Of a stretch of 64,000 bases of DNA, positions 1 to 64,000 are shown piece after piece. The stretch is from assembly GCF_001625215.2 (NCBI RefSeq), contig NC_030385.2, positions 36,667,598-36,731,597 on the forward strand, written 5' to 3'. The notes below the pieces were generated by a model. It saw only the letters and a program-made list of their open reading frames with translations, did not search any database and was not told the DNA's origin. The translations under genes and the position numbers were made by a program. Numbering within the stretch: the stretch's first letter is position 1; the number at the start of each line of letters is the position of its first letter. The stretch comes from Daucus carota subsp. sativus (taxonomy: Eukaryota; Streptophyta; Magnoliopsida; Apiales; Apiaceae).

Positions 1-650
1 CACCCACTAATCCATGATAATAGAAAGACGAAGGCATGGAAATGTGTAGACCTATATCCTCTCTACATATGCTCCTTCCCCTTAGACTCGGCAATATGGT
101 AAATGACACGGAAATTATTTTTGAGTTTTGATTTTGGTACACGGAAGTACATGAACATGTTAGGTTTAGTGTCGGCTATCGGTTTTCACATTGCACACAG
201 AAGTACACGGAATAAATAAATAAATAAATAAATATATATATATATTTATATATATAAATTATATGTACATTTACAAATTTTATAGAATTGTATGGAAATA
301 TGAATATATAATATATATTTCATAAAATTATACCTAAAAATATTTTTTTAAAAAAATTTAATTTATTAAAAAATTTATTTAATGTACACAAACACTACAC
401 GAAAAGTACACGACATGTTTCGGATTGTATATGGGTTTCAAATTACGTATACGAATTCATAATGGATCTGATACGGGTTGCACATTCAAGTACATGAAAT
501 TTAACGACACAAAATGATTGCCAGGTCTACTTCCTCTTGACAGGGACAGTAATTTTTGGAACAATAACTGATTTCCTGATAGACTTGACTTTGCATTTTT
601 ATTCTCTGACGCAAGAGCAAATTTCTTTTCTGTAGAGAATAATCACATAC
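1..650. other. AT-rich stretch, probably intron of the ATM3 gene
   Basis: No coding exon is visible here. It follows the splice donor of the last visible ATM3 exon, so it is most simply the next intron of that gene. Positions 210-400 are very AT-rich with short A/T runs, and the motif GTACACG/GTACATG recurs at about 140-200 and 390-500, suggesting a decayed repeat. The expected next exon (ABC signature LSGGE onward) is not found in any frame. Confidence 0.5.
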
Positions 651-3563
651 CTTAAGCCCTCTCTCTCCAACAACTGTAGAGTACTTCTCAGGGAAGTTCA
701 TTATCGTTTCATGAATAGCAGCATTTCTAGCAGCATCATACACCTAAGAGGATCAAACAAAGAAGACCATTTATAATCCCATCGTGGAGGTGAATTGCAT
801 AATTGACACTAATTTTAGTACAAACCTCCTCATGTGTTGCTGAAAGACGACCATAATGAATATTGTGAAATATAGTATCATTGAACAGTACCTGCACACA
901 AAGTCCAAGTAAGCTCTTGTGCCCTAAATAGAACTAGAAAGCTGGCAAAACACTAACTAGGTTATTTCAAAAGTTAAAAGAAGAAGTAGTCGAACTGAAC
1001 TTTATTATTAAAAATTAAGGCCAACTCACAGTATCCTGAGGAACAACACCAATAGACTTACGGAGACTTTCAAGGGTCACCTCCCGTACATCTTGGCCAT
1101 CTATCCTTATCTGCCAATCAAAATGAAATGTTTCTAGCAATTAATGGATGTAAGGTGAGAAAGAACCGACACACATTAATAAAATACTGACAAGTCTAAT
1201 AAGCAGATCTAGTAAGGCAGTATTTTACCATGTGTAAGATTAATAGTCTACATAAAAACACGCAATTTCACAAGTTATGGACCGTATACAAAAGACTACA
1301 TTACTGACTAGTATAACATGACTATTAAAATAAATAATTATAAATAAAGCTGTAACACTACAGCTGTAGAAAAAATAAACAAAAACAAGATATTCAACCC
1401 AAGTCTCGATAACCCAACTCGTCAACATTATTCATAAAACGTGGCTGTCATTGTTGACACACAGCTTGGCCTTTACTGTTTAATATTGACCTCAATGGCT
1501 CAACTTGTTTATCAAAACAGTTACATTTGTTGTTTAGCGCCCGTTGGACCACGACAGATGAACGTTTTGATCCCCAAGTGAAGTTCAGTAGAGTTACTAA
1601 CGTGTTGAGCATTTGGGAAAAGACAAAAATGCAGGAGAAAGTTGCATAACATAGAATCAAACTACTTCACCTCACCTTAAGAAGTTTCTTCAAGGACTAG
1701 ATAAAGTTTTCAGGTGGGCCTCTTTATACCTCATTGTGCCAATTGTAAGACCTCGAAAATCTCATTACACGAAAGAAAAGCAGGCTCAAGACTACATCTC
1801 AAATATGCACAAAATAGTTCTCCTGGATGAACTATTATAGGCCTTAGTTCCGAAACTAAAGTTGGGATGTCACAAGGAAGCACTTTTTTTAGGCCCTCCA
1901 AGGATTGTGTATTATTATGGGCCTTAGTAAGGGTGCAGCATTTATTAGCAATTGAATTTTGGGACGTGTCACCAGCTAATGTGATCATACATAATTGGAA
2001 AACTTTCAAAGGATAGATTTTAATTGACTGAATTTGAACTCGTTTTATCTTATTATCCAATTTGGAATATATATGAAGTGAGTTGTATCAAACGTGATCC
2101 TGCTAGTATGTTAGTTGAATTTATAATTGGTCTGTGCACTCAATACTTGCAAATTTGAGTTGTTCAATGCTGATTTAGCTTTGGATGTTAATGGGAGATG
2201 GACGAGTTATTCTGAGTAATGGCTTTAGTTCCTAGTTTTTCATTGGAGAAGCTGTATCTTTATGAATTAGACTTTGAGTTCTTTTCTCACTCTCAGGTTT
2301 ATAGGATTCAAAAGGTACATGTGGATTTTAATTGAAAATATATGAAATTTAAAAGTTTAGTTTCAATATTAGACTAAAAGATAATAGTTTAAAAACTCAG
2401 GCTATTACAATTTCACCTCATGCAACTTGCAAACCTAAATGCCTCTTGAGAGGAGGCTCTGCTATGGTGTGTGTGTGAGTGTGAGTGTGTGCCTTTAAAA
2501 TTTACAAACAACTTGAAGATTCTAAGCAACCAGTCTATCTCGTCTAGCTCAATACACTGCCAAGAAGAATAGGATTCAAAATCTTTCCCAACATCATATT
2601 TTAAAATCAGATATGCCAATCCAAAAACAAGATTGACGTTATAATCTTTACCGCTCAACAGTATTTTACAATGGCTGACCCCAAATATATAGATAGGGAT
2701 TGCATAAAAACATAGGGGATCAAATATAGAGGATTAGAAATATAATGGTGAACATATGTAAAATTTCTTAGTATCTAAAGAAGAAAACACAATGATAAAT
2801 CTTAAAACCTCATGAGTATAGATTCTTACTGTTCCAGAATGAGTGTTGAAAAACCTAAAGAGCATTCTAAGAATGGTTGATTTACCTGCATTTAGTATGA
2901 TGTAAATAACTGTTACTTTGATTAAATTAAACACATAAAGTATAAAAACATATTTAAAAGGCCACAACAAGAAACATGTCTAGATTCTGCGCTACAAGAA
3001 GGATAATCAAAAGGGTTCTATCATAAAATAAAGCGGATATGCTAAGAGCCCTGAGTCGCTACCATACTGCACTAAAATCTTACCACTGCCACTAGTTCCA
3101 ACAATAGCCACGCTTTTCCCAGCTGGTACGTCAAAAGATATTCCATCAAGAATCTTCCGTTCTGGAAGATAACTATGTGAAGTAGAACAAACAGTGTATT
3201 AGCGTATCATTCATCGAATATCTATCACAAACACATTTCATGATTTAAGTATAATTAACTAAGCACTAAGCAGCACCTTCCTGCCAAGTTTTTTAATGTA
3301 ACTTACGATGTAAACAGGTACAACCAGCGAATATATAGGTCACATATCACTCATACAACATTGTTGAAATTAGAAACATGAATACACAGCCCACACTCTA
3401 ATATGGTACACAGCCCACACTCTAATATGGTACAAATATTCTCTGATTTCCAAGATAATTCCACTTAATACGAATCTCAAATATATTTATACTAGCTTAT
3501 AACCCGTGCGATGCACGGGTTCACTTCAATATTTTATAGTTCTCTAAGTTATGTTTTGATAAT

Positions 3564-3615
<52 letters not shown>

Positions 3616-6600
3616 AATAATTTTTTAATTAATATTTAGTATCATGTATGCAAATATTATTAAACCATTAGTCATATTTATTAGTTAATATGGTAAAATT
3701 GGTTGGATTAATTAATTCAATTTTAATATATTACTATATTAGTATTGATGAATGTAGTATTTGAATATAAATGTATGTCGTATTTTTAAAACTATAGGAT
3801 TACAGGGTTGAGTTATATGAAGGCCACTATTAGTTAAATCAGAGACCCGGGATTAGAGAGTGGAGACCATATATGTTTTGCAACATCGCAAAACATATCA
3901 TTCATCAAAAATCGCTAGAAAAATGGTCTCCAAATAGTGGTCTCCATTGACTATATATGTGTGCGTAAAATTGTAAGGTATATAATTTGGTTAATAATTT
4001 GTTTACGACCCGAGTAGCAGCCTAAATCAGGTACTTATGTTCTGTTATAATATCATAGTATAGTATAGATATTTAATGTACAATTATAAATCCGAGCTCA
4101 TAACCCAATGCATACGGGGCCCAACAACCCCAACAACCAGGCCAATCCAAAAGTGCTAGCAAATTGGTATACATTATTTATTTGCTTGTGCAAACTTACT
4201 AGCAAATTGGTACTCCCTCTGTCCCATTTAATTGTATACGTTTCTTTTTAACTGCTCGACACGTATTTCAATGCTCTTATAAAACCTAGTTCCGTAACTT
4301 ATTTTTGAAATTTTCTTTTTCTGAATAAATATATAACATCCAAACTTTAATTCAGAAAAAAAAAATTTAAAAATAAATTCCACAACTACATTTTACAGGA
4401 GCATTAAAGTCCGTGCCGCATCCCCGTCCCCCAATGTATACAACTCAGGGGGACGGAGGGAGTATACATTAGTTGTTTGTTTGTGCTTATAAAGACATCA
4501 AATACTCTATCTAACCGATGTGAGATGTTACAAACACCCCACCTCACCTTGTTGGGTCGACGTCCTCGTATAACACACAAACAAAATTAGGTACTCTATC
4601 TAACCAATGTGGATGTTACAAACATATATTGGTTGACGTCCTCATGCAGCCCAAGAACAAACTTACAAAACCCAGGCACTTCTAAGCGGGTTAGGCTGTG
4701 ATATCATTTATAACATCCAGGCCCACAACCTGAACATTGCCTATGTACGATGTTACAAACACTTTACATTACCTTATTATCGACATCCTCGTACAGCCCA
4801 CGAACAAACTTACTGAACCCGATGTGGGATGTAACGAACACCCACTTTATTGGTCGACAACATCGTCGAGCCCAGGAACAAAATTGCTGAACCCAGGTAG
4901 TACATGTGGACCAGGTCAAGCTGTGATATCATTTATTACATCAAGCCCTTAACCAAATGCATTACCGGACTCAACAACCTACCATATGTTAGTCCAGAAG
5001 TGCTATCAAATTGGTATAGACTCAACCAAATATATAGTTGTTTGCTCATGCTAATAAAAAGCCTCAAATACTCTTTATCCAATCGATAATGTGGGATGTT
5101 ACAACAATGTATACAACTAAAATGATATATATTTTCAAGCACACTATATCGTCAATCCCACAAAACTAGCAAGGGAGATGGAAACAGATGAACTAAGCTA
5201 AAGTATAAGCTTCAATATATTGTTTGTATATTTGAAGCAACTTGCAACAAAGTAATATCAGCACATCAATTATGTTTCACTATACAAGAAGTCTATAAGT
5301 TTTTGAAGTCAAATTTTATTATATGAATATAATTGCATAGCACAAAGAACAGATTCAACAGATAAGAGAAGAAGGTAAGAAAAACATAATATGGGAACAT
5401 GCCATCAACAATATAATTATGACGAATATTCCTCATCTACAGACTACAGAGTCACACCCACAAGATATAATTTGAATGGTGAAACCCTTCTTTGTAGGTG
5501 ACCACAGAGTAAAAGAGAGTATATAAAGGTGCATAAGCATAAAAGCATATAAAAAGTTCACTGGCATACAAAAAGTGAATAGTAGCAATATTTTAGTACA
5601 ATGATTCATAACCAATTGTTAGTGCCTCTGGAACTTTTCTCTCATAAAGACCTTGAGCAACTGTGACATATACTCTGACAATTTTGTATAATAATAAGAC
5701 TGTTGTTGCATATTATCAAGAACAAATGCTCCAATTCACAGTAAAATTAATACGAAAACAGGCAAGGCCCACCTGAAGTGAACATTATCAAATTCTATGC
5801 AACCCCCATCTAGCTTCAAAGGCTTTGCATCAACTACATCTTTAATGGCAGGCCTCTCCTGCAACAACGATAAAAAATATATAAATTTTTATGCTTGCGT
5901 GAAGCAGCACAAAAACTGCCTATCTATTTCTCTTTGTTATTTTAGAAGACAAAGGCAGAACATCAGCAATACAATAAACAATACACATTCCAATATAGCT
6001 GATTCCCTTAATCTTGATAACTGATATACTCTTAGTTCTTACTGTAAATTCAAATATACCTCTAGCAACTGAAACATTGATTTCATGTCGACTAGACCTT
6101 GTAGGGTCTCACGATATACACCTCCAAGGAAATTGAGCGGAAGAGAGAGCTGGAAAAGAAGCCCATTTACCATAACCTGAACATTACAGGATAGCTTTTT
6201 ATGGTCCTGAAATCAAAGAAGTGCGAATTTAAAAAAGAAAACCTTACCAAATCTCCAACTGTCATTTCTCCACTCAAAATCTTAGTTGAACACAAAACCA
6301 TGGCTGCTGAAAGAGCCACACTAAATATAACATTTTGTCCAAAATTCAAAAAGGCAAGACTCCGTTGGGTTTCCAATGCAGCATCTTCATATCCTGGAAT
6401 ATGACACAATCATTATCAATTAAGTGAACCTATATTGTTCAACACATTCCTCTTTTTATGCACTTAGAGGAAAAGGAAGGGAAAAAGAATATGAGAAACA
6501 TAAAAGAAGAAATGCAGATGATACAATACAATTGTCTACAATTACAATAATTCAATAAAGAAGGAAGCAACAACTTACATTTTATAAATAGCATAACTTT

Positions 6601-9600
6601 AATGTTATGAAGATGTTAGCTAAAGTTCCTGAAGAAACCCAAACTGTCAAACTTGCAACAAAATTTGTAATTTTTTTCATACTCCAGTACATTATAAGAT
6701 TAAAACATGTCTGTTACTTTTGCAAAACCGGTAAACCAACAAAAATGACCTATATTAGGAAACTTCATTTTGTCTCGATACCTGTGTCGGACACTCGACA
6801 CTCGGACATGGACACTTGGACTAGGATACTTATTTTAGGCCAAAAACATGTACATTTTTCAAAATATTACCGAGTCCGACACATGGACATGTATCCCTGT
6901 CGGACACTTTTACTTGAGTCCGAGTAACATTAAAAATGACCTTAAGCAACCAAGTCAATAATTAATGTCAATCATGCAAAGATACTTGTCCAAATATCGA
7001 ACTGAATGATATAAGCTACATGATCGCATTAGGTGGTGAACCTTTCAAATTTAGTCAAATCTTAAACAATCAAAGGACCCAAGTCATAAAATCATAAAAA
7101 CTTACTCTTCAAAAACTCATCATATTTCTCGACTTCATAATGCTCATTGTTGAAGTACTTGACAGTCTAAAAACATGCATACAAAATGAGAAAAATTAAA
7201 TATATATTATGACAAAACAATCAACACATAATAAAGGAGTTCCATAAATATGCAAGACATTCATATCGAATTCATAAAAAAATTCACAAAATACATAAGA
7301 GCTTGCCTCATAATTAATTAGAGAATCAATTGCCCTTGTACTAGCGTCGTTGTCAGCTTTGTTCATAGCTTTCCTAAATTTAGTCCTCCACTACAGACAA
7401 ACGGAATAATAGATGCATTAGGCAAAATTGTGAAATAGTCTTGACCAAAAATATATCTCCTCACAGGTTCTCTGCACACTGAAAGTACACCTCGAGAAGA
7501 GATGGGTGTGTGTGTGTGTGTGAACATCTGTGGCAAAAGAAAAGCCTAAAATCAAAGTGGTATGATGTTGTTCTTTTTTATTTCTAGCATATTATTATCC
7601 AACCTGCAAAGTGCCAAGCAACCATGAGATTTCAAGAATCATTCCATCTGAATAACTACTCTACAAAGAATGATATTTAAAAAAAGAGGCGGGGGGGCCT
7701 TGTGACAGGTAACGTACCTGTGTGACTGTCAAAGTGAAAATGACATATGCTGTGACTGATAAGGAAGTGATCCATGCAAATGGTGCTCCGAATTTGTAGG
7801 CTACTATACATGATACCATGGAAATCTGAAAGAGAATGTATCAAATATGTCACTATTATATATGTGTGTGACAACTCATTTGAAGGATACAAATAGAACA
7901 TGATTATAGTATACTGCAGTGATCTGGCAACTGAAAGTTACCACAAAATTGTAGCATTTATGTATTGTTAGAGACATCGGGCCTATCTTTTTGCTGCTCA
8001 CATGGAGAAGGAAAAGAAATATCAAGGGAATAGAGTTATACCTCTAAGATGGTCGGTAGAACATTTAATACCATGGATGAGAGAATAAAATTTATAGCAC
8101 GGCTACCACGATCTACAATTCGATTTAAGGCACCTGTTTCTCGACTGTATGCAGAACAACAAATAAGAGAAATAAGTTTAACTAATCTACTCAAACTACA
8201 AAATGAAGTACACATTTTGAATGGAATTTCTAGGGATTTTATCAGATACAATAAACAAAGGCTGCCATTCCTAGGGACAAGAAAATATATCTCCTGAACT
8301 TGACATTGATATTTATCTTCGAGTCATTGAACACATAAATTGTTTCACACGTAGTATTATAATAAATTCATTAAGCACCATGTATATATATATATATATA
8401 TATATAAATGCCTTTAAAACAGTGTCATTTCTGTACAAAATGAGCAAAATAGCATAATTTTTTGCCTATTCTCTCTCAAATTTCCTGAGCTTAACTCTAG
8501 GTACAATTTTACCATTAAAAACTAATTACACAGAATGAATTGACAGGAATTACCTCAGGTGGTAGCTGAGGTCGAGTTCATGCAAATGTGTAAATACCTG
8601 CAGTTAGAAGTTCTTTAACACAGGTATGAGGTATCGCAATCATTGATAAAGTATATCGTTTAAGTGTTGAGGAAAAAACCAAACCTACACACACACAAAA
8701 GAATTAGAAGCAAGCTCAAAACCAAGAGACCAATCAAGTAAAATACGCATGCAATTATGATGTATTAACAATTTGTTATAAATAGAGGTTGAGCTGCATT
8801 CTTGCTTGGGTTTAAATATTAAGCTCATACAAGTTTAAAATGGTTTGTAATTTAAATAAATAGTAAGCAATTATAATTTTCGGACTTCCTAACAGAACTC
8901 ACTTGATATCAGTCGAGAAGGTTTACTAAATAGCAAGTAACTCTCATGCAAAATCACTTGATTAACAAACAGACAAGCACAAACCTTTCTTGAAACAGAA
9001 CGGATTGTCCGCAATGTGACCTTTGAAAACACTGCAGTTCTCAGCTCTGGAAATTATATTCAACACAAATATCATAAGATACAATAAACCATGACATTTA
9101 ACAAAAAAAACATATGTACAGCTCCCAAGACAAGTATTAGCAATTACTTTATAATGAAGTACCATTGAAAGCAGAAGCCCCTGTGCGAGCTATCCCATAA
9201 CCGATCAAAACAGCTGCTGGTGTTGCAAAAACAGCTACAGAAGTAGGATTAGCAGTTGCAAATGCAGCAAGACCACTAGCATTCCCTGATGCAGTTGTTA
9301 ACCAATCAACAGCAAGCTTGAAAAGAAACGGTACCTGAACATTCAATACCTAAACAAGAAAAAGCCAATAAGATCATACATAAAAAAGACACAAAAACGA
9401 GAACACATAAGAACACACAAACCCATGTTCACCTTGGCACCAATTAACAAAGCCAACGCTGCAATCACCCTCATCCGAAAGTCCACATTATCTTTCATCC
9501 ACAAAGACTTCGCAAGAGTAGCAAGAATTCTACTATTACTAATTTGCTCCTCAGAATCTTCCCCTTTACCTTTAGTTAAAACAGTGTTTTTCGAACCACT

Positions 9601-9988
9601 CGTATTTTCACTTCCACTTGAAGTCGACACCAATGCAACCGCATTAAGCATAAACCCCTGCTTTTCACACAGACAATTCATCAAACAAGTGGAGTGCACA
9701 GGCATAAACAGAGAAAAAAAAACCAAAAAAAATAAAATAAAAACTCCTTACACGTTTTGAGGAAGATGGGGTTGCAAGGAAAGCATTGTGGGGCTTAAAG
9801 AAAGATGGGTTTGTTCTTGGTCGTTGCCATGGAATCTGGATAGTCGAAAATTCTGTGAAAAAAGTATGATTTTTTAACTGGGGATGTTTAAAAGGAGAAG
9901 AGGGGGACATATTCATGATTGATTTTTGTGGGTGGAAGATGAGTTTTCGAGCTCTGATGCACCTTGAAGCAATCGTTGACGATTGCAT
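651..9988 (-). CDS. ABCB25: Mitochondrial ABC transporter ABCB25/ATM3-like, 3' end outside window
   Basis: Half-size ABC exporter of the mitochondrial inner membrane (ATM1/ABCB7 family), which exports a glutathione-linked sulfur species needed for cytosolic Fe-S cluster and molybdenum cofactor biosynthesis. Seventeen exons join in phase: 9988-9752, 9657-9433, 9349-9163, 9046-8985, 8597-8554, 8144-8042, 7825-7718, 7390-7307, 7166-7106, 6393-6248, 6176-6060, 5858-5773, 3172-3084, 2885-2830, 1110-1030, 891-826, 743-651, giving 615 residues. Residues 1 to about 80 are Ser/Arg-rich, like a mitochondrial presequence. The membrane domain follows ([34 protein letters not shown]). The Walker A motif GTSGSGKST (about 512-520) is split across exons 13 and 14, and the Q-loop is VVPQDT. 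The LSGG signature, Walker B and H-loop (about 110 residues) lie beyond the window. The ATG at 9988 is the first Met before the presequence; a longer upstream frame has no family support. Intron 8 has a GC donor. Confidence 0.93.
3384..3433. repeat. Two-copy 25-bp tandem repeat
   Basis: The phrase beginning ACACAGCCCACACTCTAATA occurs twice back to back in intron 12 of the ATM3 gene, just beside the Helitron end. It looks like a simple slippage duplication. Confidence 0.8.
3492..4069 (-). mobile_element. Non-autonomous Helitron in ATM3 intron 12
   Basis: Read on the minus strand the element starts with TC (4069-4068), directly after an A, with the typical plant 5' sequence TCTATACTATACTATGATAT. 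It ends with CTAG (3495-3492) directly before a T. About 6 bases inside the 3' end is a perfect hairpin, AACCCGTGC/GCACGGGTT (3501-3521). TC start, terminal hairpin, CTRR end and A|T insertion without target duplication are the defining Helitron features. It is 578 bp long with no coding capacity, so it must have been moved by an autonomous partner. A (TA)n microsatellite lies inside. Confidence 0.85.
3567..3612. repeat. (TA)n microsatellite
   Basis: About 46 bases of alternating TA inside the Helitron, likely length-polymorphic between individuals. Confidence 0.9.
4213..4462. mobile_element. Stowaway-like MITE (subfamily 1)
   Basis: The terminal inverted repeat CTCCCTCTGTCCC is matched by GGGACGGAGGGAG and flanked by TA on both sides, the Tc1/mariner Stowaway signature. 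The 250-bp body forms a long imperfect palindrome (a TTTTCTGAATAAA arm and its complement). It shares its body, including a GGACGGGGACGCGGCACGG-like phrase, with the elements near 51,061, 51,566 and 55,531. No coding capacity. Confidence 0.88.
4490..5110. repeat. Degenerate direct-repeat array in ATM3 intron 12
   Basis: Phrases such as GATGTGGGATGTTACAAACA, GTCGACGTCCTCGTACAGCCC and GAACAAACTTACTGAACCC recur three to four times with variable spacing, and GCTGTGATATCATTTAT occurs twice. This looks like a decayed tandem array or nested copies of one repeat. Family not recognised; no coding capacity. Confidence 0.6.
6784..6925. repeat. Short inverted-repeat element (TGTCGGACAC type)
   Basis: Arms containing GTGTCGGACACTCGACACTC and its approximate complement CCGAGTCCGACACATGGACA face each other across about 60 bases in ATM3 intron 9. 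It looks like a small foldback or MITE remnant. No clear target duplication was found. Confidence 0.5.
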
Positions 9989-10151
9989 TTTCGTTTCAAC
10001 ATACAGAGACGGTATAAACAATATAGAGTTGAGTTGAGTTGAGTTGAATTGCAAGGTGCTAATTGAACAGTAGTAGTTGAGTCATGTTTCTGCTATCTAT
10101 AAACGGAAATTGAAAGAATCTTAAGGTAAATTATACTTTAGATATTACTTA

Positions 10152-10405
10152 CTCCGTCCCTTTTTAGTTGTCACATTTCTATTTTTGTTGGTCAAATTGA
10201 CTAAGTTTTGACCCAAGATTATAAGTCACTCTTTCATTATTTTAAAAAACTGAAAATTACATCTTAAACTAGATTAAAAGTTATTTCCGGTGACATATTT
10301 TTTTTTATTTTTTTATTTGATAAAATATTAATAAATTTCAGTCAAACTTTGGTCAATTTGACCGGCACAAAGCCAAATGTAACAACTAAAAAGGGACGGA
10401 GGGAG
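10152..10405. mobile_element. Stowaway-like MITE (subfamily 2)
   Basis: Ends CTCCGTCCCTTTTTAGTTGT and its complement ACAACTAAAAAGGGACGGAG plus GGAG, flanked by TA on both sides. The 254-bp internally palindromic body is rich in the phrase GGTCAAATTGACTAAGTTTT and its complement. It differs internally from subfamily 1. It lies about 160 bp upstream of the ATM3 start codon. Confidence 0.85.
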
Positions 10406-10772
10406 TAGATCATACGCCCAGAGTTGAGTGCTTGTAATAAACAAATTATTATCACGTTTTTTTTTAGGAAAATGCTAACCGTCCAAAAAATATTCCAAAA
10501 GTGCCTTTCAATTAATTATTTACTTTTGGAAACATGTTTAGGATAATAATTTGAATACATAAATTAATGAACATGGATATTTTTTTTACAAATATTATAT
10601 TAATCATGGTATAAAAAATTAAATAAATAATTATTTTTCTTTTCATGTTGATGATGATGTTTTAGATAATACGTTATTTGATTACTCTCTTTGTCCCTTT
10701 CAGTAGTTTACACATGAGAGAGATACGGAAACCAATGCCTTGGTTTTAATAATCTGTTTGACACTAACACCG

Positions 10773-10953
10773 CAGATTCAAAGCACAGAAAGCAAAGAAA
10801 GTAGGGGTAAATAACCCGTACATCACACTAGCATGCAGATTCAAAGCACATAAAACAAAGAAAGTAGGGGTAAATAACCCGTCCATCACACTAGCACGGC
10901 AGATTCAAAATACAGAAAGCAAAGAAAGTATGGGTAAATAACCTGTCCATGAC
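10773..10953. repeat. Three-copy ~63-bp tandem repeat
   Basis: Three head-to-tail copies start at about 10773, 10836 and 10900, each opening with CAGATTCAAA and containing AAAGTAGGGGTAAATAACCC. The copies differ by a few substitutions; the third is slightly shorter. It sits between divergently transcribed genes. Confidence 0.88.
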
Positions 10954-11120
10954 AGAATTGTGGGGACACAAAGACTTTCATAATATTAAGAAGTTGTTAT
11001 TTTAGGTAAGGTAAAGAAATGAGAGTCACGACCCAAAATGGAAACTATAAACAAATGAGGGGACACGAGGAGTATTTCTTTAAAATATTTATTTTATTTT
11101 ATTTTATTTTATATGTATTA

Positions 11121-11305
11121 TTCCCTTCGTTTCCTCATTTCTATATGTTTTTTTTACCACTAGGCACACTTTTAAGTTTCTATAAAAATATAATCCTATA
11201 ATTTATTTTTATTTTTTTACCTAAATAAAAACTTAAAATGTTAAAATTTTTATTGAGAAAAGAAAAATTTTATAATATATATTACAACTCATAATACAGA
11301 GAGAG
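11121..11305. mobile_element. Degenerate Stowaway-like remnant
   Basis: Begins TTCCCTTCGTTTCC after TA and ends ACAGAGAGAG before TA, with a weakly palindromic AT-rich body containing ACCTAAATAAAAACTT. The ends match the Stowaway terminal consensus only loosely. Confidence 0.45.
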
Positions 11306-11725
11306 TAATTGTATTATATAATTTTATTTCAGCAGATTTTAAATTATTATAATAGTTCGATGCAATTATTCCGACACTAATTTTAGGTGATTCTCAAAAT
11401 AGCATTGGTTCTACCTTCATATATATCCACATTTATCTTTTTAGGTCCTTCGAGTAGATAATAATTTTTTTTTCAAAATCATAAAATTTGACAATGGAAA
11501 ACAATATGTTCACTTATGAAGTTAGGATTTAACAAGGATCAATAAGAGATTTTTGATTTGATCAAATCCGAATATAATCAGTGAATCATTAAAATATTTT
11601 ACAAGAACTAGTTGGGTATTTTCGAGTAAATTGAGGATCTTTTGACATCAACCTTCTTAAATATAAAATTCTGCTTTCACGAGTATTGTATTTTGGTACA
11701 ATCTGTGAATTCCATAAAAATTATA

Positions 11726-11965
11726 CTCCCTCCGTGTCACCGGATTCTTTAATGTTGGAAGTACTACTTATTTCTTTACATTACAAAACTTTTCTAAAGT
11801 AGTTAATGAGTCTCACCACTTTTCCATTTTCTTCTACCTTCTCACACTACTTTTACTTTAATAATATTAAAAATCAATGGGTCTCACCACTTCACCCACT
11901 TATTCTTCTCTTTTCGCTACTTAATACACATTTTTTAGACTCCGTGCCCAAACCCAATGATTGAA
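11726..11965. mobile_element. Stowaway-like MITE, right end degraded
   Basis: A clear left end, TA then CTCCCTCCGTGTCACCGGAT, is followed by the phrase GGGTCTCACCACTTCACCCAC typical of one Stowaway group and then GACTCCGTGCCCAAACCCAA. The complementary GGGACGGAGGGAG right end is missing, so the element appears truncated. Confidence 0.65.
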
Positions 11966-12247
11966 TAAAGGTGAAAATTGGATTAAAATTTCAATAAACA
12001 CTTATTTATTTTCAAAATTTTATATGGCTTGTACTATCCCGGATATATCAAGCTTGGGAGTAACTGCAAATGTAAACAAACGGCAGGGATAAAGGGATAG
12101 AGGGATACATGCGAAGAAACAGGCAACTACATACATAGTCTCCAGGCGTAACTTGAGGGCACACTTTTGAACATTTCAGTTTCTTCTTTTTCTTCATCCT
12201 TTCTCTGTCATTTTTTCATCCTTTTGCTTCTGTTGCTAGCTTCAAAT

Positions 12248-13520
12248 ATGGCAGAGAATCAACCTGATGATGTAGATGTGGGAGAAAAATCATTAGGTTC
12301 GGTACCTAAGGATGAAATGGCATTGGTCCATGATCGTGAATCCGAAGACCTAGTCGAAAAAAATCAAGAGAATGACAATGCAAGCAATTCATCAACTACT
12401 ACTATGGATGCACCTGGACATAACCGAGAAGAATCTGGAACAGGACACGATCGTCATGTCTCTTTCGACACGTCTGTCAGCCATAGCCGTAGCCTGAAGA
12501 AGAATCGCCTATTTGGCCGTCAGAAGCCTGTTCACACTGTCCTCGGAGGTGGCAGATGTAAGGATCTCATACTTTTCAAGTTCCTAAAATAATCTCATGT
12601 TCGGTTCTTATTAGCTAACCTGAAACTTATATTGATGATCAGCTGCTGATGTTATTCTGTGGAGAAACAAGCAACTCTCAGCAAGCATGCTTGCGGCTTC
12701 AACTGTGATATGGCTTCTTTTCGAGCATGTGGGCTATCATGTCCTCAGTTTTGTTTGTAACTCTCTGATACTGACCTTGGCAGCTTTGTTCCTTTGGTCC
12801 AATCTTTCCTCCTTTCTTAACAAGTGAGTTTACAGAATATGTATGTTGCTTCTTCACTTTATAACTGTACAATCTAATAACAAGATGAGATCCCTGGTTT
12901 CCCCCACCATTACAGGTCTCCTCCAGTCTTTCCTGAACTCTCATTGCCCGAGGATGTAACCATGAGAGTAGCTCTCCGGCTGAGGTCCTATATAAACACA
13001 GTACTTCAGCTATTCTGGGATGTAGCTTCAAAAAGAGATGTGAAGAAGTTCCTATATGTATGTATCTCCTATTTCTACTCTCTTTCTCCGACTTCATTAC
13101 ACACTCTCATTGACAGCACCGGAAATGATTAACTGAAATTGGTCGTATAACATGACATTCAGGCTATTCTGGGTTTATGGGTTGTCTCTGTCGTTGGTAG
13201 CTGGTTCCACTTTCTGACGCTTGTGTACATAAGTAAGTCTGTTAGATCACACTCTTATATAATTTGAACTCGAATCCTAGAGTTTTCGTCTTTGAACCAA
13301 TCAGAGGCTGACTAAACTATATATTGGTGACTTTGATGTGATAGTTTCTGTAGTGGTGCTCACAGTACCCTGGTTATATGAAAAGAATGAAGATACAGTG
13401 GATGACTATGCTAAGAAGGCAACAGGCAAACTCAAGAGGCAGTACGATGCATTGGATGATAAGGTTCTCCGGAAACTTCCAAAAATTCCTTCTTTTAGGA
13501 AGGACAAGAAGCAGGACTGA
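12248..13520 (+). CDS. Reticulon-like protein (RTNLB family)
   Basis: ER membrane-shaping protein that inserts as a wedge to curve tubules. Five exons join in phase: 12248-12557, 12643-12823, 12916-13057, 13163-13232, 13345-13520, giving 292 residues. Residues 1 to about 100 are an acidic, Ser-rich, low-complexity N-terminus. The reticulon homology domain starts near residue 104 ([16 protein letters not shown]), has two long hydrophobic hairpins (around [19 protein letters not shown] and [20 protein letters not shown]) and ends with [17 protein letters not shown]. The C-terminus, KKQD, fits the dilysine KKxx ER-retrieval pattern. The ATG at 12248 is chosen because the upstream extension of the frame has no ATG. 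Which plant RTNLB paralogue it is was not determined. Confidence 0.93.
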
Positions 13521-14125
13521 TGTTCATTAGTTCTTGAGTGCAGCAGAAGCTCCATCTTTATCAATTTTCTTTCAGAGCATTATTTTTTAGGATGACTACA
13601 AGGTAATGCAGTTTTAATGGTAGGGAGTTTGTATTAGATATTGCAGTTTATAGGCAAGCTAATTCATATTCTCCAGTAACTACTCCTAACTCTGCCGTGT
13701 ATGTCTAGATGCTACTTGAGTGCTTGTCAGACGATGTTTAGCATCTCATGTGTTCTGCATACCCTACATTGAACAAACTCTAAACACGAAACAAAGTTAA
13801 GAAAACAGAAAATTAATCCGTATTGGTTACACAGCTACACCGCACCACAGGAGCAAGGGAGCCCTGAATATGACAATATCCACAACACAGTGGACACTGG
13901 ATGACAGTAACAGCACAGATGTAAACGCTTTACTTAATCACTGAACACACTGTTAAATGTTCTATAACTTGATACATATCTTCACAAAACAAAACTTAAA
14001 TTTGACTCAACAAGCTCTACACCTCTAACTACTTGGATTTATAGATTGGATACACAAAACAATCTGCTCAACTCACTCTAGCATGCTTGCTTATACATCC
14101 CATTCGCGGCAAAAGGCCAAAGATC
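13521..14125. other. 3' UTRs of convergent reticulon and YCF54 genes
   Basis: About 600 bases lie between the two convergent stop codons. No additional open frame or repeat stands out, and the stretch most likely holds both 3' untranslated regions. Confidence 0.6.
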
Positions 14126-15937
14126 TCATACCTTTTGCTTCTCAGAATTAGCATACAAAAAGGATTCCCACCACCCAGACTCATATTTCGGGTATGGTGC
14201 CACCCAGTTCTCTGGTTTCTCAAACTCTAATTTGGCAGGATTAGATAGCAGTGCTTCTTCGACACTGTCAGCTTCAAAGCTGTCACATAAAACACGGTCC
14301 AACCTCAGCTTCATGAACCTGGCAAATACATGAAGAATTTCAATATGGATTAGGGAAGATAATATTAAAAAACAAGTCAATAGAATACTAGATTACTAAT
14401 TCAGCTCCAGTCCAAAATTGTACTCTTAGGGCACAACAACATGAACACTACACTAAAATGAGAAGTAATATCAGAAGTCTGACAGAGGAAAACCTAAATC
14501 AATTAATTAAGTCCTGACAGGTCCCTTGACCCTCAAACTTTGGTCTTCAGCTCAACAAATCAAATTAGCAGACTTTCCAAGATTTTTGAAATGTTTGGAA
14601 AATAGTTATTCTGATCTATGAACAAATTCCTGTTTCCATGTAACCAGGCTGTGCCCCCGACTTCGTGGCTGCATAGACCAACATATCTTTCCCCGACTCA
14701 AAATATTGTTGCTTGGGTAATATACTCTTAGTCTAGCAGCAGCTTCAAATATCATGGTTCACCATGAGCAATTTAGGCAAAGAATACAACAGGCAATTTA
14801 GCTACCACTATACTTACTTTAATATAAATTTTTAATTTATGCACATAGCAAAATGTAAATTTACCTAATTACATAAGTTAGTACAAGCTTGTACAAAAAC
14901 AGAGAAAGTTAAATAAAGAGTGGTCTTACGTAATCCAGGGGCCATTGGTAGAAACAAGAGCCACAGCTGGTCTTTTCAATCTACTAGTAATTTTAGGAAA
15001 CTTATCCAAGAACTTGGGTTCAATGACAAGCCAAAAATCTTGCTCCATGTTACGTTCTTCAAAGAGGCGGACACGCTCAGCCAATTGTTCCTGAAAATGC
15101 TCCTCTTCATCCAGCATAAATTTGGCGTTGGCAACAAGAAAGAAGTATTTCTTACTAGTTGGTTGTTCCTGCAAAAGCAGATAACAAGTTAATATAGAGA
15201 AATATAAACTGCACAAGTGCTTAATTTAAAAAAAAACGAGTGAATCTAAACCTCTGATATACTACACACTAAGAGAGTTCAATCTCCCTAGCATCGTAGC
15301 CTAGTAAATACACCTCTTATCTTCCTAATAAGATGTCAAAAGTTGAGACAAATGTGTAAGTATTTAAATTTCTGTAGTTGACACACCTAGAGGCAAGATT
15401 ATCGCACCCAGATGATCCCCACTGTACACATTCATTGACAAAATAATAAGCCTATTTCTGAGTAGTCTGCACACTTGCTCATTACACCAAACTCGACCTT
15501 CTGCAGTCACGCCCTACACTCGAATTACTAATATTTAGCTCTATATAACCCGACAATGCTCCGCACCAAAGACCCGAATCATCTAGACTTAACTTAATGG
15601 GATTAGGTACATAAAGATACAATCTTCAATAAATCAAGAAAATGAAACATACTAAGGAAATTGCCAAGCATATCAAATGGGGTTTCAAGAAATCAAAAAT
15701 AACGACTACCAAAGAAAAAAAAAGAACCTTTTGAAGAGGAACAGATGAATCAACGGCCGCAACAGCTGTCCTGGTGGTGGTGCGATGGGGCAGAGAAAGA
15801 AAAGAGTGGTGGTGGGGGAGGAGTGAGCTAGTGGGCTTGTGGGTGTGGTAGTGGCTGTAAAGACGGTGGTGAGTGGAGCTCCGGGAGTTACAAACAGCCC
15901 ATGAGGTGAATGAAGCAGCGGCAAGATTCATTGCCAT
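14126..15937 (-). CDS. YCF54: YCF54-like plastid protein (LCAA)
   Basis: Nuclear-encoded plastid homologue of cyanobacterial Ycf54, an accessory subunit of the aerobic Mg-protoporphyrin IX monomethylester cyclase that makes the isocyclic ring of chlorophyll. Three exons join in phase: 15937-15728, 15168-14930, 14318-14126, giving 213 residues. Residues 1 to about 65 are Ser/His/Thr-rich and lack acidic residues, like a chloroplast transit peptide. The Ycf54 domain runs from about residue 71 (EQPTSKKYFFLVANAKFMLD) through DFWLVIEPKFLDKFP and NGPWITFMKLRLDRVL to KPENWVAPYPKYESGWWESF near the end. The first of two close ATGs (MAMN) is used; the second is two codons on. It is convergent with the reticulon gene. 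Confidence 0.93.
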
Positions 15938-17029
15938 TGTGTGTGGGAGCAGCAAATGAAGTTGAAATACAAGAACACAGGATATCAGCACTCAGCAGTG
16001 GTAGAAGACGAGTGTAATAAAGTGCCAACACAACCTTATCCCCCCTCGATCTCCTTATCCCTGGCTTTCGTTTCCTTTTTTACCTTAGCAAATAAGTCAT
16101 ACCGGAAATAACTATTGACGTTTGATCAAATTTTGAGGCCGTTTTATTTTCGGATAAAAAGTATGTATTTTCATATTTCTGTCTAAAAATAAATATAAAA
16201 AATTATTCATATTCATTATTTGATTATTATAAATAATTATTTCAAAATAATATATATTTATTTACTTTTTTGAAAATAAGCATTTGTTTCTGAAAATTAA
16301 TGCAAGCCGAGTACGCTATTCATATTGATGTATTTAACAAAATTATGAATGAGCTCGTTTGACTTATTTTATTTTTCAAAAATAAATTATTTATTTTTGA
16401 AAAAAATATAAATATATTTTTTCTGAAAATTCAGTAAATAAGATATGATGAATACTTATTAAATATTTTAAGTTAAAATTTATTATATAACTTTTTTTTT
16501 CTAAGATAGATCCGACCAAGAAGGTGGTTTCACATTTGTTTTTGAATAAAATAAGTACCTGTTTTCAAAAACACCGTATACACTTCTTTACATATGTTTG
16601 GAATTCTTTCTATATGATATCTCCTCATTTTAATTTTTTTTTGCATATTTCTGTAAACCATACAGTTACCTCCAGAATTACCACCATTAACCCTCAACTA
16701 CTCGAGTCGAGGCTGAGCTTTGACAAGACGAGTACAATGCAGAATTAAATCTCCAGCTTCGTTTCTTCTCGTCTCTCATACAATTCTGCTACTTAACCCA
16801 TGCAACATGCTATAATATCGACAAGATTGGCGTTAAGAAACAAGTTAGCTTCTGCATGTCAATGGGAAGCAGTTTCAATTGCCGTTAAGATTGACTGACT
16901 TGTTTGCGGTAACATAGATTCGGGAAGAACTACCTAATCCCATCTATTCACCTTCAGTTATCTTTGATTAATTACAGAAGACAAATTGACGTGGTTCCAT
17001 ACCAAAATTTGGACAAAGAGGAGAAAAAT
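15938..17029. other. AT-rich intergenic region
   Basis: Upstream of the YCF54 gene. Positions 16,130-16,500 are AT-rich with several TTATTTT/AAAATAA inverted patches that could be a decayed MITE, but no terminal repeats or target duplications are clear. No gene recognised. Confidence 0.4.
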
Positions 17030-17262
17030 GGAACCAAGGCTTTGTCTCCTTCCATATGGAGAGATCCATCTTTAGTCATTGTGAGTGGTTCTGTTTCTCA
17101 ATATGCTTCCTCGTATAACAGCTGGGTAGGCCTCGCAGTAGAGCCTTGCGCTGATCTGGAGGCCTATTTACTTTAAGCACCTCCTCTGCTTCATCATAGA
17201 GATTTGACCACCATATTTTGTCAGTTTTTGGGAAACAATGGTCAAAACTGTTGCTTCTGAAA
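17030..17262 (-). pseudogene. PRPL17 exon 2 relic (copy A)
   Basis: Aligns by eye with about 26,465-26,725 of the intact L17 gene exon 2. The phrase [12 protein letters not shown] is still readable on the minus strand and the acceptor-side sequence is recognisable, but about 45 bases are missing in the middle and the frame is broken. It lies in the same orientation as the intact gene and is the outermost member of the duplication block. Confidence 0.85.
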
Positions 17263-18054
17263 GGAACCAAGTAAATGGCGAAAGAGTCAGAGCACGTTCC
17301 ATAGAAAATAACAGACCAAGCAAACTACATTTTTTTAATGATGTGTATATAAACGACTGAACTCACTGATATAACTACAGATGACATGAATCTGGCACCT
17401 TAAGACCACAGAAAAGAGATATCACACAAGAATCTATGCAATAAAAAATAATACAAGGCACTAAACAAGCTAGCATTGCCTGATTCTTATGTTGCGACAA
17501 TGCTATTTACACACTTTATATGTGTACTAAGACTAGATTGCACGTGATGAAATGCATGGAACGTATCCTATTTTAACTACAAGCCAAAAAATGCCATTTA
17601 GTCTTTTGTTGTTTATGCTTACTGTATTTATATATATATGTTAACAGATAAATTTGGTGAAAACAAATTGGGGGAGGGGCGATCAGTGTAAGATCATGGT
17701 AAATAAGGGGTTGTTATTGTATTGGGGTTGAGGATTAGTCACAAGATTGAATGAGGTGACTTATCCACAAATAATGTGTCTTATAGGAAGCAAAGCATTT
17801 GAGGATAAACCCCCTAGAATGGGGTAGGTTTCTTATTCTGGAAAGTCCACAAGAATGGGCCATTATTTTTAGAAACAAGTATCTAAGCCGATCATTAGGT
17901 GTCAACACGACAACAGCTACTCCCGTTTTCTACCCAGGGGATAAGGATTCACACTATCAGTGGGGAGGATGGAAGACGAGATTAACCAAAGTGCTTGGGA
18001 TCAGGTAGCACTGTCAAGTGTTTGTGACCATAAATTGGAGAAACAGGGAAAATG
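17263..18054. other. Spacer with duplicated intron-like sequence
   Basis: Positions 17,340-17,470 resemble the L17 intron at about 26,810-26,930 (shared phrases AAGAGATATCACACAAGAATC versus AAGATACATTACACAAGAATC), so this is relic intron of copy A. The part from about 17,640 to 18,010 is unrelated and unrecognised; it keeps a 69-codon open frame of no visible family. Confidence 0.5.
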
Positions 18055-18235
18055 CTCTGAAACAGTTTTTAGATTGCCAGTGAAGGTCAAGTATAAGCAA
18101 GAGTCCTTGCTCTCGTAGTTTTCATTCGTACAAACTTTACCAGATGAATTTGCTAGGCCTCCCAAACATCTCATGTGCCTTATCGTAGAGATTAGCCCTA
18201 TGATCTTGTTCCTACTTTAGTACCTCCGGACTTTA
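18055..18235 (-). pseudogene. PRPL17 exon 2 relic (copy B)
   Basis: Strongly decayed. AGAGTCCTTGCTCTCGTAGT and TTCATTCGTACAAACTTTA correspond to GGCCCTTGCTCTTGTGGTCT and TTATTCGTCCATACTTTA in the intact exon near 26,540-26,580. Its left edge resembles the 3' flank of the intact gene near 26,250. The reading frame is destroyed. Confidence 0.7.
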
Positions 18236-19964
18236 GCCTCTTTTTCTTTGTTGGCATGGAGATGGGTTCTGGGATTGCACCATATTATTCTAGCGCCTCG
18301 ACTTCTATAATCCCTTAACCGCAATTATAAGAAAAATGTGTAATGCTGATTAGTAAGAGTTTCAACCCCAAATGCCAATAACGTGTATATCAGCAATGAA
18401 ACTCACTAATACAGCTTATACAAAATCAGATGGCATTAATTCAACCCCACAAGACCACAAAAAAAGAGCTATCACGCAAAAGTCTATATAGTATATAGAA
18501 TTCCAGATATTACACAACCTAGCATTAACTGTAGACATTATCAGTAGATATTAACAAAAACCACGCAAACAAAAATAATACTATGATCATAGCACATCTT
18601 TGCCGTTCCGCATAATATCCCTATTGCCTGATATCCTTCTAGCATTATCTGTTCCACAATGCACTCAACTCCCTCCCCATACGTTAAGACGAATTATGAT
18701 TCATAATATCTAGATGCATGCTGAATCTATTACCTAAGTGTGCAAAGAGTGGTCACTGAACCAATCTTTGCAGTTTAAGGGGTCACATGCCTCCCAAAGT
18801 CTAATAAACCGTCATCCAGCAAAATATATACATCACCGCTTATACATTCATTTCTAATTGAAATGTCCCGTGAATCTCGCCAACAATAGTAAGCTATGTT
18901 CATTTAAAGTCACAATAACAACCTTTACTGAGAACTTCAATTGATTTATAGTTTAAATGCTATGTATGGGCTCAAGGCTCTAGCACCAACATAAGTACAC
19001 AAGACATGTCTTACATGGCCACAAGCACAGGCGAGTATTTATATATGGGGAGTGGTGTAATTGCCTTATAGTCTACTACCAAGATATTATGTGTTCAAAA
19101 ATCTAGTGTTACAAAGTAGAGTTGTTGCATTCTGAATTACCAGCCACATTTCTCTCAAATTTATCAAAGAATAGTATCTTTCAAATGCCTTTTAAGCAAA
19201 TTTTTTTGTATCAGTAGGCATTGAATCGAGAACCGTGTTCTATTAAGGTCTTTCTTAAGAGAATTTCGGCTTAAGCTTAAGAAAAGACCCAAATATTAAC
19301 AACCAAACAACTTCCTCTAGAATCTACTATTAAATACCTCAATACAACTATTTTTTTTATAAAAAACCGGAAGTCCCTTGGTAACAGTTCCATTGGCGAG
19401 CTAATCTGAGCTGAACCGCTCTACTGTGCTTGCAATTCTCAAACCGGCTCACCAACATTACATCAAACTATTAAAGCAAGTATTTGAATTCCGAATATAG
19501 GACAAAATATGCAGAATTGCAGAAATATAGACAGCCCATTGTGGCCACTTTATTTTTTGTAAATTGTTAGATAGAACGATGGACTCTAAGCAAATATAGA
19601 TGCAATAAGCTCCAAACAATATTGTAGAGAGGGTCGACCTTTTTCATTTATGATTGGAGACAAAACAATACTACTTTGCTCATGAAGGTAGCCATTAAAA
19701 TTGTTTGCATAAATGTCAAAGAAATACTTCTTGCTCACAAAAATAGAGCTTGGCACAAGTTTCGCTGGACAGATTAATAAACAATTTTTGTTTTAGCTAA
19801 ACAAGACCTTAACAACCTGGTTTAGCTTAATGGTAACATAACATGTAAATCTGCTACAAGCGCAAAGCCAAAAGATGAGCCAGTAATACCATACATGGCT
19901 CAACTTAGAAAAGTTAACACATGAGAATTCAGAGATATTGATAAAGGTAAGCGCACACCCTTTG
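18236..19964. other. Decayed PRPL17 intron sequence (copy B)
   Basis: Several patches match the intron of the intact L17 gene: about 18,370-18,600 with 26,810-27,010, and about 19,130-19,320 with 27,460-27,630 (shared AGAATAGTATCT and AAAGACCCAAATATTA). The stretch is colinear with the intact gene and has no coding function visible. Confidence 0.65.
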
Positions 19965-20335
19965 GGGAGATGCAACTCTGATACGTTGAACAACATGAGA
20001 CATATTCGACCTTTCCTCAAAACTATTATCCCATATATTTCAGATACCGGTACATGTTCTGGTACCAAAAAACTCTGAATTTCAGAAACAAACCCTCGAC
20101 ATCCCGTAAAGAGGACAGGAGATACCATTAGACCAAGTGGTCATTGGCAAACTTCCTCTGTTTCTTTCAATCAGTAATTACAATGCTCTTAACCATCAGT
20201 CGCGTAACTATTAGAAGCTTATACCATGAATTTGGGTAAACTATGCATCAGCGCATCAGGCCATTTAATTTCACTATAACTGCTTAATTATTAGCAGCAA
20301 TAGCAGTAGCAGAAGAGAGTTTAGTAATGATGGAA
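19965..20335 (-). pseudogene. F-box gene relic (copy B)
   Basis: Matches about 21,160-21,475 of the intact F-box gene, including GAGATGCAACTCTG versus GAAGACGCAACTCTG, CCTCAAAACTATTATCCCATATAT versus the same region near 21,220, and AATCAGTAATTACAA. Frameshifts interrupt it; a 111-codon frame overlapping it is not a real gene. It is followed directly by a relic of PRPL17 exon 1. Confidence 0.85.
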
Positions 20336-20377
20336 GACCAAGACAATGAAAGGAGGGGGGGAGGGAAGAGCAAGTTG

Positions 20378-20530
20378 GGCAGGTACCTAAAGAGAGAAGA
20401 GGAAGGAGAGAGCGAGGCCATGGATATGGGATTTATAATATTGGTCTTCCTTGAGATTTTGCAGAAGGAGATTGCAGAAGTTAAACTGAACAGGGATGAT
20501 TGTTGTAAATGGGTGGCAGTAAAGCTAATA
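20378..20530 (-). pseudogene. PRPL17 exon 1 / donor relic (copy B)
   Basis: AGGTACCTAAAGAGAGAAGA aligns with the exon 1 splice-donor region of the intact L17 gene near 29,208-29,230, and GTTGTAAATGGGTGGCAG with GTTGTAAATGGGGGGCAG near 29,334. The coding frame is lost. Confidence 0.78.
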
Positions 20531-20948
20531 TTAGAAAAATGATATCATATTTTACTAAATTCGCATCTAATAACCAAATAACAAATATTACATAATAATT
20601 CTAATTGTTATTCTTTTGAAAGAATAATAACTCTAATTGTTAGTTTTAGATATTAGACCTTGATACCAAGTTATTTTTTAGTTGTTAACCGACCTAATTT
20701 AAAAATTTATATAGGACTAGTAAACAACAATTGGGATGAGTATAACACGACTGACTAGTAAACAACAATGAACCAAAATATGCCATACAATATCTTTAAA
20801 ACCAGGTTCAGCCTCATCAAACATAATAACTGAATTGCATTATCTGCTACAAGCACATGAGCTAGTAATAGCTCAACTTAGAGTTGAAGCAAAATGATTC
20901 AGGAAATTTTAAAGGTAGACACATAGTTCAAATGTAGATAAATAACTC

Positions 20949-21854
20949 TCAAATTATATTGATATTCGAAACATGGAATCCATTTATATACCGACGAGAA
21001 ACCCTCATTTTGTCCTTGGGGGTTCCCAAAACCAAGGTTAAAGCTTCGCCAAACACAATCTCTTCCTCTCCAAAACTACAGCTCAGAATATCATCGTCTT
21101 CAGTTGAATTCTCCCCGACCTTACAAATGGCAAGATAGACCCCCTTCATTATAAACCCTGACTTGGGAAGACGCAACTCTGGTGTCTCAATAAACTTAAA
21201 ACTTGTTTGACCTTCCCCAAAACTATTGTTCCATATATCCAAAACAGTGCTATATGTTCTGGCATCACGAGGCTCTAAGTTTCTATAACAGACCTTCCCT
21301 TGCCTTTTAGAATCAGTAATTACAACACTATCAACCAAAGGATAACGAACCTCCAAAAGCTTACGCCACAAATTTGGGGTCACGATGTACCTGAAAGCCG
21401 TAGAAGTTATTGTATCACTATCAGCAGCTGTAGTAGTAGCACTAACACTCCCACTCACAGAAGAAAGTTTAGCAATCGAATTGTATACAAGACACGCACA
21501 TGAACAAGTATTAGATCTGAACACGGCCTTCCACTTAAGATCAAATTTTTGGTCTTCCTCTTCAATGAAAATAAGGTGGAGGGATCGAATCCTAGGGAAA
21601 CTTTTAAGGGCTCGGAAGGCATAGGTAACTTGGCCCAGGAAAAAGGATCTAACTTGCGGTCCGGGGATAGACAGAGTTCCTGAAGAAATGAGAGGAATTA
21701 ACAATGCAAATCGCTTTGAGATAAGCATACATTGGCACAGGAATTTGAGGTCACAATTCAGCATCGACAAAATCAAAAGCAAGAGATCATCAGTAAGTTG
21801 AGGAAACAAATCCTTGCTCGCAAAATCTTTAAATTCATTTCCTTGCACATCCAT
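20949..21854 (-). CDS. F-box protein, single exon
   Basis: Intronless 301-residue protein. Residues about 15-55 form an F-box (DLFPQLTDDLLLLILSML, then CMLISKRFALLIPLI), which in the family binds SKP1 of an SCF ubiquitin ligase. The remainder, including SFPRIRSLHLIF, TPNLWRKLLEVRYPLVDSVV and FMKG-like MKGVYLAICKV, resembles the uncharacterised C-terminal half of plant At5g46170/At1g30200-type F-box proteins; the substrate is unknown. The ATG at 21854 is directly before the F-box. The gene lies in the PRPL17 duplication block, apparently inside the remnant of a duplicated PRPL17 intron. A clean 301-codon frame flanked by decayed copies suggests it is still functional. Confidence 0.85.
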   Translation of the reverse strand: MDVQGNEFKDFASKDLFPQLTDDLLLLILSMLNCDLKFLCQCMLISKRFALLIPLISSGTLSIPGPQVRSFFLGQVTYAFRALKSFPRIRSLHLIFIEEEDQKFDLKWKAVFRSNTCSCACLVYNSIAKLSSVSGSVSATTTAADSDTITSTAFRYIVTPNLWRKLLEVRYPLVDSVVITDSKRQGKVCYRNLEPRDARTYSTVLDIWNNSFGEGQTSFKFIETPELRLPKSGFIMKGVYLAICKVGENSTEDDDILSCSFGEEEIVFGEALTLVLGTPKDKMRVSRRYINGFHVSNINII

Positions 21855-21880
21855 GTCAATGAAAAGAAAAAAATATCGGA

Positions 21881-21994
21881 CTGATTTTGGTTATGCGGCG
21901 CTGTCAAGTAGTTTTAAGATCTAATTTAGGGTTATCTCTGATTTTGGTTATGCGGCGCTGTCGAGTAGTTTTAAGATCTAATGTAGGGTTATCT
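21881..21994. repeat. Two-copy 57-bp tandem repeat
   Basis: The sequence beginning CTGATTTTGGTTATGCGGCG occurs at 21881 and 21938 with two or three differences. It lies immediately upstream of the F-box start codon, so it covers the likely 5' UTR or promoter. Confidence 0.9.
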
Positions 21995-22453
21995 TGGGCC
22001 TTGAATTTACTCTTAAGACCTTATGTAGCATACAAGGAGAGACTTTAAAATACAATTTGTGGCAATTTTATTTCGAGAGAATTCTTTATTTTATTTGAAG
22101 TATCACCCGAGGTGATGAGCAAAAATCCATTTTGAATTGTGTCAATCCAATTAAACTAAAAAAAAGTGATTTTGGTTTGACACAACCCTTTTCATTTACT
22201 AATTTAGCTCTAAATTGCGCCTTTTTATATTTTTTTGTAGCCCATTTATTTTGGGCTCTACTTTATTAGGCTTTACTATTATTTCCGTCTATATACATCA
22301 TGTCAGGATATTGTTCTTGCTAGCTAGTTAATTTGATATTTAATGGATAAATAATATATCGATATTGAGCTAAGTTCTTGGGGTAGTGATGGAGGCTAAG
22401 GTTTCAAACAAGGATTACATGCAGAGATAGACACACAAGTATTGTATTTTCAA

Positions 22454-22611
22454 TATCAATAATATTAATATGATTTTATTACAATAACCATTAACCAATC
22501 TTTATTTATAATGGGTCCGGGTCCTGACATACTATCAATAATATTAATATGATTTTATTACAATAACCATTAAACAATCCTTATTTATAATGGGTGCGGG
22601 TCCGGATCCCT
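22454..22611. repeat. Two-copy 79-bp tandem repeat
   Basis: TATCAATAATATTAATATGA starts at 22454 and again at 22533, and each copy ends in a GGGTCCGGGTCC/GGGTGCGGGTCCG phrase. Few differences separate the copies. Confidence 0.88.
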
Positions 22612-23947
22612 GGCATATGAATGTCAGGGCAAACTATCACCAATTTTTTTCCGTTAGATGGTGCTATATTAAAATTTTGAAAAGGGGACAAGTGAAATTA
22701 AAATTATAATTAACCACACGGAGATTGTTTTGCCTTAACAGGATTAGCCTAATATGATTTCAATGCTTGTATATAGATGGCTATAACGACCTCGCATTGA
22801 AGCTCTCGTCGCATCCCACAACAATAATTCTCTCAACCATCATTACAAGTGTTATCCTTTTTTGTATTCCACCAAATGCGAGCTGTATCTTGTTGTGTAT
22901 CCTCATGCTGTGTAGCCTTAGCAAAATATGTTTTCCTCGTACATTAATGCCACTAGAAGAAACTCCCCAAACTATGTACCCAACCAAGTAACGCATCTCC
23001 ACAAGTATATCAATTAAACTCATGAAGCCTCTAACTTGATCTTCGGAATTAGGTGGCTCTTTTTCTGATTCACGATGACCAAGTAATTGAACTATACTGA
23101 TCTGTATGATCGTTTGTTGCATAATTACAATAGCCATCTCCTCTTTATTTCATGTATTAACAGTCAACTTCGCAATTTTCTTTTATATTTCTCGGATATG
23201 TTCTTTAAGTATTGCATTCACCTCAGCAGCATTCACAATTCATTCTGTTGGGGGCTGGGGCAGAACCTTAAAATTCAGAAGTCCAGGGTCTGTTGTAAAT
23301 TTGTAAAAACTCAGGGACTCTTTTGAGTTTTAGAAAACTGCATGGACTGATATGTAATTTCAGAGCAGCTGGAGGACTGGTTAGTAAATTCTGGAAAGGG
23401 CAGTGCTGGTCTGTGACGTTTTATAGACTTTGGGTTAATGTTGTTTGGTGTGACAATATACTGCACTATCACTAGACAGTAACTTAAGCTCGGATAAACT
23501 GAAGATGTTTGGTCTTGGCTTCAAAGAATAAGGGTTTCATCCCTCTTCGATAAACAGATGATAGAAATTATGAACTACAAGTTTCGTCTCACATTCTTTT
23601 TTTCCCTAAACGGTTTTTGCAACTAATTTGGACTCAAACTCGACTGAGCTCAAGTATACCGAAACCTGCTGGAATTGTCTAAATAGAACTTGTTTATTTA
23701 CTATTATCGGTTTTTATATCATCCTATGCCTATGCGAACAGTTAGACAATTCTGGGTCATTATTCGGTTGAGTACATTTTAATAAGATAAAACCCAAGTC
23801 AGATTCATTTTTAATATATAGCTTGGCCTGAAAGTGATTGAACCGATTCAGCTCGCCTTGACAACGACCAATTGGTTGGGCAAGCTGCACTTGGAACCAT
23901 GTTCAAGCTCTTTTGTAATTTAAAACTTGTTACCAAAAAAACAACTA

Positions 23948-24177
23948 GGGGGCGTCTGTTTCATTGTTAATGAGCCCAGTTAACAAGAATCGGAACCTCA
24001 TATCCATGTGTTGGTGTTTGGATTAGCAATTTTGTTGTGTGGAATGGGAACCCAATTCCCAGTTAGTGGGTAAATAATTCCTTTAATACCACTCGGGTTC
24101 CCATACCCTCCACCTCCATTCCCGTACCCCTCATTCCAATTCCCGATTCCCATTCCAATCTACTATCCAAACGCCCC
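23948..24177. mobile_element. Tourist/Harbinger-like MITE
   Basis: Terminal repeats GGGGGCGTCTGTTT and (complement of the right end) GGGGCGTTTGGATAG are flanked by CTA on both sides. A T/C-rich right arm (CCATTCCCGTACCCC) pairs loosely with a G/A-rich left arm (GAATGGGAACCC). About 230 bp, no coding capacity. The superfamily assignment rests on end sequence and the 3-bp duplication. Confidence 0.65.
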
Positions 24178-24611
24178 CTAGGTTCGACTCTAATCACTCT
24201 CTCACCACTGTAGTTCAGATTTGGGTAAAACTGGACTGATCTAAAACCTCTTTCTACGTCTACCAAATTCATACAACAACAGTCCAAAGCAGCCACAAAC
24301 ACAACAACTTCCATCATATGCTAGGCACAAATACATTAGCCTCCATCATATGCTTCCTACTTGTGTAATGGCCTAGTCTAGACTGAGTAAATTAAGCTAC
24401 AAAACCCCCCATTTTCAGTGACGTAAAGCAATTGACAATAATATGGGATCTAAAATGATAGCAAACAAGCTTCAAGCATTACATGGAACATATATAACAA
24501 GAAATACAGGTGCATCAGGCTAAGGATGCAAGAACACAGACACACATAGCAACATTAACAGAGATTATGATAGAAAGAAAACAAGGAAAATTTCGAACCG
24601 TTAAGCTAGGT

Positions 24612-24672
24612 AAGGAAAGGGGTACCTGGAGAGAGGAGAGGAGCGAGATCATGGAATGGAAAGAGCGGAACC
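24612..24672 (-). pseudogene. PRPL17 exon 1 / donor relic (copy D)
   Basis: GGAAAGGGGTACCTGGAGAG and AGGAGCGAGATCATGGAA align with the exon 1 donor region of the intact gene (about 29,195-29,255). It lies upstream, in gene orientation, of the intact F-box gene, which places that gene in the remains of a PRPL17 intron. Confidence 0.72.
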
Positions 24673-25825
24673 AAAGTCGTAGGTAAATTAATCAAAATTA
24701 TATTTTCTTTTATGAAAAATAACTGTTTTATATTGAAATAGCTTAGTTTTTTTTAAAGAAGAAGAAGAAGAAGAAATAGCTTTTAGTTTAATTTCATTAA
24801 TTTTTATTTTATATAAATATACTAATTTATAATTTGTGTAATGTATGAATGGATTGTCATATTTATTTTTTATTATATATTTAAATATCTAATCTTGTTT
24901 CAAATATATATTTATGTAAAATTATATGTGTTTTATAGTTAATATTTTTAAAATAACTAATAAATTATATTTGAACTAATATATGTTTATTATATATATT
25001 AAATAGTTTTGAAAGATGTGCTTTTATAAAAATATTTAAATATAAATAATTTTTTAGTGTCGGATTGGGCGTGACAATAATTAAAATTAATATTGTAATA
25101 TCATAGAGATCCTGATCTGTCGACAAGTGATTTGTGAACGGAGTCACGAGCACATGTTCAAAATAAAAATTTAAACTTGTTCATTCTCTATCTCCAAATA
25201 GATTATTTTTTGTTACGTCATTTTTCGCAGATTTGTGAACCGGAGTCACGACGAGGGTTAAAATAAAAATTTAACTTTTTCATTTTTTATCTCCAAATAG
25301 ATTATTTTTTGTCGTGTATTTTTGAATTGACATTTTCGTGCTAATTAATGACGGAAAACCCAAACATCCTAAAAACTGATTTATTTATAATTGGCTGATG
25401 CCACTAGAAGGTTAATTTGGGACGCATGAACTTTCTGTAAACTAAAAGGGTTGAAAATTTTGTTTTAATCGTCACTGTCCGTAGCTTCATCCAACAGATG
25501 AGGAGCTGCTTGGTGGTTAATTGATCCCTGAGTCCCTGACCAGTGACTATCAGACTGCTACGACCCATTATTCAATACTGCATTGCTAATTGCACTTGAG
25601 CTATTTGTCTTTATAATTTCTGTATGGTCAACATTAATATCTCTCTAACCATATTGTGTTAATAATCGCATTGCAGTGATCCGCTTCTAACGTGATAGAT
25701 TACAAATGAACCACACAGTTTAAGCATCAATGGATCTTTGTACAACACACTAAGCCATGATGTTACGGCTATACAAAAGAATTCAGCCAAATCTTCAGCT
25801 TCTGTCTCATACAAAGTTTGCTGAC
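24673..25825. other. AT-rich intergenic region with a 101-bp tandem repeat
   Basis: Contains a GAAGAA microsatellite (about 24,758-24,776), an AT-rich tract and the tandem repeat annotated separately. No gene recognised. Confidence 0.5.
25129..25325. repeat. Two-copy ~101-bp tandem repeat
   Basis: GATTTGTGAACGGAGTCACGA at 25129 recurs as GATTTGTGAACCGGAGTCACGA at 25230, and both copies contain TATCTCCAAATAGATTATTT. Copy divergence is moderate. Confidence 0.85.
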
Positions 25826-25962
25826 TAGCTCAATATAGGTCTGCAAACAAGAAATGCACTATCTGCTCCTCGTGTATATACTTGTCAACATATATGCTTT
25901 CTCATGGTACTGCGCCTTGCTCTCGCAGTCTTTATCCGTCCATACTTTAGCAGCTGGGTTGG
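25826..25962 (-). pseudogene. PRPL17 exon 2 relic (copy E)
   Basis: Aligns with three separated parts of the intact exon: the stop-codon region (ACTAGCTCAATATAGG), the GCACTATCTGCTTCTCAT region and the CTTTATTCGTCCATACTTTA region, with deletions between. It lies only about 350 bp from the intact exon, downstream in gene orientation. Confidence 0.85.
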
Positions 25963-26313
25963 CACTTATTTTGCGCTCTCAAAGCAAAAGACAGAAGTTG
26001 ATGATCCTACCTTCTTCCGATTCATTGACTACTTCCTGAATATACAAGAGCATCAATACCTGATTATACAAGAGCTCAATGCTAAAAACTTAAAATTTCA
26101 TTAGCTATGTCCTATACTTTGTAACCACTTGTTACCACCAAAAAGCATCCATTATCCTTTAGTTACCAACGATTACATAGAAGCTTCGTTAGTAAATGTA
26201 CATGACAGATTCACAAGGTCTGCAGCATACAATGAACAAACAGAAAAAATGTTCTCAACAGTTTTCAGATAGCTAGTGAAGTAAGACATAAGCAATACAA
26301 AGCGTGGCCTTAA

Positions 26314-29300
26314 TTAGACTAGCTCAATATAGGCCATTGGTGCATTGTCTCCTCGCCTAGGGAGAGTTCTGATTATTCTTGTATATCCTCCATTCCTCTC
26401 CCCATATCTTTCGGGAACCTCTGCAAACAAGGCATGCACTATCTGCTTCTCATATATATATCCAAGGGCTTGTCTCCTTTTATGAAGAGATCCATCTTTA
26501 GCCATTGTGATCATCTTATCAACATGCTTCCTCATGGCACTGGCCCTTGCTCTTGTGGTCTTTATTCGTCCATACTTTAGCAGCTGGGTTGTTAGGCCTC
26601 TCAAAAGAGCCTTGCGCTGATCTGGGGGCCTATTTAGTTTAGGGACACGCCTCCCGTGTCTCATCATGGAGATACGACCACCATTGTCAATTATTGTGAA
26701 GCACTGGTCAAAGCTGTTGCCCTCTAAAAGAAAGCAGATAAATGCCAAAAAGTCAAGCAAGTTCCAGGAAATATAAAGATAACAGGCTAAGCAGAATAAA
26801 TATTACGATTATGTGTATTAGCGATATAACTTGCTACATTACAACAGATTACATGACTAGCACCACAAGGCAGCGGAAAAGATACATTACACAAGAATCA
26901 ATGCAACAATAATGATCAAAGATAATACACATGCCAGCATTGACTGAATCTTAAAGACATTATATGTAGATATTAACAATAATCATGCAATTGTTTTTAT
27001 AATCATAGTGCACCTTTTCCTTTCTGCATACATCAGGATTGGACATGATCAAGTTTTTTTTAGCATCAACTGTTCTTCAATCCTCTAAACTCCCTAAAGT
27101 ACATCCTTGAATCAAAGATAAATTAAGATTCAAAGAATTTCACTGCATGCGAATTTTTTAGCATAATTTGCAAAAGTGATCACTGAATTAACTTTTCTGT
27201 ATAGGGAATCAAATGCCGCCACAAAAAGTCTTATAAACCAATAAGAAGCAAAAAAAGAAACCAATTATTACATGCATTTTGAATATCACCAAGTATGATA
27301 AGCTAGCATTATTAAAGTCACAGCAATAACCTTTACCTAGAATTCAGCGAATTATGATGTAATAGCCACACACAGACACACTAGCAAGCATTGTAATCTA
27401 CTACCAGAATATTACGTTTTTGCAAATTTAGTGTTGCAAAATAGCCTTTTTGCAACTTGTATTACTCGGCACAATTTTCTCAAATGTACAGAGAATAGTA
27501 TCTATACAGTTAGTTTCTGCTTGCCAATTTCATTTGTATCACTTAGCACTGCATCTGAACCTGTTCTACTAATAAGTTCATTTTTAGATTCATTCTCAAC
27601 CAAAAGACCCAAATATTATCAACAAAACTTCCACTGTAGGTTTTACTTTGCTCCAATATGACTAAACAAAATCATAAAAATGAGAGAACCCATACTGACA
27701 GTATTTTGCTAAGCCGAACTGGATTGAACATGTTGGAGCTCATATGTGCTCACAAACAAACTCAATTTAATTAACAACATTACAATAAACCAAGCACTTG
27801 CATTCCAAATAAAGAACAGACTAGGCAAATTCATTTGATGGAAGTACAGTTTCCATTTATTATTAAAGGCGGAAGCAGCCCTATTTTAGCTGATCAAGGT
27901 AAGCAACATATTGTTTTGCTTACATTCCAAAGACATACTGCTTGATCACCAAGATATAGAACTCCTTGATCACAACATTAAAGATGAGGATAAGATTAAC
28001 ATGTCAAACTTGTGACCAACAATCACCCAATATATGCCTTGGCTAAACAATATCATAAGATTAATATTTAAACTGAATTATGCATCATTTGTTACTAGCA
28101 GTAGCACAGAGCAAAACTATGGGTCATGAACCAGTAATGTAATAATCCCCCCTGATCTTACTAATGACAAGAAAGAACCTTACATTAGAAACATTGACTT
28201 ATGAAGACACAACTTTAGTACCTCGAAGAAGTCAAGACTTGTCCAGCCTTCTTCAAACCTCCTATTGTACCGTACATCTAAACATAATATCCTAGACAAT
28301 TCTTCCAGATGAATAATGAAATCCAGGTTCGTGATGTTAACATAAAATGGCTTGTTCCTTCATCAGATAATGATGTTTTTTGTTTCATTTTTTTCTGCAA
28401 CACAACATCAGTGGTTATGCCTTCTTCGTGCCTTGTTTGAATAACATTGTTCATGTGTCCGTGTTTCATGTGCAAACATGGATTAAACAATCGGGATGTA
28501 AAGTAACAAAAAGGGTTGCACATGCTTTTAACATGATTTTAAACCAAAAAAAGTTGTGACATGGTACTTATACATTCCTCCTTTCTAAGCAACACCAATC
28601 TCTCTCTCTTTCCTACCATTGATATGAGTATAATTTCAGATCCCAATACAAAAAAATAACCATAGATACTGATTGCAGATGCTAACAATCAATTAAGCAA
28701 ATACTTTTATAATGCCACTTCAAGTTCTCATTTCTGCATCCATCAAGATTGTCAGAACGTTGCATCCAGAAATTTGTAGTTAGCACTTGACGTTTCAATT
28801 AGTAAACAGAAACAGAAATCTACGCATTGCCGATGCGGGGCACAAATCTTCCTATAGCAAAGATGGGTAGGGATCCCAGTGGTCTGAGTTCGAGGGTTCC
28901 AAGTCTTACTAGAAATGCAGTGGTCACAAATTAATTAAAATTGGTCCAATATACACATCACCATCTCAGAAGAGCCCTGATAACCTTATCTAGTTCACTC
29001 TTCCGTAACTACCATCATATGGCATATCGACCCTAGTTACGATTAAAACATACGAGCACGGTATTTCAGGCTGATTTCAGTATCTATGGAGCCTTGACAA
29101 AATATAAAGACCAAGAGAACAAGGGGAATTGACTAAACATGTAAAATGCGCACATTGATATATACAAAAATGAGAAATAGAAAAAGAAAGGCGAGGAAAG
29201 GGGAAAGAGGTACCTCGAGAGAGAAGAGGATGGAGAGGAGCGAGACCGTGGAAAGAGCGGAGAGAGATGGGATTGGGCTTCAGAGAGATTTTAACACAAG

Positions 29301-29418
29301 GAGATGAGACAACAGGAAGGCGAGCTGAAGTGTTGTAAATGGGGGGCAGAGCTGCTTTCAGACAAGACATGTTCCATGTTGTTGCTGTTGTTGTGGCCAG
29401 ACTGCTCACACTCGCCAT
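26314..29418 (-). CDS. PRPL17: Plastid 50S ribosomal protein L17
   Basis: Bacterial-type L17 of the chloroplast large ribosomal subunit. Two exons, 29418-29214 and 26723-26314, join in phase to give 204 residues. Residues 1 to about 75 form a Ser/Thr/Pro-rich transit peptide. The L17 domain begins at about [20 protein letters not shown], continues through [24 protein letters not shown] and ends [14 protein letters not shown], the exact C-terminus of the plant plastid family. The 2.5-kb intron contains a relic of the neighbouring F-box gene in the same orientation. Decayed copies of both exons at 17.0, 18.1, 20.4, 24.6 and 25.8 kb show that the locus has been duplicated repeatedly; this is the only intact copy here. 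Confidence 0.94.
28150..28285 (-). pseudogene. F-box gene relic inside the PRPL17 intron (copy C)
   Basis: GAAGACACAACTTTAGTACC and GACTTGTCCAGCCTTCTTCAAA align with GAAGACGCAACTCTGGTGTC and the CTTGTTTGACCTTCCCCAAA region of the intact F-box gene (21,110-21,248). Flanking sequence at 28,085-28,150 also resembles that gene's 3' flank. The frame is destroyed. Confidence 0.75.
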
Positions 29419-30223
29419 TGCTCTCTCAATCTTATCACTTGTGTTCTTCTTGCTTGGGGGTTTTATCCTCAGACGCGCTCTTGGGCTTTCCCACTTTGTG
29501 GTCGGATAATGCTTCCCTTTCTTTTTAAAAAATAAAAATAAAAATAATGCTATAATAACAGTAATTCGTAATTTTCTTCTTTTTTTTTCTGACCTCCCTG
29601 TCCCTGGTACTACTGTGTATTCTTATTTCTTGGATGCCCTTTTTTTCGAGAGAGAAAGAGTGTTTGTTTTATTTTGAATATTGGAAACTTACAACAAACT
29701 ATATTTTCTGATTTCTATTTTCCCTAACATTTGACATTTTTTATTTTTGAAACAACATTTTAGTATATCTTAAAAAAAAGTTTGAGTTATTTGGCACTTG
29801 GTGTTATTTTCCGATACTTTGGAAACACAAATACGCAACTTCCAAAGTGAAGGTTTGAATAAGCAGTAAAAATTTCTACTCCACAGATGGTAAAAAATTA
29901 TTTGCACCATTTAAGGCTGGAAGAGTAACTTCACCCTCCAAGAGAAACAAACAAATTGGCCAGCATCAAGCAAACAAGATGGGGAATTAAAGTCAGTCTC
30001 GACACCAACATTTCTGCTGAATGAAAACAGTATATAGCTACAACTGCTTGTTGTGTTATAAATCGGAGTAGAGGAATCACCAATGAATACTTCCTCCCCC
30101 AAGACCAAAATGAGAGCTTTAACAGTAACTACCCCTACCTTTTAACAAAATAGGACAGGGGCTTGGTTGGTAATTAGTTAAGGTAAGGTAAGCTCAAATA
30201 TATCTGTAGTCCAAAGTGAGTAA
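29419..30223. other. Spacer between PRPL17 start and MCU stop
   Basis: Carries the PRPL17 promoter and MCU 3' UTR. No further gene or clear repeat is seen; a 65-codon frame at 29,911-30,108 has no recognisable features. Confidence 0.5.
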
Positions 30224-32460
30224 TTAGCGATAAAACAGATCCCGCGTCTCCAATTCCACCCCACCTACTATCCGATGTTTTGCATCAGGATGGGCATCTA
30301 GTGATGACTTGCACTGTCTTTGTAACTCCATATACCTGGCAACATCAAAACCATGCTTCTTGATCAGTTTGTTCCGTCTCCTCAGAAACAGCCTCTTCAA
30401 CAGATCTTGATATGTCGGGTCTCTCGAAGTGAACAAGAAGTACGCATAACCTATACCGGCGCCAAATGTTGTGGTGAAAAATGCAATTGGCTCCATTACG
30501 TCCCATGAGAACTCCCAGAATGTGAGTCGGAAGAAGAGCCCGACCCCTAACAGAAAGGACCCCAACCCACCCCAGAGGATGTGCCTGACCTGCTTATTAG
30601 CCATTACATCAAGCTCAGCTTTTCTCTCCTGCAGCTTCTTCAGCTCTTCCAGCTTGGGGTCATCATCAGGTAACAGAGCAAGGGGCATTGCCCTCCTAAC
30701 CAAATCCACAACCTGGACATACAGAATATGTTGTTGACCAAGATAAATACAACAGAACAGAAACACGAAATTTGAATAAAATATTATAAACAACTGCACT
30801 GGATATCTAGAGAAACTACATGTCTCACACTCCTACTGCCCTGCCAGGTTATATCTGGTCTGGCTGATCCTGAAACAAGAGGTTGGCAAGACCTCAATGT
30901 AAACATGATAAATAAAAAAAATCATAATCAAGGATGCTAAAAATCTAGGGAGCACCGGCAGAAACAGAAACTTCCGCATATTTAGTAAACTTATAAGTTA
31001 TAACTGATAGGTATAAATATGACATACATGCTTTAAATCAATGTAAAGAGCAGAAATTGGGGAACCTAAAAACAACAGCCTTTCCATACTGCATAATAAA
31101 AAATCAGGATCAAGTCCTTTAACTTGTACCAGCAAGAGCATTCACACCAGAACATAAGAGTCGCCACTACAATTAAAGAAGCAAGCATTTTTAATTTATA
31201 AGAGTTATAAGACCATACAACATACCACAGCCTCCATCCTTCACTTTGGATGACAGTTTTTGTCGCTTAAAGAACATAGTGTAAAAAGTGTACTGGACAT
31301 TAGCAACTTCTTAACATACCTACATCATTCTCACATACTACCTTTGACAAATTACCCCATTTGTTCTTATTATGTTGTGTTTGGTTGGGGTGAATGAATT
31401 TGGAAGAAATACTAAAATGAAATTCGAACTATGTTATGGACAATTGTTTATAAATTTCATTCCTTCCTCCATTCCATTCAGTACACCCTATACTAGAGAT
31501 CATACCCCAATTTGAGAAGAAATGCTCTATTCCCTCCTATACTCAATTTCTTTTCAAATCTCATCATGACAATTTTGCACTCACTCAATTCTTTTCAAAC
31601 CTTCTCTTCTACATCTATTATCTTCATTTATATTCAGTCATTCAATTCCATTCCATTCCATTATCTTCATCTTATCCTTCCACCTCATAATATACTTCTG
31701 ACTGAGCTATACTTGTCTACCTAAATTAGGACATCTGCGTACATCTCACTATCCCCTAGACATGCGCTATTCCCTCAGTATACTTGCTTCAATCAGCTAT
31801 TTGAGGTTTTACAATCAAATCAATATCAACAACCGAAGAACATCGATAAGTTAGACAACTCAATATCACATCGCAACAACTTAATTACTAATGCAACAAA
31901 CTACATAAAAACACATGTTAACAATCACACTACGAAAAATGCAAAAAACATGGATAAATTTCCAAAATCGCAAAAACCGCAAAACTATATACCTTATCAG
32001 GATGCAGATAAACCTTATCTCTAAACAACAAAACGACGCCAGCATCATCCAGAACCCTAGCAAACACAGTCGCCTCCTCATCCGATTTCGCCACACCGTA
32101 ACCACGGCAAGCCTGAAGCAAATCCCTGTACGAAATCACCTCTTTACCCTCCGTGCCCAGTTTTACCTTCAGCGCCTCTACATCCACCAATCTCATCAGC
32201 TTCCGAGCTTCCGCCGCCGTTATCGTACCGCTCTCTTTCGTCTTCCGAGCTTCCGAACACGCAGCGGTCGTATTAGCACTCTCATTGTCATTATTATTCT
32301 CCTTCCGTTTCGATTCAGCACCCGTGCAAAACGAGGGGAAGAAATTAGCGTAATTAGGTCTGTTAATCAAACAGTTAGTGTACTTGTTTGGATTGTTAAT
32401 TAATCTAGGTCTTGTGTTAACTCTGATTTGTTTCAGCAGATTATACGAAGATCTCCACAT
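30224..32460 (-). CDS. MCU: Mitochondrial calcium uniporter pore subunit
   Basis: Forms the Ca2+-selective channel of the mitochondrial inner membrane. Two exons, 32460-31993 and 30712-30224, join in phase to give 318 residues. The N-terminus ([20 protein letters not shown]) is a basic amphipathic presequence. A matrix domain with [15 protein letters not shown] and a coiled-coil stretch ([17 protein letters not shown]) precede TM1 (about 200-218). The selectivity filter is WDVMEP with Asp227 and Glu230, then TM2 (about 233-250, ending in the [20 protein letters not shown] segment). The C-terminal region is [24 protein letters not shown]. The intact filter and full family length argue for a working gene. 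The ~1.3-kb intron shows no recognised element. Confidence 0.95.
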
Positions 32461-32820
32461 CTCTCTCGATATCTCTCTCTCAATCTCGATCTCTCTGAAA
32501 TCTCTCCCAGTAGCAGTTATGACATTGAATGTAACGTTTAAAAGCGGAAGGTAGCAAGAAACAGAGACAAGAGGGAGAATAAAAGGGGGTGTTATATGTT
32601 TATATATTTAATGTTGTATGTATAGGTGTATGTGAGTGTGTGCAATGGATATGGTAAAAGTAGTGGAAATGAGATTGAGGTGGGATAGGCGTAGGAAGGG
32701 GGGAAGGACGTGTTAAACGGTGTCGTGTGGGTGTACGTACCCAACGGACACGCCTAGGCTTGTTTTCTTGACCCACTTGGTAAAGTCCAATTGGAGATAC
32801 GATTTGTTGTTTATTTGTTA
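32461..32820. other. MCU upstream region
   Basis: Contains a TCTCTCTCGATATCTCTCTCTC-type pyrimidine-rich leader directly upstream of the start codon (about 32,461-32,500), common in plant 5' UTRs. No other gene seen. Confidence 0.4.
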
Positions 32821-33129
32821 TTCCCTCTGTCCCTCTCATTTCTTTTCTTTACAGTTACTATTTTGGGATGTCTCTCTCATTTCTTTACATTACCATATAT
32901 AGTAAGTTTTTTTCATCATTACACTCACTATCTCCCCCCACTATCTCATATTTAACAATAAAAACTACTATTACACCCACTACTTTCCTCCACTATCTCA
33001 AATCTATTATTAAATATTGATGGGTCCCACCACTTTACCCACTTTTCATCTAACTTTACTCATTTTTCATACATTGTCTTAGTTTCCGTGTCCCCCTCCA
33101 ATGTAAACAATTGAGGGGGACGGAGGGAG
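32821..33129. mobile_element. Stowaway-like MITE (subfamily 3)
   Basis: Left end TTCCCTCTGTCCC and right end GGGGGACGGAGGGAG are flanked by TA. The body carries GGGTCCCACCACTTTACCCA, shared with the degraded element at 11,726 (GGGTCTCACCACTTCACCCA). About 309 bp, in the upstream region of the MCU gene. Confidence 0.85.
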
Positions 33130-34721
33130 TATATTTTGGGTCAGTGTGCGACTTGTTATTGCCTTTAACAATAGTGGCGAAACACTTAACCTTGTAAACA
33201 AAGCGCTGAAATAGAAAGTGTATTGTAATCTTTCCGCCGGCCTTGTGCGAATATCTTAGAAAGTGATGATAGACTTACATAAATTTATTATATTACTATA
33301 ATTTCAACGTGAAAGGTCCGACTTTCCATGTTTTAAAAGAATCGGTACACTTGTAAACGAAATTGGTCTCCATGTGACTGCGAATTCGATTTTTCAGATT
33401 CAAATTATATTTGGCATTACATTAATCCGGGTTGAATATGAAATAACTGACCATAGTCATATATCATTAAAAATATTTGAACTAGTTTTATAATTAATTG
33501 TATTAATTCTATGCCAGGAGCTAAATATATTGATTAAAGTAGCTTTTTCATTTGATTTTGTGTGATAAACAAACGGAAGAATAAAATACACGATCAGATA
33601 AACAAATTAAGGGGAAAATAATTTTGTCGGCGCGTGTATGATTCTTTCCCTACGCCTTATTGTGTATCAACCGTGTGTCCGTGTCTAAGAAATAAGAATA
33701 AGATTAGTGCAGTAGATTTAACGTAACAATCAACTACTCCATCAGAAAAGCACCAAGTCATTACTGTTGCAATTTATCAAACGATACAGCAACAGTGTCA
33801 AAGAATAAGAGTTAAACCAGAGAATCAGCTGTGCCATAATTTCACATTTTAAATATGAAATTTTAGAATAAAAAAATTCTGATACTCTAACATAAGCTTT
33901 CGTACTTCTGTTGAGAAGACCAATTATTCAGTTTATTTAATCAAAAAAGACAAGCATGTTTCAAATAAATTGATATTTTTTACTTTATTCATTTTAATCC
34001 CTCGTATAGATTACTAGTTCCGCTCCTGTAATCGGGGACTGATGTAAAAATTGATAGTTGTAGGGGCAAAAAAATTAAAATTAAAACTTAATAATTGATG
34101 AGATTTTATATCAGTTTAAACATAATATAAGAAAAAATTGAGGTAAACAAAATATAATTATTTTCATGAAGAAACACCGACAAGAATTAAAACGCTCTCT
34201 TCGTATCAATTTCAGATCATTTATCATTGAGTAAAAACCATCATTTCCAAAATAATAGAAGGTATACAGGATTCAGTAGGGGCAAATACCAACTGCCCTC
34301 CCTGAATCCATCCCTGCTTATAAATATATATGAAAAAAAATTGATAATTATGCATTTTGATTAGAGATGGCAACGGGTCGGGTTCCATGATAGATAGACC
34401 TGATCCATTATATTTCGGGTCCATTATATTAAAAATTATATACCTACAAAAAATGTGATGATTGCTTTTTTAAAAATATACAAATATAAAATGGGGGCAC
34501 CACATGTTTCATTTAATACAATAAACACGTAAAACATGCTAATTTAACTTTTTACAATCATTCGACTTATCATTTATATTTTTATTATATTTTGATTACT
34601 TAATGCACAATAATTACAAAAAATGCAATGAAATGAATATAAATTCTACATACTTAATAATTCATAATATTTCAATATATACATACAGTACTAACAATAT
34701 TATAATGATCCTAAACAATTA
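33130..34721. other. AT-rich intergenic region
   Basis: No gene recognised. About 34,230-34,420 contains phrases common in dispersed plant repeats (GGATTCAGTAGGGGCAAATA, GATGGCAACGGGTCGGGTTC) without definable ends. Confidence 0.4.
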
Positions 34722-35032
34722 CTCCCTCCGTCCCATTGATTAGTATACATATGGGGGTGGCACAAGGTCAAAAAAATGTGTAATTTAGGAAAGAAAGGTA
34801 AGAAAAGTGGGTGAAGTGGTGAGACTCGTTAATATTTAATGTAGGTTTTGTGTGAGTAAAGTGGTAGACCAACTAATAGTTAATGTATAAAGGGGAGGGG
34901 TGGAAGAAAGCAGTGGAAGAAAGTTGTGGGTGTAGTTAAATTTATATATTATAAAAATTTACTATTTTTGCTATGTATACAATTGAACGGGACGTTCCAG
35001 AAATCGTATACAGATGAATGAGAGGACGAAGG
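34722..35032. mobile_element. Stowaway-like MITE
   Basis: TA precedes CTCCCTCCGTCCCATTGATT; the right end is GAGAGGACGAAGG followed by TA. The body has GTGGGTGAAGTGGTGAGACTC, roughly the complement of the phrase in subfamily 3, so it belongs to that group in the opposite orientation. It lies about 110 bp from the MCU relic. Confidence 0.8.
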
Positions 35033-35140
35033 TACTAAAAGTTAAAACCAGCCTCCTTATATCTTCGACAGAAACTAACAGATGTGCTAAGAGAAAGTGG
35101 GTGCCCCTTTTAGAAGGAAAGGGTCAAGCTCAATGCTTAG

Positions 35141-35449
35141 CTAGGCTTTGGGCTTAAACGTCCAGCTTTTCACACCCACATTGCATTGTCTTTGCAACTC
35201 CATGAACCTGACAATGCCAAACCTATGTTTCTTCATCAGCTTCACTTGCCTCTTCAGGAACAGCCGATATCCAATTGGCTCCATAACAACTGGTGACAAC
35301 TTCCAGTACTTGAGCCAATAGAAGAAGAAAACCGGACACATTAAGAAGCCAAACCCACTGCAGAGGACGAGGCTTTTGGCCTGCTTGCGAGCCATTGTAT
35401 CAAGCTCATCTTTTTCCTCTTGCAGTTTCTTCAGCTCATCAAGAATCAA
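35141..35449 (-). pseudogene. Truncated MCU-like relic
   Basis: A 102-codon open frame aligns with MCU residues from [11 protein letters not shown] to MELQRQC (ILDELKKLQEEKDELDTMAR at its start, HRFGIVRFMELQRQC near the end). It lacks the presequence and matrix domain, the filter WDVMEP reads PVVMEP so the pore Asp is lost, and the outer half of TM2 plus the following loop (about 25 residues) is deleted, joining MEPIGY directly to RLFLKR. The frame remains open despite this. It starts abruptly with no upstream exon nearby. A functional channel subunit is very unlikely; a short expressed peptide cannot be excluded. Confidence 0.85.
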
Positions 35450-35751
35450 CTAGTTCAAATTCGAAAACATAAAAAGTTCAGAGTCTAAAAATTTCAATGA
35501 GAGAAGTTTGTGTTTTATTTACACTGAGTAGTGAAATAATGTATGAACCAACTTTTGGTGATTTTAACGAGGTTTAAACAAGTTAGCTTGGAGCCGGTGT
35601 CAAATTAAATAAAATCCAATCTGATAAACATTTTTTTGATATCTAGAATAGCTGATTACAGTATATACAGATCATATGTGCGAAATGTACAGTGCTAATT
35701 TAAGCTACAAGGAACAGTCATCATTCACAAAGGAAAAAGAACGACTACAGT

Positions 35752-38700
35752 CTACGCACTGTGTTTTGCCTTAGTAAGAGTCTTTATGATTCCTTTGGTA
35801 ATTTTCCAAAACCAAAACACATTCATCACTGTCAACACGGGAGGTATGATAAGGATGCTGTAGAAGCACAAGGGATGCATCTTTTGAACCTGAAAATTTG
35901 TGCGATACAATAATATTATGCCACCAAAAAATTAGATACTCCACAATTTTAACACGGGAAGTGCTTTTAGAGCATGCAACATATTGCTGATCTGCTCACC
36001 TGATCAAAATGGCTAAACAAGTGGTGGAAGAAGAAGACAAACCAAAGAATCCTTGCAGCCTGAAGGCATCAGACGGGTTAACAGGTCAGGAAATCAATTC
36101 ATATTTTGTGAAGCATTCGCTTCAAATGGATTTAGCAGAAGCACTCTTGATCAAAAGATTCATAACTATGAGGAAATAAAGGTTGCCACTTAAACTGCCG
36201 AGCATTCGAGTGTCACAATAAAAGAATTCCGCAAACTCACAAACACGTGCTAATAATATTTGACACAATAGATTTGGATGGTAGATAATAACTAAATAGA
36301 TTCACTTTAATCAACCTTCAGTGCAGGATGCTTACGGTTGTTTGTCAAGAAGAAATACACATTTTAGCTTAGATATTATACCAGAAATATCAGACGATAT
36401 CAAAATATTTCCTTTCGTATTAGGCATAAAGTTACGGGACGGTGAGAGTGAATGTTATAAATCTAATCTGGTGATGATATTACACACTAGAATGGTAAAA
36501 ACAAGCAAGAGCTGTAAACCAAACTAATATTTAGCAGTCTTAAATCTGGTCATTAGCGTCACAAAATGTTGAATTGAAGATTTTAATTATTATATGAATT
36601 CATTCATTGTTTACCTTCATTTAAGTTTGCTATTCCCATATTACGTTCATTTGTCGGATTATTTCTCAACTACCATATTTTACTCTTTATCAGACCCCAT
36701 TCACTTTCCTTGTATTTTACACCAACTATACCCATAGTGGACTTCCTTTACCACCCTCATTCATTACCACATGCGCTATAACACAAAAATAGCAAATGAC
36801 TATGCCATCACACATTATTACCCACATGTAACTAAAGTATACAAATGTCTTTTAAGCGTTTAGCAATTTGTAGTAGTTTTGAATGCATACAAATTTTCTC
36901 TAGATGAGTTTCCAGGTAAAATGGTTATACTTCATTATTATTATTCGAGTAAAACGCAAAGCGGTGGCTGGAATTTATCTGTTTTTGCACTCTAGTGGCC
37001 GTAATTTCAATTGTACAATAGGGTGGCTGGACATTGTTTTGATGTTTCAAAAAAATGGCCACGGGCCACTTTTTTGAAGAAAAAAAAACTAATTTTTTCC
37101 TCAAAAAAGTGACCCTTAGCCACCTTTTTGATAAATTAAAACAATATCTAGTCGCACTATTCCAAATTTGGAATTTCGGTCACTAAAATGCAAAAACGGC
37201 TAAAGTTCGGCCACCAATTTGCACTTCACTCTTTTTCTTTTCTTTTTTTCATTTGTAGCTCTGCCTAAAACCCACCCCCCACCCACCCCCCATACTTCAC
37301 TTTTTGCTGCACCCAAGTAATCGCAGCCAACCGGACAGAAAGAAATTAAAAAGCAAGGAAAAAGAAAAGGAAGTAGATTGTACCAGCCACCCTAGGAACA
37401 ATGCAATACCATTGCAGGTATACATTTTAGACTTCTTCTGACCAGCAATGTCCAGATACCTGCACACAAATAAATAGGAATCAGACAAGTTAACCACCTA
37501 AACTAAAGTATAAAGGTTTAGATGTTTTTACCATCTTAAGTTCACAAACGGAGTTGTGGTCTCAGTAAAGAGAACCATTAGTACGTAAAATTGTGCTTGG
37601 CCAATTACAAGGGACTGAATGATCGAAAACATGGAGAGCCCGTGATGCAAAACCTATATTTAATTGAAATGAACAAATTATTTACTAGACTGCATGGTTT
37701 TGGACAATGAAGCCTAAAAAAGACAAGTCATACATATAGTGTATGATCACTTTATTTAGTCTGTGTCATTATACTTACATACTCCATACCACCTAAAGCT
37801 GGAAATTTCCAAAGAATCATTGCCAAGTCTGACACAAAATAACCAAGTGATATCTGTATCAGAGAAATGAGACATTAAAAACCTTTGAGAACACTATGGT
37901 GTGGTTAGAGGATCAATATATAATAACGATGCTCAGTAAGCCAACCCAACTTTTTACTCGTGTTGTAGAATAAAAAAAAGGACAATATAGATGCCGTCTA
38001 TTAGATCTTGTGCGTCAGAATAATTCAAACAGACTAGGAAATTAGGAACAATAAGATACAGGGAATTGAATTGTCATTTCCAAAATAAGATTATATATAA
38101 TTTTCACACTCTATTATGTTCATTAACACATATTGTAACCTTCATTAAGATACAAATAATATACAATATATAATTGATTAGCCAAAGCAACTGGCTCCAG
38201 TCGATACCCTCTCAGAACACATACAGTAACATTCATTGATCCTCTTTTTAGGGGAATGTGGGCAATATTTAGAAGGTATATATGAACTTAGCTGATTATT
38301 GATATCGCTATATTGTATATTCAAAAGTAGATAAATTACAAAAAAAAAAAATATCGAAGAAGGGTTTTGACAAGTAGTAATAGATAGGAGAGAAAAATGA
38401 TCTGCCATTCTTAACAATATCCACTGTGGTTACACTGATTATTAAACTGAGATTATACAGCAACTTGTGAAAAATAGATGTCATTCTCATATTTCTAAAT
38501 ATTGACTTTCCTCTGTATTGATAGAATCTTTTGCTTATGTAATGTTTGTAATGCATAAGGTTTTAACTTATAATTTACTCGTCAGAAAAAGACATTGTTC
38601 ATTTGATAAATAAGCACGTTTAGATGAACAAGCATTAGCCGTATGCAGTAACAAAATAACCACAGATTACATAATAGTATTCAAGAACGTACCCCTAGTG

Positions 38701-39630
38701 CCGTATCAGACAAAATAGATCTCCTATATGTGATCAGATCATTCTTTGAACCTTCTTTGAAAAGATCTGATACAATCAAGATATAAACGGAAGCAACGGC
38801 CACAAATAAGGCATGGAAAGTAGAGATACCCCTGGAGAGCAAAGCTACCATAATAAGGCACTGCAAGTCGGTTGTGAAAACTAAAAAGGTATAACACAAA
38901 CGAAGAAACAATCACCTGTTGTTCCATTCAAGTTTATGTGCACTGTCAAGTTTAGCATATCCCTTATACAGTATAGAGCTAACCACTCCTGTCACTTCAT
39001 AAACCTTTATAAACAAAACAAACATTCTTTCTCAATAAAAAATCGTAAATAGCTACTCTGACCTGCACTTGAACTGCAAGATATAAAGGAATAATAGAGG
39101 CAACACTAAGATAAGGTTCACAAATTCTGACAGTTTTGCATTCGATTTCTTAGGCAGGCAACAAGATATATGTATAAAAAGTGAAGAAACCAAAATTAAA
39201 GCGCAACCCAAGCCTGTACTTAAACTTGGTAAGCTATAGTATGCAATTGCCTTGCTACATTATTAAGATGGTTCGGTAAGCTATGGTATGCAATTGCTTT
39301 GCAACCATACTACAAAGGTTCTTACTTCACAAAACATATCTGTTTGATCAACTCTTCACAAATTTCTCCCCACCCCGCTACAAAAGCAATCAATTTTAAC
39401 TGAAATTGATGAACCTAACTTATTATCAAAGCCTAAGACTTGATGAGGCAGCAACCATTCATAAAACAACCCAACATAATTACACAAAGAGATGCAACAA
39501 TGCACACAAATCATTAAATAATGAAACTCACAATTATGCAGATCAGAATGCTAGCAAGAACAGAAAGGATCCAACCAAACTCTTTGCTAGGAATCTCAGC
39601 GGTTGTTATAAACCCAAGTGAGAAATTCAT
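35752..39630 (-). CDS. TLC (TRAM/LAG1/CLN8) domain membrane protein
   Basis: Multi-pass membrane protein of the TLC family, related to plant At4g10360-like proteins; the family includes lipid-sensing and ceramide-synthase-type proteins, but the activity of this branch is uncertain. Eight coding exons join in phase: 39630-39532, 39004-38916, 38831-38693, 37853-37779, 37653-37532, 37459-37384, 36059-36000, 35889-35752, giving 265 residues. Landmarks are VYEVTGVVSSILYKGYAKL, LEWNNRGISTFHALFV, SLGYFVSDLAMILW, VLHHGLSMFSI (His137-His138, conserved in TLC proteins), FVNLRWYLDIAGQKKSKM and a C-terminal hydrophobic pair ending ITKGIIKTLTKAKHSA. A probable 5' UTR intron runs from the donor at about 39,867 to the acceptor TATTGCAG near 39,664. 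Confidence 0.9.
36947..37232. mobile_element. Foldback/MITE element in TLC-gene intron 6
   Basis: Long imperfect inverted repeats: GAGTAAAACGCAAAGCGGTG at the left and the complement of the right end GAGTGAAGTGCAAATTGGTG. The arms continue inward through TTTTTGCAnTnTAGTGnCCG and AAAAAGTGGC/CCACTTTTTT to a near-perfect centre. About 286 bp, no coding capacity; superfamily not certain. Confidence 0.7.
39228..39300. repeat. Two-copy ~28-bp direct repeat
   Basis: GGTAAGCTATAGTATGCAAT is repeated 45 bases later as GGTAAGCTATGGTATGCAAT, each followed by TGC(C/T)TTGC. It lies in the first coding intron of the TLC gene. Confidence 0.8.
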
Positions 39631-40444
39631 GTCCTCCAGAAAGCTCTCTTCTCAAACCCAAACTGCAATAAAAATATCCCTATACACAACACACAAAGCA
39701 ATTAAACACCAAGAAAACCCTCTAATCAAAACCCCATCTTCTCAAACACAAATTACATCAAAAACATCATATTGCTGCAATCAAGAACACAGCTTTAACA
39801 AAACAAAGGGCCGCCAAGAAACTACGTGTCATGCAGAAACATACAACATAAAAAGGGGAAAATTTACCTGAAGTTTGTTAAAGGTATGAGAAGATGACAA
39901 ACGAGAACAAAGATTTGGTAGCAGCCCTTGTTTTAAGAAAGGAGAGAGAGAGAGTGGATGGTTGGTTTGAAGAAGAGAACAAAAAAAGGGTAAGTTTAAT
40001 TTAGAATGGTCGAGAAGTTATCATGGAAGAAGCAAGAAAAAGGGGACGTTGTATGAATATTAAATACGTATATATATTTCAAGGATGATCGAGATGGAGA
40101 TGGATTGGACGGGTCATTTGTACGGAGTGGAGGAGACTGGCGCGTCCATGTCGGGAAGGTAATTATATTTCAACGGGAGACAACTTTGTAAGCGAATTTA
40201 TGGAGAGATAGTTGGATGATTTTATGACTTTGAATTGATTTATACCGATTTTTAATTTTTTTGGCCAAAGTACAAGAGTACAAATTTTGTCATAGGTTAA
40301 TATGGATCGGTTAATATATAAGTATAAGTATATAACAAGCATTTTTTTATAATATATAATACGCATTTTCAATAAGTAAAACAAGTCGGATTTTTAAGAA
40401 CTATCATAATAACTTTATGGAAGCCATCTAGCATTATGGATTCG

Positions 40445-41752
40445 AAAAAACCCATTACTTTTTTTCACTATTTTGTTAATTAACAAACAACGTTTTTTAT
40501 TAACAAGTTAGACCAACAATCTTTTTTAAATTAAGTAAATTTTAATTATAGTTAATTCAAAATCACATGGCTCATGTTTGCCACATCACTACTACACCTA
40601 CTTGTCACGTGTAAATTTTAAAAAAATAACAATAAAATCAATAATGGAAGGCTCCAACATGTGGCCTGAAAGTAGCATACAATCTGTGCTTCCACCTGTG
40701 GAGAGAAGACCGCCAGGCAGACCAAAGAAAGCTGGAAAAAAGAAATTCGATGAAGATGGAAAAAGCAGTGCCAAACCAAGTACAGCTACACTTAAAGTCA
40801 GCAAAAAAAAATATCTACAAATGACATGCAGTCACTGTGGATTCCCTAGACACAACAAAGAAAAATGTAAAAATCCACCTAAAGTGGTGAACCCCCAAGG
40901 GTGGAGAAGCCTACAACATTTGTTGCTCCCAAGAAAAAACAAGAACGAAAGTTTACAAACATGGAAGCTGGCTTGTACATTGATCCATGGACTGGAAAAA
41001 ACCTATTTGATTATGAGTTTGTTGCCTTTTTTTTTTGTCTGCAATCTGCCTTTATTTGTGTCTATGTGTCTTGCATAGTTTCTAGACATGTAATGTATTC
41101 TTTCACTTGTTATTCTAACAGGGCTATTTGACACCAAGTAGAGAAACTAATGTCGGAGAAGTTCAAGCTCAAATTTCGAATTCTGCCAATTTCATCGGAA
41201 GATGGTCCTCCAGCTTCACAGCCCAATTAGTAGAATGTTTGATTTGTTGATTATCACCTGAAACATCACATTTTTATCTTTATATCTAAAGATAAAAAAA
41301 TTGTCCTAATGATAAATTTTTGATTCAAATCTGAATGATTTGAAGGAATTTGTGGATTTTATGTTCAAATGATTGAAATGAATTTATGATTTTTATGTCT
41401 CGATGATTCAAAAAATTTATGAATTTTGTCTTATTAATTTTATTTTATGAATATATAGCATGCAATAGAATTTGTTGTATTGTAATTATGCTCGTACTCA
41501 GTTATTTTGAATGAAAAAAATTGGATAGATTTTTTTTTGACAATATCAGGTTGTTTATTGGTTATTTTGACAAATTAGCTAGTTTAATTAATCTTCCGTG
41601 CCACATGGATTATCTTGGTTTGCCACATCAGTTGTCATTAGTCATGATTAGTCAATTAACCTCTTTTTTTGCATTATTTTGAAAAGTTTGTTGGTTAAAT
41701 TTGTTAGTAAAAAACGTTTTTGGTTAATTAACAAAAGTTAATGAGTTTTTTT
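40445..41752 (+). mobile_element. Internally deleted Mutator-like element
   Basis: Long terminal inverted repeats of at least 80 bp: the left arm (AAAAAACCCATTAC then TTGTTAATTAACAAACAACG) pairs with the complement of the right arm (AAAAAAACTCATTAAC then TTGTTAATTAACCAAAAACG). The internal part encodes only the C-terminal tail of a MULE transposase. Non-autonomous. No clean 9-bp target duplication was found at the arms. Instead, about 60 bp ending TATGGATTCGA occurs as a direct repeat outside both ends. Confidence 0.78.
40644..40880 (+). pseudogene. MULE transposase C-terminal remnant with zinc knuckle
   Basis: Translates to RRPPGRPKKAGKKKFDEDGK, a basic tract typical of the end of plant MuDR-type transposases, followed by MTCSHCGFPRHNKEKCKNP, a C-x2-C-x4-H-x4-C zinc knuckle. 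The transposase catalytic domain is absent, and downstream homology would need a change of frame. The remnant sits between the element's inverted repeats. Confidence 0.82.
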
Positions 41753-42516
41753 GACAGTGAACTCAAGAACACTCATAATAGTGTTACATAATAGCGTTAC
41801 GGAAGCTATCTAGTATTATGGATTCGAGAACAAATCTCTGCATCCTTTTCTGCTTATAAAATCTCCCAACACTCAGAAATATTCGAAGATTACTTAGAAA
41901 ATTCATTATTGACGGAAGCTTGCTGTTATTAAAGTGGAGGATGCTGCAAAATCTTTATTAGAAATAATAGCTTTTTTGGTTGTGAAACATTTTTAGTTGG
42001 GACTCTCCTGGTTAAGACTTAAGCCCATCAAGTTCCTCCTCCCAGGCCCATTTCTCTTTCTCTTTCTGTCATATAAAATCAGCCCATACAAGATTTACGT
42101 TAGGTTAGAAATCGAAGCAAGCAAGCGGGTAGAATACAGAGCAAAAGGGGCTGTTTCTTCATCGTCTTCACTTGGTCAGTTCGTCTACACCACTTAATTT
42201 TCTCTTCTTGATAATATTTTCACATTGTTCGTCGGAATTGCACCGGTTCGCCGGATTTGCCGAGCCGGAGCGCGAACCACAGGGAATCGGGTCGACCTCG
42301 ACCCGAATCCAATCTGGTTCGCGGACCCATAAGGCGAACCGCGAACCGTGCATCACTGATTTTGATTTCTGGTGTAAAGTATTGATTTTTATTAATATGT
42401 TTGAGCTCTTAAATTATCTTTATTATACAGTTAGTCGTTATCTGTAAAGCTCAATTGTTTAGCTTATGTACTTAATATGAATTTATTTATTTGGTTGCAG
42501 CACTTAAATTATCATC
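41753..42516. other. UCH gene upstream region and 5' UTR intron
   Basis: Contains the flanking direct repeat of the MULE (about 41,770-41,830) and the presumed promoter. A 5' UTR intron is likely: an acceptor TTGGTTGCAG ends at 42,500, just before the start codon, with a candidate donor near 42,176. Inside it, 42,236-42,355 is unusually GC-rich with CACCGGTTCGCC and GGCGAACCG inverted patches. Confidence 0.5.
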
Positions 42517-45500
42517 ATGTCTTGGTGTACTATTGAGTCCGATCCAGGTATGCTATTCCTAATCTTGTTGCCAAGATAGTATAATTCTAAAGACATTTTA
42601 AATAGAGTTTTTCGAAGTTAATTAGACAGTTAATAGCTCTCGTTTAATTGATATGCACCTCGTCTCCAAATTGCCATTAGATGATGTCACAATTAGCACT
42701 CCGGTAACTCGTGCACATGTTTTTTTTTCTGGCTGTCTGGGTATCATAATTTTTGGGGTTATGAGCATCTAAGGAAAGGGAATGAAAAAGGATATGATGC
42801 CACTTAAACTTATTGTATTACATGGACTAGAATATAGCATTGTTTAATTAGGAATTTGATTAGCATTCAGTTAAAGATATTTACTCTTAAGAAACAAAAC
42901 CTTATCTTTTTGCACGTCTAATGAAACAAGCTAATGTTTCAGCCCCATTCCTATAATGAATGATGGTTTGTTAAAATTTATGTAGTTAAGCCTTTGTTAG
43001 GATATGTTTTGGTATTTTTCATCTGCATTAGAGATCACTGATTTGATTTACTTTGTGTCAGAGCTCTATTGGGACCTTTGAATGCTAAATCTTCCCATTT
43101 CTTGGGGGACATTTTCGATGAACTTCTATTTACATTGTGCAAGATAAACAAAGAAATTTAATGCCGCAGAGTGGATGGACTGTCTTCTTTGACTAATTTA
43201 CCAGTCTTAAAAATTGATATTGCTTATATACAATGTTTCGGCAGACATCTCTTTAACTATATTTCCATCTAATTGCTCAGCTTCTCTGTGTGTCAGAGAG
43301 AAGATTATCATATTCTCCTCCAGAACTATAAAGCTCATATTCTGCATATTAGCTGTTATATGTTACATGTGTTATTTGTTTTGGGGTTGTGTCTTATCTT
43401 AACGGAGATGGGTGGCTTGCATTCCAGGTGTGTTTACTGAACTTATACAACAGATGCAAGTCAAAGGAGTGCAGGTATTGGCTAATAATTTGCTTATAAA
43501 ATTATGTTTCTTTTGGTGAGATCAGTGGCATTGCCATAGTATGCCATGTGAAATTTTTTAACTTTGTTGAGGTGAGACTTGTATCCTCCTAAGACTGACA
43601 TGTTAATACCTAACAGAAACGTGTTGGTACTAATTGTAGACATTCTGAAATTCTGACTTCCGGGTGTTCAGTTAGATTGTACTGAAACAGATCAATTATT
43701 AGTGAACTGATTATTTAGATCTGGATGTGCTTTAAAATTTTTGATAACAAGTGGGGATCTTGCAAAATTTAGGACAGAACATATATTGTCTCAATTTTAT
43801 TATCTTGGCCGTCTAGTAACGGTTTGTTGGCTTACAAAGGCCTAGTTTCTTATCTTTTTTTCCTCGATGTTATCTTTGTTGGGAAAAAATAATCAAATTT
43901 TTTTTCTTTATATTCAAACTGCCTCTTATAAAGTAAAATTAGAAAAACCAACCAAACTTATAAGTTAGAACTATCTGCATATTTGTATTCCGTGGCAGTA
44001 AGCTAAGGTAAACCAATTTACACCTATTATAATTGCACTTGATTGTTACTAAAAAAGTCTTGTCAAGCTGTGTGATTTGCTGACTTAACTTGCTATCCTT
44101 TTTTGAATGTAGCATTGTCAGTATAATTCACATCCTCTTTATACTATTAACTTCACTAATGAATCTGATGAAGGGCACACTAGCTAGTTTTGATGCATTG
44201 TCCATTTCATGAATCATAATTGACTGGATTCACATCATCATCATATTGTATTATAACTTTATTGGAAATTGTAATATAGATTGTTCCTCTTATCTTCTGT
44301 TGCCACTTTGTACAAATACGTTCTTCTTCCTTCACGTATATAATGTTTAATGCTTGAGCAGGTTGAGGAATTGTATTCACTGGATATCGATTCTCTGAAT
44401 TCTTTAAGGTAAGGTCTTCACCTAAAATATACCTTGATGAGTACACAAGTTTACATGTAGCACAGGGTACATCTGAAACTAAACTGACTATTATATACAG
44501 GCCAGTTTATGGACTGATATTCCTTTTCAAATGGCGTGCGGGCGAGAAGGATGATCGTCTTGTAATTAAGGATCCAAATCCCAACCTCTTCTTTGCTAGC
44601 CAGGTCAGTTTTATTTATATGAATACCATTGAAGGGCAGTGTTACTAAAAGCGCGCATATGTGCACGTTATGCGAGATGCGATGCGATGCGCACCTGAAA
44701 CGCATCGCTTTGCCTTCAGTGATTCGCTCGCTTTTATGCGCATCGAGCTCTTAGGCATAGTTCAAAAGCGCAAGATAAGCGTGTGACACTAATAAATACA
44801 AAGCAGATATACATACAAAAACGAGAGATATTGAATAAGAGACAAAGATTAAACTCATCTTCGTTTATGATTCTTGTATATAGATACACATATATAAGAT
44901 ACACATATCTTGTATACACTTATATTTATACATACAAATGTTTTATATACACATGACTTGAGGTTGATGAAGAAGAAGTTTTTGAGGATCCGAATTATAT
45001 TAGCGAAGATGATGATTTTGTGAATATTAATGACGAAGAAGAAGAACAATGGACTAACTTTGGAACTCTTTGCTACTCTGACTTTAAATTGTTCTACTTT
45101 GTATCTAAATGATGATGAATTTGGTTGCTTTATCAATTAAATGTCTTCTTATCTATAAATTAACAATATTCTACTTATATATCATTTATATATGTATATT
45201 TATATGTCTTCGATGCATCCACGCATCTCTCATTGCGCGTTGCGCTTATGCTTCAGGGGGCCTTTGCGCTTCTGTGCATATCGCATTTAATAACACTGAT
45301 TGAAGGACAGCAAATTAACAAAGTGAACTCGTCTAATGTTTTCCGAAAATTGTGCAGGTTATTAATAATGCCTGCGCAACCCAAGCTATTCTTTCTATCC
45401 TAATGAACTGCCCAGATGTTGATATTGGCCCAGAATTGACCAAGTTAAAAGAATTCACAAAAAACTTTCCACCTGAGCTAAAAGGTTTGGCTATCAATAA

Positions 45501-46134
45501 TAGTGAACCAATTCGTACAGCTCACAATAGTTTTGCAAGACCTGAGCCTTTTGTTCCGGACGAGCAGAAAGTTGCTAGCAAAGATGACGACGTGTATCAT
45601 TTTATAAGCTATATTCCAGTAGATGGTGTGTTATACGAGCTTGATGGTTTAAAAGAGGGACCTATTAGTCTGGGGCAGTGCTCTGGTGGGCAAGGTAATA
45701 TTGATTGGTTGAAGATGGTGCAACCCATAATTCAGGAACGCATTGAGCGGTATTCCCAAAACGAGATTAGATTCAATCTTCTTGCTGTGATAAAGAACAG
45801 GAAAGAGATGTATACTGTTGAACTTAAAGAGCTTCAAAGGAAGAGGGAGCGACTTCTCCAGCAGTTGGCTACACTACAGTCTGAGAGACTGGTTGATAGC
45901 AGCAATGTAGAAGCGCTGAACAAATCGCTCTCTGAAGTAAATACTGGGATTGAGAATGCCACAGAGAAGATCTTGATAGAGGAGGAGAAATTTAACAAGT
46001 GGAGAACTGAAAACATTCGCCGAAAACATAACTACATTCCATTTTTGTTCAACTTTCTCAAGATTCTGGCTGAAAAGAAGCAGCTGAGACCTCTCATTGA
46101 AAAAGCTAAGCAGAAAGCAAATGCTCCTAAATGA
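42517..46134 (+). CDS. UCH2: Ubiquitin C-terminal hydrolase, UCH37/UCHL5 type
   Basis: Cysteine deubiquitinase of the UCH family. In animals the UCHL5 orthologue acts at the proteasome and INO80; plant UCH1/UCH2 act in development and auxin signalling. Five coding exons join in phase: 42517-42547, 43428-43474, 44362-44408, 44501-44603, 45358-46134, giving 334 residues. It starts [20 protein letters not shown]. The catalytic triad is visible: Cys82 in [10 protein letters not shown], His157 in [11 protein letters not shown] and Asp172 in [10 protein letters not shown]. The C-terminal half is helical ([20 protein letters not shown]) and ends in the ULD/KEKE-type tail [20 protein letters not shown]. 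Whether it corresponds to Arabidopsis UCH1 or UCH2 was not resolved. Intron 4 carries a hAT-type MITE. Confidence 0.94.
44637..45298. mobile_element. hAT-type MITE in UCH intron 4
   Basis: Ends CAGTGTTACTAAAAGCGCGC and, as complement of the right end, CAGTGTTATTAAATGCGATA, flanked by the 8-bp duplication ATTGAAGG (44,628-44,635 and 45,299-45,306). CAGTGTT-type ends with an 8-bp duplication are diagnostic of hAT. Subterminal regions are rich in GCG/CGC motifs (ATGCGATGCGATGCGCAC), typical of transposase-binding repeats. About 660 bp, no transposase; a 43-codon acidic frame near 44,960-45,110 is not recognisable. Confidence 0.85.
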
Positions 46135-47679
46135 AGAAAATTTCCTACCCAGCTCAAAAAGCTTTTACGTTTTTTGTTGCCTGTAAACTTCAGACTTATG
46201 TACTAGATACATGATTTGCATGATTGCTTTCATTTCATCTTAGGATTCTGGTTTATGGCAGATTATCCCTAGGGATATAGTCTGGAATTTGATGTAATGT
46301 GCTCACAACTTGCGTTGCGCTTTCGATTAATGCTTTAAAACGGAAGAAAGAACTGAAATCAGTGTCATGGATAAAAATTGAAAGTTCTTCCTTTTTATAG
46401 GTTAAAAGTGAGAGCAGTTGCGTGTTAAAATGTACAATATGTTTGAATATAAGAATATCATATAACAAAAAATTATTCTTATAAAATATGTATATTTATA
46501 TTATTCTTTTGCTGGACAAGCATTGGTTTATGCACTGAACATGAACTCGTTTGAAATTATAATTAGTAAAATTTGCCAAATCCTGTGTTTATAAAAGTTT
46601 ATAATAAATGATTGTTTACAAAGGTATAAACGACAGATAGTAGTACAGTAAAATTTGCGTGAAATGTAAAGAAAAGCAGGGAAGCATTGGGATTTGATCG
46701 ACTATTTTTGGTGAGTTTTGAATCGTATGACACATCCAAAAAATGAAAGTGTAAAGAAATTACTGAGACAAAGTAATTACTTTTTGTCTAAAGAGATATA
46801 TATATTTTTTTAAAAAATTTATTTTTATCTATATTAAAAGATCCTCTACTAAGAGCATCTACAACCATCTAAACCCCTTGACTAAAAGGTGAGTTGGCAT
46901 ATTTAAAATAAAAAAATTTAGCCTAACAGTTCCAAAAACTCAACTCCAACCATGCTCACCCGTTGTCTATAAATTTAGCCAACCTCCTATGGATAGCTAA
47001 ATTTGTCGAACCTCTACAGGTCTGTAAGAAAATCTGTAGGAAAATTGTACATCATTTATTACCATATTGAACTGATATATAATCTATTTTAACAATTTAA
47101 AATATTAATAACATACTATTTTTAAATTATAGCCAACCAATATAGCCAGCACCATTGAAGCAAAATGTCTTACAGGTTCAGCAAATTTTACATAATGTCT
47201 TACAGATCCAATTTAGCCAACGATTATAGCCAACGCTAGATGCTGTAATGTATTATATCAAAAGAATAGATCTAAATTAAAGTTCTCAAGTCTCATTATT
47301 AAGAGTTGGAGCTGTTCGAATTCATTTTCACCTCATAATAGTTGTTTCCACAATGGAGGCTAGCCAATGTAAATTTTTCTATAATTTTTAAAAACCGTTC
47401 CTTACCAGCAAAAGTTCCCAATTCCCTGGGATCGGACAGGGAGAACATCTGGTAAGAACAGAAGTAAACATGCAACAAACAAGTGAAAGTGAGCAGTTCA
47501 AACAGCATCAGAGTGCTCATTATTAGCCATTGGGAGTCCAGGTTTCTAGAACAGTCATGAAATGACATCCCAAAGTGAAAAGTGCAACATTGCAACAAAC
47601 AATATTTACAGGGATTACTGCTTCCAAACAGTAAGTACTACTCGAGCAACTTGGTCAACATCATCATTGTCGTCATCAT
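46135..47679. other. Spacer between UCH and CBSX3 stop codons
   Basis: Holds the 3' UTRs of the convergent UCH and CBSX3 genes and a Tourist-like MITE. No further gene seen. Confidence 0.5.
46853..47245. mobile_element. Tourist/Harbinger-like MITE
   Basis: GAGCATCTACAACCATC at the left and, as complement of the right end, CAGCATCTAGCGTTGGC, flanked by TAA on both sides. Internal TTTAGCCAAC and GTTGGCTAAA repeats face each other. The GAGCATCT ends plus TAA duplication fit PIF/Harbinger MITEs. 393 bp, no coding capacity. Confidence 0.78.
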
Positions 47680-49345
47680 CTAGTAACCTCCATGAATAAA
47701 CGCATTCAAGCGGTTCAGCTCATCCCGATGCTCGCTCACCACAGCACGAACCACGTCTCCAATGGATACCATTCCGATCATTCCTTTGTCATCAACTACT
47801 GGGATGTGCCTGATGCGGTTATCTGCCAATGATAAAAGTATCTTAAGTATAACAGTGCCTTTTACTTCTCAAGGGAAGCGTTTTAAACTACCAATTCTGA
47901 TACCGATTTTGATAATGTATACACATGAGTTATTACTTCATTCTATTTTTAGTACGAAAGTGCAAGATCTTATACCTGTCATCAGTTGCATTGCCTTCAG
48001 GACTTTGGTGGAAGGGGTGACAGTGATAAGCTTGTTCTGCAATAACCAAGCAAGGCAAGTATAGTTATGAATTAGCAATTACTCGGGATGACTACAGCCA
48101 CAACATGATAGAAACTCATATTAAAGTTTGAGACTTAATTTATAATATTGTTATTTGCAATTAGACACAACTAATAAATACCTCTTCAGTCATAATATCC
48201 CCAACCTTGGTGGACTTGGATGATCTTCCCTGAACTATAATTTTCCTCAGATAATCTGAAACAATAACATTAAAGAATGTAATACAATCAGTAAACTGCA
48301 AATGAAGGCTTATATGTGAGAGTGAGACACATATGCAATCAGCTGGGTAATTTGTAATGATCTCACTGGAGCAGCATTACGATAAGAGTTTTGGGTGAAT
48401 GATACAAACAGCTCGGGTGATATTTAGAGTGCTCAACAACATCACAGGAGATAAAACTCAAATAATATACGGAGTATCAAATATTGGGGCTTCCATAAGA
48501 TATTACTGAAATAGCAAAGACAGAAACTATAGCAATCTAACCTCTAAGCAATCACTGCATCATCCTACAAAGGCTTCTATTCTTAAATTAGCGTTGGATA
48601 GAGAAAGCAAACTTTTATTTACATAATTTATGTATATGATGACGGTAAAACAAAAATGCTGCAGAGTAAGGTGCATCCAGAAATAACATGTCCTTGTGCT
48701 GCCTTGGCATACATGCACATATCAATGCCTAAACCAGAAATACAGCAGTCTTTTCTTTTTTGTTGCTAAAAAACAGCAGTATGTTTTAATTGAAAGTACG
48801 TGATTAGATAAAGCGGCATAAAGGGGTATAAGAAACATAAGCTTGTGTCTTCTGGTACCTCTTTCTGTGATGATTCCAGCAACTGCATTTTGCTCCCCAG
48901 GTCGTACGACTACCAAGGCTCCAACATTGTGCTGAGTCATCTGCAAACGACATTATATATTGACAATTAATCAAGCTATCATATTACTGCCCATTACGAA
49001 ATTAGGATAAAAATGACCACAAACTTTGTGCCCAACTAAGCTGCAGCAACTGAATAAGTGAAGCACAAAGATACATACCGACTTCACAGCATCATATACA
49101 GAGTCATCGGTGGTGCACCAAAGCCAGGAGCCATCATTACTTTTGCCCTTATTTTTCAAAATGTCTGAAATCGTGGTGCTCTCAAAACCATGCTCTTCTA
49201 TACGGGCAGATGACACTGACTCGTGTCGTGAAAACAGAAGAGGTCGCAGAACTGGATTTCCCAAACGGACACGTTGCAGAACTGCATTCTTGAGGATACT
49301 TCCATTTGATAAGATTGATCGGAAACCTCCTCGCATTGCAGCCAT
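47680..49345 (-). CDS. CBSX3: CBS domain protein CBSX3, mitochondrial
   Basis: Small protein of two CBS modules. The Arabidopsis homologue is mitochondrial and modulates o-type thioredoxin and redox state. Five coding exons join in phase: 49345-49079, 48940-48859, 48255-48182, 48036-47976, 47822-47680, giving 208 residues. Residues 1 to about 55 are basic and Ser-rich, a likely presequence. CBS1 follows (TTISDILKNKGKS, TTDDSVYDAVKSMTQHNVGA), then CBS2 (VGDIMTEENKLITVTPSTKV, DNRIRHIPVVDDKGMIGMVS), ending RLNAFIHGGY. The start codon lies one base after the acceptor TGTTTCAG, so a 5' UTR intron (49,347 to about 50,018) is present, with the leader exon near 50,019-50,100. Confidence 0.94.
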
Positions 49346-49907
49346 TCTGAAACAAGATCTAATCAGTGTATAGAATACAATTGCTGCCTATTTCACCTAA
49401 TGGATATTGCTCGAGAAAAATTAAGCTACATATCCTCAAAATACAATCATTTTTTAAACAAAAAATTAAAGGACAACCCAATGCAATTTTCCTCAGAGAT
49501 CTGTAATATTAAAGTAGTCATGAAATATATAATCCTACATAACAAATAAACAAACTCAGACTACCAGATAACAATTAAAAGTGAAAACTATCAAAAAGAA
49601 AACAAATGATAAGCTAACAATCCAAGTCAAAGATCTGTACTTGCTGAGTCAAGGAGGCAAGAAAATAAGGTTCAGTGCAAAAATACATCAAGATCACTCC
49701 TTGTGAAGTTAGTCACAATCTAATCTGGTAACTAAAACATTACTTTACTACTTAACTAGCATACGTGAGTGAGTGTAATTGGTAATTACCCTTCTTCTTT
49801 AAAAAAAATAAAATTAACATCAACAACTAATGATTCTCAGTCTCAGATACTTCTCTAGTATGCCAAAAACTATGAACAAAAATTACCCTTTTTCTTTATA
49901 ATATGAT

Positions 49908-49963
49908 CTCTCTCTCTCTCCCTCTCCCTCCACTCTCTCTCTCCCTCTCCCTCTCTCACACAC
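49908..49963. repeat. CT-rich microsatellite
   Basis: (CT)n and CTCCCT units, about 56 bases, in the presumed 5' UTR intron of CBSX3; likely length-polymorphic. Intron-located pyrimidine tracts near transcription starts are common in plants. Confidence 0.85.
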
Positions 49964-50104
49964 AAGCATAGTGAATATACAAAAATGAAGAAAGCAGAAA
50001 GGGGATAAGCTAGATTACCTGATGAGAGATCTGAGTGAAAGAAGTCGCGCGCGCACCCACACTTGTTGCAGACAGAGAGAGCTTAAAGAAAAACAAGGTG
50101 GCCA

Positions 50105-51060
50105 ACCAGTTGAGTTTCAAGTTTTATCGCCAATAAGTGAGAAGCTAAGCCAAATGTATACTTACACTTTCTGTTCCAATATACTAAACAAAATATACTC
50201 AAAGTACTTGTATTAGGCGCTGATTACGCTCTCCCAGCACAAATACGTAGGAAATAATAATTTGTAAGATTTTCTTTAATCTAGCTAACACGGAGGAAAG
50301 ACAAAAAAAAAAAATAATTTAATTAATACAAAAGAAAAGAATATTTTTCTGAATTTTGAGGATTTTCATGCTAACATCAATTGATGCTGCCACTTTAATA
50401 CTATTTCATTTTATAAAGCCAGTAAGCCCTGTCAGCTGATGCAGGCGCTTCAAATTGGGAATGGCATTATTAATTTAGATAAGAACAGTGCTCACGGTTT
50501 ATGATATAAAATTCATCGTAAATATTATATATATTTTAAATTTTTGTAACGGCCTAAATTAGCGACTAGATACTGAAAAAATATTACTAAATAAAATTAT
50601 CATCATTTTTAATTTATAATCAGCCATCCTATACGATTGATGTTTTTATAATAAAAAGAAGTGTAGCTTCTTTTAACAATAAATTTATGAATTTATCTTA
50701 TATTTAAGCTACACCGGTACAAACTTGGAAATGATCACGACCAATAACAAATATTTTATTTTTAATTTATTGATAAATGTGCAATTATTTTAGACATAAA
50801 AAGTTATATTTAATCAACTAAATGGATAATTGATATTCAATTGATTATATAATATTTTGAGCATAGTTGTATTTTCTAGTGAATACTTTATTCATTCATA
50901 TATATAAGCATCACTATTAATGACAATAGTTATGAAATACATTTGCCTAATACAAAGAGTAACATGGTAGGAGCTCGAGAGAGAGGGTGAGTTGTGGATA
51001 AGGTAGAGTGAGATCTACGAAGTCGGTCTAAAAGGAGCAGGAATCCTGTGAACTTTACTA
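50105..51060. other. CBSX3 upstream region, AT-rich
   Basis: Presumed promoter of CBSX3 followed by AT-rich sequence without a recognisable gene or bounded repeat. Confidence 0.4.
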
Positions 51061-51311
51061 CTCCCTCCGTCCCAGTCAATAGTATACATTGGGGGACGGG
51101 GACGCGGCACGGACTTTAATGCTTCAATATAGTATAGTTCTGTAAATTATTTTTAAGATTTTCTTTTTTTGTATAAAAGTATAACATTTATATTTTTATA
51201 CAAAAAAAGAAAACATTAAAAATAAGTTGTGGAACTATGTTTTATAAGAGCCTTAAAAAGCGTGTCGAGCAGTGAAAAAGAAACGTATACAATTGACTGG
51301 GACAGAGGGAG
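51061..51311. mobile_element. Stowaway-like MITE (subfamily 1)
   Basis: TA, then CTCCCTCCGTCCCAGTCAAT; right end GACTGGGACAGAGGGAG, then TA. The body contains GGGGGACGGGGACGCGGCAC and the TTTTTTTGTATAAA arm pair. The orientation is opposite to the copy at 4,213. Confidence 0.88.
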
Positions 51312-51565
51312 TAGTAATTTACAAGAAAATACTTAAAAAAGGACAAGTTGTAGTTAACGATGATGACTCATCTTCCACTCTCATACATATCCCATTACTC
51401 ATACAAAAGTCTACCGTTCACCCATTATCCTGTGAATTTATTATTCTGCCACACCATCATAATTTATGAGATAAATAACAGTTATGACAATTTTAGCGGG
51501 GCCCATCATTTGTCACTGGGCATGCATCATTGATGCCTCTCCGTTACCCAACTCTCTTTTTCGTG
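51312..51565. other. Short spacer between two Stowaway elements
   Basis: Nothing recognised in the 254 bases between the two same-subfamily elements. Confidence 0.4.
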
Positions 51566-51804
51566 CTCTTTCTGTCTCGTTTAATTCTATACGTTTCTTT
51601 TTCACTACTTCAACACTCTGATAATATATAGTTCTATAGTTTAGTTTTAAAATTTTTTTTTCTGAATAAAAATATAATATTCAAACTTTTATTCAGAATA
51701 AAAAAATCTTAAAAATAAATTATATTACTATACTTTACAGGAGCAATAAAGTCCGTGCCGCGTCCCCGTCCTCCGATATATATAACTCAGTGGGACGAAG
51801 GGAG
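51566..51804. mobile_element. Stowaway-like MITE (subfamily 1), left end degraded
   Basis: Left end CTCTTTCTGTCTCGTTTAAT is degenerate; right end GTGGGACGAAGGGAG is followed by TA. The body has the same GTCCGTGCCGCGTCCCCGTC phrase and palindromic TTTCTGAATAAAA arm as the copy at 4,213. It lies about 250 bp from another copy in the opposite orientation. Confidence 0.8.
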
Positions 51805-52806
51805 TATTATATTAGTTGAGCCAGATACACTTAATTCTCCCACTGATGTGATCACATTCACAGCAGTTTCAATTGTCTATTTATGTCACAGTCTCACAGA
51901 CAAGTAGACTGCCCCCTTCGATTAATAATCAAAGAAATTATCCTCCCAATTCACAGATACAGGCATGACCGTAAATATCAGAACTAATTCAATGGCATGC
52001 CTTGCTAATTCATGATTTATAATATTTTTAGTCAAATCAGAATATAATCAATAAATTGATGAATTCTTTAAAGTAGTTGGTGATTTTTATAATATGCTCA
52101 TGCATGCCAATATGCAGATACACCCAGAATTTCGACAAATTATGTGAATATATCAAGAAATTCAGAATTGAAGAAAATAAATTCATATACCAATTCTGCT
52201 TCTACCATATTCCAATTTCCAAGCACGCAGAGCTTATACAATTTGATGACCGATACATTCTTCAATAACACATCAATACGCCAAAGCATCTTACACTTTT
52301 TGCCACATGAATATATGCTAGTATAGCATATAGTAATTTATTCTCAACCAAAATATTCCATGTCTGGTAAGTCCTTCAGCCAGGTATCATGTTGCCAATT
52401 TCACATAATATAGAACAAACACGATTAAATCATTAAGCTGTCAAAAGATGAGGCCAAAACAAGAATCTGGAGCTCTTCAGCACACAGAAGGTCGGTCTCA
52501 CATACATGGTAATTTATTTGTAACAAATGTGGTCGCAGTAATTTTTAGGTTTCCATTATAAAAAAACTCTACAACTTTATATGGCAACGGAAGCTCCATA
52601 TTTGAAAAGTAAAACCATGAAGGATGCGAAGACTATGGTCAGTAACTGAACTCACTCCACAAAAATATTGTCACATAATGAGTACAAGAAAAACCCTTCA
52701 ACCTTCCTCTAGTAGATAAAATCATAAATCAAAATCAACTCCGACGCCGGCTGAGCTGCTTGTAGCAACAAAGCTTGAAGCTGACCTAAAGAATATAACA
52801 GGATGT
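51805..52806. other. TOM40 3' flank
   Basis: AT-rich sequence with short frames of no recognisable family; the part nearest 52,806 should contain the TOM40 3' UTR. Confidence 0.4.
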
Positions 52807-55800
52807 CTATTCTCCTACAGTTAAACCAAAACCAAACTTGTAGTCTTTCTTCATGTGATCTAACTGCAAGGCATACAATGGAAACTAGTTAAAATTGACA
52901 TCAAACATCACATAATGACAATAAATAAATAAATAAATAGATACGGAGCAAGAAACACATATGCATTCTGACATCTTTTAATTACTCCCTCCGGGAACAT
53001 GAACTTCAAATGCTTGTCAAGGACACTCTTAACAACAAAGACAGGGTCATGTCATAATATATAGTATTTTCCTATGTCCTCACAAGTCACAACTACATAG
53101 AACAAAATAACAGCACCAAACATGCAGCTTTTACAGGGATCAGTTGTAAGTTCTGCGGGATCTTTCTGATATTACCCAATTGCTCATACTACCTCCAATG
53201 CACAGTTTTATCTACTAAAAGTTAGAACACACTATAGAAAAAGTGGCTATAAACTTCTCATCTTTTCTTCAAACCTCCACTTATGCTCTCCCAACATGGT
53301 TAAATACATCGAAACTGTTTCTGGGATTGCAAAATGGACCCCAAACTGGATTTTATTAATCGATAAAAATTAAAAGACATCAACCGAAATACCAACACTA
53401 ACCTCTGCTGAAAGTATAAAATTAAGACCCATATTTAAACGTTCTTCCAGAAAAGCAGATGCACAACCATTGGAGTCGATCTTCCCTCTAAGACGACACT
53501 GTCATAGAGACAAGGAACAAAGTTAAAATGATGAACAAAAAATCATACCAAGAAAATGAGGGTGGTATATAGAAATAATTTTATAATTGTTTATACCGTA
53601 ATACTCTTTGAAAACTAATAAGAAACAAAATATGTATTTGTAAGTTAATTTCAATAATGAGCAAGCAATTATGACATCATTTATGTTAGACCCACTAGGG
53701 TTGCTATGTATGCCAGGAAGAAGCTGGATTGATATTACTCTAAATTTGTATGGATAGTGCAAGTAACTTCTCATTTGTACATTAAGAGTCACGTACTTGA
53801 CAAATGATCTGTCTATTTACAGAGGAATTTTATGGCCAGAGTTGGCCATTGATGCATTCACAGATTCACTAACAGAAAAATGTGCTCAATGGGATACATA
53901 GATACACATTCAGATATAGATATATAGTAAACTAGAGCACCACAAGTTTCTTGCATGAGATGGAGACTAAAAACATTGAATGAACACCACTCAAAGACAG
54001 TCAACCATGGATAACCAAACTCATGTTACAGCCAGACCACATAAATATTGTCTGTAAATATGAGACATGATAAATTACAAAGTTATGGATATAAATATAG
54101 TCATCTGAGGCTACACACATAACATGTTATACACATTATATATAAACATTACAATGTAATATGTACTGCAATGTCATATATTTCAAATGTCCCCAGAACG
54201 AATGATTCCCTAAACATGCACAGCCATGCGATAACAAACAATAAGAAATCACCTGACGGAGAATATAATCATAACCAAAACTTGCAGTGACGTCTCTAGA
54301 CATGTAGTTGTACATGAAGTCTGTTGCTAGAGAAACCTGCATAAAAAAACAGATATAAACAGCAACATTGATACTTACAATTCAATTTATAAAAGCTAGA
54401 AACATACCTTTTCAGATAGTTTTTGAACATAGCTCAAAGCAACCATCCCAGTACTGGCAACTTGCGCTGTGGCAACCTGCACATAATAGAAGACACTGAA
54501 ATCTTCCTTCACCATAAATGACTGTCCACTTCAGCCAGGGTTGGTCCATCCATTAAGCCAGTTAAGCAATGGCTTGAGGACCCCTTTTAGAAAGCCCCAA
54601 AATCAATCATTTCATATTTATAATGATTATGATTTTAGTATAAAAAAATTCAAAAAACCTTCTAATCTTTTGTACCCATCATGATAGTATTGAATAAAAA
54701 GATGTGAGGGAATATGGTTTAAAAACCATACAAATTTAAGTGGTGAATGATTAAAAAAAGCCCTCAATATAAATTTTTCTTGAGGCCTCCAAAATGGCTG
54801 GACCGGCCCGGATTTCAGCCCCAGCAAGTTACAAAAGTGATGTTTATTAATCAACATTTAAGATTACATAAGATATGTCAACATTCATTTGAGAAACACT
54901 GTGAATACACAATAGCTGGGGCCAGTAAAACAACGAGGTTTTCGAACCTCAACAAGGCTTCAATCAGCAAAAAGCAGCAAGATTTTAAATAGTTGACCCT
55001 TAACCAAAAGTTCATAACTGCCTGAAACAGGTACTACACACAAAACTGTAATGTAATGTTGGAAAAACATGTACCATCTTATCTGTGTTATATCGTGCAG
55101 CATAACCAACCCCAGACTTGCGAGCCTGACCGGCCCAGAATACTTCACCACCCATTGACAAATGAGGAGTCAAGCTCTGCACATGAGAGCATTAACATGG
55201 TTAGCTGAAAAGAAGATAAAAATGAGTGATGCGTGCAGATGGGGTTAATAGGCAAAAAGATCATTGAACTCATGGCCAACTTGCAATTGGGTCACTGAAC
55301 TTAAAAAACTTGCAAATGGATCAAAGAACTAGATTTAACTTGCAGTCAACTCACTGAACTAATAAAAACTTGCATTTAGGTCACTGCACCGTTAAGTATC
55401 AGATTTTCAGTTGACTTTAACGGAATCCGTTAAAAAAAAATCGGAAAAAAGTAAAATTTTGTTTTTTTTAAAAATTTCTGAAAACTTAAAAAAAATCTGA
55501 AAATTTTGAAAAAACTTTAAAGATATGTACTTCCTCCGTCCCCCTGAGTTGTATACATTGGGGGACGGGGACGCGGCACGGACTTTAATGCTCCTGTAAA
55601 GTATAGTTCTATAACTTATTTTTAAGATTTTTTTTCCTAAATAAAAGTTTGAATGTTATATTTTTATTCAGGAAACGAAAATTTTAAAAATAAGTTATAA
55701 AACTATATTTTATATGAGCATTGAAGTGCGTGTCGAGTAGTGAAAAATAAACGTATAGAATTAAATGGGACAGAGGGAGTAATTTTTTAAAAACCATAAA

Positions 55801-58178
55801 AAAAAAATCAAAGTTTTTTTTTTCAAAGTTCTTAAATATTTTAAATTTTTTTAAAGGATTCCGTTAAAGTCAACGGATACTTAATGGCGCAATGACCTAA
55901 ATGCAAGTTTTTATTAGTTGAGTGAGTTGAATGCAAGTTAAATCTAGTTCTGTGATCCATTTGCAAGCTTTTTGAGTTCAGTGACCCAATTGCAAGTTGA
56001 CAATGAGTTCAATGATCTTTTTGCCTATTAACCCGTGCGCAGATGATAGTCTTCCAATATATCCATAAATGAAAATTTATCAAGAGCAAAGTACAGCAAA
56101 AAAAAAAGGTTTAAAAAAGTTAAGTAAATCAAAATAAATATGTATTATGTAACTCCATATTTGTAAGGAAGAGGCACTGTCATTTACCTGAATGTAACTG
56201 GCTCCAAGCAGAGTACCATTTCCGAGTTGAAACTGACTCCTGAAGTCACGACCCTGTATAAACAAGAAAATGTGAAGATATAGGACTTGCATAAAGTTAA
56301 AACGATTATATAAACTGTATAAACAAGTAAACAACTTCATCAGCAGTTACCAACAACCATCTTGTGAAAAATGTACTGAGGAACTAATAAACATATATAT
56401 GCACCTTGTAATCAAAAGTCGCCATCCCATGTGACATGTGTGGCTCCCTTGTAAGCTGGAAGGAAAGAAAAGTAATTATTCAAGTTTCTCACTTAAGTTG
56501 AAATCTGCAGTCAGCAAAACACAGAAATTTACAAACTTATACTTGAGCATTTCCCTTCAACGTGAGATTCTCAGACAAATCACACTTCAATCTTGCATTG
56601 ACCCTCCCGTCTGTCAACACCCTCCCGATAAGCATTAACTGTTACACAAGTAACACAACGATGGATGCAGTAACAGTTAAACTTTGCTTACAAGAAAAAA
56701 TGATACAATGAAATCAGTAGTGAATACATACTTTTGGGTCTATAAAGTTGGCACCAAACTCGTAGTGAGAGGTAGGAACTTTAATTACTGTGTCGTTACT
56801 TTGAGAAGGGACTTCAGTAGGTCCCATGAACACGCTAGTGAATAAGATTAAGAAGGCTATTATTAACAAGAGCAGTGACAATCTGACAAGATGGGAAGGG
56901 CAATTTTGAGCGAACTTGAGAAGATCAATTGGGTGTGCAAGTACCTGTGACTGAGCGAGAAGTTTTGGTTCAATCCTTTATTGAAATCAAAACGGAATCC
57001 CTCAAAAACTTCTGGCTTTAAGGACACTGCAAATAAAGTTTAAAAGAGGAAAGAGATTAGAAAATGAACGCAAAGGTTAGTACAAACAAAACAAACCAAG
57101 TATGCAATAATGATGCCATTAGCCCATTAGCCATATTCTTTACTAGCATATATCAAATGAATTGTAAAAACACAGATAATGTCACAATTAGATATGAACA
57201 TGTGCTTTCAAAACAAAGTTTACGAACCATATAACCTCAGAGCTAGATTTGGTTGGCATGCGAAAAAACCAAACATATACATGTCTTCCTCAAAGGTAGA
57301 GCATTAGAAGGCAAAAGATACGCACATCTCATCACTACACAAAGGGGTCTCTAACCTGCTAAGTGTTAAGACCCTCTGAAAGTAATATATTCGAACCCTT
57401 GTGAAATCATGAAAAAAATGTTAAGTCACACACAGTGTTGAAAATTATTGATATTTTTTCACAAAAAAAATAATGCAACTATTCTAAGTAAGATGGTTTG
57501 TAAAATATTATTGAGGCAGCTAGAGCTTAGAACTGCCACCGGTGTAGATTCAATCAGCACCCGCACTAAGTAAGCTGACATCACACTTTCAGGAATACAT
57601 TATACAGAGCAGAAATGCCGACCAACCCGGAACCTCCAAGCATAATCCCAGCGGTTCTAAAATCATACTACCACCCCTCTACCCTAGCCCATAATCACCA
57701 CAAACTCAGTACCACAGTTCATGGCACCTGTTTAATTCAAAACCACAATATCTTGCTTTGCGTATTCATTAAAAATGCTGGGTTTAATTACTTATCCAGT
57801 TATCATTTAAGTAAAAAAATACCGCCTTAACATAATTACACTATCGTAACAGTCACAGATCTACAAACTCAATCATCTCACCAAACCCTCAACACAAATC
57901 CCCAATCAAAATCGCCCAACACAAATCAAGTAAACATAACACCACAAACTTGACAAACCCCGTCAGCATTGAGCATAAATACACACAAATCATCAACCAG
58001 ATACAAAACACCAAATCAAACATCGAAATCAACAAATAACATCGAATTGGATTGATTAATAAAGAAACTAACTGAGAGCCTCGCGATGAATCTCTTCGTA
58101 AGGAATGGGACAAGGCAAGTTCATGTAATCGACTTTCTCGGCCGGCTTTGGGGTGGGCGGAGGTACCAGAGATGCCAT
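52807..58178 (-). CDS. TOM40: Mitochondrial import receptor subunit TOM40
   Basis: Beta-barrel channel of the outer-membrane TOM complex through which nearly all nuclear-encoded precursors enter mitochondria. Eleven exons join in phase: 58178-58073, 57026-56945, 56834-56732, 56638-56543, 56455-56405, 56253-56188, 55176-55075, 54476-54408, 54336-54253, 53498-53403, 52863-52807, giving 303 residues, close to the plant family length. A Pro-rich N-terminus ([20 protein letters not shown]) precedes [19 protein letters not shown]; the barrel runs from about [20 protein letters not shown] through [20 protein letters not shown] to the C-terminal strand [13 protein letters not shown]. Eleven small exons suit a beta-strand repeat architecture. 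Introns 6 and 8 contain transposable elements, and its upstream flank is duplicated at 61,741. Confidence 0.95.
54536..54811. mobile_element. hAT-like MITE in TOM40 intron 7
   Basis: Left end CAGGGTTGGTCCATCC; complement of the right end CCGGGCCGGTCCAGCC. Flanks ACTTCAGC and ATTTCAGC form an 8-bp duplication with one mismatch. Subterminal GCTTGAGGACCCCTTTT and complement-like TCTTGAGGCCTCCAAAA occur on both sides. 276 bp, no coding capacity. It lies between TOM40 exons 7 and 8. Confidence 0.72.
55242..56034. mobile_element. Mutator-like foldback element in TOM40 intron 6
   Basis: Inverted terminal repeats of about 190 bp: GGGTTAATAGGCAAAAAGAT at the left equals the complement of the right end, and the arms stay closely matched to AAAGTCAACnnnTACTTAA inward. 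The flanks GCGTGCAGATG and GTGCGCAGATG form a 9-11-bp duplication with mismatches, as expected for MULE-type elements. The only content between the arms is a Stowaway MITE and AT-rich sequence. Confidence 0.8.
55531..55779. mobile_element. Stowaway-like MITE nested in the Mutator-like element
   Basis: TA, CTTCCTCCGTCCCCCTGAGT at the left; ATGGGACAGAGGGAG, TA at the right. The body includes GGGGGACGGGGACGCGGCAC, so it is subfamily 1. It is completely enclosed by the arms of the foldback element and so inserted later. Confidence 0.86.
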
Positions 58179-58950
58179 TGCGATAATCGAGGTCGAATTG
58201 AACTTGCTTCCCCGGTGCGGCTAGGGAGTGAGGGTTTGTATTGAGAAGAAAATGAACTAATGAAGTGTTACTAATAAACGGGGGACAGAGAACAGAAAAA
58301 AGAAAAACCCTTCCCCAAACCACTCAAAAACCCCTAGGGTAGGTAGCTCTAACGGGTCGGGTCTTGGACTCTTGGGTCTTGCTTCAACAAATTTGTGTTT
58401 TCTGAATTCGGTTTTTGTTGAATTTTGATTTTATTGCGATAAATTTATTAAAAAATATGCAGGGTTTTGTCGATAGTTACATTTATATCCGATTTGTAAA
58501 AATAACTTTTGAGTTAAAAACTGTTTTTAAAATTATCATACAGATGTTAACATATTTTTTGGCAAAAATTTATTGATGTTATCTGCAACACAATAATGGA
58601 TCTTGATTTGATAAGAGTGTTGACATCTTGTCATATGCAATAAGGATGAAACAATACCTCAAATATAATGAAGACTAATTTTAAAAAAATATTATGACAT
58701 ATCATACAAAATGAAAATATAAAATAACTTATATTTAAATTAAAATAGGACCTTTTTTTATCTTAGCGAAATCAAAACAGGAAATTGTGTTCTTTTAAAT
58801 CCCGAAATCTATTTATTATAATATCAATACTTAACAAATAAAAATGAATCAATTCTTATATATGATAAATTTACTAGTTAGAGGTCAAAAATCAAAACAA
58901 TATCATTTTAAACAGAGATAAGCATATATTCATCAGATTTATTCAGATTA
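58179..58950. other. TOM40 upstream flank
   Basis: Presumed TOM40 promoter and leader followed by AT-rich sequence up to the LINE 3' tail. From 58,275 on, the whole stretch recurs at 61,741. Confidence 0.7.
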
Positions 58951-61457
58951 TTTTTTTTTTGCCGAAAAAGTTAAACTTGCATTCAAACTTTCAAATCGTT
59001 CAAGAGTACATGAATAAATTCAGAGGGGACATTTTCCCCATTCCAACTACGATCAGCTATTGAACTACTATGTCTCGCTATGAAGTGAGCCACGTTGTTC
59101 GCGGATCGTTTAACAAATTTTAGAATCACCTTACGGTTATCTAATTCAGAGAGAAGATTCTTGCACTCATCTATCACTCTTCCAAGGTATGAAAGATTGA
59201 CTGAAGAGCAGCGAATTGCCTGAGTTGCAGTCAGACAATCAGTTTCCAGAATTACATTTATCCAAGCTTTGTCTTTAATCCAACTAAGAGCTTCCCTTAT
59301 CCCGATAACCTCTGCGAGTTCCGGAGCTGTCCTACCCTGCTTGCAACTCGAAAGAGCCTCGATCAACTTCCCCTCATGGTCGCGAGCTACCATAGCATAG
59401 GAATAGCAGTTAGAATCTTCAAATAATGCAGCATCTGTATTAACCTTGATCGTGCCTTCCTGTGGTTGTTTCCAATGCACATCCCCATCTGTTGGATTCA
59501 TAAACCCGAAGGAGGAGTCATAAGACCTATCTTGTGCATTCTTCCAGTGATCAAGGACTTGGATAGCTGATGCTACCACCTCTACAAACTCTGCGCCTTT
59601 TTGATTCCAAACTATATCATTTCTGTTTTTCCAGAGAGACCAACAGATCATACAAAGATTTAATAGTGCCTCCCCCCTATACTCCTGTAGTGCTATAGAC
59701 ATCCATTCCTGAAAACTCTGATTGGTATGCGTCGCAATCTTACAACCAAAATTATTCCAGCAAAGCTTTGCAAAAGGACAGGATGTCAAAACATGGGCCA
59801 CCGATTCTGGCTCTAAATTGCAGACTGGGCACTGTACAATAACCTCAACTCTTCTAGCAATGAGCTGCTCCTTTGTAGGCAAACATCCCGTAATAGCTCT
59901 CCATAAGAAATGCTTGACTTTCAAAGGGATTTTTAGATTCCAAATTCTCCTCCAGAAGCCAGAGTTATCACTGGAATGATTCACATCCCGTATTTCACTT
60001 AGAGTTGCATAGGCGCTTTTAACCGAGTACTGACCCATCTTTTCTCTTCTCCAATACCAAGAATCCTCCACAGAGCGTTGAAGAGGTATTGATAGAATTA
60101 AATTTGCGTCACGTTCAATGAAGATGTCGCTGATTAACTCCATATTCCACCTGCTTTGGTCAGTCTCCATCAACGAACTTACCTTCTTGCCAACAAGAGC
60201 TTCCTGGATTGTATGGATATAAGGATCATCCACACATGGTAACCAAGGATCCTGTACCACATCTATAGAATTCCCAGACCCCACACGACGACCTGTATCC
60301 TTCTTTAACATCTCCTGAGTTTCAAGAACACTGCGCCAAACAAAACTCGGGTTACATCCAAGAGAAGCAGTGAGAAAAGAACCACCTGCATAGTACCGAG
60401 CTTTGTAAATTTTACTCATTAAACAGTCTGGCCGCGTAATCAACCTCCACCCTTGCCTACCCAGTAGAGCTATATTAAAATCATGCAATCGACGAAAGCC
60501 TAAACCACCTTTTGATTTTTATATGCTCATTCGATCCCAACACATCCAAGAAATACCTTTTGCCTTCCTAGAAGAGTTTCGCCACCAGAATTTGCACATA
60601 AGATTCTCCATTTCACTACATAAATTCTTCGGTATCAAGAACATACTCATAGCATAACTTGGTAATGCCTGCACCACTGTTTTCAGAAGAATTTCCTTTC
60701 CCCCCTTCGAAAGAAGTTTCTTGTCATATCCTTCAATCCTTGTCTGCATTCGCTCTTTTAGATAACCAAGAACAGCTTTCTTATTTCTCCCTATAATACT
60801 AGGAAGACCCAAATAAGTTGTGTTTGCTCCTGCTTCTTGGAACTGCAATATGTTACAAATCTCAGCCCTCACCTCCTGACCAACATTACAGCTAAAGAAA
60901 CTCGAAGATTTTGTAGCATTTAATTTCTGACCCGAAGCTTTTTCGTACACTTGTAACATGCTGATCACCTTATTTGCTGCCTCGCTATTTGCCTGACAAT
61001 AGATGTAGCTGTCATCAGCAAAAAACAAATGAGATAAAACCGGAGCACCTCTAGCAACCTTTATGCCTTTGATATTTTTCCTCCTTACATTCTCCTGAAT
61101 TAAAGCTGTGAGTCCCTCCATACAGATAAGGAAAATATAAGAAGAAAGCGGGTCTCCTTGCCTAATTCCTCTTTCTGGCACGATTAAACCAAACTCCTTT
61201 CCTGCATGATTAATTCTATATCTGGCTGAAGTTACACATTCTAGTAGCAAATTGACCAATCTTCTGTCAAAACCTAACTTTACAAGCATTGCGCGCAAGA
61301 AGTTCCACTCCACCCTATCATAAGCTTTGCTCATGTCCAACTTTAGAGCCATCCACCCTGCTCTACCTCCGACTTTTCTTTTCATATAATGCATAACCTC
61401 ATAGGCTATCATGGTATTATCAGAGATTAATCGCCCGGGAATGAAAGCGCTCTGATT
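58951..61457 (-). mobile_element. 5'-truncated LINE retrotransposon
   Basis: Plant L1-type non-LTR element. On the minus strand homology starts abruptly at [14 protein letters not shown] (61,457), which is inside the reverse transcriptase, and continues with [26 protein letters not shown] and the catalytic FADD in [13 protein letters not shown] (frame 61,412-60,519). One in-frame TAA follows [12 protein letters not shown] near 60,520. The second frame (60,488-58,983) carries the zf-RVT region (IPLKVKHFLWRAITGCLPTK, CPVCNLEPESVAHVL) and an RNase H domain (VNTDAALFED, ELAEVIGIREAL, ILETDCLTA). A 10-base poly-A (poly-T on plus, 58,951-58,960) marks the 3' end. Endonuclease and ORF1 are missing, so it is dead. 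Confidence 0.93.
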
Positions 61458-61740
61458 TTAATATTAATTAATTATTGGATATATTATCTTTTATTTTTAT
61501 AATATACATAATGTGTTATATATGTCGACTTATATTATTCTTGTTTTCTTTCTTCTATTCTCAGGATTCTTGGAAGAAGACGGGTTTTTCTTTTCGGACA
61601 TTAAAGTTTTATTGTCTAAATTTCCCCGGTCATCTTGCATGTCCGACGGTTAGATAATAAGCTTTCTTGAATGAAAGAATTATCACGGTGAACTGCTGTT
61701 TCATATTGTTGAGATTCATTCTCATTTTCAAAAAAAAAAA
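61458..61740 (+). other. Unrecognised segment ending in poly-A
   Basis: About 285 bases between the LINE truncation point and the start of duplication unit 2. Plus-strand features are a pyrimidine tract ending TTCTATTCTCAG (like a splice acceptor, to about 61,563), a 35-codon frame, and an A12 run at 61,728-61,740 exactly at the duplication junction. It could be the 3' end of a retroposed transcript. No gene recognised. Confidence 0.5.
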
Positions 61741-64000
61741 TAAACGGGGGACAGAGAACAGAAAAAAGAAAAACCCTTCCCCAAACCACTCAAAAACCCC
61801 TAGGGTAGGTAGCTCTAACGGGTCGGGTCTTGGACTCTTGGGTCTTGCTTCAACAAATTTGTGTTTTCTGAATTCGGTTTTTGTTGAATTTTGATTTTAT
61901 TGCGATAAATTTATTAAAAAATATGCAGGGTTTTGTCGATAGTTACATTTATATCCGATTTGTAAAAATAACTTTTGAGTTAAAAACTGTTTTTAAAATT
62001 ATCATACAGATGTTAACATATTTTTTGGCAAAAATTTATTGATGTTATCTGCAACACAATAATGGATCTTGATTTGATAAGAGTGTTGACATCTTGTCAT
62101 ATGCAATAAGGATGAAACAATACCTCAAATATAATGAAGACTAATTTTAAAAAAATATTATGACATATCATACAAAATGAAAATATAAAATAACTTATAT
62201 TTAAATTAAAATAGGACCTTTTTTTATCTTAGCGAAATCAAAACAGGAAATTGTGTTCTTTTAAATCCCGAAATCTATTTATTATAATATCAATACTTAA
62301 CAAATAAAAATGAATCAATTCTTATATATGATAAATTTACTAGTTAGAGGTCAAAAATCAAAACAATATCATTTTAAACAGAGATAAGCATATATTCATC
62401 AGATTTATTCAGATTATTTTTTTTTTGCCGAAAAAGTTAAACTTGCATTCAAACTTTCAAATCGTTCAAGAGTACATGAATAAATTCAGAGGGGACATTT
62501 TCCCCATTCCAACTACGATCAGCTATTGAACTACTATGTCTCGCTATGAAGTGAGCCACGTTGTTCGCGGATCGTTTAACAAATTTTAGAATCACCTTAC
62601 GGTTATCTAATTCAGAGAGAAGATTCTTGCACTCATCTATCACTCTTCCAAGGTATGAAAGATTGACTGAAGAGCAGCGAATTGCCTGAGTTGCAGTCAG
62701 ACAATCAGTTTCCAGAATTACATTTATCCAAGCTTTGTCTTTAATCCAACTAAGAGCTTCCCTTATCCCGATAACCTCTGCGAGTTCCGGAGCTGTCCTA
62801 CCCTGCTTGCAACTCGAAAGAGCCTCGATCAACTTCCCCTCATGGTCGCGAGCTACCATAGCATAGGAATAGCAGTTAGAATCTTCAAATAATGCAGCAT
62901 CTGTATTAACCTTGATCGTGCCTTCCTGTGGTTGTTTCCAATGCACATCCCCATCTGTTGGATTCATAAACCCGAAGGAGGAGTCATAAGACCTATCTTG
63001 TGCATTCTTCCAGTGATCAAGGACTTGGATAGCTGATGCTACCACCTCTACAAACTCTGCGCCTTTTTGATTCCAAACTATATCATTTCTGTTTTTCCAG
63101 AGAGACCAACAGATCATACAAAGATTTAATAGTGCCTCCCCCCTATACTCCTGTAGTGCTATAGACATCCATTCCTGAAAACTCTGATTGGTATGCGTCG
63201 CAATCTTACAACCAAAATTATTCCAGCAAAGCTTTGCAAAAGGACAGGATGTCAAAACATGGGCCACCGATTCTGGCTCTAAATTGCAGACTGGGCACTG
63301 TACAATAACCTCAACTCTTCTAGCAATGAGCTGCTCCTTTGTAGGCAAACATCCCGTAATAGCTCTCCATAAGAAATGCTTGACTTTCAAAGGGATTTTT
63401 AGATTCCAAATTCTCCTCCAGAAGCCAGAGTTATCACTGGAATGATTCACATCCCGTATTTCACTTAGAGTTGCATAGGCGCTTTTAACCGAGTACTGAC
63501 CCATCTTTTCTCTTCTCCAATACCAAGAATCCTCCACAGAGCGTTGAAGAGGTATTGATAGAATTAAATTTGCGTCACGTTCAATGAAGATGTCGCTGAT
63601 TAACTCCATATTCCACCTGCTTTGGTCAGTCTCCATCAACGAACTTACCTTCTTGCCAACAAGAGCTTCCTGGATTGTATGGATATAAGGATCATCCACA
63701 CATGGTAACCAAGGATCCTGTACCACATCTATAGAATTCCCAGACCCCACACGACGACCTGTATCCTTCTTTAACATCTCCTGAGTTTCAAGAACACTGC
63801 GCCAAACAAAACTCGGGTTACATCCAAGAGAAGCAGTGAGAAAAGAACCACCTGCATAGTACCGAGCTTTGTAAATTTTACTCATTAAACAGTCTGGCCG
63901 CGTAATCAACCTCCACCCTTGCCTACCCAGTAGAGCTATATTAAAATCATGCAATCGACGAAAGCCTAAACCACCTTTTGATTTTTATATGCTCATTCGA
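61741..64000. repeat. 3,466-bp tandem duplication, unit 2 (partial)
   Basis: Repeats 58,275-60,534, including 100+ bp of the TOM40 upstream flank, the AT-rich spacer and most of the LINE. It continues past the window end. Confidence 0.93.
62417..64000 (-). mobile_element. Second LINE copy, cut by window end
   Basis: Identical 501-codon frame at 63,954-62,449 with zf-RVT and RNase H domains, and the same in-frame TAA just upstream. Its reverse-transcriptase half would lie beyond the window if the unit is complete. Sharing of flanking TOM40-derived sequence shows it arose by DNA duplication rather than independent retrotransposition. Confidence 0.92.

Follow-up and report, generated by a model that had tools for sequence, protein, structure and literature searches.

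Tandem copies of a plastid ribosomal protein L17 locus in carrot and the probable separation of a nested F-box-like gene from its host by complementary decay

In carrot, one intact gene for plastid ribosomal protein L17 (PRPL17), one intact F-box-like gene and relics of both lie in tandem copies that fit within ~12 kb, every one of them on the minus strand. The arrangement very probably goes back to an ancestral locus with the F-box-like gene nested in PRPL17, followed by tandem duplication of the composite locus and complementary decay of the copies, here called D, C and B. The locus was analyzed in a stretch of 64,000 nt, referred to as the window, from Daucus carota subsp. sativus (GCF_001625215.2, NC_030385.2:36,667,598-36,731,597, forward strand). 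The gain and loss of nested genes is usually inferred across species, with the intermediate steps gone. Here, one genome preserves several such steps within ~12 kb: a host whose guest has died, a guest whose host has died and a copy in which neither gene survives. If the proposed history is true, a nested pair can be separated by tandem duplication and complementary decay with neither gene moved elsewhere, and fixed predictions follow for related species.

Intact genes and relics of the locus

The region from 15 to 31 kb of the window was compared with itself, and each patch of similarity was locally aligned and set against 300 dinucleotide shuffles, none of which matched the score of any named patch. 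When 50 shuffled F-box proteins were used as a protein-level control, the top score was E 0.03. Codon comparisons omit stop codons and partly aligned codons. PRPL17 exon-2 relics are found at 17.03, 18.10 and 25.85 kb, exon-1 relics at 20.38 and 24.57 kb, and F-box relics at 19.96-20.35 and 28.11-28.28 kb. The initial annotation of this DNA had listed at least five PRPL17 fragments (17.03, 18.06, 20.38, 24.61 and 25.83 kb), two F-box fragments (19.97 and 28.15 kb) and one intact gene of each kind. Each of the PRPL17 fragments beats 300 of 300 shuffles, neither F-box fragment is equaled by any of 300, so that both stand above background in the self-comparison, and the intact genes are accounted for by a 301-aa open reading frame (copy C, 21854-20949) and a spliced protein of 204 aa (copy D, 29418-26314). 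The reading of the fragments as five duplicated units is not borne out, with relics A and E being loose exon-2 remnants. A search of 15-31 kb against Rfam returned nothing over the gathering scores.

Copy D holds the intact PRPL17. Its exon 1 (29214-29418) runs in an open frame from the ATG to a GT donor at 29213, the predicted GT..AG intron spans 26724-29213, with splice sites picked to keep the frame open, and exon 2 occupies 26314-26723. Splicing 29213/26724 gives the predicted 204-aa protein, to which exon 1 contributes 68 residues. The Ribosomal_L17 domain is complete (PF01196, profile positions 1-97 of 97, E 1.6e-37), and the exon-2 part aligns with residues 71-205, the end of the chain, of a solved L17 (PDB 4v61_BP, E 1.4e-77). 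This chain and the chloroplastic chains 5mlc_P and 5h1s_P are the best PDB matches. The full domain and the closeness to chloroplast L17 point to membership in plastid bL17c (PRPL17), of which copy D resembles an ordinary, intact member; its protein has no visible oddity, and the unusual feature is only the surrounding relics. Inside the intron (29213-26724) lies an F-box relic (28112-28282) equivalent to positions 611-784 of the coding sequence of the intact F-box gene; here at least, guest sequence sits within its host. The relic scores z 18.9 when the patch alone is shuffled and z 15.5 when the whole intron is shuffled. At the protein level it is recognized at E 3.6e-4 with an internal stop, and its dN/dS against copy C is 1.07 on 44 codons.

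In copy B, both genes are decayed. The exon-1 relic (20382-20538, z 17.8) ends in a GT donor identified by eye, and is followed by an F-box relic (19957-20345) with stops and frameshifts, of which 19957-20136 scores z 18.2 and 20152-20345 continues the match in the self-comparison. The protein-level match of this relic is E 1.7e-6, and its two parts give dN/dS values against copy C of 0.95 (42 codons) and 0.54 (55 codons). Together with the 1.07 of the relic in copy D, these values, from frames with stops or frameshifts, are as expected for decay. Next comes a PRPL17 intron relic (18321-19867, z 31.8 with 25 shuffles), collinear with 26757-28109 of copy D, and then a relic of exon 2 and its 3' flank with an internal deletion (18015-18166; 3' flank z 5.9 with 25 shuffles). 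The exon-2 part (18105-18166, z 11.3) is identified at the DNA level, because its protein match reaches only E 0.48. The dN/dS of exon 2 (0.72, 20 codons) and of exon 1 (0.86, 42 codons) in copy B come from stretches too short to say more than that they are unlike constraint.

Copy C holds the intact F-box-like gene, a single exon at 20949-21854 that encodes 301 aa. The putative F-box matches PF12937 at E 0.0023 and 18.1 bits, below the curated cut-off of 24.3. We take the protein to resemble the Arabidopsis At4g18380/At1g30200 group. A PDB search with it found no solved relative at E<=1, and an unaided fold prediction was uninformative (pLDDT 34) and was not used. Upstream of the gene, as the initial annotation had indicated, is a PRPL17 exon-1 relic (24568-24669) comprising the last part of exon 1, a GT donor identified by eye and the start of the intron. 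The core of this relic (24621-24669) scores z 6.7, and blastn extends the match to its full length with E 4e-7; its dN/dS of 3.8, on 13 codons, is again from too short a stretch to say more than that it is unlike constraint. Downstream, homology to the copy B intron extends over the 3' flank of the gene (20550-20917, z 5.0).

The two remaining relics contain exon-2 sequence. Relic A (17034-17254, z 39.9, protein E 6.8e-9) is preceded in gene order by the 3' end of the intron (17255-17489, z 17.6 with 25 shuffles) with an AG acceptor identified by eye. Relic E (25822-25983) lies just downstream of copy D; 25849-25983 scores z 20.1 with a protein match of E 6.8e-9, and 25822-25848 is the end of the coding frame, read by eye. 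An F-box relic in copy A was considered and rejected, since the search of 17.49-18.02 kb gave nothing (153 of 300 shuffles as good).

Comparison of the copies and their proposed history

In B, C and D, the F-box sequence lies 3' of PRPL17 exon 1 in identical orientation and register, and a GT donor, identified by eye, ends exon 1 in all three. B repeats the order of D, with exon 1 followed by the F-box, its flank, the intron and exon 2, and the two match collinearly from the F-box relic along the intron to just short of exon 2. These shared parts indicate that the duplication took in both host and guest. The initial annotation had placed the F-box sequence between exon 2 and exon 1 in B and C; this is fully correct for B, and also for D, whereas C has exon 1 upstream but lacks a downstream exon 2 belonging to the same copy. 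In a comparison of segments, 9 of 153 pairs had z >4.5 (25 shuffles each). The match between B and C in the 3' flank of the F-box was drawn from these 153 pairs and has a score of 54, unequaled in 300 shuffles by a narrow margin (best shuffle 52.5) and above the best of 238 control tiles (48). The same flank matches between B and D with none of 300 shuffles as good, and weakly between C and D (12 of 300). Compared with the sequence upstream of exon 1 in D, the downstream flank of C gives no match (74 of 300 shuffles as good). F-box identity is 0.67-0.70 between C and B and 0.73 between C and D. C and B are the closest pair in the 3' flank and the most distant pair in exon 1, and pairwise distances in different segments conflict on the order of the duplications.

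Because of the intron relic in D, the collinearity of B and D, and the exon-1 relic and B-like 3' flank of C, the F-box gene is considered to have been nested before the copies split, in agreement with the initial annotation. The ancestor, reconstructed from three copies in one genome, would have carried a single-exon F-box-like gene inside the intron of the plastid L17 gene in the same orientation. Tandem duplication of this composite locus would have brought both exon 1 and the F-box to three copies or more, leaving both genes redundant and free to degenerate in complementary fashion. D would have retained PRPL17 and dropped the F-box gene, C would have retained the F-box gene and dropped PRPL17, and B would have dropped both, with A and E as exon-2 debris. 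The presence of one copy with the host only (D) and another with the guest only (C), as judged from their frames, is the reciprocal loss that had been proposed for this locus. The formerly nested genes would now stand end to end. That the copies decayed neutrally is inferred, as is the succession of events.

A variant with the same nested ancestor and one whole-locus duplication fewer regards C and B as a single PRPL17 copy, in which an internal tandem duplication from within exon 1 to mid-intron gave the one host gene a second nested F-box copy along with a stray extra exon 1. It would explain why C is without its own exon 2, and the C intron homology stops at 20550 while the B exon-1 homology reaches ~20538-20545, nearly abutting as at a duplication junction. 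A simple deletion from the C intron into B exon 1 gives the identical junction, however, and C and B are not clearly closest by pairwise distance. The junction may reflect a deletion or an internal duplication, and we regard the latter as possible but somewhat doubtful.

Other explanations abandon the nested ancestor. The F-box gene of C is now flanked by two exon-1 relics, which could mean that it was a neighbor of PRPL17 and that unequal exchanges in a tandem array produced the nested look; this is very unlikely and was rejected, as D is a single intact PRPL17 with the relic within its intron, and B repeats the whole order. A mobile element might instead have carried the relics of B and D in separately, a possibility raised by two places on contig C7 that contain the 5' half of the F-box gene plus its 5' flank in a ~3.8-kb unit (92-97% alike in four aligned pieces); such transport may have happened there. 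The C7 fragments are from the opposite end of the gene, and no PRPL17 match at E<=1 is present in the 30 kb analyzed at each place, while the relics in B and D share the same intron register and a common flank; capture was rejected for B and D as highly improbable. Both separate insertion and neighboring genes account poorly for the common register and flanks. Chance similarity in AT-rich DNA might be suspected for the short patches (18105-18166 and 24621-24669), the former having the poor protein match given above, but the 300 shuffles per patch, the 238 control tiles and the consistent order and strand leave this explanation next to no probability, and it was rejected.

Parallels among vertebrate nested genes

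Duplication of a nested pair followed by loss of host or guest is already published for vertebrates. The LRRTM genes are nested in introns of the vertebrate alpha-catenin (ctnna) genes, and the nested pair is proposed to have been duplicated as a unit (PMC3933685). On the same proposal, the host was then lost and the guest kept in lrrtm4 and in frog lrrtm3, which is without ctnna3, and frog ctnna1 without lrrtm2 represents the opposite loss (PMC3933685). The carrot locus is alike in that a nested pair was probably duplicated before host or guest was lost. The LRRTM/ctnna losses are inferred across species (PMC3933685), whereas the carrot copies are in tandem within ~12 kb with relics still readable. 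The carrot genes are also plant genes, and the guest lies on the strand of its host.

A second parallel comes from teleost fishes, in which omp is nested in capn5; the pair was duplicated, and relics of ompb persist in the capn5b intron of herring and piranha (PMC13378369). Relics of a lost guest in the intron of a duplicated host are the feature shared with carrot. The fish case, as described there, differs in involving whole-genome duplication, a guest on the opposite strand and host genes conserved in both sets (PMC13378369). Among the matches listed from the open-licence literature, there was no plant case of nested-pair duplication and loss, and in this respect the carrot case is new.

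The surviving F-box-like gene

In the genome searches that returned results, neither the full-length F-box protein nor PRPL17 exon 2 was found outside the window. Against the two C7 fragments, copy C has dN/dS values of 0.25 and 0.31 on 91 codons, with a weak excess of third-position changes (p 0.03 and 0.06). In simulated neutral substitution (2000 runs per level, indels not counted), the 301-codon frame of copy C stays free of stops in 16%, 3.2%, 0.65% and 0.15% of runs at 0.05, 0.1, 0.15 and 0.2 substitutions per site, respectively. The surviving gene presumably works, to judge from its sequence.

Between this gene and the exon-1 relic upstream of it, no further exon-1 sequence was found at 21.9-24.5 kb (46 of 300 shuffles as good), and C and D have no match between exon 1 and the start of the F-box (57 of 100 shuffles as good). 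It is conceivable, but unlikely, that the first exon and splice donor of the host (24568-24669) stayed with the F-box gene and now serve it as promoter and 5' leader. Separation would in that case have placed the former guest under a ribosomal-protein promoter.

Organisation of the PRPL17/F-box locus

Within the window, all copies of the plastid ribosomal protein L17 gene (PRPL17) and of the F-box-like gene lie on the minus strand and are described from high to low coordinates. The intact PRPL17, copy D, comprises exon 1 (29418-29214), an intron (29213-26724) that holds F-box relic D (28282-28112), and exon 2 (26723-26314). It is followed by exon-2 relic E (25983-25822), exon-1 relic C (24669-24568), and the intact F-box-like gene C (21854-20949) with its intron-like 3' flank (20917-20550). 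Copy B, decayed in both genes, consists of an exon-1 relic (20538-20382), an F-box relic (20345-19957), an intron relic (19867-18321), and an exon-2 relic with 3' flank (18166-18015), and the series ends with relic A, which retains intron and exon 2 (17489-17034). The intron of the intact PRPL17 also contains a short internal repeat (26965-27041 versus 28674-28751, 74%).

The initial annotation had named a series of PRPL17 and F-box fragments. Each was aligned to the corresponding intact gene, and none of 300 dinucleotide shuffles matched the score of any of them, confirming that the fragments are real. Its tally, though, was one of fragments; counted by gene part, exon 1 and the F-box sequence have three occurrences each (B, C, and D), and exon 2 has four (A, B, D, and E). 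The weakest fragment in the shuffle test, exon-1 relic C (z 6.7), is also found by blastn (24568-24669, E 4e-7), and its donor sequence resembles that of D by eye. The F-box patch in the PRPL17 intron, on which the annotation had made its proposal depend, stands above background (z 15.5, whole intron shuffled). At the protein level, the F-box relics reach E values of 1.7e-6 (B) and 3.6e-4 (D), against a best E of 0.03 from 50 shuffled F-box proteins; exon-2 relics A and E reach 6.8e-9, and exon-2 relic B only 0.48. Two further stretches gave no match: 153 of 300 shuffles equalled the score of the F-box against 17.49-18.02 kb, and 46 of 300 equalled that of exon 1 against 21.9-24.5 kb.

Probable nested ancestry and the C/B junction

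Copies B and D have their parts in the same order, on the same strand, and in the same register, running from exon 1 through F-box, flank, and intron to exon 2. The B intron (18321-19867) aligns with the D intron (26757-28109) with z 31.8 (25 shuffles). Copy B has the 3' flank of the F-box in common with D, where none of 300 shuffles scored as well, and also with C. The B-C match, originally picked out among 153 segment pairs, scores 54, compared with 52.5 for the best of 300 shuffles and 48 for the best of 238 control tiles. The C and D flanks match only weakly (12 of 300 shuffles as good), and C cannot be aligned with D over the stretch from exon 1 to the F-box start, for which 57 of 100 shuffles did equally well. 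On balance, these comparisons suggest that the F-box sat in the PRPL17 intron prior to the split of the copies.

The C intron homology and the B exon-1 homology almost touch, near 20540-20555. Either a single deletion took C exon 2 together with the B promoter and the start of B exon 1, or a segment was duplicated internally in tandem and the junction marks that event. On the second reading, C and B would be opposite ends of a single host gene carrying two guests. The pairwise distances favour neither.

Decay and retention of the copies

The reading frame of F-box relic B is broken by stops and frameshifts; relic D has a frameshift and, in the frame aligned by tblastn, a stop. Compared with C, dN/dS is 0.95 and 0.54 in two parts of relic B (42 and 55 codons) and 1.07 in relic D (44 codons), as for decaying copies, with too few codons for dating. 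Most of the changes that separate PRPL17 relics A and E from D are silent (dN/dS ~0.23 over 46 codons for A and ~0.21 over 25 codons for E). This does not hold for exon 2 of B (0.72 over 20 codons) or exon 1 of B (0.86 over 42 codons), and exon 1 of C (3.8), at 13 codons, offers too little sequence for interpretation. Because the changes in relic A are mostly silent, A was perhaps once a working gene, during much of its life, as judged from few codons.

Spliced PRPL17 D encodes 204 residues. Its exon-2 product matches Pfam Ribosomal_L17 and aligns to residues 71-205 of a solved 205-residue L17 from spinach (4v61_BP, E 1.4e-77). In the assembly (441 Mb, 11 contigs, with the window on contig C5), exon 2 gave three matches from five candidates, all in the window (D, A, and E). 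This search missed relic B, so strongly decayed copies escape it, and it would overlook distant paralogues too.

The 301-residue product of gene C has a Pfam F-box-like match under the curated cut-off (E 0.0023), no relative at E<=1 in a PDB search, and no usable predicted fold; its sequence marks it as F-box-like rather than as a proven F-box protein. The frame is still open. In simulations of neutral substitution at 0.05, 0.1, 0.15, and 0.2 per site (2000 copies per level, substitutions only), 16%, 3.2%, 0.65%, and 0.15% of copies stayed stop-free. The protein gave five genome matches from nine candidates, namely gene C itself and four fragments at two sites of another contig, C7. Comparison of gene C with the C7 fragments over 91 codons yields dN/dS values of 0.25 and 0.31, but taken by itself the excess of third-position changes is weak (p 0.03 and 0.06). 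The two C7 occurrences, near 28082495 and 28558623, hold the F-box 5' half and 5' flank (window 21515-22188) within a ~3.8 kb unit that is 92-97% identical between both places in four aligned pieces; a mobile element may have captured this fragment of the gene. Directly upstream of the C start codon lies a 57-bp tandem duplication (96%, 21881-21994), and overlapping matches place this stretch once in the C7 copies.

Comparable nested genes and neighbouring sequence

Nested genes were reportedly studied by Assis et al. in 2008. The vertebrate nested LRRTM/alpha-catenin pair is proposed to have been duplicated, with later host loss in some copies and guest loss in others (PMC3933685), and in herring and piranha the intron of capn5b still contains fragments of pseudogenised ompb (PMC13378369). 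The process is thus already known. Unlike these vertebrate cases, this plant locus is arranged in tandem and has kept several of the intermediate states side by side; no plant example appeared among the matches listed (titles in the open-licence literature).

A mitochondrial calcium uniporter (MCU) exon adjoins PRPL17 and also occurs as an incomplete second copy, from which 28 residues are missing (30224-30799 and 35183-35443). Further along, a LINE-like reverse transcriptase/RNase H unit occurs in tandem (58273-61459 and 61739-64000), the second running 925 bases beyond the window end. The units are 99.97% identical over 3187 bp with a period of 3466 bp, and reflect either duplication in the very recent past or an artefact of the assembly.
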